From: Synechococcus sp. UW140
Lineage (GTDB): Bacteria; Cyanobacteriota; Cyanobacteriia; PCC-6307; Cyanobiaceae
Assembly (NCBI GenBank): GCA_945877115.1
Contig: CAMCQR010000016.1
Location: forward strand, 1-38,282
Direction: 5' to 3'
DNA: 38,282 nucleotides
Each line of letters opens with the position of its first letter. Positions within the stretch are counted from its first letter, which is position 1. Below the pieces are notes generated by a model, which did no database searches, was not told the DNA's origin, and saw only the letters and a list, made by a program, of their open reading frames with translations. A program made the translations under genes and the position numbers. Positions 1 to 38,282 of this stretch are shown in pieces.

Positions 1-999
1 CACTTCGCTGATCCCATCACCTGGGGTTGGCAAGACATCGCCCAGCGGGTCGTCATCACAGGCGCCACCGACAACGCTGATGTCCTCGGCTGCGATGACA
101 TCCCCGCCCGCGTCGATGGCCTCGCTGGCAATGATCAACTCCGGGGTGGTGACTTCAACGATTCCCTTGCCGGCAACCTCGGCAACGACCTCCTCTTCAG
201 CCGCGGCGGTAACGACAGCCTCGCCGGCGGCGACGGCAACGACACCCTTGATGCCGGTACTGGCCATGACATCCTCAGTGGCGGCGATGGCAACGATCTC
301 CTCCTCGCCGGCAATGGCAATGACACCCTCTGGGGCGGTTCAGGCAATGACACCCTCGATGGCAGCTCTGGCCGAGACACCTATCTCTTTGGCCGCGGCT
401 TTGGCCATGACACAATCACCGATTGCGACTTTGATAACAGCTTCGATCAGGTTCACTTCCTCGATCTTGAAGCCACCGATCTCCTCTCCCTCCAACGCCT
501 ACAGAACAATCTGATCTTCTCCTTTGCCAGCGGTGATCAACTCACCCTGGATCGCTTCTTTGAGACCTTCTGGGTACCCAGCTGGAGCGGCACCCCCTAC
601 GCCATCGAATCCTTCGTCTTCGCTGATCAAACCACTTGGGACTGGAAAGAGATCAATCAAAAAATTGATTCCAACCACAGCCATTCACAGCCCATGGCTG
701 TGAATTCTGTCCAAACGAACCAGGGAATTCAAGGACAGGACGAATGGGATCCCATCACTGGATTCCCTTCATCATCAGCAAAAAATAAAGGCTCGGGGGA
801 AATCAACTCCGCCATGGCAACCCTTAGGGATAGGACATGGAATCAGCAGCAAAATTTGGAATCTCAATGGGGATTACCCATCCATGGCATGCAGGTATGG
901 GAGGAATTCGCCGAAGGCTCCGAGTTATTGGGGATCAAGATTCACTGGGATGGGATTAGCGCAGCCACATCAACGCTCGGCAAGCTAGGACCTATCTAA
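1..999 (+). CDS. RTX-type calcium-binding protein, C-terminal part (5' end outside window)
   Basis: Frame 1 is open from the first base to a TAA at 997-999, so the gene is cut by the window edge (332 residues seen). Residues about 40-128 hold successive nine-residue RTX nonapeptides of the type GGxGNDxLx, such as GGDGNDTLDAG and GGSGNDTLDG. In this family these bind Ca2+ as parallel beta-rolls in proteins exported by type I secretion. Residues 130-215 (FGHDTITDCD, then DQLTLDRFF and FVFADQTTWDW) match the hemolysin-related domain that usually follows RTX blocks. The last roughly 110 residues are a polar tail rich in Gln and Trp that I cannot assign. The gene ends 7 bp from the convergent CBS-domain gene. 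The substrate or enzymatic role is unknown because the N-terminal part is missing. The RTX assignment is secure; adhesin, S-layer-like or enzymatic roles are all possible. Confidence 0.88.
   Translation, partial: HFADPITWGWQDIAQRVVITGATDNADVLGCDDIPARVDGLAGNDQLRGGDFNDSLAGNLGNDLLFSRGGNDSLAGGDGNDTLDAGTGHDILSGGDGNDLLLAGNGNDTLWGGSGNDTLDGSSGRDTYLFGRGFGHDTITDCDFDNSFDQVHFLDLEATDLLSLQRLQNNLIFSFASGDQLTLDRFFETFWVPSWSGTPYAIESFVFADQTTWDWKEINQKIDSNHSHSQPMAVNSVQTNQGIQGQDEWDPITGFPSSSAKNKGSGEINSAMATLRDRTWNQQQNLESQWGLPIHGMQVWEEFAEGSELLGIKIHWDGISAATSTLGKLGPI
118..384 (+). repeat. RTX nonapeptide-coding repeat block
   Basis: The translated frame shows about nine degenerate GGxGxDxLx units in tandem. At DNA level the units share GGC-AAY-GAC-(A/C)YC-CTC cores. 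The repeat lies inside the partial RTX gene and encodes its Ca2+-binding beta-roll. Confidence 0.85.
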
Positions 1000-1006
1000 C
1001 CCTAAA

Positions 1007-2341
1007 TCAATGGTGCTCTTTTTCATTAAGCAACTCAGGGGGCTTTTGAATCACCAAGATTTTATCGACTCGTTTCCCATCCATGTCAACCACTTCAATG
1101 CGTAAATTATTCCATTCGAAATGTTCGCCGGCATGGGGAATTCTTCCCAAACGATGCATTACAAAGCCGCCAAGGGTCTGAAACGTTCCTGAAGATTCGT
1201 CGGGTAAGGAGGATATCTCCACCAAATCCTTAAATTCAGAGAGGTCCAGACCACCATCAAGCAGCCAGGAGCCATCGTCACGCTCCACAACCATCGGATC
1301 TTCCCGATCTTCGACCGAGGGAAGATCACCCACAATCGCCTCCATCAGATCATTGAGGGTTACCAAACCCTCAATGCCACCGAATTCATCCGTAACCAAG
1401 GCAATATGAACACCCGTCTGCTTAAACTGCTCAATGACATTAAGGGCTCTCATACCAGCCGTCACATAAAGAGGAGGCTGCAGCATCGATTCAATATCAA
1501 GGGGTTCGCCATTGACATAGGCAGCCAGCAGACTTCTCACCCTGACAATGCCAACACAGTCATCCAAACTACCCTTACCGACAGGGAATCGACTGTGGGT
1601 GCTGGCTAAAATCTCATCCAAATTGTCCTGGACAGGTTCTTCACTATCAATCCAGCTGATATCGGTCCTGGGGGTCATCACAGCCTTGACCGAACGATCG
1701 CCAAGGCGCAGAACCCTTTGCACCATTTCATGCTCGGCCTCCTCAAAAACCCCCGTCTCTGCCCCCTGACGCAACATCGCTTTAATCTCTTCCTCCGTGA
1801 TTCCCGGTTCCTGAGAATCCTTGATTCCCATGATCTTGATCAACCAATCCGTTGACAGGCCGAGGATATAAACAAATGGCGCCGTCAGGCCCGAAAGCCA
1901 ACGCATCGGCCGGGCCACAAAGCGGGCTATTTGCTCAGGCTCGTTGAGGGCAATCCGCTTGGGGACCAGTTCGCCAATCACCAACGAAAGATAGGTGATC
2001 AGGGAAACAACCAAGGCAACACTTAAACCCTCAGCATAGGGATTGAGGAGGGGAATATCACTTAATATCGGTCGCAGTCTTTGGGCGATCGTTGCACCAC
2101 CAACCGCGCCACTCAAAATGCCGATCAGGGTGATGCCGATCTGGACAGTGGAAAGAAATTCATTGGGTGAATTGGCGAGACGTAAAGCCGCTCTAGCTCC
2201 TCGATCGCCACGGTCAGCTTGCTGCTCTAACCTCACCTTTCGGGCAGAAACTACGGCGATTTCCGAACCCGAAAAAACCCCATTAGCTAAAATCAGAACC
2301 AGAATTAAAAGGATCTCGAAAATAATCGAGGCCACTAGCAA
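1007..2341 (-). CDS. CNNM/CorC (HlyC) family CBS-domain membrane protein
   Basis: The 444-residue protein has the family's full order: a DUF21/CNNM membrane domain (hydrophobic segments near residues 5-25, 64-86, 105-127 and 147-165), a CBS pair (about 200-325) and a C-terminal CorC_HlyC domain (about 345-430). The membrane domain carries the typical VIGELVPKRIAL stretch, and the CBS-linked GGIEGLVTLNDLMEAIVGD is characteristic of the family. Members are implicated in Mg2+/Co2+ efflux or homeostasis; the annotation 'hemolysin' is historical. The start is TTG, because a TGA lies in frame 15 bp upstream; GTG at 2335 is the only near alternative. It stands alone, convergent with the RTX gene. 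Confidence 0.9.
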   Translation of the reverse strand: MLVASIIFEILLILVLILANGVFSGSEIAVVSARKVRLEQQADRGDRGARAALRLANSPNEFLSTVQIGITLIGILSGAVGGATIAQRLRPILSDIPLLNPYAEGLSVALVVSLITYLSLVIGELVPKRIALNEPEQIARFVARPMRWLSGLTAPFVYILGLSTDWLIKIMGIKDSQEPGITEEEIKAMLRQGAETGVFEEAEHEMVQRVLRLGDRSVKAVMTPRTDISWIDSEEPVQDNLDEILASTHSRFPVGKGSLDDCVGIVRVRSLLAAYVNGEPLDIESMLQPPLYVTAGMRALNVIEQFKQTGVHIALVTDEFGGIEGLVTLNDLMEAIVGDLPSVEDREDPMVVERDDGSWLLDGGLDLSEFKDLVEISSLPDESSGTFQTLGGFVMHRLGRIPHAGEHFEWNNLRIEVVDMDGKRVDKILVIQKPPELLNEKEHH

Positions 2342-2684
2342 GAATTGGAATACTCAGGAATTCTAGCATAAACCCTATCTTGACCGGCCGATCAAAGCTT
2401 GTTACCCATCAATTCCATGCTAATTGCAAAGCATTAAACATGGCTCTCCGCCTTATCTCATGAAGGATTTCTGCCAAAACCTTGACCGTCAACACGACCT
2501 GCCCAAACTCAGGTGCCAGATCCAAAGGCTTTTCAAGCCCCTTTCTAAATCCCTGAACCCACACCATAACGACCGTCTCCCGCCCAAACCCAGCCACGAC
2601 AAGGCCAATTGCAGCCATTAGGGCTGGTCAGCCGCAGGCGGCTGCCTAGGATCTCACCATTACTGTGCAAAACCCGGACCCCGC
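2342..2684. other. Intergenic region between the divergent CBS-protein gene and lepA
   Basis: About 340 bp that should hold both divergent promoters. Two mutually antisense open frames of 65-69 codons (2424-2621 + and 2409-2618 -) have no recognisable product and I do not call them. A perfect inverted repeat at 2629-2644 (CAGCCG, 4-nt loop, CGGCTG) sits about 40 nt before the lepA start. It has no following T-run, so it is not an obvious terminator. Confidence 0.5.
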
Positions 2685-4493
2685 ATGACCGACGTTCCCG
2701 CCGCGCGGATCCGCAACTTCTCTATAATCGCCCACATTGACCATGGCAAATCCACCCTGGCCGACCGACTCCTGCAGGAGACGGGCACGGTGGCGGCCCG
2801 TGATATGCAAGAACAATTCCTGGACAATATGGAATTGGAACGGGAGCGCGGAATTACAATCAAACTGCAAGCGGCCCGCATGGAATATACGGCTAAAGAT
2901 GGACAAATCTATATTTTAAATTTGATTGACACACCAGGCCATGTGGATTTCTCCTACGAAGTGAGCCGCAGCCTGCAAGCCTGTGAAGGGGCTCTCCTGG
3001 TTGTGGATGCCAGTCAGGGCGTTGAGGCCCAGACCTTGGCCAATGTTTATCTGGCTTTGGAAAACGATCTGGAAATCATTCCAGTTCTCAACAAAATCGA
3101 CTTACCCGGGGCTGACCCCGAGCGAATCGCTGAGGAAATTGAATCCATCATCGGTCTGGACACCAGTAACGCCATCGCCTGTTCCGCCAAAACCGGCCTC
3201 GGTATCCCTGAAATCCTGCAGGCGGTCGTGGATCGGATCCCCCCACCCGCCGATCGGCTCGCAGAACCATTAAGGGCGCTGATTTTTGATTCCTATTATG
3301 ATGCCTATAGGGGTGTCATTGTGTATTTCAGGGTGATCAGTGGCTCGATCTCCCGTAAAGACAAGGTTTTATTGATGGCCAGTGGCAAAACCTATGAACT
3401 GGATGAAGTCGGTGTCATGGCACCAGATCAACGGCAGGTGGACTCCCTCCACGCTGGTGAAGTGGGCTACCTTGCTGCTTCGATTAAGGCAGTAACCGAT
3501 GCCCGGGTCGGCGACACCATCACCTTATTTAATAACCCTGCCAGCGAACCCCTACCTGGCTATACCGAAGCCAAACCCATGGTCTTCTGTGGGCTCTTCC
3601 CCATCGATGCCGACCAATATCCGGATTTGCGTGAGGCCCTGGATAAGTTAAAACTCTCTGATGCGGCTCTGAAATACGAACCGGAAACCAGCAGCGCCAT
3701 GGGATTTGGCTTCCGCTGCGGTTTTCTGGGGCTATTACACATGGAAATCGTGCAAGAACGGCTAGAGCGTGAATACAACCTCGAACTGATTGTCACAGCG
3801 CCTTCGGTAATTTACAGGGTCAATATGCTCGATGGAACCAGCTTATCAATAGACAATCCAGCCACACTACCCGATCCTCAAAAGCGAGAGTCAATTGAAG
3901 AGCCTTATGTCAAGCTTGAAATATATACGCCAAATATTTACAATGGAGCCCTGATGGAACTCTGTCAAGAGCGGCGTGGGGAATTTATTGATATGAAATA
4001 CATTACGACGGATCGCGTCACGCTTCAGTACGAGCTGCCCTTGGCTGAAGTGGTAACAGATTTCTTTGATCAGATGAAAAGTCGAACCAAGGGATACGCT
4101 TCAATGGAATATCAACTCATCGGCTATCGCAAAAATGAGTTAGCGCGTCTCGATGTGTTAATCAACAACGAACGTGCCGATCCCCTAACCTCGATAGTCC
4201 ATCGGGATAAGGCCTATAACGTCGGCAAAGGACTGGTGGAGAAGCTCAAAGAACTGATACCGCGTCAACAATTTAAGATCCCTATCCAAGCCGCCATTGG
4301 TAGCCGTGTGATTGCCAGTGAAAGCATTAGTGCCATACGCAAAGATGTACTGGCAAAATGCTATGGAGGCGACATCTCCCGTAAGAAAAAATTACTGCAA
4401 AAGCAAGCGAAAGGCAAAAAACGAATGAAAGCCATGGGCAAAGTGGAAGTTCCCCAAGAAGCCTTCATGGCCGTTCTTAAGCTTAATCAGTAG
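2685..4493 (+). CDS. lepA: Elongation factor 4 (LepA), ribosomal back-translocating GTPase
   Basis: The 602 residues match the usual LepA length. All five G motifs are visible: G1 AHIDHGKST at about residue 16, G2 RERGIT near 54, G3 [15 protein letters not shown] near 83, G4 NKIDLPGAD near 139 and G5 SAKTGLGI near 171. The LepA-specific C-terminal domain follows, ending in a basic stretch rich in KKK and [16 protein letters not shown]. In the family the protein binds stalled ribosomes in the cytoplasm and acts during elongation or 30S biogenesis. The ATG start fits the conserved N terminus, although no good Shine-Dalgarno is seen. The next gene starts 160 bp downstream. Confidence 0.97.
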
Positions 4494-4555
4494 CAATGCA
4501 TCCAGGGGAATTCTCCAAAAAACCCATTCCGCCTCGTCCTGGCTGCCGTAGCCAA

Positions 4556-4561
4556 TACAAT
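4556..4561 (+). promoter_or_regulatory. Possible -10 element (TACAAT) ahead of the pseudopilin cluster
   Basis: TACAAT lies between lepA and the first pseudopilin gene, about 90 nt before its TTG start. There is no convincing -35 hexamer about 17 nt upstream, so the call is weak. Confidence 0.25.
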
Positions 4562-4591
4562 AAAAGCCTTGGCAGCAAAAGCCTTGGCAGC
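4562..4591. repeat. Perfect 15-bp tandem duplication
   Basis: AAAAGCCTTGGCAGC occurs twice back to back between lepA and the first pseudopilin gene, just after the possible -10 element. It would lie in the 5' leader of the cluster. No third copy was noticed nearby. Confidence 0.85.
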
Positions 4592-4652
4592 CTAATCGCA
4601 AGGTCCTTTGTCCGTTCTCGGGAACCCTTGAGAGCTCAACGAATTCAAGGAT

Positions 4653-5258
4653 TTGAACCCCGTCCTTGCTCGGCCTGCCCGCGGCCGAACCCTCGTTTCA
4701 AAACCAATCCCAATTCGATCCCACTCTTCTGGACGATTAATACCGCCGGATGCCGAAGCTGGCTTCCTGCTTCCCCTAACGGTCGTGGCCTCCATGGGGC
4801 TGTTGCTCTCCAGCCTTTCGCTCCAGGCGACGTCCCTGCAAAGCCAACTTCGCTTTCGATCCCAGCTTCAGGCCCGCTCCGATCAGGATCAACTGAGCCA
4901 GGCAGCCCAGAGGTTGGTGGGCGAGATCAATCTTCACCATCCCTGCCTGCTGCACCTGCCTTCACAAAATTGGACCCGGGAGGGGATCGATTGCATTGAT
5001 CTCAACCGAGCCACCTGGCTGATCCAAGGGGGCAATGGATCCCCCGCCGATGTCCGTACCCTCGCTTGGCAGCCTGATGCCAATGGTCAGAAGGTCATGC
5101 TGCTGCTGGCACTGCCCAAGGCCCCAGGGGGCACAGCCTCAGGGAGCACAGCCCCAGGGGGCACTGGCCGGCGCGGCTTATTCGCGATTGGACTCGGCGG
5201 TGATCCCGTCCGGGCTTTGTCCATTGCAGAGCAGGGCCTGCTGGGGGCCGAATCATGA
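4653..5258 (+). CDS. PilX/GspK-like minor pilin (module 1, gene 1)
   Basis: The 201-residue protein has one hydrophobic segment at residues 37-58 (GFLLPLTVVASMGLLLSSLS). It is preceded by a basic leader and followed by a predicted helical stretch, which is the pilin-like layout. After a possible prepilin-peptidase Gly37, position +5 is Leu rather than the usual Glu, as in many PilX/GspK-type initiating subunits. The soluble part has a Cys pair (HHPCLLHL, GIDCIDL) and a short low-complexity loop (GGTASGSTAPGG). The start is TTG because no ATG or GTG is available before the hydrophobic segment. Its stop overlaps the next start (ATGA), indicating translational coupling. The pilin-like nature is inferred from topology and gene context; sequence conservation is weak. 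Confidence 0.65.
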   Translation: MNPVLARPARGRTLVSKPIPIRSHSSGRLIPPDAEAGFLLPLTVVASMGLLLSSLSLQATSLQSQLRFRSQLQARSDQDQLSQAAQRLVGEINLHHPCLLHLPSQNWTREGIDCIDLNRATWLIQGGNGSPADVRTLAWQPDANGQKVMLLLALPKAPGGTASGSTAPGGTGRRGLFAIGLGGDPVRALSIAEQGLLGAES

Positions 5259-5647
5259 CGATGGCAGAAGTGACACTTGCCGCCGTGATCCTGATGGGCT
5301 CGGCTTCGGCCTCGGCGCAAATCTGGGCCAGTTCAATGGCGGGGATCCACAATGCCCAACAACGGCAGCTGGCTTTGAACCGGATCGATGGCGAGCTGAT
5401 CCTGCTCCAGAACCACTGGCAACAGCTGGCCCAGCTCGGACCCCTAGCCCAATCCTGTCGCACCGCCAGTGAACAACTCTTGGACAATCTCCAGGAGACC
5501 CCACTGGCTTCTGGCGTGGATCGCCAGCTGACCCTATTAACAGAAGAGGAGGGCCTGATGGTGTCGCTTCAAGATCGCGACGAACCCCAGGCCCGCCGCG
5601 ACCAACTGGTCAAACCGGCGGCCCTGCACCTCTGTGAGGAAGCTTGA
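5255..5647 (+). CDS. PilV-like minor pilin lacking a leader peptide (module 1, gene 2)
   Basis: This 130-residue protein begins MTMAEVTLAAVILMG. It aligns with the mature N terminus of PilV/GspI-type pilins (F-T-L-x-E-V-x-x-A-x-x-I-L) with Met in place of Phe+1 and Glu exactly at position 5. There is no basic leader and no in-frame start just upstream. The rest is helical and polar, with two Cys. The ATG overlaps the TGA of the preceding gene, so it is probably translationally coupled. In the family such subunits sit at the pilus tip or assembly-priming complex in the inner membrane. How it would mature without prepilin-peptidase cleavage is open. Confidence 0.6.
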   Translation: MTMAEVTLAAVILMGSASASAQIWASSMAGIHNAQQRQLALNRIDGELILLQNHWQQLAQLGPLAQSCRTASEQLLDNLQETPLASGVDRQLTLLTEEEGLMVSLQDRDEPQARRDQLVKPAALHLCEEA

Positions 5648-5649
5648 GC

Positions 5650-6153
5650 ATGGGCAAAGCAGCACAACCCCACTCCACCGGGTTCACCCTGGTAGAGCTA
5701 CTCGTGACTCTTTCTGTGCTGATGCTGCTGGCCGGCCTGGCCATGGCCTACGGCAGCGCCGGTCTGGCCAGGTTTCGTGTGGAAACGGCCAGCCGCCGCG
5801 TCCTCCTGGGCCTGGAAGCAGGCCGTACTGCGGCGCTGCAAAGTGGCCAACCCTGCAGCCTCCATCTGGGCGAAAAGGGTTGGGAGGCCCCAGCCTCCAG
5901 CTCCCTGGCCGCCTGTGCCGGGGTCAACGTGCCGCTGGTTGAGGGCATCGAATCTTCGGTAGTCGAACTGGAGCACAACATGCCTGCAACCGTTCGCTTC
6001 ACCAGCAATGGCCTAATTCTTGATGGGGGAACCGTGGTCCTGCGCTCGGATGGCACCGAACTGGAACGCTGTGTGGTCGTGTCCCTGCCCCTGGGGGTGA
6101 CACGGGTCGGGCGCATGGCGTCCGGATCCTGCCAAAGGGATACGAGTCTTTAA
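5650..6153 (+). CDS. FimT/GspH-like minor pilin (module 1, gene 3)
   Basis: The 167-residue protein has a classical prepilin N terminus, leader to Gly11 then FTLVELLVTLSVLMLLAGLA, with Glu at +5, followed by a globular domain of the GspH/FimT type. I chose ATG 5650 over the in-frame TTG 5644: GAGGA at 5636-5640 is 9 nt from the ATG but only 3 nt from the TTG. The stop of the previous gene lies between them. Cys residues in the mature part (QPCSLHLG, AACAGV, ERCVVV, GSCQR) suggest disulfides after export. By family it would be an assembly-priming minor pilin of a type IV pilus or related secretion/transformation pseudopilus. Confidence 0.85.
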   Translation: MGKAAQPHSTGFTLVELLVTLSVLMLLAGLAMAYGSAGLARFRVETASRRVLLGLEAGRTAALQSGQPCSLHLGEKGWEAPASSSLAACAGVNVPLVEGIESSVVELEHNMPATVRFTSNGLILDGGTVVLRSDGTELERCVVVSLPLGVTRVGRMASGSCQRDTSL

Positions 6154-6163
6154 GGGAAAACCG

Positions 6164-6727
6164 ATGCAACAAAGTGACCCGATGGAGTCCAGCACCAAGG
6201 GCTTCAGCCTGGTGGAACTGCTGCTGGCACTCGGCTTAGCCCTGATGATCTGCGGGGGAGTCGCGAAGATGCAGGTGTACCTTCAACGCAGCGCCGATCT
6301 GGCCATGCGGGTGATGCGCGAGCGACGCTTCCAGGACAGGGCTCTGGAACTGATTCGCTCGGATGTGCTGCGGTCCCAAGCCATCGCTCTCGATGGCGCC
6401 GCATCGGGTCCCTGCGGACTGGGTGGGAGGCGATCGGTGCTGGCCTTGAAAACAGAGGTCGGAACCATCGTCTACAGCCAGGGAAGCGCCCCGAGTTCCA
6501 TTTGGCGTGGAGAGGTTCTGATGCGCTGCGGTCCAGCCTTTTCGCTGTCTGGGGAGCCTAGTGTGGGTCAATTCCAGAATCGCGTCGTGCTAGATGGACT
6601 GCAAACCGAGGGGTTTACCGCCCAAAGCCTTGATGGAATCAGGTTGAAATTGCGTCTAAGACAAAACTTTATGGGCCCAAGTGGCCCCCAGCTCATTGAG
6701 AATGAGATTCTCACAACCATGCGCTAA
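6164..6727 (+). CDS. PilW/GspJ-like minor pilin (module 1, gene 4)
   Basis: 187 residues with prepilin leader ending at Gly13, then FSLVELLLALGLALMICGGV with Glu at +5. The long amphipathic helix and a beta-rich C-terminal half (ending in a QLIENEILTTMR stretch) resemble PilW/GspJ subunits. Two Cys lie in the soluble part (GPCGLGG, MRCGPA). It starts 10 bp after the FimT-like gene. It closes the first module; a 100-bp gap separates it from module 2. Confidence 0.82.
   Translation: MQQSDPMESSTKGFSLVELLLALGLALMICGGVAKMQVYLQRSADLAMRVMRERRFQDRALELIRSDVLRSQAIALDGAASGPCGLGGRRSVLALKTEVGTIVYSQGSAPSSIWRGEVLMRCGPAFSLSGEPSVGQFQNRVVLDGLQTEGFTAQSLDGIRLKLRLRQNFMGPSGPQLIENEILTTMR
6697..6713. repeat. Perfect inverted repeat at the end of the PilW-like gene
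   Basis: TGAGAAT, 3-nt spacer, ATTCTCA, lying over the last codons of the gene. No T-run follows, so a terminator role is uncertain; it could protect the 3' end of a processed transcript. Confidence 0.5.
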
Positions 6728-6827
6728 TTCGAGCATAATGAGCTATAGTTAGGTCTTTAGACCGATGTCTAGGCCTCTGGGAACCTGTTTGGGGCTATGA
6801 TGATCGTTAAGGGAATAGGAAGATGTC

Positions 6828-7343
6828 GTGAGCCTGACCAGGCCAAGCTTGTTTGCCCGAAAACGGAGGCCGCAGGCAACCGTCTCAGTTCAGTCTGGCT
6901 TTGTGCTGATCTTTGTTCTGCTCGCAGGCTTGATCCTGATCATGACGGCCGTAAGCCTGGTGTCTCGGGCCACAAGCGGCGCCACTACCACGATCGGTGA
7001 ATCAAGAACCCAAGCAGCCCGGATGGCCGCGGAGACTGGATTTAATACCATTATGGCTAGAATAAACAAAGAAGATATTGACACTTTCAGTACATTTATA
7101 GACTCAGAAAATAAGATACTGTGCGCACCGACTACGAGCTATACGATCGTTAACTTCAGTTTCAATCCGGATTTGATCCCAAACTGCGATCCAACCAACG
7201 ACATTGGCATAGATATCAATATATCAATTCGTGGCAAATTAATAGCGGGATCTAATGATTATTTCCAAGACATTACCCGCACCCTAAGAGTGTGCAAGCC
7301 AATCGCCAATCCAACTCAAGTCAGGGTAAGATCTTTCAGCTAA
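6828..7343 (+). CDS. PilX-like minor pilin (module 2, gene 1)
   Basis: 171 residues starting at GTG, preceded by GGAAG at suitable distance. Basic leader to Gly24, then FVLIFVLLAGLILIMTAVSL; position +5 is Phe, not Glu, as in PilX-type proteins (PilX_N-like helix with SRATSGATTT and ETGFNTIMARIN). The C-terminal half (from about 7040) switches to AT-rich codon use. Cys residues near CAPTTSY, PNCDPTND and RVCKP may form disulfides. It mirrors the first gene of module 1 in position and N-terminal type. Confidence 0.7.
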   Translation: MSLTRPSLFARKRRPQATVSVQSGFVLIFVLLAGLILIMTAVSLVSRATSGATTTIGESRTQAARMAAETGFNTIMARINKEDIDTFSTFIDSENKILCAPTTSYTIVNFSFNPDLIPNCDPTNDIGIDINISIRGKLIAGSNDYFQDITRTLRVCKPIANPTQVRVRSFS

Positions 7344-7348
7344 AATCC

Positions 7349-8047
7349 ATGAAATTAATATATCATAAAAAACAAGTCATCAAAGTTGCTCCATCGCACA
7401 TTGTAAGAACGTATCAAAAAAATAAAGTATTCAAGCTTGCGGCAAGCCAACATAAAAACCTTGGCTCTTCAATGATTGAACTACTGATTGCCACAGTTGT
7501 GGCCCTTTTTGCAGCCAGTGCGGCGGCCCAAATAATCAATAATCTCAACAATAGCAGCCTTAATCGTCGAGCTGGATCCGCAAGCGCCATTGATGTCGCC
7601 ACCAACAATGATTTACAGTGGTTTCAGCAGTACGCTCAGTATTGGCGCCTACTTAAAGGTCCCTATCTTAGTCTTCCAATCGAGGTCACAAAGACTGACG
7701 TTGCATATACTAAAATACAAAATTCTAACGAATCCAAAGTATATGACCCCGATGATCCATCCGAATGTGTTGGCAACAACATGGCTATTTCCTTCCTTCA
7801 AGATGCCGCCAATTCCTCAACATATATCTCTCCAATCAATAATCCACCTAACCCCATTAGCTCCAACGGATCATCCCAAATTATTACCCTTCCCAACGTG
7901 GCATCCATTTACGTACTGACTAGACAAATACAACCTGGCGCAGTAACAGGCACCCTAATGATAACCTATACATTAACAAGGTCTGGGGTAATACAATTCA
8001 GGAAGAATTCTTCTGTGTTTCTACCAGCATCAGGTTGGTGCCCATGA
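7349..8047 (+). CDS. Divergent pilin-like protein, AT-rich (module 2, gene 2)
   Basis: 232 residues from ATG 7349, chosen because it follows the preceding TAA by 5 bp; an upstream in-frame ATG at 7292 would overlap that gene by 52 bp. An unusually long basic leader (about 39 residues) precedes G-SSMIELLIATVVALFAASA, with Glu at +5 of a non-standard +1 Ser. The soluble domain is Asn/Ser-rich (NNLNNSSLN, NPPNPISSNGSS) with two Cys. Base composition is clearly lower in GC than in the flanking genes. By position and the ATVVALFAASA helix it corresponds to a PilV/PilW-type subunit, but the soluble part is not recognisable. Confidence 0.65.
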   Translation: MKLIYHKKQVIKVAPSHIVRTYQKNKVFKLAASQHKNLGSSMIELLIATVVALFAASAAAQIINNLNNSSLNRRAGSASAIDVATNNDLQWFQQYAQYWRLLKGPYLSLPIEVTKTDVAYTKIQNSNESKVYDPDDPSECVGNNMAISFLQDAANSSTYISPINNPPNPISSNGSSQIITLPNVASIYVLTRQIQPGAVTGTLMITYTLTRSGVIQFRKNSSVFLPASGWCP

Positions 8048-8577
8048 TTCTAAACACGATTAGCAACTCTGCCCATGCCAGTCGGTCCAAGACGGGTTTC
8101 ACAGTGGTTGAACTTCTAGTTGCAGTTTCAATTTTGGGGATATTGGGCTCCCTTGCCTTTCGATCGATGCTCGGATTTACCGAACAACGCCGTCTTCGCA
8201 ATGCCGCCTTGGAAGTGATCGGCATGATCCAGGAAAAACGCGCCTTGGTGATGGCCCAACGACTCACCGTACCCGCAGCCTGCATGTCACTTGACCCAGC
8301 CGATACCTCCAGCCCAATCCGTCCAGACAAGGGCATGACCTCCGGAGTCACTGGCTTAGAGGTCATAACCGAAGCCGGTGGCACCCCCGATCCCCTTTGC
8401 TTCACACCCGAGGGGTTGGTACTGACCCCCCGAACCCTTGTGCTCAGATCACCAGCGGTTGTCGACCAAGGCGATTGGTGTGTCGTCGTGAAACCCCTAT
8501 TGGCCCAACCCCATCTCGATTGGAGGCCCAGTGGCCAAAGCGGTTGTCGCTTTGATGCTGGAGGAGGTTCCCTCTGA
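8044..8577 (+). CDS. FimT/GspH-like minor pilin (module 2, gene 3)
   Basis: 177 residues from ATG 8044, which overlaps the previous TGA (ATGA). Leader ends at Gly18, followed by FTVVELLVAVSILGILGSLA with Glu+5 and a basic segment after the helix (TEQRRLRNAALEV), typical of GspH/FimT proteins. GC content returns to the level of the rest of the window. Three Cys are present in the soluble part. It is the counterpart of the module 1 gene at 5650. Confidence 0.85.
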   Translation: MILNTISNSAHASRSKTGFTVVELLVAVSILGILGSLAFRSMLGFTEQRRLRNAALEVIGMIQEKRALVMAQRLTVPAACMSLDPADTSSPIRPDKGMTSGVTGLEVITEAGGTPDPLCFTPEGLVLTPRTLVLRSPAVVDQGDWCVVVKPLLAQPHLDWRPSGQSGCRFDAGGGSL

Positions 8578-9296
8578 TGACGGGGCAAGGGGTGATGGGA
8601 CCCAGGATTCGGCGTCAACCAAGGCCATGGCGACGAACAAGCCATTGGCATAGGCAGGCGATCGACCGGCGCAATGGCTTCAGCTTGGTGGAGCTCATCA
8701 TCGTCGCCGGGATGACAGCGGTCGTTCTGGCTGGTCTTGGCGCCCTCATCTTGGTTTCGGATGTGAAAGTAGGGCGCCGCATCAATTCGATTCAGGAAGC
8801 CCAGGAACAGTGGGGTCGGGCGGTCATCTTTATGAGAAATGAAGTGGCCGAAGCCGCCACCCTCGAAACGGCCCTGTCATCCGCTGATTATCCCTGTAAC
8901 GGCGACCTACCCAATCCCGTCCTCGTAGTCAAGGGGCCCAATGCGGCTTGGACCATCATTTATGGCGTACGCAACAGGGCTGTGGGTGAAGAAGGGCTCT
9001 ATCGCGGCCCCAAACTTTTGGTACGTTGTGGACCCCAACCCTTGGAAAATAGCGTATCACCACCCCATGCCACTTATGGCCACCTTGACCCGACCAAGGT
9101 GAACCTGCTGCCCCAATCCCTGACCGTGCTCCTAGACCGCCTACCCGCCAACACCCCCCTGCAGGTGCAGTTGCTGGGGGATCCGGCCAACGGTCCGGTC
9201 CAGGACGCCCAGCTCACCATCACAATGCAGGCTGGCACCGACAGCACCTTCGGCGGGGACCAACCCTTCCGTGTGCATGTCCAACGCAATCCCTGA
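8577..9296 (+). CDS. PilW/GspJ-like minor pilin (module 2, gene 4)
   Basis: 239 residues. The ATG shares one base with the preceding TGA (TGATGA), again indicating coupling. A 34-residue Arg/Trp-rich leader precedes G-FSLVELIIVAGMTAVVLAG with Glu+5; the helix continues to QEAQEQWGRAVIFMRNEVAEA, typical of PilW. The beta-rich C-terminal domain has Cys pairs (DYPCNGD, VRCGPQ) like the module 1 PilW-like protein, with which it shares the LxVRCGP/LMRCGP motif. The TPR-glycosyltransferase gene follows after 8 bp. Confidence 0.82.
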   Translation: MTGQGVMGPRIRRQPRPWRRTSHWHRQAIDRRNGFSLVELIIVAGMTAVVLAGLGALILVSDVKVGRRINSIQEAQEQWGRAVIFMRNEVAEAATLETALSSADYPCNGDLPNPVLVVKGPNAAWTIIYGVRNRAVGEEGLYRGPKLLVRCGPQPLENSVSPPHATYGHLDPTKVNLLPQSLTVLLDRLPANTPLQVQLLGDPANGPVQDAQLTITMQAGTDSTFGGDQPFRVHVQRNP

Positions 9297-9304
9297 CATT
9301 AACC

Positions 9305-11674
9305 TTGGACATTGACGTTGTCGCGATAGGCGCCTTGGCCCCTGATTCCCCCCCCAGCGAAACTCAGATCGTTCTCAGGGCCACCGAACTGGTCACCCAA
9401 GGCGATCTCGATCAAGCCGAACAGCTGCTGCGCCAATTGGTGAATTCAGGCTGCTCCCTGCCCATGGCCTGGATGAACCTGGCGGTGCTCGTTGGGGATC
9501 GGGGCGATAAGGAGGAGCGCCTACGACTGCTCCATCACGCCCAGGAGTTGGATCCCAATAATGCCCAGGTGCTGCTCAACCTGGCAACCGCCTATCTGGA
9601 CAACAGTGATTCCGACGGCGCCGAAGCGCTACTCCGCCAGGTGCTCAGCCTAGATGCCGATCTGGTGGAAGCCCACCACGCCCTGGCGGTGGTGCTGACC
9701 AAAGCTGGACGCCCTCAAGAGGCCAGGCTGGCCTTGGCCACCGCCCTGCAACTCGATCCACAACATTGGCAGAGCCTGGATAAACTCACGGACCTAAAAT
9801 CGGAAGAAGATTTGAGAATTGCCGAAGCTGGCTATCGCCGGCTGATCACAGCCGAGCCCGACAGTGGATTTCTGCACCGCAAACTTGGGGTCAACCTAGG
9901 GCACCAAAATCGTACGCAAGAGGCCATCGAGAGTTATCGCATTGCCCTGAATCTCGATACGGCCGATGCAGGATCCTTGATCGGCCTGGGCCTGATGCTG
10001 CTTAATCAAGGCCAAGCGGATGAATCCCTGGTTCTCTTTTTGCAGGCGTTGGCTCTTGACCCCGACAATGCCGATGCCCTGGCCTGTAATGGATTAGCGC
10101 TTCACACCCTGGGGGATCAAGGCCAGGCCATCGAAATGCTCGATCGCGCCTTGGTGGCCATGCCGGAACGGGTTGATATTTTAACAGTCAAAGGACAAAG
10201 CCACGAGGAAATCGGCCAATTAGACCAAGCTTTGGCGAGCTATGAGAAAGCCTATCAGCTTGACCCAAAAGATGTCGGTATTCGATATAATTTAGCCAGT
10301 ACCTTAAGGCTGCGTGGTGATCTTGACAAAGCACGCATCGCCTTTGATGAGCTTCTCTTGGAAAAACCCCTAGATCTGACCCTCTTCAGCGCCCAGATGT
10401 TTTTGTATTCGGTGGCTTCTGAGCGATGGGCTGCGGCGGCCCTGGCGCTGGGCCAACGATTCTGGCCCGAGTGGACCCAGGTGTTCGCCCCCGAGATGGA
10501 CCCAGCGAGCAATATCAGCTCGTTTCTGGATCCAGCCCCGCGCACCATCGGCACCCTGGTGGACAGCGCCGATCCCTGTCGCCTTGGCAAGGTGCGCATT
10601 GGCGTGCTCAGCGGCGATCTGGGCGGTCACGTGGTGGGTGGTTTCCTGTCTGCCTTTCTGGAGCACTACGACCACGACAGATTGCATGTCGAACTGCTGT
10701 CGATGCGGCGTCGCTACGAATCGCGCAGTGAGGAGTTGCTGGCCCTGGCCGATGGCGCCTTATCCCTTGAAGGGATATCCGATCCCGAGGCCCGCGAGCT
10801 GCTGCGAAGTCGGAATTACGATCTGATCTTAGAAACCTCAGGATATACCCGACACGGTGGCATCAGGCTGCTGGCCCAACGTTGCGCGCCGGTTCAATGT
10901 CATTACATCGGTTATCACGCCACCACCGCCCTTCCCGAGATGGATTATTTTCTCGGTGATGCAGAAACGGCCGATCTGGCCTTTCAGGATCAATTCAGCG
11001 AACAGCTTTGGCAGCTACCCAGACCCTGGCTGGCCTACCCCAAGCATCAGGTCTTTCCGCAGGCCGAGCAGCTAGCGGCCACCGACATGCCCGTGCTGGG
11101 GGCCTTCAGTCAAGTGGGAAAGATTCGGGAAGAAACCCTCAGCTTCTGGGGAGCCGCCCTTAAAAAAGTCCCGGACAGCCTGCTGGTGATCAAGGACCGA
11201 TGCACCCTGGATCTCCAAGTTTGTGTGCGCATCGCCGACGTGCTGGCCAAGGACCACGACATCGATCGGCAGCGACTGCGGTTTTTGCCGATGCTGGGGG
11301 AATGGAACGACCATGTGGATTGTTACAACATTCTTGACGTGGCCCTGGACACGACCCCCTGGAGCAGTGCCACCACCGGTTTTGAAGCCCTGGCCATGGG
11401 GGCACCCTTGGTGGCAATCAAGGGAGGCTGCACGGCAGCTCGCATGAGCACCTCCCTGGTCCAGGGCGTGGGTCGGCCGGAATGGGTGGCTCAGACCCCG
11501 GCGGAGTTTGCCTCGATCGTGGCCGACCTCTGTGCCGATCTGCCGGCTCTGCGGGCCGGCAAGCGAGAACGGCAACGGCAAGCCCAGAACAGTCTGTTGT
11601 TTGACGGCATGGATCTGGCCCACCACCTGCAGGAGGCCCTGATCGCGATGGCTAGCAAAGGGAAACGGCCCTGA
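9305..11674 (+). CDS. TPR protein with SPINDLY-type O-GlcNAc transferase domain (GT41 family)
   Basis: 789 residues. Residues about 25-370 are tandem TPRs (ALDPDNADALACNGLALHTLG, YQLDPKDVGIRYNLASTL). Residues about 435-785 match the GT41 catalytic region: RIGVLSGDLGGHVVGGF, DLILETSGYTRHGG, PVQCHYIGYHATTALPEMDY and DVALDTTPWSSATTGFEALAMGAP all follow the SPY/OGT consensus. Such enzymes transfer a sugar from a nucleotide donor to Ser/Thr of proteins in the cytoplasm; the acceptor is recognised by the TPR superhelix. The start is TTG with no clear Shine-Dalgarno, 8 bp after the minor-pilin cluster, so it is probably co-transcribed. Pilins as acceptors is my inference from context only. Confidence 0.88.
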   Translation: MDIDVVAIGALAPDSPPSETQIVLRATELVTQGDLDQAEQLLRQLVNSGCSLPMAWMNLAVLVGDRGDKEERLRLLHHAQELDPNNAQVLLNLATAYLDNSDSDGAEALLRQVLSLDADLVEAHHALAVVLTKAGRPQEARLALATALQLDPQHWQSLDKLTDLKSEEDLRIAEAGYRRLITAEPDSGFLHRKLGVNLGHQNRTQEAIESYRIALNLDTADAGSLIGLGLMLLNQGQADESLVLFLQALALDPDNADALACNGLALHTLGDQGQAIEMLDRALVAMPERVDILTVKGQSHEEIGQLDQALASYEKAYQLDPKDVGIRYNLASTLRLRGDLDKARIAFDELLLEKPLDLTLFSAQMFLYSVASERWAAAALALGQRFWPEWTQVFAPEMDPASNISSFLDPAPRTIGTLVDSADPCRLGKVRIGVLSGDLGGHVVGGFLSAFLEHYDHDRLHVELLSMRRRYESRSEELLALADGALSLEGISDPEARELLRSRNYDLILETSGYTRHGGIRLLAQRCAPVQCHYIGYHATTALPEMDYFLGDAETADLAFQDQFSEQLWQLPRPWLAYPKHQVFPQAEQLAATDMPVLGAFSQVGKIREETLSFWGAALKKVPDSLLVIKDRCTLDLQVCVRIADVLAKDHDIDRQRLRFLPMLGEWNDHVDCYNILDVALDTTPWSSATTGFEALAMGAPLVAIKGGCTAARMSTSLVQGVGRPEWVAQTPAEFASIVADLCADLPALRAGKRERQRQAQNSLLFDGMDLAHHLQEALIAMASKGKRP

Positions 11675-11683
11675 AGCCCAGCC

Positions 11684-12118
11684 TCAGACGCGGGGTCCGC
11701 CGATCGTGCAAGTCAATTCTCCCCTGGTTGACACCGAAATCGTGACAGCCACCCCGCCCCAGTTGGTCACTTGGAGGCAACGCAGGCCTCTGTTCACTGG
11801 ACCATAATCACCCCAGGAGCCCTCATAGCGGGAAATACTGGTGAGATTGCAGGCTCGGCCGACCGCGCTTTCCGGCGCGGCACCAACCCCACCGGAGAGC
11901 ACCCAGGTGGCACATTCCTTAGCCAGGCCGAGCTCCTGACCAATGACGGCCCCGGCCCGTACGGCGGCCCTGGCCCGAAAATATTGGGGCAGAGAGAGGG
12001 CTGAAAGCAGACCGACGATGGCCACAACGATCAGTAGTTCCATGAGGCTGTAGCCGCTGGAGCCAACACGGACTCTCTTCAGACTGCCAAGCAATTCCAA
12101 TTGAAGTTTGGTCTGCAT
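11684..12118 (-). CDS. Type IV pilin-like protein (PilA paralogue)
   Basis: 144 residues with a 22-residue basic leader, then G-YSLMELLIVVAIVGLLSALS with Glu+5 and mature Tyr+1. The soluble part contains QELGLAKECATWVLSGGVG and four Cys (KECAT, RACNL, LRCLQ, LTCTI). The paralogue at 12332-12766 has Cys in the same four places, suggesting two conserved disulfides. Tyr at +1 instead of N-methylated Phe is unusual but known among pilins. It converges on the glycosyltransferase gene with a 9-bp gap. Likely a pilus subunit or minor variant of the major pilin. Confidence 0.88.
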   Translation of the reverse strand: MQTKLQLELLGSLKRVRVGSSGYSLMELLIVVAIVGLLSALSLPQYFRARAAVRAGAVIGQELGLAKECATWVLSGGVGAAPESAVGRACNLTSISRYEGSWGDYGPVNRGLRCLQVTNWGGVAVTISVSTRGELTCTIGGPRV

Positions 12119-12171
12119 TCAGAAGAAAACCAGAAAACAAGCATGGATTTATGGCTTCCATGGTAATGGAT

Positions 12172-12188
12172 CCTGTCAATGGGACAGG
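12172..12188 (-). promoter_or_regulatory. Hairpin in the leader of the 11684-12118 pilin
   Basis: CCTGTC/GACAGG pair around a 5-nt loop; with one bulged base the stem extends by about three more pairs (GGA/TCC). It lies about 54-70 nt upstream of the pilin start on the same strand. The role is not known. Confidence 0.45.
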
Positions 12189-12234
12189 TCCGCCCTTTCC
12201 GGCTTGGGAAAAATTATCGCTTTAGCAAAAGGAG

Positions 12235-12265
12235 CTTGTAAAAAAAGAGGGGGCTTAAGGCCCCC
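12235..12265 (-). terminator. Intrinsic terminator downstream of the pilA-like gene
   Basis: Read on the minus strand, GGGGGCC-TTAAG-CCCCC type stem (12249-12265) is followed by TCTTTTTTT (12248-12240). It lies about 65 nt after the stop of the pilin gene at 12332-12766 and before the second pilin gene, so the two pilins are probably separate or only partly co-transcribed units. Confidence 0.85.
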
Positions 12266-12331
12266 TGCTTCTTTGTTGTCAGTTGGACATACACCTATCG
12301 TGCCATGGATAGGTTGTTGACAACTAAGGAA

Positions 12332-12766
12332 TCAAGCAACGGTACAGAGGAGACCACCGAACGAACTGACGTTGATGGTGGCTGATCTTCCAGAGCCAGC
12401 AGTGATTTGAAGACATTTCAGGCCACTGACAAGCTGATCGAAAGTGGTCCAGGTAGCAATGTAGTTACCACCCGTGCTGGCATTGCACAAGGTGCTAGGA
12501 GCCACGCCCACACCACCAGAGGCGACGAAGGTGGCACATTCCTTAGCTAGACCAATCTGCTCACCGATGGAGGCACCGGCGGCGGCGGCGGCCCGGGCAG
12601 CCAGATAACGGGGCAGAGCGATGGCGGAGAGGATGCCGACCACAGCCACGACGATCATGAGTTCCACCAAGGTGAAGCCCTTGGCGACCAGGGAGCCCTG
12701 CCTGCGCTTGCCAATGCTGCGAAGCAGCTCAATTTGCAGACGACTTTTGATGTGAGTTGAGTTCAT
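12332..12766 (-). CDS. pilA: Type IV major pilin-like protein (PilA)
   Basis: 144 residues with a 30-residue basic leader ending KG, then FTLVELMIVVAVVGILSAIA, a textbook class III prepilin-peptidase site with Glu+5. The mature helix continues LPRYLAARAAAAAGASIGEQ. The small soluble domain has four Cys (KECAT, TLCNA, LKCLQ, LLCTV) matching those of the neighbouring paralogue, and is rich in Ser/Thr/Gly (ASTGGNYIATWTT). With its own candidate promoter, structured leader and strong terminator it is the best candidate for the major pilin. Assembly would be by the PilB/C/D/Q machinery, which is not encoded here. Confidence 0.92.
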   Translation of the reverse strand: MNSTHIKSRLQIELLRSIGKRRQGSLVAKGFTLVELMIVVAVVGILSAIALPRYLAARAAAAAGASIGEQIGLAKECATFVASGGVGVAPSTLCNASTGGNYIATWTTFDQLVSGLKCLQITAGSGRSATINVSSFGGLLCTVA

Positions 12767-12803
12767 GGAAAAAGCCCTTGAAGGTCTGTTGACTTAACCA
12801 TGA

Positions 12804-12847
12804 TTACCACAGCCCGCATTCTTCGGGCAACAACGGGATTGTGGTAA
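12804..12847 (-). promoter_or_regulatory. Two-tier stem-loop in the pilA 5' leader
   Basis: TTACCACA (12804-12811) pairs with TGTGGTAA (12840-12847), and directly inside it GCCCG (12812-12816) pairs with CGGGC (12824-12828), leaving an 11-nt bulge on one side. The element is about 38-80 nt upstream of the pilA ATG on the coding strand. It could act in RNA stability or translational control; no known riboswitch class is recognised. Confidence 0.6.
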
Positions 12848-12878
12848 CAACTCTAAAAATAACGGGAACAAATTCTTT

Positions 12879-12887
12879 ATAATACCA
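12879..12887 (-). promoter_or_regulatory. Candidate extended -10 promoter of pilA
   Basis: On the minus strand the sequence reads TGGTATTAT, i.e. TG-n-TATTAT, an extended -10. It would start a transcript near 12872 with an approximately 105-nt leader containing the stem-loop above. No good -35 is visible. Confidence 0.45.
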
Positions 12888-13291
12888 GGTAAATTAAATT
12901 TTTTGAGTTCGGCAGTGGACAGAACCGAAAATTGGTCTACCCACAAATGGGTAGCTTTGATCATATCAATGGCCAGGCTTGGGGTTTGGGCAGCCTACAA
13001 CTCACCAGAACATGGGGGAAAATTAAACTGGTTAACGGCAATGTGCGCTGTTGACAGTCTCGTACCAAGGTTCGGGAAACCGATGGTATTGGCCTCAAAA
13101 AAACTCAAACCTGTCCCAAAACCGTTCGACTTCGACGCCCGCAAACAATCTCCCCCAACCTTCTGCTCCCCAATCACTGGAATCAGGAAAATCCTCAAAC
13201 CAAGGCCCCGCTTTAGCCGCGGCTGCCAGGCCTGGCGAGAGGCGTAGCAACAACCGCTCGCCCTAGGTTCAGCAGACCTGGTCGTTGACCC
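12888..13291. other. Gene-poor stretch between pilA and the permease gene
   Basis: About 400 bp. An open frame at 12903-13247 (+) has no pilin, enzyme or membrane features and odd composition; I do not accept it as a gene. Nothing else recognisable is present apart from the likely divergent promoter sequences. Confidence 0.45.
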
Positions 13292-14179
13292 ATGTCGAGG
13301 CCCGCCTCCGTTTCCCAGGGAATCAGTGCGCAGGCTGCTGCGCCGCCATCCAGCCTTTCGGCCCGCATGACCCGCTGGGGTGTGGTCATCGTGCTGATCT
13401 ATGCCCTGGTGGCCCTGCTTGTACCCCTGCTGATTCACCTCGGCTGGCTCGACGATCCCAATGCCGGCCTCGACAACCCCATCTATGCCCCGCCCAGCCT
13501 TAGCCACTGGTGCGGCACCGATCGCCTGGGGAGGGACGTCTGCACCCGCACCCTGGCCGGCAGCGGGGTGGCCCTGCAGGTGGTGGTGGTGGCCCTGTTG
13601 GTGGCCCTATTGATCGGTGTTCCCCTCGGCATGGCCAGTGGCTACCTGGGCGGCGCCGTCGACCGGGTCCTGGTGCTGTTGATGGACACCCTCTACACCC
13701 TGCCGGTGTTGTTGTTGTCCGTAGTGCTGGCTTTTCTGCTGGGCCGTGGCTTGCTCAACGCCGCCGCCGCCCTCTGCGTCGTATATGTGCCCCAGTATTT
13801 CCGGGTGGTGCGCAACCAAAGCGCCCAGGTCAAAGCCGAGCCCTATGTGGAAGCGGCTCGCTCCCTCGGCGCCGGACCGGTGTGGGTGCTGCGCCGCTAT
13901 CTGTTTCGCAACGTCATCACCTCGGTGCCCGTGCTGCTGACCCTCAATGCCGCCGATGCCGTTCTGGTGCTTGGTGGGCTGGGCTTTCTGGGGCTGGGGC
14001 TGCCCGAGACCGTGCCCGAATGGGGGGGCGATCTGCAGCAGGCCCTGACGGCCGTCCCCACCGGCGTCTGGTGGACGGCCCTTTATCCCGGCTTAGCGAT
14101 GTTTGTGCTGGTGTTGGGGCTTTCCTTTCTCGGCGAAGGCCTCGAACAATGGCTCTCGGGCCCGTCCCGTCGCTCCTAA
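13292..14179 (+). CDS. DppC-like ABC transporter permease (oligopeptide/nickel type)
   Basis: 295 residues with about six membrane segments and the binding-protein-dependent permease signature EAARSLGAGPVWVLRRYLFRN (EAA loop that docks on the ATPase), plus the DppC/OppC hallmarks GTDRLGRDVCTRTLAGSG and GFLGLGLPETVPEWGGDL. In this family it pairs with a DppB-type permease, two ATPases and a solute-binding protein. None of these is encoded next to it, so the partners must lie elsewhere. The last 4 bp overlap the convergent glycosyltransferase gene. Confidence 0.9.
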   Translation: MSRPASVSQGISAQAAAPPSSLSARMTRWGVVIVLIYALVALLVPLLIHLGWLDDPNAGLDNPIYAPPSLSHWCGTDRLGRDVCTRTLAGSGVALQVVVVALLVALLIGVPLGMASGYLGGAVDRVLVLLMDTLYTLPVLLLSVVLAFLLGRGLLNAAAALCVVYVPQYFRVVRNQSAQVKAEPYVEAARSLGAGPVWVLRRYLFRNVITSVPVLLTLNAADAVLVLGGLGFLGLGLPETVPEWGGDLQQALTAVPTGVWWTALYPGLAMFVLVLGLSFLGEGLEQWLSGPSRRS

Positions 14180-15510
14180 TCTTCCCGCTTTGCAGCCTCT
14201 GGAACGCCGAGCCCAACCAGGGCGGCCCCAATCGCCTGGGCCAAGGCCCCGAAATCCCCCCGCTCGCGCACCTCGCGCTGTAAGGCCGTAGCGATTTCGA
14301 GCCGTTCGGCTCGATGGTCCAGGTGTCCGTAGTAATCCATCTTGTGACGCAGTTCTTCGAGACTGCGATAGCTGATGGCCTCCGCTACCCCGGTGAGGGC
14401 CCCCAGCTCCCCTTTCCAATCGGTGAGGGGGAACCCTCCAGCCGCCGCCACATCCAGCACCCGGTTGCTGACAGCCTGGTCAAACTGCAAGGCGGTGATG
14501 TTGAGGCTGATCAGCGAGGAGCGATAAATCGCCGCGCTGGCGGCCACCGAGGCCGTAGCCGGATGGCCGCGCCGGGCCCCAACCGCTGGGGCTGGGGCTG
14601 GGGCTGGCCAGTTGGCGCAAAGGCGTTCGGCCTCGGGCCCGTAGAGATCGATGGGACGGTCCCCCAGACGCCGCAGCACTTCTCCCCGAAACTCCAACGA
14701 GTGACCGTGGGCGAGCGATCGGTAGTAGGCCTTAGCCGCCAACCGCTGCAGCGCCGAAGACCCGGGCCCACAGCACCGCTCGGCGTAGGCCAGGGTGGCG
14801 GGTTCCAGGGGGTGGTCGAACTGGTGCAAACGGTGCTGTAAATCAGCCTGCAGCTCCGACGCCAAATCATGGGGATGGTCGCCCCAGTCAAAGCCTGGAT
14901 GCACATGGCCGATGAAGCAAACCTCCCGGCGCAACGGGGCCCCAGCCGGTGGTTCGTAGGGCCCCTCGCCGATGGCATAAAGCGGCGATGTGGCCAGATT
15001 CAGGCTCCGCAGCTCCTGGCCATTGCGCGGCTCAAGACAGAAATGGTGGGAGCGGTGGCCGGTGGCGATGTAACTGCCCAGGGCAGCCTCAATGCGCTCC
15101 CGTGAAGAATGGGTGCTGAAGCAGTCCTCAAAATGCAGAAAAACCAGGGGCAGCCGGGCCTGTTCGTAGAGAAAGGTGCCCCGCACCAGGTCGAAGCCGG
15201 CTAGCAGGCTGATGGGACTAACAATGATCAGGGCATCGGCTTCGAGGCAGTCCAGCCGTTCCCAGAACAAGGGGCGATGGAGGACCACCTGGGCCACCCG
15301 ACCCAAAACCATCGGCGTCAGAGTCCCATCTGAAGACTCTGCCAAGGACCCAGCGCAGGATCCCGCCACCGATCCCGCGACGGATCCAGCGATGAAAGCG
15401 GTCGGATCCAGCAGGCTGATGCGATGGCCGGCCCCCACCAGGGCCCTGGAAATGGCGACGATCAGCCGCTGGTAAATCGGGGTGGGACTCTGCTCAAGAA
15501 CAAGGTGCAT
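14176..15510 (-). CDS. CgeB-like glycosyltransferase
   Basis: 444 residues. The C-terminal part (about 330-440) has the family pattern: SLISLNITALQFDQAVSNR, then VLDVAAAGGFPLTDWKGEL, then a YRSLEELRHKMDYY stretch and an RGDFGALAQAIGA end. This matches the GT-B second domain of CgeB/DUF3880-type transferases. The N-terminal half contains SPISLLAGFDLVRG and LVFLHFEDCFSTHS. Residues 41-60 carry a short repeat of AGSVAGSVAGSCAGSLAES that looks like a recently expanded loop. Donor and acceptor are unknown; in cyanobacteria such enzymes usually act in surface polysaccharide or glycoprotein synthesis. The ATG start is clear. Confidence 0.75.
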   Translation of the reverse strand: MHLVLEQSPTPIYQRLIVAISRALVGAGHRISLLDPTAFIAGSVAGSVAGSCAGSLAESSDGTLTPMVLGRVAQVVLHRPLFWERLDCLEADALIIVSPISLLAGFDLVRGTFLYEQARLPLVFLHFEDCFSTHSSRERIEAALGSYIATGHRSHHFCLEPRNGQELRSLNLATSPLYAIGEGPYEPPAGAPLRREVCFIGHVHPGFDWGDHPHDLASELQADLQHRLHQFDHPLEPATLAYAERCCGPGSSALQRLAAKAYYRSLAHGHSLEFRGEVLRRLGDRPIDLYGPEAERLCANWPAPAPAPAVGARRGHPATASVAASAAIYRSSLISLNITALQFDQAVSNRVLDVAAAGGFPLTDWKGELGALTGVAEAISYRSLEELRHKMDYYGHLDHRAERLEIATALQREVRERGDFGALAQAIGAALVGLGVPEAAKRED

Positions 15511-15563
15511 GGCAGCGGCCCGGCTAGCGAACCTAAACTGAAGAGAATTGTTCTTGTCCAGGC

Positions 15564-15791
15564 ATGCCCTTGTGGCTCGACCTCCTACTTCTCGGTCTGG
15601 CAGTGCTGTTGTGGAGCCAGGGAGGGCGCCAGCTAGACGATGTGGTGATGATGCTTTTGCGCATTCTGGCCGTGGCTTTCGCCCTGGTGGTGCTGCTGGG
15701 GGGCCGGCTGCTGGTTCTCGAAATCGGTTTGTTGGCCCTGGTGCTCTGGCTTCCCAGTGTCCGCGGCATGGAACGCGGTTCTCGCTTTTAA
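15564..15791 (+). CDS. Small hydrophobic membrane protein, unknown
   Basis: 75 residues, with two or three hydrophobic stretches (LWLDLLLLGLAVLLW, LRILAVAFALVVLLGG, LVLEIGLLALVLWLP). Coding is supported by codon usage like its neighbours and by its isolated, well-bounded position between a divergent and a convergent gene. I do not recognise the family. Confidence 0.6.
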   Translation: MPLWLDLLLLGLAVLLWSQGGRQLDDVVMMLLRILAVAFALVVLLGGRLLVLEIGLLALVLWLPSVRGMERGSRF

Positions 15792-15836
15792 TCCTTCCCC
15801 TCTCCTGCGGGCAACTTGATCAGAGAAGCCACCGGA

Positions 15837-16526
15837 TCAATGGGGCAACTTGACATCCCTTGGCAGGGCCTCGGCAATCTCTCCCTCGGGGGTCAGGGCC
15901 GGATAGGGCCGTCCTTGCTGATCACACCAGCGGGCAACCTGGGGATAGGACCAGGCGAAAAGCTGGCGGCCATACTGGTCTCGACTAAGCCCTTCCCCGT
16001 GCTCCGGCACCACCCCAGCAGTCTGGCGCTGGCGCAAGGCCTCGAATAAAAGAATCGCCGCCGCCACAGACACATTCAGGGACTGCACCATGCCCCGCAT
16101 CGGAATATAAAGCGATTGATCCACAAGCGAAGCCGCTGTCTCACTGAGCCCCCACTTCTCGGCCCCCAGAACAAAGGCCGTAGGGCCGGTGAAATCACAG
16201 GCCCGATAGTCAACCGCAGAGCGACCCAGGTGGGTGCCATACAAGCGGAAGCCTCGCTCCTTGAGCTGGGCCATGGCCGCTTCAGTGCTGGTGTGCAGCT
16301 TGAGAGGCACCCACTTCTGACTGCCCTGGGCCGTGCTGTTGAACGTGGGCAGACGGCCGGCGCGGCAGACCGCATGGGCCTCCAATGCCCCCACCGCATC
16401 ACAACTGCGCAGGATCGCCGAAAGGTTGTGGGGCTTCTCCACCTGCTCCAAAAGCACGGTGAGGTCCGCCATGCGGTGATCAAGGACCGATTGGAGACGT
16501 TCGAAACGGCGAGGTAACAGGGGCAT
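15837..16526 (-). CDS. trmH: tRNA (guanosine-2'-O-)-methyltransferase, TrmH-like SPOUT enzyme
   Basis: 229 residues from ATG 16526. SPOUT motif 1 (VEKPHNLSAILRSCDAVG), motif 2 (FVLGAEKWGLSE) and motif 3 (IPMRGMVQSLNVSVAAAILL) are intact, including the Asn/Arg of motif 1 used in 2'-O-methylation. TrmH methylates G18 of the tRNA D-loop using AdoMet. The open frame continues upstream to 17120, but that extension lacks family similarity and runs antisense to two genes. An alternative ATG at 16580 would add 18 residues. MPLLPRRFERL is the expected N terminus. It is divergent from the alkyltransferase-like gene. Confidence 0.9.
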   Translation of the reverse strand: MPLLPRRFERLQSVLDHRMADLTVLLEQVEKPHNLSAILRSCDAVGALEAHAVCRAGRLPTFNSTAQGSQKWVPLKLHTSTEAAMAQLKERGFRLYGTHLGRSAVDYRACDFTGPTAFVLGAEKWGLSETAASLVDQSLYIPMRGMVQSLNVSVAAAILLFEALRQRQTAGVVPEHGEGLSRDQYGRQLFAWSYPQVARWCDQQGRPYPALTPEGEIAEALPRDVKLPH

Positions 16527-16625
16527 GGTCAAACCGCCAGGTGGCTCCTCCAGAATGGACAAGTGAAAGGGCGAACCCATGGATCCGGACGGACCTTCCC
16601 GGAATTCCAGCGATCGCCGCACCCC

Positions 16626-16979
16626 ATGATGGTGCCGATGAAGGAATCCAGCTTCGACCAACGGGTCTACCAGCAAATTGCCCGCATTCCCTGCGGCCAA
16701 TTGGCCACCTATGGCCAGATCGCTGAACTCATCGGGGAATGGGGATGCGCCAGGCAGGTGGGTTGGGCCCTCAGGCGCCTGCCCCTGCCTTCGCCCCTGC
16801 CCTGGCACCGGGTGGTCAACGCCCAGGGTCGCCTGGCCATGACCCTGTCGCGCCAGGGCAGTGACTGGATGCAAAGGGATCTGCTGCTGGCCGAAGGCAT
16901 TCCCGTGGACCTCCAGGGCCGACTCCCCCTGAATCAGCATCGCTGGCAAGGCGAGACCCAACCCGAGCAGCGGCCGTGA
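16626..16979 (+). CDS. Alkyltransferase-like (ATL) DNA-repair protein
   Basis: 117 residues: only the DNA-binding domain of the MGMT family. The motifs FDQRVYQQIARIPCGQLATYGQIAELIG and ARQVGWALRRLP are present, but the active-site PCHRV is PWHRV (Trp60). Replacement of the methyl-acceptor Cys by Trp defines ATL proteins, which bind O6-alkylguanine and hand the lesion to nucleotide excision repair rather than removing the alkyl group. Starts at 16626, 16629 and 16638 are all possible; an in-frame GTG at 16563 is less likely. The stop overlaps the GTG of rsmB (GTGA). Confidence 0.85.
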   Translation: MMVPMKESSFDQRVYQQIARIPCGQLATYGQIAELIGEWGCARQVGWALRRLPLPSPLPWHRVVNAQGRLAMTLSRQGSDWMQRDLLLAEGIPVDLQGRLPLNQHRWQGETQPEQRP

Positions 16980-18469
16980 AGGGAAACCAAGTTCCGATCG
17001 CAACCGAAACCGGCGGTCTCGCCCCCCGTCGCCTGGCCTGGAGGGTGCTGGAGGCGGTGGCCGCAGGGGCCTATGCGGACAACGCCCTGGAACGGGAACT
17101 GGCCAAAAGCAACCTGGCACCCCTCGACAGGGGACTGGCCACAGAACTGGCCTATGGAGCCATCCGCCAGCGGCTGCTTCTGGATGCCTGGATCGATGCC
17201 CATGGCCGACTCAAGGCCAGCCGCCAGCCCCCCCGATTGCGCTGGTTGTTGCATGTGGGGCTTTATCAACTGTTGTTCAGCAGCCGGGTGCCAGCCTCTG
17301 CTGCCGTCAACACCAGCGTTGAGCTGGCCAAGGAAGCGGGCTTTGCCCGGCTGGCTCCGGTTGTCAATGGTCTCTTGCGGACCGTGGCTCGGGTCCGCGG
17401 CCCGCAGGAAACCCCCAGGGCCAAAGCCCAAGGGGCCGAGACCCAAGGGGCCGAAGCCCAGGGGCCCGACGTCCATGGAACCCTCCCCCACGCCGTCGCC
17501 GCCCCGGCCCTTACCGCCTGGCAGGGGCTGGCCTTACCCGAAGCAGAGGCCGGCAGCCTGGCCCTGCGCCACTCCCTACCCCCCTGGCTGGCGACCCAGC
17601 TACTGCAGTGGTGTCGCGCGGAAGAGGCCGAGGCCTTTGGACGGTCCAGCAACACCCCCCCGGCCCTCGACCTGCGGATCAATCGACGGCGGACCAGCCG
17701 GGCGGAGGTCCTGGCGGCTTTTGAGGCTGCAGGACTGACGGCCCTGGCCTTGGATGACCAGGAATGGGCCCTATGCCTACCAGAGGCCAGCGGCGATCTC
17801 CGAGGTCTGCCCGGCTTCACGGAGGGTCACTGGTGCGTTCAGGACCGCACAGCCCAGGCCATCGCCCCCCTTCTGGCTCCCCAGCCGGGCCAACGGGTGC
17901 TGGATGCCTGCGCCGCCCCTGGAGGCAAGTCCACCCATCTGGCGGAGTTGATGGACGATCAGGGCGAGATCTGGGCGGTGGATCGTTCCGAGTCCCGTCT
18001 CAAAAAGGTGGTCGCCAACGCCGAGCGGCTTGGCATGGCCAGCATTCAAGGGCTTGCGGCCGATGCCGCCGACCTTCTCGAATTACGGCCCCAATGGCGC
18101 GGTTTCTTTGATCGGATCCTGGTGGATGCTCCTTGCTCTGGGTTGGGAACCCTGGCCCGCCATGCCGACGCCCGCTGGCGGATCCAGCCCGACACCATTG
18201 CCGAACTGGCCCAGCTGCAACAACGGCTGCTCGAACGCCTGGCGACCCTGCTCAGGCCCGATGGCCGCCTGGTTTACGCCACCTGCACGGTGCATCCCCG
18301 GGAGAACAGGGAGGTCGTGGAAGGCTTTCTAGCCAGCCATCCAAGCTGGCGCCTGATCCAGCAACAACAATGGTGGCCTGCGCCCCAGGCCGGAGATGGC
18401 TTCTACGCCGCTGTCCTTGAACCCGGCATTGAAGTAACCCCAGTGGGGGATGGGTCGGGACCTGCCTAG
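16976..18469 (+). CDS. rsmB: 16S rRNA (cytosine-967-C5)-methyltransferase
   Basis: 497 residues, longer than the usual 430-450. The N-terminal NusB-like RNA-binding domain (about 10-140) is followed by a Rossmann methyltransferase domain with VLDACAAPGGKSTHLAELM (AdoMet motif I), DAPCSGLGTLARHADARW (Cys387) and LVYATCTVHPRENREVVEGF (Cys437, catalytic nucleophile by family). Between the domains, residues about 142-165 form a low-complexity linker of AQGAETQGAEAQGP-type repeats, which accounts for the extra length. The GTG start overlaps the ATL stop. The 3' end overlaps the convergent PBP gene by 4 bp. Confidence 0.92.
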   Translation: MKGNQVPIATETGGLAPRRLAWRVLEAVAAGAYADNALERELAKSNLAPLDRGLATELAYGAIRQRLLLDAWIDAHGRLKASRQPPRLRWLLHVGLYQLLFSSRVPASAAVNTSVELAKEAGFARLAPVVNGLLRTVARVRGPQETPRAKAQGAETQGAEAQGPDVHGTLPHAVAAPALTAWQGLALPEAEAGSLALRHSLPPWLATQLLQWCRAEEAEAFGRSSNTPPALDLRINRRRTSRAEVLAAFEAAGLTALALDDQEWALCLPEASGDLRGLPGFTEGHWCVQDRTAQAIAPLLAPQPGQRVLDACAAPGGKSTHLAELMDDQGEIWAVDRSESRLKKVVANAERLGMASIQGLAADAADLLELRPQWRGFFDRILVDAPCSGLGTLARHADARWRIQPDTIAELAQLQQRLLERLATLLRPDGRLVYATCTVHPRENREVVEGFLASHPSWRLIQQQQWWPAPQAGDGFYAAVLEPGIEVTPVGDGSGPA

Positions 18470-20856
18470 GGAAGGGGGGGGGGCGGGCTCACCGGCGGCG
18501 GCGGTGTCGGGGGGGCCGAAACAGGGGCGGCAACGGGGGCCGGAGTTGGGGGGGGAGCCTGAGCGGGAGCCTGGGCTGGAGCAGGTGGTTCGGGGCGCCG
18601 TTCCTCCCGCGGGGAGGGCTGCCAACGGCGTTCCTCCCTGGCGGGCGGCTGCCAGCGGCGTTGTTCGGGGGCCGGAGGCTGCCAGCGGGGCTTTTCCTGC
18701 TCCGGGGGTTCGGCTTGGCCGCGGACACCAGGGTCAGGGGGGAGGGGTTCGACGGGCTCAGGCGTCCAGCGACGGCGGGGCCGGGGAGCCTCTTCGGCCC
18801 GATTGGGCTCGGGCGGCGGCGGCGGGGTCCAACTCGACGGGGGCTCCCAGCGGTCGGGGGCCACGGGGGTGGGTTGGCTGTAGTCCTTCTTGGCTTTGCC
18901 CTTGTCGTTCAGCTTGGGAGGCACGTAGGGGATGAATTCACCGGTGAGCTCGGGCTTGGGGGGAAACTCGCGAACGGGGATGTCTTTGACGATCTTCGAC
19001 ATGAAAGCGTTCCAGGCGTAGGCGGCCTGAACGCTGCTGCTGCTCGTCTTCCAGTTCTGGTCGTAACCGAACCAAACCGCCGTGGTGAGTTGGGGAATCG
19101 AACCGATGAACCAAAGGTCACGCCCCCCCTCCGCAGTGCCGGTCTTGCCCGCCACCGGCCGATCGGCCAGGCCCGCAGGACGGCCAGTACCACTGCGTAC
19201 CACGCTCCGCAGCATGTACATCATCGCGTCGGCCACATCGCTGCTGACAGCACGACGGGGGGGCTTGGCCTTCAGGCGACGACTCCAGATCAAGGCGCCA
19301 TCAGGGCCATATATCTCATCAAAAGGCGTTGGCGCCACATACATGCCACGGTTATTGATCGCCGCATAGGCGGCCGTCATGTCGATCACGTATTTCTCAT
19401 TGGCACCCAGCACCATCGCTGGATATTCACCAACTTCGCCGGTAATCCCAAGCTGGCGGGCCACTCCAATCACCCGGGGATATCCCACCTTTTCGGCTGT
19501 TGCCACGGCGGCGGGATTGATTGAATTGGTGATGGCCGTCAGCAGCGTGACACGGCCGCCGCTACCGGGGATGCAGAAGCGCTTGGGGGGCCAACCGTTG
19601 TCGTAACAGCGCTCACGATTGGCAACGGTGTCCTCAGGCCTCATGCCGTATTGGAGAGCGGCTGTATAAGCAAAAAGTTTGAAGGTGGAACCTGGAGATC
19701 GCAGGGCCTGAATGGCCCGGTTGAATTGACTGCGCTCCCAATCCGTGCCGCCCACCATGGCCCGCACCAGACCGGTGCCAGGCTCCATGGCCACTAGGGC
19801 CCCTTCCATTCCGCCTGAGGCGTAGGTGTTAATGGCCTCCTGGGCGCGGGCCTGCCATTCCGGCTTGAGGCCTGTGTGAATCGTGAGACCGCCCAGCTCA
19901 AGTTGCTCCTTGGTAAGGACCTTGGGTAACTCCAGCTCCAGCCAGTTGGTGAACCAGGGGGCTGGATTGACAAAAAACTTGGGTTCGGCTGGCTTAAGAC
20001 CAATGGGCGCGGCTTGAGCTGCTTCAAGCTGGCGGTCGTCGATATATTCCATCTCGCGCATTCGCCTGAGTACTGTGGCACGACGCTCTAGGGCAAGCTT
20101 GGGATTTACGAGCGGAGAGTACACCGAAGGAGCTGGTGGCAACCCGGCGATCAGGGCTGCCTCAGGCAGGGTGAGTTGATCAGGTTTTTTAGAGAAATAG
20201 ACCCAGGACGCATCAGAAACTCCATAGGCACTGGAACCTAGATAGACATAATTGAGATATTGCTCAAGAATCTGCTTCTTGGTCAGTTGACGTTCAATCT
20301 TGCCCGCCAAGGCCGCCTCTTTAATCTTGCGCAAAAGGGTGCGGTCCTGGCTAAGAAAAACAGTACGGGCCAGCTGTTGGGTAATCGTGCTGGCGCCCTC
20401 CTCGACCGATCCCTGGCGGAGGTTGCTGAGCGTTGCCCGCAGAATGCCGACGTTATCGACCCCATCATGCTGGTAGAAGCGGCGGTCCTCAGCGGCCACG
20501 AAAGCCTTCTGCAGCAACAGGGGCATCTGGCCGCTGGGCAGCTTCTCGCGGGTGGCTGGACCCTGTTTGAAGACCACATCGCCATCAGCTGAGAGGATGG
20601 TGAGGGTGCCAGGGCGCGAAAAAGCCCCAATGCCGCGGGCATCCGGCAGTAGGGCATCGACTCCAGATATCAGAAGGTTCTGGCCGAAGGCTGCGGCCAC
20701 GCCTAAACCTCCGGCCAACAGGGCAGGCCACCACAGACTGGACGAACGACCACCCGGTTGACTACTTGGAGCCGGTCGCCCTAGCTTTTCACGGCGACGC
20801 AGGGCTGGACCCCAGCGGGGATCCGGAAGCCGTTGATCGGGCTGCAGGCGAGTCAA
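18466..20856 (-). CDS. Bifunctional class A penicillin-binding protein (PBP1A type)
   Basis: 796 residues. A membrane anchor at 41-60 precedes the GT51 glycosyltransferase with EDRRFYQHDG (Glu123), GASTITQQLAR, RKIKE and KKQILEQYLN. The transpeptidase has SPGSTFK (Ser390, Lys393), the SxN motif in TNSINPAA and KTGTAEGG. It polymerises lipid II and crosslinks peptidoglycan in the periplasm. Residues after about 650 are a Pro/Arg/Trp-rich tail with repeats such as EERRWQPSPREERR. The start is TTG within TTGA shared with the chlG stop, so it is translationally coupled to chlG. It is not obvious which cyanobacterial PBP1 paralogue it is. Confidence 0.93.
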   Translation of the reverse strand: MTRLQPDQRLPDPRWGPALRRREKLGRPAPSSQPGGRSSSLWWPALLAGGLGVAAAFGQNLLISGVDALLPDARGIGAFSRPGTLTILSADGDVVFKQGPATREKLPSGQMPLLLQKAFVAAEDRRFYQHDGVDNVGILRATLSNLRQGSVEEGASTITQQLARTVFLSQDRTLLRKIKEAALAGKIERQLTKKQILEQYLNYVYLGSSAYGVSDASWVYFSKKPDQLTLPEAALIAGLPPAPSVYSPLVNPKLALERRATVLRRMREMEYIDDRQLEAAQAAPIGLKPAEPKFFVNPAPWFTNWLELELPKVLTKEQLELGGLTIHTGLKPEWQARAQEAINTYASGGMEGALVAMEPGTGLVRAMVGGTDWERSQFNRAIQALRSPGSTFKLFAYTAALQYGMRPEDTVANRERCYDNGWPPKRFCIPGSGGRVTLLTAITNSINPAAVATAEKVGYPRVIGVARQLGITGEVGEYPAMVLGANEKYVIDMTAAYAAINNRGMYVAPTPFDEIYGPDGALIWSRRLKAKPPRRAVSSDVADAMMYMLRSVVRSGTGRPAGLADRPVAGKTGTAEGGRDLWFIGSIPQLTTAVWFGYDQNWKTSSSSVQAAYAWNAFMSKIVKDIPVREFPPKPELTGEFIPYVPPKLNDKGKAKKDYSQPTPVAPDRWEPPSSWTPPPPPEPNRAEEAPRPRRRWTPEPVEPLPPDPGVRGQAEPPEQEKPRWQPPAPEQRRWQPPAREERRWQPSPREERRPEPPAPAQAPAQAPPPTPAPVAAPVSAPPTPPPPVSPPPPLP

Positions 20857-21854
20857 GGCACCAGAGTCCCCGCAATCAAGCTGCTGTGGCCAATCGCCAG
20901 GGCCGTGACCAACATGCCAAGCACGAGAAAAGGCTGGGCGCTGGCCTGATATTTAACATCAAAAGCAACCGGATCGCGCAACAACCAGATGTCTTGAAAG
21001 GTGATCTGGGGAATGATCAGTAACACCAGAATCACGGCGGATAGATTCTGACCGATGGCGATCAATACGACAACCATGGCAACCTGGAACAGGTCGATCA
21101 TGGCGGCACTGATCCAACTGGCCTGCTTGATCCCAAAGGCCACAGGCAGAGACTGGAGTCCAAGGGCGCGATCGCCTTCCACGCTCTTGAAGTCGTTGAC
21201 AACTGCGATGCCTAGACCCGCGAGGCTATAGGCCAGGGTTAACAGCGCCGTGGTCCAGGTGAGCTGGCCAAACAGGGCCTGGCCCGCCCACCAGGGCAAG
21301 GCGATGTAGCTGGCACCCAGGGCGTAGTTGCCCAACCAGCCATTTTGTTTGAGCTTGAGGGGAGGGGCGGAATAGATGTAACTGACGAAGGAGCCTCCCA
21401 GGGCCAACAACAGCAGCACCGGAGTGGTGTGGCCGGCCCATAGATCAAGGCCATAGGCAACGGCGAGACCCGCCAGCAGCAACACGATGATCTGCAGCTT
21501 GACCTGGCCCAAGGGGATCGCCCCGGAGGGGATCGGCCGGTAAGGCTCGTTGATGGCGTCGATGTCCCGGTCGTAGAAGTCGTTGAGGGTCTGTGTGTAT
21601 CCGGCCAACAGGGGACCGCTCATCAACATGCAGGCCAAAGAGGCCAGCACCTCCTGGGGGCGCCACTGGAAGTGGCCTGAGGCTGCGGCGCCGCACAGCA
21701 CACCCCAGATCAGGGGGATCCAGGTGACCGGCTTCATCAGCTGCAGCCGGATTTTCCAAATATTGGAAGTGGTGCTGGCCCCCTTCATGCCAAGGATCTG
21801 GCGGGCGGCGCTGCCCTTAGAGGCTGGGGCTGGGGCTGGGGTCGGTTCGGTCAC
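20853..21854 (-). CDS. chlG: Chlorophyll synthase (chlorophyllide esterification)
   Basis: 333 residues with a polytopic UbiA prenyltransferase fold. The first Asp-rich motif lies in LNDFYDRDIDAINEPYRPIP, diagnostic for ChlG, and the second around NDFKSVEGDRALGLQSLPV. It attaches geranylgeranyl or phytyl pyrophosphate to chlorophyllide a in the thylakoid membrane. The start is GTG. It follows the DUF2862 gene by 26 bp and its stop overlaps the PBP start, giving a three-gene operon linking pigment and cell-wall synthesis. Confidence 0.96.
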   Translation of the reverse strand: MTEPTPAPAPASKGSAARQILGMKGASTTSNIWKIRLQLMKPVTWIPLIWGVLCGAAASGHFQWRPQEVLASLACMLMSGPLLAGYTQTLNDFYDRDIDAINEPYRPIPSGAIPLGQVKLQIIVLLLAGLAVAYGLDLWAGHTTPVLLLLALGGSFVSYIYSAPPLKLKQNGWLGNYALGASYIALPWWAGQALFGQLTWTTALLTLAYSLAGLGIAVVNDFKSVEGDRALGLQSLPVAFGIKQASWISAAMIDLFQVAMVVVLIAIGQNLSAVILVLLIIPQITFQDIWLLRDPVAFDVKYQASAQPFLVLGMLVTALAIGHSSLIAGTLVP

Positions 21855-21880
21855 GGGTGGTCGCCGCAGGGAGGGGCCGT

Positions 21881-22093
21881 TCAGGCGGGGGCGATTTCGT
21901 CGTCGAAGAACCAGGTGGTGCCGCCGGCATTGAGGTCCACGACGACGCCGATGCCCTTGCCGTCGGTGACGCGGTAACCCTTCACTGTGCCGGTGGGGTC
22001 GGCCTTCAGGGCCGAGACGAGATCGGCGGGGATGCGGTCACGGACCCTGAGCACCCGCACTTTGGAGCCGATGGTGATAGCGACCTGGGCCAT
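21881..22093 (-). CDS. DUF2862-family small protein
   Basis: 70 residues; a small beta-barrel-like sequence with GSKVRVLRVRDRIP, GTVKGYRVTDGKGIGVVVDL and a WFFDDEI end, which I recognise as the cyanobacterial and plastid DUF2862 family. Its function is not known to me. The ATG at 22093 was chosen because the longer open frame lacks similarity to it. It is the first gene of the chlG-PBP operon and divergent from fabI, with which it shares a 240-bp spacer. Confidence 0.8.
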   Translation of the reverse strand: MAQVAITIGSKVRVLRVRDRIPADLVSALKADPTGTVKGYRVTDGKGIGVVVDLNAGGTTWFFDDEIAPA

Positions 22094-22334
22094 GGCGGGG
22101 GCAGGGACAAAGGGTAAAAAAACTTTATCAGCGCAAAGGCCAACTGTTTTGGGCACCTCCCCCGTCGGGGCGGCTTTGCAGGGGATCAAGAAACTGTGTG
22201 GCGCTGGTCGCCCAGCCCAGCCTGCTAAGAAGCGATTCCGATTGGCGCCAGTGGGCCCCTGCCGCGGCCGGCGCCAGGCGCTGCGGGAGAATCCGCCAAT
22301 TGCACCCCATCGCCCCCCGGTGGCGTCCCTCCCC

Positions 22335-23117
22335 ATGCTCCTCGATCTGCGCGGCAAGAAGGCCCTTGTTACCGGCATTGCCAATAACAAGTCGATCGCC
22401 TGGGGCATCGCCCAGCAGCTGCATGCGGCCGGATGCGAGCTGGGGGTTACCTACTTACCCGATGGGAAGGGGCGCTTCGAGGGCAAGGTGCGCGAGCTGA
22501 CATCGCCCCTGAATCCCACCTTGTTCGAGCCGCTCGACGTGCAGGATCCGGCCCAGATCGAGGCACTTTTTGCCCAGCTGGCCGCCAGCTGGGGCTCCCT
22601 GGATGTGCTAATCCACTGCCTGGCCTTTGCCGGCAAGGAGGAGCTGATTGGTGATTATTCCGCCATCAGCCCCGAGGGCTTCGCCCGGGCCCTGGAGGTG
22701 AGCGCCTACTCCCTGGCCCCCCTGTGCCGCTATGCCAAACCCCTGTTCAACCCAGGCGCCAGCGTCATCACCCTCAGCTATCTGGGCGCTGAACGTGCCA
22801 TCCCCAATTACAACGTGATGGGCGTGGCCAAGGCGGCCCTGGAGGCCTCGGTGCGCTATCTCGCCGCCGAACTGGGTCCCGACAACCAGGTGCGCGTGAA
22901 CGCCATCAGCGCCGGCCCGATCCGCACCCTGGCCAGCTCCGCCATCGGCGGCATCCTCGACATGATCCACAACGTCGAAGCCAAGGCCCCCCTGCGTCGC
23001 ACCGTCACCCAGGAGGAGGTCGGCTCCACCGCCGCCTTCCTGGCCAGCCCGTTGGCCAGCGGCATCACCGGCCAGGTGATCTATGTGGATGGGGGCTATT
23101 GCATCACGGGGATGTGA
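22335..23117 (+). CDS. fabI: Enoyl-[acyl-carrier-protein] reductase (NADH)
   Basis: 260 residues from ATG 22335, the normal FabI length; the open frame upstream to 21987 is not part of the family. An SDR fold with the FabI-type cofactor loop [13 protein letters not shown] (14-26) in place of the usual TGxxxGxG, and the catalytic Tyr159-x6-Lys166 (YNVMGVAK). The C terminus [15 protein letters not shown] is typical. It performs the last reduction of each fatty-acid elongation cycle (type II FAS) in the cytoplasm. hisB begins 52 bp downstream. Confidence 0.95.
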
Positions 23118-23169
23118 TCAAAACGCCAGCGGTCGCGAGCCGGGCCCATCCCCAGCTTCCCCATCCGCC

Positions 23170-23814
23170 ATGATTTGCCTTACCCCAGCCCCTGCCGTCG
23201 TGAGCGTTTCTGAGCGCACCGGAGAGATCCACCGCGTCACCGGCGAAACCGACGTGCGGGTGGCCCTCAACCTGGATGGCACCGGCCGCTGCCAGGTGAC
23301 CACCGGCGTGCCTTTCCTGGATCACATGCTGCACCAGCTCGCCAGCCATGGGCTGCTGGATCTGGAGATCAGCGCCACGGGCGATACCCATATCGATGAC
23401 CACCACAGCAATGAAGACGTGGGCATCGCCGTCGGCCAGGCCCTGGCCCAGGCCCTGGGAAACCGCCGTGGCATCCATCGCTTCGGCCATTTTGTGGCGC
23501 CCCTTGATGAGGCTCTGGTGCAGGTGGCCCTGGATTGCTCTGGTCGGCCCCACCTCTCCTATGGCCTGGTGATTCCGGCCCAAAGGATCGGCAGCTACGA
23601 CACCGAACTGGTGAAGGAATTTTTTGTGGCCGTCGTTAACAACAGTGGCCTCACCCTGCACATTCGCCAGCTCGATGGCGTGAATTCCCACCACATCGTC
23701 GAGGCCTGCTTCAAGGCCTTTGCCCGCGCCCTGCGGCTGGCGGTGGAGATCGATCCACGCCGCGCCGGTTCGGTGCCCAGCAGCAAGGGAGTGCTGGAGC
23801 GGGCAGGGGCCTGA
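23170..23814 (+). CDS. hisB: Imidazoleglycerol-phosphate dehydratase
   Basis: 214 residues from ATG 23170. Metal-binding signatures [24 protein letters not shown] and [17 protein letters not shown] are present, plus the conserved [10 protein letters not shown] and [11 protein letters not shown]. The enzyme converts imidazole-glycerol phosphate to imidazole-acetol phosphate in histidine synthesis and forms a Mn-containing 24-mer. It is monofunctional, with no fused phosphatase. A short N-terminal extension before [17 protein letters not shown] is present. Confidence 0.95.
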
Positions 23815-23964
23815 TCAGGAGGCTGAATGGTGTTCTGGGCTGTTGTTCTCGGGGCATCACGGCTAGGCGCCACTAGGTCAAGGATTGGGGCTTGGGTCCG
23901 TTCGGATTGGAAACTCCACCTCCTACTGGAGCCGCTAAATTGGAGACAGGTTTCAGGCTCCGCC

Positions 23965-24150
23965 ATGAATCAACCCACCGGCCGTTTTCTGCTCCTGGCC
24001 ACTGCCTCAGCAGCTGCAGCGTTCTGCCTGATCGGCGCCCCCGCCCGGGCGGCGGCCCTGACCCCCTGCCCGGACTCGGATCGGCTGGAGGCCCCCTGCG
24101 AGCGGCCCCAGCCCCCTTGCCTGCCTGTCGAAGCCCCCTGCAACCGCTAA
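23965..24150 (+). CDS. Small Cys-rich exported protein, unknown
   Basis: 61 residues. Residues 1-30 form a clear Sec signal (RFLLLATASAAAAFCLIG, then APARA-A). The mature roughly 31-residue peptide has four Cys in a Pro/Glu-rich context with EAPC occurring twice (LTPCPDSDRLEAPCERPQPP, then CLPVEAPCNR). The frame is open further upstream to 23827, but ATG 23965 gives the signal peptide directly. No family is recognised. It lies between hisB and the carotenoid oxygenase. Confidence 0.5.
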   Translation: MNQPTGRFLLLATASAAAAFCLIGAPARAAALTPCPDSDRLEAPCERPQPPCLPVEAPCNR

Positions 24151-24243
24151 GGGTGCCGGGCGGGTTCACGCCCGCAGCTTCACACTCCGTTACGCGATGA
24201 TGGCCAAGCCGTGGCACCGCGGCTTCCGCCGCATTGCGCACCG

Positions 24244-25764
24244 ATGACCCTCACCCCAGACCGCTCCCCGGCCGCCGCCCCCCAATCGCCCACGGATTTC
24301 GGCTCCACCCAAGATCTGCGTTTTGATCGCGGCCGCTGGGCCAGTGCCTTCCGTAATGTCGACAGCGAACTGACGGCCGTGCCGCTGCAGGCCACTCGCG
24401 GCACCATTCCGGCGGACCTTAACGGCACCCTTTACCGCAATGGCCCCGGCCGCCTGGAGCGCGCCGGCCATTGGGTCCACCACCCCTTTGATGGCGACGG
24501 CATGATCACCGCCCTGCGCTTCGAGGGCGGTGGCGTGGGCCTCACCAACCGTTTCGTGCGCACCGAGGGCTGGCAGGCGGAGGAAGAGGCCGGTCGTTAT
24601 CTTTACCGCGGTGTTTTTGGCACCCAGAAGCCCGGCGGCCCCCTGGCCAATGCCTTTGATGTGCGGCTCAAAAACATCGCCAACACCCATGTGGTGAAGC
24701 TTGGCGACCAGCTGTTGGCCCTTTGGGAGGCCAGCTCCCCCCATGCCCTCGACCCGAAAACGCTCGAAACGAAGGGGATCTCTTTGTTGGATGGGGTGCT
24801 GAAGCCCGGTGAAGCTTTCAGCGCCCACCCCCGCTTTGATCCCGGTCACCACGGTGCGCCCCGCATGGTCACCTTCGGCGTCAAGAGCGGCCCGCGCAGC
24901 ACCATCCGCCTGATGGAGTTCGCCACGGAAGGTCCCAAAGCCGGTCAATTGGTCAGCGAACGCAGCGACAGCTTCAACGGCTTCGCCTTTCTGCATGACT
25001 TCGCCATCACCCCGGATTGGGCGATCTTTCTGCAGAACGCCATTGCCTTCAACCCCCTCCCCTTTGCCCTGGGCCTCAAGGGGGCGGCCCAGTGCCTGCG
25101 CTCCAATCCCAGCGGCCAGGCCCGCTTCTGGCTGGTGCCCCGCGATAGCGGTGCCCACGCCGGTGAAGCACCCCGGGTGCTTGATGCGCCCGATGGGTTT
25201 GTCTTCCACCACCTCAATGCCTACCAAGAGGGAGACGAGGTGGTGGTGGAGAGCATCTACTACGCCGACTTCCCCTCGATTGATCCCGAGACGGACTACC
25301 GCACCGTTGATTTCGATCTCATCCCCGCCGGCCTGCTGGAACGCTGCCGTCTCAACCTGGCGGCCGGCACCGTGACCAGTGAGCGCCTCAGCGAGCGCTG
25401 CTGTGAATTCGCCATGGTCCATCCTTCCAGACAGGGCCTACCCGCCCGCTATGCCTGGCTGGCCGTCGCCGAACGCGAAGCCGGCAATGATCCCCTGCAG
25501 GCCTTCAAGAAACTCGACCTCCAGAATGGGGAGCGGCGGGTTTGGAGCGCAGCCCCCCATGGCTTCGTCAGTGAGCCGTTAATGGTGCCCCGGCCCGGCA
25601 GCAGTGCCGAGGACGACGGCTGGCTGCTGGCGGTGATCTGGAACGGCGAACGCAGTGGCAGCGATCTGGTGATCTTGGATGCCGCTTCCATGGCCGAGGT
25701 GGCCCTAGTGGAGCTGCCGCTGGCGATGCCCTATGGCCTCCATGGCAGCTGGAGCCAGGCCTAA
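24244..25764 (+). CDS. Carotenoid cleavage oxygenase (RPE65/ACO family)
   Basis: 506 residues from ATG 24244. The seven-bladed propeller family is identified by LNGTLYRNGPGR, HHPFDGDGMI and the four Fe-ligand His, seen here at residues 149 (ANTHVV), 195 (SAHPRFD), 251 (FLHDFAIT) and 500 (YGLHGSW). It cleaves conjugated double bonds of carotenoids or apocarotenals with O2. Substrate class (apocarotenoid 15,15' or 9,10 cleavage) cannot be told from the sequence alone. It overlaps the convergent Nif11-domain gene by 4 bp. Confidence 0.92.
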   Translation: MTLTPDRSPAAAPQSPTDFGSTQDLRFDRGRWASAFRNVDSELTAVPLQATRGTIPADLNGTLYRNGPGRLERAGHWVHHPFDGDGMITALRFEGGGVGLTNRFVRTEGWQAEEEAGRYLYRGVFGTQKPGGPLANAFDVRLKNIANTHVVKLGDQLLALWEASSPHALDPKTLETKGISLLDGVLKPGEAFSAHPRFDPGHHGAPRMVTFGVKSGPRSTIRLMEFATEGPKAGQLVSERSDSFNGFAFLHDFAITPDWAIFLQNAIAFNPLPFALGLKGAAQCLRSNPSGQARFWLVPRDSGAHAGEAPRVLDAPDGFVFHHLNAYQEGDEVVVESIYYADFPSIDPETDYRTVDFDLIPAGLLERCRLNLAAGTVTSERLSERCCEFAMVHPSRQGLPARYAWLAVAEREAGNDPLQAFKKLDLQNGERRVWSAAPHGFVSEPLMVPRPGSSAEDDGWLLAVIWNGERSGSDLVILDAASMAEVALVELPLAMPYGLHGSWSQA

Positions 25765-26018
25765 CCCCTCCAGGTGGGCATCCCGACTTCGGTCAGGGTG
25801 CCCCGCTGGCGCCAAAGGGCCTCGGGACTCACGACGATGCCATGGGCCTGGGCCAGTTGCACGGCGTCTTCGGTCGAGCTGGTGCTCCGCAGGGCCCTGG
25901 CAAAGACCGGGTTGGACTCAGCCATCATCTTGATGCGATGCAGCCCATCGACCGAGGCTTCCTGATCGCTCAGGGGGACGGGGCATTGAGTGGTACCGGC
26001 ATGGGTTAGGGAAGCCAT
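25761..26018 (-). CDS. Nif11-domain small protein
   Basis: 85 residues. The region from about 25 to 68 (HRIKMMAESNPVFARALRST, then SSTEDAVQLAQAHGIVVSPEAL) has the Nif11 leader-like pattern of two short helices with A-x-x-x-G before the second. The C terminus GMPTWRG has no Cys, Ser/Thr-rich or Gly-repeat core of the kind expected in a lanthipeptide precursor, and no modification enzyme is nearby. It may be a free-standing Nif11 protein of unknown function rather than a peptide precursor. The Nif11 assignment is by pattern only. Confidence 0.65.
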   Translation of the reverse strand: MASLTHAGTTQCPVPLSDQEASVDGLHRIKMMAESNPVFARALRSTSSTEDAVQLAQAHGIVVSPEALWRQRGTLTEVGMPTWRG

Positions 26019-26195
26019 CTCATCTCTCTCGAACTGAGAAAACCCTAGGGCGGTTCGCCCCTCGTATTAAGGGCGGATTTGCTCCTGATTTGGCGTTTGG
26101 GTCGGTGCTCTGCCCGTGTGGGTGCGGTCATCCGGGGCAGCCGTTAGCCCCGATTCCCGCAACAATTCACCCCATTAGGAGCAATAGGGATCTTC

Positions 26196-27413
26196 ATGGC
26201 GACGGGCATGGGCGGTGAGCGTCGAACCTGGGTGCGATCCCACGCCGCCGGTCCCCGAATCACCAGCAATAGCGATGCCCTGCAGGCCGAAAATTTCCTG
26301 CTGCGGCAGGAAGTGCTGCGACTGCGCCAGCAGCTCGATCGCCGCGAGAGCCGTCCCCCGGCCGCCGAGGCCTGGAGCCGTCGCTCACCCGTCACCAGTG
26401 GGGCGGCCCCGGCCGCCGCCCAGCCTCCTGCCCCGGCTTCGGCTCCTGCACCTGCTTCGGCTCCGGCCATCACGGCCGACCAAGTGCGGCGTTGGGGGGA
26501 GGCCATGACCCGCCATCGCCGCTGGCACCAGCTGCGGGTGGGGGCCATCGCCTGGCACAGCCCCCATGGTCGCTCTTCCTCCCCCGGTCGGGGGCTCAAG
26601 GGGCTCATCGATCAGCTACTGGGCGGACCGGCGGACACCGGCACCGCCTTCGAGCACCAACTCGAGCGCCGCTGGCCCGGCCTGGCCGAGAATCTACGGG
26701 GCGCCCTGCAGGGCCCCTCCAGCAAGGCGCGTCTGGCGGTACGGGCCGCCTTCGCCATGCTGGGCCCCGCCGCCGCCGCCCGCCTCGACCTTGAGCCCCT
26801 GGCGGTGGTCGAGCGGTTGATGGAGGCCACCAGTGCACTGGAGCTGGAGGCCGATGCCGCCCAGACCCAGCGCTCCTGGACCCAACAGCCCCCCCGCCAG
26901 CAGGGCCCCCAGGACCCGGAGCGGGCCAGGGCCCAGGCCCCCTGGAGCCAAGATCGCAGCCGCCGGACTCCCAGCAGCGGCGCCAGCCGGGGAGCGAGCC
27001 AGGGATCCCGCCCAGGCCCCACCGCAGCCGCCGGGGCCGATCGCTCCGATGGCAACCGCCGCCGCACCACGGGGGCGGGTCAGGAGCGCCCCGCAACCGA
27101 GACTTCAGGGGCAGGCCCCAACGGGGCAGGTGCTACTGGCCAGCCCGGCGCCGGCTCCAGCCAGGCCGATCCGGGCCAGGCAAAGTCCACGGCGGGGTCC
27201 CGGCGCACCGCCAACACCCCGCCCCCCAGTGGCAGTGCCGGTGATCGCCGCCAGCTGGCCGCCCTTGAGACCCTGGGGCTGGCCTGGGGGGCCTCCCGCG
27301 CCGCCATCAAGGCGGCCCACCGGCGCCTGGTCAAGCAACACCATCCGGACATGGGCGGTGATGCCGAATCCTTCCGGCTTGTCAACGACGCCTACCAACT
27401 GCTGATCACCTGA
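26196..27413 (+). CDS. J-domain (type III DnaJ-like) protein
   Basis: 405 residues. The C-terminal J-domain (about 350-405) has ALETLGLAWGASRAAIKAA and the HPD motif at 383-385 (KQHHPDMGGDAESF). The N-terminal part has a short coiled-coil-like stretch (LQAENFLLRQEVLRLRQQLD), then a conserved alpha-helical region (about 95-225) of unknown type; residues 225-345 are a Gln/Pro/Gly/Ser-rich disordered linker. There is no zinc finger or G/F region. It would stimulate an Hsp70 through HPD; clients are unknown. Confidence 0.85.
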   Translation: MATGMGGERRTWVRSHAAGPRITSNSDALQAENFLLRQEVLRLRQQLDRRESRPPAAEAWSRRSPVTSGAAPAAAQPPAPASAPAPASAPAITADQVRRWGEAMTRHRRWHQLRVGAIAWHSPHGRSSSPGRGLKGLIDQLLGGPADTGTAFEHQLERRWPGLAENLRGALQGPSSKARLAVRAAFAMLGPAAAARLDLEPLAVVERLMEATSALELEADAAQTQRSWTQQPPRQQGPQDPERARAQAPWSQDRSRRTPSSGASRGASQGSRPGPTAAAGADRSDGNRRRTTGAGQERPATETSGAGPNGAGATGQPGAGSSQADPGQAKSTAGSRRTANTPPPSGSAGDRRQLAALETLGLAWGASRAAIKAAHRRLVKQHHPDMGGDAESFRLVNDAYQLLIT

Positions 27414-27497
27414 GGCAGCGGCACCATGGCGCCGTTGCGTCGGCGGCCCAGGCGGGTCGCCCCCCTGCCCCGGGGCCCTCCTTGGCGGTGGTGCCTG

Positions 27498-28703
27498 TCA
27501 TGGGCGGTGGGCCGCCAGCAAGCGCCGGCGCAGCCGCTCCAGTCCCCAGCCGCCGACCAGAAAGAGCAGCCCCAGGCCCAGCAGTCCCACGGACCGATCC
27601 AGTTGGGAGAACACCGAGCTGAAGTAAAAAACCAGCACGGTGATGGCCATGGTGGCCGCCCCAAAGTTGACCCTCTCGGTTCTACCGCTGCTGGAGCCCC
27701 ACAGGGCCAGCATCAGCCCCCCCAGCAACCACCAAAGGTGAACCAACCCCTCACCCACGGCCATCAAAGGGCCAGCAGCAGCCAGGGCCTCGGGCGCGCT
27801 CAGGGCCTGGTCCCAGCGGGCCAGGCCCAGGCCCGCCAGCATCCAACCGGCGGCCATCGCCACCACCGCCAACCGGTGCCCCCCCAGGGCCCAGGCCAGG
27901 ATCAGGGGGGCACCGAGGGCCACGGACCAGCCGCAGATGGCCAGGCTGGGAGGCAAAGGAGGGGCGCCACCGGTGAGGCTGGGCATCAGGGCCCAGAGCA
28001 GGGCGGCGGGTACCAGGGCCAGGCCGCCGATCCAGAGCAGCACCCGCCGACCCCCCATGGTGTGGGAGCCGCGGGGGGCCGAGAAATAGGCAAGGCTGAG
28101 CAGCAACAAGCCGGCCGCCGGGACCAGGGCCGGCCCGTCCCCCAGGCCGCTGTTGCTGGCGCGTATCTGGTCACAGAAGCGCAGCCAGGCGGCCAGCAGC
28201 CAGGCGGGGGCCAGCAGGGCCAGCAGGGCCAGTTGGGGCCATTGGCGCAGCAGCAGCCAGCCCAAACCGGCAACGAGGGCCCACAACAACAGCCCTTCGG
28301 GCCAGAGGGCTTCCAGGTGAAAGGTCTGGCCCGCCAGAGACAGCCCGCCCCCCAGGGCCAGCGTGCCGATGCCATGCAGGGTCGTGGCCAGGGCGGGGAA
28401 GCGGGAAGCCGCCAGGACGCCGCCGCCATGGAAGGCCAGCAACAGGGCCAGCAGCAGGGTGAGGCGACTGCTGGGGGCCAGCCCCTGCCAATGGGCCGAA
28501 ACGAACAGCAGCAGACCCGCCGCCAGCAGCAGCCCCCCCAACGCCAGAGCGAACCACACCGCGGTGCCCAGCCGGGCGCCACCTGTTGGCGCTATCGGTG
28601 GGCCATGCAGGGCTTCCCACCGGTGGATGGCAGCGGCGGTGCCGGGGTCCACCAGGCCTGCTTCCACCCACTTGCCCAGCCTGGAGCTCCAATCGTTGGC
28701 CAT
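27498..28703 (-). CDS. DUF2157-family polytopic membrane protein
   Basis: 401 residues, with a soluble N terminus (LGKWVEAGLVDPGTAAAIHRWE, typical of DUF2157) and about ten hydrophobic segments such as ALALGGLLLAAGLLLFVSAHW. The GIGTLALGGGLSLAGQTFHL region is also typical of the family. Function is unknown. The antisense strand is open over nearly the same interval, but its translation is Gln/Gly-rich without domain features. Confidence 0.85.
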   Translation of the reverse strand: MANDWSSRLGKWVEAGLVDPGTAAAIHRWEALHGPPIAPTGGARLGTAVWFALALGGLLLAAGLLLFVSAHWQGLAPSSRLTLLLALLLAFHGGGVLAASRFPALATTLHGIGTLALGGGLSLAGQTFHLEALWPEGLLLWALVAGLGWLLLRQWPQLALLALLAPAWLLAAWLRFCDQIRASNSGLGDGPALVPAAGLLLLSLAYFSAPRGSHTMGGRRVLLWIGGLALVPAALLWALMPSLTGGAPPLPPSLAICGWSVALGAPLILAWALGGHRLAVVAMAAGWMLAGLGLARWDQALSAPEALAAAGPLMAVGEGLVHLWWLLGGLMLALWGSSSGRTERVNFGAATMAITVLVFYFSSVFSQLDRSVGLLGLGLLFLVGGWGLERLRRRLLAAHRP

Positions 28704-28795
28704 CTTTAAGCGTTAGGCGGTGTCGGCGTCGTTGGCAAGGGGTTTGCCGGAGGCCGACCCCCATAGGAGGATCAGCCTCCCCTGAGGCTGCTGCC

Positions 28796-29689
28796 GTGGA
28801 CGTTGCGGAGGGCCGATTGCTGGTGTTTGGAGACAGCCTCTCCGATGTGGGCAATGCCTGGCGCCTGCTCGGGGATGGGGCCGTGCCCTCTCCGCCCCAC
28901 TGGCGGGGTCGCCGCTGCAATGGGCCGCTCTGGGTCGAGATCCTGGCCGAGCGACTGGGGTGGCCTCCCTTGGAGCCCTCCCTCGCCGGGGGCACGGACC
29001 ATGCCTATGGCGGAGCCCGGTCGGGGGCTGGCCTGTCCCCTAAGGGGGTACCGAATTTGCTGGAGCAGGTGGACCGCTTCCTGGTTACCCACGCCGGGGA
29101 TCCCCTGGAGGACGGGGCGCTGGTGGTGGTGCGGGCTGGCGCCAATGACTATCTCGACGGCGAGCCGGATTGGCCGCGGGCCGAGGCCATCAACGCCAAT
29201 CTGGTGGCGGCCATTAGCGCCTTGGCCCAGGTCGGCCCCCGCCGCTTTCTCGTGCCCAACGAACTGCCCTGGGGCGCCAGTCCCATCGTGCCGCCGTCGT
29301 ACGGCACGGCCCAGCGCCAGGCCTTCGATGCCCTGATCGGCCAGCAGAACCAGGGGCTGGCCAGGGCCCTGCAGCACCTGGCCCAGCAACGGGGCTTGCA
29401 GGTGTGGCAGCCCGATTTCCACGGCTTGTTGCGGGCCGCCCTCGCCCATCCCCGCGCCTACGACTTGGTGGAGGTGGTCAGGCCCGTGCTTCAGGAATAC
29501 CAAGCGTCCACCCCGGCCCAGCAGGTGCCTGATGCCACTGGCTTTTTGTGGTGGGACAGCCGCGCCCATTTCTGCACGGCCTTCCACCAGCGCTTGGCGG
29601 ATCAAGCACTGGCCTGCCTTGCGGCAGCACCCATGGCTGGGACCACGGCGGGCGCGATCGTCCCGGGGGCTGGGCAGGCTGGCGCGTGA
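28796..29689 (+). CDS. GDSL/SGNH-family hydrolase (esterase-lipase)
   Basis: 297 residues from GTG 28796, preceded by GAGG at 8 nt. Block I FGDSLSDVGN carries the nucleophile Ser14, block III GANDYLD (Asn117) the oxyanion residue, and block V WWDSRAHFCTAFHQ the Asp-x-x-His pair in a slightly altered form. Plant-type GDSL order and length fit. No signal peptide is visible with this start. The substrate is unknown. It converges on the acyltransferase gene with 3 bp between. Confidence 0.85.
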   Translation: MDVAEGRLLVFGDSLSDVGNAWRLLGDGAVPSPPHWRGRRCNGPLWVEILAERLGWPPLEPSLAGGTDHAYGGARSGAGLSPKGVPNLLEQVDRFLVTHAGDPLEDGALVVVRAGANDYLDGEPDWPRAEAINANLVAAISALAQVGPRRFLVPNELPWGASPIVPPSYGTAQRQAFDALIGQQNQGLARALQHLAQQRGLQVWQPDFHGLLRAALAHPRAYDLVEVVRPVLQEYQASTPAQQVPDATGFLWWDSRAHFCTAFHQRLADQALACLAAAPMAGTTAGAIVPGAGQAGA

Positions 29690-29692
29690 GTC

Positions 29693-31117
29693 TCAAGCGG
29701 CCAGGCCGCTCGGCACAATCAACGTCTCCAATTGACTCTGCAGGTCGGCGGTGAGCCGGGCGACGGCACGGCGGCGATCGCGGTGGTAGTCCTCCAACAG
29801 GGGGGTGACGGCCATCGGTTCCCCGAGGCTGACCCGGGCCGTCCGCGGGCCCAGCTGGGGCCGGGTGCCGGGATCTTGGCCGAGGATGCGGGCCTGGGTG
29901 TCCCAGAGCAACAGCAGGGTGTCGGCGAAGCGTTCCTGACTGGGCCGTTCCTTGACGTAGTCGCCGCTGACGGCCACGAAGGATTCGACCAGGCGCATGT
30001 GCCACAGGCGTTGCGCCGTTTCCTCGGCCAGCCGGTTCGCCAATCCCCGCTCCAGGGGGGTGGGGGGCGCGGCCAGGTAGAGCCGATCCCAGGCGGCCTG
30101 CTCCAGGCGGCGGCAGCGGCTGGCCAGGTCGCCCCGGGGCTCGATGGCGAGGGATTCTTCCACCTCGGCCAGGGCCGTTTCCAGGAGGCGCCGCAGCCGT
30201 TGGGCCAGGGCCAGGTTGGCGGTTTCCGCTGCGCCCGGGGCGGTGGCGGTGGTCGAGGCGGAGGACGTGACCGTGGCGGTGGCAGGCGTAGAGGGCAGAT
30301 CGCGGTGATACGACTCCCGATAAAACGTCTCCATCAAGGTCAGCATCCGTTCGGCCAATGCGAACAGGCGGGGGTAGAGAGCTGCGGGATCGGGCTGGGG
30401 GGCCGTTTGGGGGGCGGGTTGGGCTACCAAGCCGCACTGCCGTTCCAATTGGCTGAGCAGGGTCTCGATGGCGGGCCAGGCGTTACCGCTAAAGCGATAT
30501 TGGACACCGATCGGCAGGACCGTCATGGCTTCAGGGCGCTGGGTTTTGGCCAGGTCGGCGGCGGTCCAAAAGGCCAGCTGGGCGGCACCCGGTTCCAGGG
30601 CCGAGAGCCGTTCGTTGTGGCCATTGGTGGCGCCCTCCGGCGCCACGGCCAGGGGATAGGGGCCGTCAAGCAGCAACTGGCGGGCGGTGCGCAGGGCCGC
30701 CGTATCGAGCTTGCCCCGCTGGATCGAGCAACCCCCCAGCCGCTGCAATAGCCAGCCGATGCGGGGTCCGGCCCAGAGGGGAATGCCCCGGTCGTAGAGG
30801 AACTGGAAGTGGGGAAAGGGTCGCCAACGGCGACCCAACCGGCGACCTTCGCGGGGCAGATCGCGCCAGATCAGGTGGGCTAGACAGGCTGGGTCGTCGA
30901 CGCTGGGGTGGCGAAAGGCCAGCAGCAGGCGGGTTTCGCCGGCCTGGAAACGGTCCATGGCGACCACCAGGCGCTCCAGGTGCTGCACCTCGATGCTGGT
31001 GATGGCGCACTGGCGCCGCAAATACCAGGGCAACAGGCGCCGACCCAGGGCCAGCACCCGCCCATCGAGCCGGGGCGGCAGAAAGTCGAGGGGAGCGGCG
31101 GCGGGCATGGGCCCCAT
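29693..31117 (-). CDS. PlsC-like 1-acyl-glycerol-3-phosphate acyltransferase family protein
   Basis: 474 residues from ATG 31117 (alternative ATG 31108; the frame continues to a GTG at 31147). The acyltransferase H-x4-D motif is FRHPSVDDP (His70, Asp75), and the substrate-binding block is VAPEGATNGHNE, a variant of PEGT. The C-terminal half (about 240-470) is alpha-helical without a recognised domain and makes the protein much longer than plain PlsC. Low-complexity linker TPATATVTSSASTTATAP near 275. Probably membrane-associated phospholipid or glycolipid acylation. Confidence 0.8.
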   Translation of the reverse strand: MGPMPAAAPLDFLPPRLDGRVLALGRRLLPWYLRRQCAITSIEVQHLERLVVAMDRFQAGETRLLLAFRHPSVDDPACLAHLIWRDLPREGRRLGRRWRPFPHFQFLYDRGIPLWAGPRIGWLLQRLGGCSIQRGKLDTAALRTARQLLLDGPYPLAVAPEGATNGHNERLSALEPGAAQLAFWTAADLAKTQRPEAMTVLPIGVQYRFSGNAWPAIETLLSQLERQCGLVAQPAPQTAPQPDPAALYPRLFALAERMLTLMETFYRESYHRDLPSTPATATVTSSASTTATAPGAAETANLALAQRLRRLLETALAEVEESLAIEPRGDLASRCRRLEQAAWDRLYLAAPPTPLERGLANRLAEETAQRLWHMRLVESFVAVSGDYVKERPSQERFADTLLLLWDTQARILGQDPGTRPQLGPRTARVSLGEPMAVTPLLEDYHRDRRRAVARLTADLQSQLETLIVPSGLAA

Positions 31118-31567
31118 CGTCGCAGTGGAAGATCCCGTCGTCGGCACTGCTGGGATTAGGGAGTTACTCAGTCCTTGGAATCACTTGGAATCCCCCCCGA
31201 ATGCCCCCTCGAATCACGCCCTTCCAGGGGCAGGCTTGCCCTGAATCGCTCGCCTCCTCCATCCTCCGACTGACCACACCAGATGTAGCGTCCGTTTCTG
31301 CATGGCCAAGGACGCAGCAGCGGATGGACGCCTGGGGTGCCCGCTCCAATTCCCCCATCTGATCTGTCCCTGGTGCTCAATGGAACCTCAATTCCCCAAT
31401 TCCCCAGCTTGCCAACGCTGCCACTGCCATAGCGGCTGCGACTGGGACAAGGACTGGGACTGCCACCGCGACGGCCAGCACCACCTGTAAACCAGAACCT
31501 GCTCAAACCAGGAGCGCCGGGGCTCTTCCACCCTTCATTAGCCTGCCCACCACAGAAAATCGACCCC
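31118..31567. other. Intergenic region with a possible small gene
   Basis: About 450 bp between divergent genes. Besides a Cys-rich open frame at 31302-31490 (listed separately) there is an antisense frame (31168-31695, minus) without features, which I do not accept. No terminator, RNA gene or repeat is evident. Confidence 0.4.
31302..31490 (+). CDS. Possible Cys/His-rich mini-protein (zinc-ribbon-like)
   Basis: 62 codons with CPWC at about residue 23 and CQRCHC about 15 residues later, a spacing like small zinc ribbons. The acidic/aromatic end continues HSGCDWDKDWDCHRDGQHH. There is no clear Shine-Dalgarno. It could be coincidental in GC-rich DNA. Confidence 0.35.
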   Translation: MAKDAAADGRLGCPLQFPHLICPWCSMEPQFPNSPACQRCHCHSGCDWDKDWDCHRDGQHHL

Positions 31568-32404
31568 ATGGTTCCCTTCCAAGGTGTCCCTTCACCCCAC
31601 TCCTTAATGGGGCGAAGGAACCGCACCGCCTGGCGGCGGCGGTTGTTGATGCTGATCAAGGTGTCGGCGCTGGTGCTGGCCATTGGCCTGGCCAAGTTGC
31701 TGGTCCATCAGCTGGGTTGGGAGTGGATCCGGCCCAACCCCCTGGTCACGTCCCTGGTGGCCTCCACGGTGTTTTTGCTGGGCTTTCTGCTCAACGGGGT
31801 GCTGGGGGATTTCAAGGAAAGTGAAAAATTACCCGGTGAAATCGCCACCAGCCTGGAGACCCTGGGGCTGGAGATCCAGGCCATTGAGAGCCACAAACCT
31901 GGAGCCCAGATGGGCTTTCAGTTGGCGGCGGTGGCGGATCTGGGCGGCTCGATCGTGGAATGGCTACTGAATCGCATCCCCACCACCGAGTTGTTGCGCC
32001 GCTATCAACACGCCCATGGCCAGGTGGTACAAGCCGCGGTGAAGCTGGGCATTCCGCCCTTACAGGCCCGGTTGATGGCAGAAATGGCCCAGGTCCTGAA
32101 GTTGATCAACCGGGTGGAGACGATCCGCGAGACCTCCTTTATCACCCTGGTGTATTGGTTGGCGACGGCCGGCATCGTGATGCTCAGCGGTGGCCTGGTG
32201 TTCACGGTGACCGATGCGCTGTACGAATCGACCTTTTTCATCCTGGTGATTGCTTTTCTACTCGTCTTTTTGCTTCGTCTCATCTCCGACATCGACAATC
32301 CCTTCGGTTACGCCAATGCCAATTCCGCCGAAGATGTGTCGATCGACTTGTTAGTGGATACGGTGCTGCGGCTTGAGGAGATGGCAGCGGGAGGCAGGGG
32401 TTAA
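31568..32404 (+). CDS. Bestrophin-like / DUF4239-type membrane protein
   Basis: 278 residues with four hydrophobic segments (about 27-47, 58-78, 195-217, 222-242) arranged as two pairs around a soluble helical region. The signature after the last segment, LISDIDNPFGYANANSAEDVSIDLL, and LNGVLGDFKESEKLPGEI after the second resemble the bestrophin-like family. These are putative anion channels of the inner or thylakoid membrane. ATG 31607 is an alternative start. A stem-loop follows the stop. Confidence 0.65.
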   Translation: MVPFQGVPSPHSLMGRRNRTAWRRRLLMLIKVSALVLAIGLAKLLVHQLGWEWIRPNPLVTSLVASTVFLLGFLLNGVLGDFKESEKLPGEIATSLETLGLEIQAIESHKPGAQMGFQLAAVADLGGSIVEWLLNRIPTTELLRRYQHAHGQVVQAAVKLGIPPLQARLMAEMAQVLKLINRVETIRETSFITLVYWLATAGIVMLSGGLVFTVTDALYESTFFILVIAFLLVFLLRLISDIDNPFGYANANSAEDVSIDLLVDTVLRLEEMAAGGRG

Positions 32405-32412
32405 GGGGGGCT

Positions 32413-32431
32413 AGGTGTTCGCCTAACACCT
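32413..32431. terminator. Stem-loop between convergent genes (possible terminator)
   Basis: AGGTGTT, 5-nt loop, AACACCT, perfect, 9 nt after the bestrophin-like stop and 19 nt before the stop of the opposing small gene. No T-run on either side, so an intrinsic terminator is only possible. Confidence 0.4.
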
Positions 32432-32449
32432 CTAAATCAGCTGCTGTGC

Positions 32450-32728
32450 TTAAAGCTCAAGGCGAATAGCCCATAGGACTAGACCAATGCATACACCAAG
32501 GCCAAAACCCATGGCCCCTCCAGCAATCGCCCCAATGATTGCAAAAAGTATCGCAAGGCCTTTCTGGACGGCCCGAATATCGTTGTTTAAGCTGCCGAGA
32601 TGGCGACGTTGTGCAATCAGCCGGGAACGCCGATTTAGTTCATAATGCTCTTTGAGAATTCTTTTATCAGGCTTAGTTGGCTTGCCGCTCTCATGCTTGA
32701 CTGTTGATATAGTATTTTTGTGAGTCAT
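32450..32728 (-). CDS. Small protein with glycine-zipper membrane segment, unknown
   Basis: 92 residues: a basic, soluble N-terminal half (KRILKEHYELNRRSRLIAQR) and one or two hydrophobic segments with glycine-zipper spacing (AIIGAIAGGAMGFGLGVCIG). The region is AT-richer than the core genes, as in the rest of the accessory segment starting here. No family recognised. Its start overlaps the beginning of the open frame containing the antitoxin remnant on the other strand. Confidence 0.55.
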   Translation of the reverse strand: MTHKNTISTVKHESGKPTKPDKRILKEHYELNRRSRLIAQRRHLGSLNNDIRAVQKGLAILFAIIGAIAGGAMGFGLGVCIGLVLWAIRLEL

Positions 32729-32825
32729 GTGGAAATCCGGTATCCACTATCGCGGGATATCATGCCCGTACTTCATTCTTCGATGGCGTTCTTCTGATGT
32801 CATAAGACTTGCCCCACGGGCCAAT

Positions 32826-32978
32826 CAGGATTTAATCGATGATAGCAAGTTAGGCCGGCTGGACCTAGAGGCGTCGGGGAGGATCAGGCAGCGGCTGAAG
32901 GAACGGTTTGCACAGCTTCCTGGCGAGCGAAAACCCTTGGACGAAATGGTTTCGGAGCGCACTGGGCGGAAGCTTTGA
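32826..32978 (+). pseudogene. Remnant of a VapB-type antitoxin (C-terminal half only)
   Basis: The translated end (SKLGRLDLEASGRIRQRL, KERFAQLPGERKPLDEMV) aligns with the C-terminal half of the intact antitoxin at 33216 (ELGRLVLEKPERIRQRL, KQRFAQVPGERKLVDELI). The SpoVT-AbrB DNA-binding half is missing: the sequence upstream in the open frame (to 32727) is unrelated. It ends at TGA 32976-32978, which coincides with the start of similarity to the valS leader. Confidence 0.75.
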
Positions 32979-33140
32979 GACCATGGAGCCACCCCCGCCC
33001 CCCACCGTGCCTGAGACCGCCTGGGAGCAGGCAGCCTGCACATGGGCCACGCCTTCAACAGAGCCCTGATCGACTCCGTGGTGCGCTTCCAGCGCCTGCA
33101 GGGCAAGAACGTGCTGTGCCTGCCCGGCACCAACCACGGC
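32973..33140 (+). pseudogene. valS 5' fragment A (degenerate, with internal deletions)
   Basis: From CTTTGAGA onward the DNA follows the start region of the real valS (36903 onward). It has a GTG at 33007 (GTGCCTGAG), then GCCTGGGAGCAG matching 37051-37064, then jumps to GGCAGCCTGCACATGGGCC matching 37138 onward. The last roughly 110 bp differ from valS at about ten positions by my count. They encode [20 protein letters not shown], the class I synthetase HIGH region, but in a frame shifted from the GTG. Similarity stops near 33140. Confidence 0.85.
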
Positions 33141-33158
33141 AGGCCAACAGGCAGCGAC

Positions 33159-33203
33159 GTGGCATAGAATTAGCAGTAATGCCACATTTCTGTTTGTGTG
33201 GCA
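33159..33203 (+). promoter_or_regulatory. Candidate VapB operator: three alternating half-sites
   Basis: GTGGCA (33159-33164), TGCCACA (33180-33186) and TGTGGCA (33197-33203) form two consecutive inverted repeats immediately upstream of the antitoxin ATG at 33216. Toxin-antitoxin operons are usually autorepressed through such palindromes. The AT-rich spacer between the first two could contain the promoter. Confidence 0.55.
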
Positions 33204-33215
33204 CCCCAGGCTCCA

Positions 33216-33482
33216 ATGAACGACTTGCCCCAATCCGTGGAGGTGAACCTGGGACGCCAGGGGCGGGTGGTGATTCCGGTGTCTCTGCGGCGAGCACTGG
33301 GGTTTGAGGAGGGCGATGCTTTGGTGGCCCGTCAGGAGCTGGGCCGGCTGGTGCTGGAGAAGCCGGAGCGGATCAGGCAGCGGCTGAAGCAGCGGTTCGC
33401 TCAGGTTCCTGGCGAGCGAAAACTCGTCGACGAATTGATTGCGGAGCGCCGGATGGAGGGCCGACGGGAGGAGGCCGAATGA
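33216..33482 (+). CDS. vapB: VapB-type antitoxin, SpoVT-AbrB DNA-binding
   Basis: 88 residues. The swapped-hairpin AbrB fold is recognised from VEVNLGRQGRVVIPVSLRRA (8-27) and GFEEGDALVARQELGRLVLE. The C-terminal half is a charged helix (PERIRQRLKQRFAQVPGERK) that would wrap the toxin. ATG 33216 is preferred over the in-frame GTG 33198 because the latter lies in the candidate operator. It overlaps vapC by ATGA, the usual coupling. Confidence 0.88.
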   Translation: MNDLPQSVEVNLGRQGRVVIPVSLRRALGFEEGDALVARQELGRLVLEKPERIRQRLKQRFAQVPGERKLVDELIAERRMEGRREEAE

Positions 33483-33859
33483 CGGTGATTTTGGATGCTT
33501 CTGCCTTGCTGGCCTACCTGCGGCAGGAACCCGGTGCGGAGGTAGTCGATGGCATGTTGGGCGATTCGGTGATGGCCAGTGTGAACTGGGCGGAGGTGGT
33601 CCAAAAGTCCATCTCCGTCGGGGTGGATGTGCAGCGGATGCTGGAGGATTTGCAGGCCTTGGGGATGAAGGTGGAGCCGTTCCTGCCGGAGGATGGCGAT
33701 ATGGCGGGAAGGCTTTGGGCCCCAACGAGGCAGCTGGGGTTGTCGCTTGGCGATCGCGCCTGTCTGAGTCTCGGTTTGCGGCTGGGGCTAACGGTGCTGA
33801 CCTGCGATCGGGCCTGGGCTCAACTGCCTTTGGATGTTGTGATTCAGCTGCTGCGTTGA
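33479..33859 (+). CDS. vapC: VapC-type PIN-domain ribonuclease toxin
   Basis: 126 residues with the four acidic PIN residues in place: Asp6 (ILDASALLAYL), Glu39 (VNWAEV), Asp92 (LGDRACL) and Asp110 (LTCDRAW). PIN toxins use Mg2+/Mn2+ to cleave tRNA or rRNA when not held by their antitoxin. The gene is complete and its motifs intact, so the module may be active, in contrast to the degraded sequences around it. Confidence 0.9.
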   Translation: MTVILDASALLAYLRQEPGAEVVDGMLGDSVMASVNWAEVVQKSISVGVDVQRMLEDLQALGMKVEPFLPEDGDMAGRLWAPTRQLGLSLGDRACLSLGLRLGLTVLTCDRAWAQLPLDVVIQLLR

Positions 33860-34292
33860 GGCCTGGAGCCAATGGCGGTGCGGGGCTAGGGATCAAGGGC
33901 GGGTGGCGGGCTGCTGCGGCTCACTCCTTTCGAAGTGCAAGCGCAGGCCATGGGAAGAGAGAACTGTCATTACGTTTGTAGGTGAAACAATCTATCCGCT
34001 GAATAGCACGCCTGTTCGATAGTCCCTAATGAGAAAAGTTCGACAAAGTTTCTCGCATGTCAGGCCCAGGCATGTGTGACACCGGAGTGAGCGCTTCGTT
34101 GCATCGACCGCTCCTTTGGGCTTGGCCTTTGCTCTGCTTCGCTGCACCTGTTGTTGCTGTGTTGGAATGCGAACAACTGATTTCAATTTTTTGATGTTTC
34201 CATTTATTTGAGTTGTTGTTTCATTACACCCATGCTTTCTGTCGCGCCCGAATCGGCTCTATCGCTTGTAGCTGGAGTTGTCGTTCCATTTC
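33860..34292. other. Gene-free accessory stretch
   Basis: About 430 bp with variable composition, AT-rich near 34170-34210. An open frame on the minus strand (33992-34186) has no support. I see no transposase, RNA gene or clear repeat. Confidence 0.4.
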
Positions 34293-34583
34293 TTTTCAAA
34301 CTGGCTCGACAACACGGCTGATGTGCCACGCGCCATCGATCTGCTTCGCAAGGGGTTGGCATCGGTCCCCAACCAGGCCCCTGGCAAGGCTCCTGATGTG
34401 GAAGTGTTGGAATTCACCGAGCGTGGTCCCAAGTTGGCTGTGCGGCCTTATGCCCACACCAATCACTACTGGGACGTTTATTTCGACACCAATCGCATGA
34501 TTGTCGATGTGCTGAGCCGTGGTGGCTTCCCTGTTCCTCGCATCCCCGTCGTGATGCAGCAAGGCACGGCCCCTTCCAACTGA
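34293..34583 (+). pseudogene. C-terminal fragment of an MscS-type mechanosensitive channel
   Basis: About 95 codons ending at TGA 34581-34583. The part DVPRAIDLLRKGLASVP, then PDVEVLEFTERGPKLAVRPY, then HYWDVYFDTNRMIVDVLSRG and FPVPRIPVVMQ corresponds to the alpha/beta C-terminal domain of MscS proteins. The membrane domain and pore helix are absent upstream, where the frame runs into unrelated sequence, so this is a decayed remnant. A TTG at 34278 opens the frame but is unlikely to be a real start. Confidence 0.75.
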
Positions 34584-34725
34584 GCCGCTCCTTATCTCCC
34601 TCCCTGGTTTGAGGGTCTGAACACTGTGGGCTGGTGGCTGGTGTCATCGGCCCTTTTTTGGCTTGCAAGCCTTCCCGCAGCGTCTTTCAGGGTTGCGGAT
34701 CGCGGCAACTGCCCAGGCCTCGGTG

Positions 34726-35345
34726 CCCTTTGCACGATGGAGCCACCCCCGACCCCCCAACGTGCCTGAGGCCGCCAGCTCCCTACCCGCCCCTGGGGCC
34801 GACGCCCTGCCCAAGACCTACGACCCGGCCGGCACCGAGGCCCGCTGGCAGGCCGCCTGGGAGCAGCGCTATCCGCTGACGCCGGTGGAGGGGGACTCCA
34901 TCGACCACCTGGTGGTCGCCACCACCCGCTCCGAGACGATGCTCGGCGACACCGCCGTAGCCGTGAATCCCGCCTATCCCCGCTACGGGGCTCTGGTGGG
35001 CCGCACCATTGAGCTGCCCCTGGTGGGCCGCCGCATCCCGATCGTCGCCGATGAGCATGTCGATCCGGCCTTCGGCACCGGCTGCGTCAAGGTGACGCCC
35101 GCCCACGATCCCAACGACTTCGCTCTCGACCCAGTGGTTCGTGCGCACCGAACCACTGGCGGCCCGCTGCCGCACCGCCCTCGACCATCCCGCCGGCGCC
35201 GAGCCCCGCTTTGTGCCGGAGCGCTGGAGCAAGGTCTACCGCGACTGGCTCACCGACATCCGCGACTGGTGCATCAGCCGCCGGCTCTGGTGGGGCCACC
35301 GCATCCCCGCCTGGTTTGTGGTGAGTGAAACGGGCGGCGTGACAA
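34726..35345 (+). pseudogene. valS 5' fragment B (two internal deletions)
   Basis: Similarity to valS begins in the leader (CCCTTT, then ATGG; GTG at 34762 equals valS start) and runs to about 35334, where the window copy also ends. Relative to valS, a deletion matching 37060-37596 (537 bp, in frame) removes the HIGH region. A second matching about 37857-38071 (215 bp) shifts the frame. Between them the reading frame encodes [20 protein letters not shown] and [17 protein letters not shown], the CP1 editing-domain signatures. The remainder reads [20 protein letters not shown] in the other frame. Many substitutions, mostly synonymous, separate it from valS. Confidence 0.88.
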
Positions 35346-35502
35346 CGAAAGCGACGCCCTCTTGGGATAGCTGGGACCACCTCACTACGGCCTTCGATGG
35401 GTTGCTGGCGAGCGCGGCGTTGCAGGGGCTGCATTCATTCTGACCAGCCAGTTGTTTAACAGGCAGCTCCGATGAGAGGGATGAGGAGATGCGGAATCTG
35501 GA

Positions 35503-36723
35503 TCACCCCCTGGAGCGTCTCAGGCGCTGCCGCAGTTTGCGGGCCATGTTCCAGGCCATAGCGGCACCGGCCAGGGGCAGGGGGCCGGGAACCGCGGGCG
35601 TGAAGCGCAGGAGGGAGCCCGATGTGGTGCTGCCGCCGGCGGCCACATAAACGCTGCCGTCGGACATGGCCAGCACGCCGGTGGGTTGGTCGATGCCGGA
35701 GGCGAGTTGCTGGCGCTCGTTGCTGAGGGGGTTGTAGCGCCACAGGCTGCCGCTGCCTACGGGATTGGCGAAGTTCTCCGCCCACTGCACCAGGTAGAGC
35801 CAGCCATCGGCACCGAGCGAGAGGTCCATGGCGTTGGTGAAGCCACCGGTGATGGCGGTGGCGGAGTTGGCGCTGCCGTTGGAGCTGAAGATCGATGCCG
35901 ATCCCGGATCGAAGGGGAAGCCGGGCAGCTGGGTGTTGTACAGGGTGCCACCGGGGCTCACCGTTAGCCCGGTGGGCACGGCTTCAGCGTTCGGGGTGGT
36001 GCTGGAGACGGCCGGGAAGTTCTCCAGCAGTTGCACCAACGCTGGGGTGGCATCGGCCACCTTGAGCAGGCGGTTGGCGCCGGAATCGGTAATGAAGCTG
36101 GTGTCGCCGAACCAGGTGAGGGCGAAGGGATTGGAGAAGGGAGGGGTGTGGCTGGGGTTGGCGGTCTCGAAGGCGCCTAGATCGGCCAGGGGAACCACCG
36201 CAGAGCCCGGATTGCTGTAGTCGAACCGCACCAGTTTGGCGAACAGGCTGCTGCTGGCAGGACGGGTGGCGGGATCGCCCCGGAAGCCGAACACCCCGAG
36301 CAGGCGTCCGTCACTGCTGAAGGTGAGGTCCTGCAGACCGACCACGGGCGAGAGCGCGCCGGTTCCGCGGGCGATCGAGTCGAGGCCGGTCCAAAGGTGG
36401 GCGTAGCTGTTGGTGGTGGGGTCGTAGCGACCCACGGCGCCGGTGGAGCCCCAGCAGCGCAGGGCCGTGGGTGGCGACGGAGGGGCTCCCGCCACATCGC
36501 AGGTGGTGCCACCCGCACCGCCTTCGCTCACCAGCACCCGGCCGATCGAGTCGACCGTGAGCCCGCGGGGGTTGAGCAGGTTGTTGACCAGCACCTGGCG
36601 GTTGTAAGCCGGGGCCGCCTGGCCTGGGGCCGCTGCGGCGGCCAGGCCGGCCAGTAAGGCTCCGGTGGCAAGCAGGGACTGGGCCGGCCGGATGGTGGAA
36701 GAACAGGGGTTGAGCTTGGGCAT
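35503..36723 (-). CDS. ScyD/ScyE-like secreted beta-propeller protein with PEP-CTERM-like tail
   Basis: 406 residues. A signal peptide (LLATGALLAGLAAAAAPGQA-A) precedes NHL/SMP30-like propeller repeats (NPRGLTVDSIGRVLVSEGG, PTGLTVSPGGTLYNTQLPG, PTGVLAMSDGSVYVAAGG) as in the ScyD/ScyE family. The C terminus has VPGPLPLAGAAMAWNMARKL followed by Arg-rich RQRLRRSRG, which resembles the cyanobacterial variant of the PEP-CTERM exosortase sorting tail. Probably exported and surface-sorted. Its function is unknown; no scytonemin biosynthesis genes are here. It is divergent from valS. Confidence 0.8.
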   Translation of the reverse strand: MPKLNPCSSTIRPAQSLLATGALLAGLAAAAAPGQAAPAYNRQVLVNNLLNPRGLTVDSIGRVLVSEGGAGGTTCDVAGAPPSPPTALRCWGSTGAVGRYDPTTNSYAHLWTGLDSIARGTGALSPVVGLQDLTFSSDGRLLGVFGFRGDPATRPASSSLFAKLVRFDYSNPGSAVVPLADLGAFETANPSHTPPFSNPFALTWFGDTSFITDSGANRLLKVADATPALVQLLENFPAVSSTTPNAEAVPTGLTVSPGGTLYNTQLPGFPFDPGSASIFSSNGSANSATAITGGFTNAMDLSLGADGWLYLVQWAENFANPVGSGSLWRYNPLSNERQQLASGIDQPTGVLAMSDGSVYVAAGGSTTSGSLLRFTPAVPGPLPLAGAAMAWNMARKLRQRLRRSRG

Positions 36724-36939
36724 GTCGACCCGCTGAGTATGCTTTTGGAAGTTAGCAACATTGGTTTTTGTTAGCTATTGGGTGTGTTCATTCGTTGACG
36801 CTGCCGTCTGCGACTGCTGTCTGCCAGCTCTGCATCGATCAGTAGTTCCTCGTTCGATCCGATGGCTCCACAGCCAGATCGCCTCGCGCCGCGGGCCCCT
36901 TTGAGACGATGGGACCCAGCCAGCCTCCTCACTCCCACC

Positions 36940-38282
36940 GTGCCCGAGCCCGCCAGCTCCGCCTCCACGCCTGCCGAGGCCGCCCCAGCGCCCGAGGCCG
37001 CCCTCCCCAAGACCTACGACCCGGCCGGCACCGAAGCCCGCTGGCAGGCCGCCTGGGAGAGCAGCGGCGCCTTCCATCCGGATCCTGCGGCCCCCGGAGA
37101 GCCCTTCTCGGTGGTGATCCCGCCGCCGAACGTGACCGGCAGCCTGCACATGGGCCATGCCTTCAACACGGCCCTGATCGACACGATCGTGCGCTTCCAG
37201 CGCCTGCAGGGCAAGAACGTGCTCTGCCTGCCGGGCACCGACCACGCCTCGATCGCCGTGCAGACGATCCTCGAGAAGCAGCTGAAGGCGGAGGGGGCCA
37301 CTAAGGACGACCTCGGCCGCGATGCCTTCTTTGAGCGGGCCTGGGCCTGGAAGGCCGAAAGCGGTGGCACGATCGTCGGCCAGCTGCGCCGCCTGGGCTA
37401 TTCGGTGGATTGGCGCCGCGAGCGCTTCACCCTTGATCCGGGGCTCAACAAGGCCGTAGTCGAGGCCTTCGTCAAGCTGCACGAGCAGGGCCTGATTTAC
37501 CGGGGCGAATACCTGGTGAATTGGTGCCCCGCCTCCGGCTCGGCGGTGAGCGACCTGGAGGTGGAGATGAAGGAGGTGGAGGGCTCGCTGTGGCACCTGC
37601 GCTATCCGCTGACGCCGGTGGAGGGGGACTCCATCGACCACCTGGTGGTCGCCACCACCCGCCCGGAAACGATGCTCGGCGACACCGGCGTGGCGGTGAA
37701 TCCCAGCGATCCCCGTTACGCCCACCTGGTGGGCCGCAGCATTGAGCTGCCCCTGGTGGGCCGCCAGATCCCGATCGTCGCCGATGGGCACGTCGATCCG
37801 GCCTTCGGAACGGGGTGCGTGAAGGTGACCCCCGCCCACGACCCCAACGACTTCGCCATCGGCCAACGCCACGGCCTGCCCCAGATCACGGTGATGGCCA
37901 AGGACGGCACCATGAACGAGGCCGCCGGCCGCTTTACGGGCCTCGATCGCTTTGAGGCGCGCAAGGCGGTGGTGGAGGCAATGGAAGCCGAAGGTCTGTT
38001 GGTGAAGGTTGAACCGCACCGCCACAGCGTCCCCTATTCCGATCGCGGCAAGGTGCCGGTGGAGCCGCTGCTCTCCACCCAGTGGTTCGTGCGCACCGAA
38101 CCCCTGGCGGCCCGCTGCCGCACCGCCCTCGACAACCCCGCCGGCCCCGAGCCCCGCTTTGTGCCGGAGCGCTGGAGCAAGGTCTACCGCGACTGGCTCA
38201 CCGACATCCGCGACTGGTGCATCAGCCGCCAGCTCTGGTGGGGCCACCGCATCCCCGCCTGGTTTGTGGTGAGTGAAACGGG
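36940..38282 (+). CDS. valS: Valyl-tRNA synthetase, N-terminal part (3' end outside window)
   Basis: 447 codons open to the window end. The class I HIGH motif is HMGH at residues 70-73 within [14 protein letters not shown]1 editing-domain motifs [17 protein letters not shown] and [20 protein letters not shown] are intact. The catalytic fold resumes with [20 protein letters not shown] and [13 protein letters not shown]. It charges tRNA-Val and edits Thr-tRNA. GTG 36940 starts the conserved frame; the upstream ATG 36909 is out of frame. The first 20 residues are an Ala/Pro-rich extension. The gene is preceded by two degenerate copies of its own 5' region. Confidence 0.95.

Follow-up and report, generated by a model that had tools for sequence, protein, structure and literature searches.

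Next to its PilA-type pilin genes, Synechococcus sp. UW140 encodes a family GT41 enzyme that is probably a soluble cytosolic glycosyltransferase acting on the organism's own type IV pilin. The gene lies at 9305–11674 of the window, by which we mean the whole stretch of 38,282 nucleotides analysed here. Its architecture, its catalytic residues, the lack of an evident transmembrane segment and a tight, long-kept linkage to pilins support this role. Pilin glycosylation by GT41 enzymes is already known; what is new is the separate descent of the window enzyme. The locus contains the following features:

4653–5258, + strand: core pilin-locus protein of the lepA-linked set
5255–5647, + strand: core pilin-locus protein of the lepA-linked set
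5644–6153, + strand: core minor pilin, GspH-like
6164–6727, + strand: core minor pilin of the lepA-linked set
6828–7343, + strand: probable accessory pilin-like protein, low GC (0.47)
7292–8047, + strand: probable accessory minor pilin, low GC (0.42)
8035–8577, + strand: minor pilin with a GFTVVELL motif
8577–9296, + strand: minor pilin with an N-terminal methylation motif, its stop 8 bp before the glycosyltransferase start
9305–11674, + strand: GT41 glycosyltransferase gene, TPR plus GT-B, 789 aa (ORF, Pfam, AlphaFold, PDB alignment)
9359–10363, + strand: TPR superhelix, residues 19–353, 20 helices forming 10 TPRs (AlphaFold secondary structure, Pfam TPRs)
10592–11662, + strand: GT-B catalytic domain, residues 430–786 (Pfam, AlphaFold, residue alignment)
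11684–12118, − strand: PilA-type pilin b, convergent with the glycosyltransferase, 9 bp between the ORFs
12332–12766, − strand: PilA-type pilin a

The first-pass annotation had called the enzyme a SPINDLY/OGT-type glycosyltransferase, and this assignment holds in both sequence and structure. The protein scores 102 bits with Glyco_transf_41 (PF13844), for which the curated cut-off is 25, TPRs cover residues 21–350 according to Pfam, and the nearest solved proteins by sequence are the Arabidopsis protein O-fucosyltransferase SPINDLY (SPY), human OGT (hOGT), T. terrenum OGT (TtOGT) and the X. campestris enzyme XcOGT. The AlphaFold model (mean pLDDT 89.9, pTM 0.82) predicts the TPR superhelix and GT-B fold of a GT41 member. 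Aligned with structures in the PDB, the model has SPINDLY as its top hit (Z 45), which is also the closest solved structure over the full length, followed by TtOGT (Z 43, rmsd 3.7 over 507 residues) and XcOGT (Z 40). No transmembrane stretch is evident in the protein (best 19-residue hydropathy 1.38), so the enzyme should be cytosolic. The TPR superhelix is presumed to be the acceptor-binding part. Judged from the sequence, the Asn ladder that binds the peptide backbone in OGT and SPINDLY appears incomplete in these repeats, so that acceptor binding may differ from that of the two known enzymes. The exact start of the gene is uncertain. Its ORF opens at TTG 9305, which may be used; the start is doubtful because an ATG 16 bp past the pilin stop, conserved in three 80%-identical relatives (L057–L059), reads ATA in the window (9326).

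Residue roles in the active site were taken from the work on SPINDLY, in which mutation of K665 or H495 abolishes activity and Y744 is linked to donor fit (PMC9715652). The essential Lys and His are both kept in the window enzyme. K606 (SPY K665, hOGT K842), the GT41 catalytic Lys, is invariant across all 123 aligned domains, and H442 (SPY H495), Q531, H670 (SPY H728), T690 (SPY T748) and T691 are invariant within the window clade. Two positions differ from SPINDLY: the donor-pocket residue Y744 corresponds to W686 of the window enzyme, and S496 corresponds to V443. Trp occupies position 686, the equivalent of C917 in the hOGT pocket, in 25/25 members of the window clade, whereas OgtA has Tyr here, S. 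elongatus Ogt has Ala, and the nearest proteobacterial homologues mostly have Leu or Phe. Trp also occurs in 9 of 48 other GT41s, and the residue is thus clade-invariant, not clade-unique. Given the link between Y744 and donor fit in SPINDLY, neither GlcNAc nor fucose should be presumed as the sugar that the window enzyme transfers.

The ORF coordinates agree with the earlier description of an enzyme that begins 8 bp after the last minor pilin and faces two pilin genes, and the gene adjoins pilA as the pilA-linked Ogt genes of cyanobacteria do. No PilA-type genes other than those of pilins a and b were found in the genome, where a search for a further PilA locus returned weak matches only; 9305–11674 is likewise the only PF13844/GT41 gene found in these 2.7 Mb. 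That the sole GT41 adjoins the sole two PilA-type genes counts for a pilin acceptor. T2SSE ATPases (PilB/PilT-family) and secretins were found in the genome, so a pilus machine is likely present. Counting against the proposed role, the genome also encodes a protein of the Wzy_C type, and some members of that family are periplasmic pilin O-oligosaccharyltransferases. The oligosaccharyltransferases PglL/PilO/TfpO also glycosylate pilins, but they are periplasmic membrane proteins with a lipid-linked donor and do not correspond to the window enzyme.

Most genes of the neighbourhood have a GC content of 0.56–0.66, compared with 0.47 and 0.42 for the two accessory pilin-like genes, which keep only 43–46% identity in relatives with a 97% identical LepA. 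Judged by composition and identity, 6828–8047 is a part of the pilin locus that either changes fast or was imported. Further downstream, between dppC and trmH, lies a GT-B protein (Glyco_trans_1_2, 14176–15510) that is 79–89% identical in close relatives. It was considered as a part of the system and rejected, being kept mainly with trmH in those relatives and not with pilins.

In the pathway we propose, acceptor choice would fall to the TPR superhelix, the GT-B domain would use a nucleotide donor to add one sugar, and the pilin would be glycosylated before or during membrane insertion. The acceptor would most likely be the two PilA-type pilins encoded head-on, and possibly also the minor pilins of the operon; PilA is favoured over the minor pilins. 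In this proposal we infer the acceptor, attachment to Ser/Thr by O-linkage, the sugar, when it is added, and any influence on surface properties or on how the pilus assembles.

By analogy, three precedents count for a pilin acceptor: S. elongatus Ogt with PilA, the pilA-linked OgtA enzymes and FlmG. According to a 2025 review, many cyanobacteria have Ogt next to pilA, and the enzyme takes part in PilA glycosylation (PMC12288463); PilA is also reported to be a substrate of S. elongatus Ogt (Suban et al. 2022, as relayed in PMC12647202 and PMC9260433). Dedicated pilin glycosylation by a GT41, which had been put forward as a new case, is thus already known. Synechocystis has a glycosylated, uncleaved prepilin (PMC8546353). 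FlmG of Caulobacter, likened here by description and not by sequence, is a cytosolic TPR plus GT-B enzyme that serves an appendage subunit and binds it with its TPR part (PMC7591256); it differs from the proposed pilin enzyme in its flagellin acceptor and pseudaminic acid donor.

The OgtA type, for example Nostoc punctiforme ogtA, to which the sampled enzymes were assigned by architecture and pilA adjacency and not by direct comparison, shares the TPR plus GT41 architecture and, in 15 of the 17 cases that could be scored, lies next to pilA. Its GT domain, however, is only 25–29% identical to that of the window enzyme, and its pilA usually lies upstream on the same strand, whereas the PilA genes of the window are convergent. 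The S. elongatus enzyme (Synpcc7942_0051) also combines TPRs with a GT41 domain and has a pilA pair about 2.6 kb away, but its GT domain is 32% identical to the window's. It is the single GT41 of genome G179, which we take to be that of S. elongatus.

Pilin genes were mapped around the named relatives and in genomes of the same family, the Cyanobiaceae. Within the window clade, which belongs to this family, 21 of the 22 scorable members lie no more than 3 kb from a pilin gene, compared with 3 of 30 GT41s outside the pilin-linked clades (Fisher p = 2e-10, from rows that share descent and are not independent trials). The linkage exceeds chance, and in most members of the clade PilA is convergent with the glycosyltransferase. 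Co-occurrence of enzyme and pilins, proposed earlier as a check, was borne out in one direction only: most PilA-bearing Cyanobiaceae do without the enzyme, with a PilA-type pilin in 91 of 151 family genomes and a window-clade glycosyltransferase in only 7 (our own count). Three loci (L191, L202, L204) have the block of lepA, core minor pilins, PilA, dppC and trmH but lack the enzyme; the pilin locus is thus conserved, and the glycosyltransferase is accessory to it. This one-way pattern counts against a pilin role, as does the composition of PilA, which is unaffected by the presence of the enzyme. Ser/Thr-rich pilin domains had been taken as a sign of the substrate. The S+T fraction is 0.10–0.20 in the pilins of the window, and that of PilA is 0.236 in relatives with the enzyme against 0.220 in those without, an uninformative difference; Ser/Thr enrichment was accordingly rejected as an acceptor signature.

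It is somewhat unlikely that the acceptor is an accessory minor pilin of the enzyme's own operon (8577–9296 and neighbours) and not PilA. The enzyme abuts the last minor pilin in seven relatives, whose glycosyltransferases are 39–80% identical, and the accessory pilins of the window found no match in the three loci without the enzyme; both observations speak for such an acceptor. However, L033, L064, L077 and L081 have no detectable minor pilin directly upstream of the glycosyltransferase while PilA still adjoins it, and the precedent (PMC12288463, PMC12647202) is the major pilin.

We regard it as distinctly unlikely that the gene encodes a general OGT-like regulator of the cytosol, one that acts on many proteins and sits in the pilin island by accident or through co-regulation. 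Speaking for it, S. elongatus Ogt has several reported phenotypes, including phosphorus retention and aggregation (PMC4683255). The locus is, moreover, a variable island that receives other genes, and insertion into it could have produced the linkage between glycosyltransferase and pilin. Against this, the linkage persists even where the GT domains share only about 40% identity, is largely absent in GT41s outside the pilin-linked clades, and has counterparts in the GT41-C and GT9-like TPR enzymes that adjoin PilA too. A search for OGA (PF07555) gave no match, but neither did its control sequences, and the result counts neither way. It is highly improbable that the window enzyme makes an N-linked sugar like the GT41 enzymes HMW1C/NGT: NGT structures have the same fold (Z about 30), but OGT and SPINDLY rank well above them in sequence and structure (Z 45–43), and the N-terminal part is a superhelix of ten TPRs as in OGT and SPINDLY, not the non-TPR domain of HMW1C/NGT.

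Glycosylation of the organism's own type IV pilin is thus the reading we prefer, and the window enzyme appears to have come to it by a route of its own. In an unrooted tree of 43 rows, the window clade (support 100/100) nests within proteobacterial and other pilin-less GT41s; OgtA-type enzymes form a separate, well-supported clade, and S. elongatus-type Ogt stands apart again. For groups that were named after this tree had been seen, the AU test rejected monophyly of the window clade with OgtA (p = 0.0003) and with S. elongatus Ogt (p = 1.6e-5). The window gene was accordingly rejected as an orthologue of either, and common descent with these pilA-linked enzymes was not found. On these relationships we read the gene as a putative second, separately recruited lineage of pilin-linked GT41s and infer that it was gained by horizontal transfer, on a tree that is unrooted. 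No relatives of the enzyme were found in viral contigs. To the small number of bacterial GT41s for which an acceptor is probable, the window enzyme would thereby add a second, separately recruited lineage, which suggests that pilin glycosylation by cytosolic TPR-glycosyltransferases has been repeatedly established in cyanobacteria.

Other glycosyltransferases also stand beside PilA. In two genomes of the window's genus, a divergent GT41 with low TPR signal adjoins PilA in place of the window-type enzyme (L188:6464–8635 and L192:4836–6797). TPR proteins with a GT9-like C-terminal part lie beside PilA in four others (L193:6468–8285, L196:6851–8377, L197:4119–6272 and L199:7243–9492), the GT9 assignment resting on Pfam for L193 and on similarity and a model built from L193, L196 and L197 for L196 and L197. 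Similar TPR-GT9-like proteins were seen near pilA in L034, L035 and the S. elongatus-type locus L169 (12503–14869). A glycosyltransferase neighbour for every pilA was rejected as a rule: by these models, neither enzyme type lies within 2.5 kb in 34 of the 40 Cyanobiaceae loci retrieved for PilA, although in 4 of these 34 PilA itself was missed by the motif.

The wider pattern is a lead, not a rule. It is possible, though on balance we doubt it, that the position beside pilA in cyanobacteria is a slot refilled by unrelated TPR-glycosyltransferases, with OgtA-type, S. elongatus-type, the window's proteobacterial-type, divergent GT41 (L188, L192) and TPR-GT9-like enzymes (L193, L196, L197) as its occupants. 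If so, each enzyme would add its own sugar, and replacing the enzyme would also replace the pilus glycan, with phages or grazers as one possible source of selection. The same pilin locus with a different enzyme, or with none, offers natural comparisons for the role of pilus sugars and for donor choice in GT41 enzymes.

Some GT41 genes in the sample are of unusual size or arrangement. Rhabdochromatium marinum (L087, L088, L092) carries tandem arrays of GT41 genes, none of them near pilins, and Thiocystis violacea (L080:9440–17071) has a 2543-residue ORF with three GT41 domains, also not near pilins. Among the clade members and a close relative, the proteins of L036, L041 and L076 reach about 1100–1300 residues, and the N-terminal extension in L036 and L041 resembles, by eye, an FkbM-type methyltransferase.
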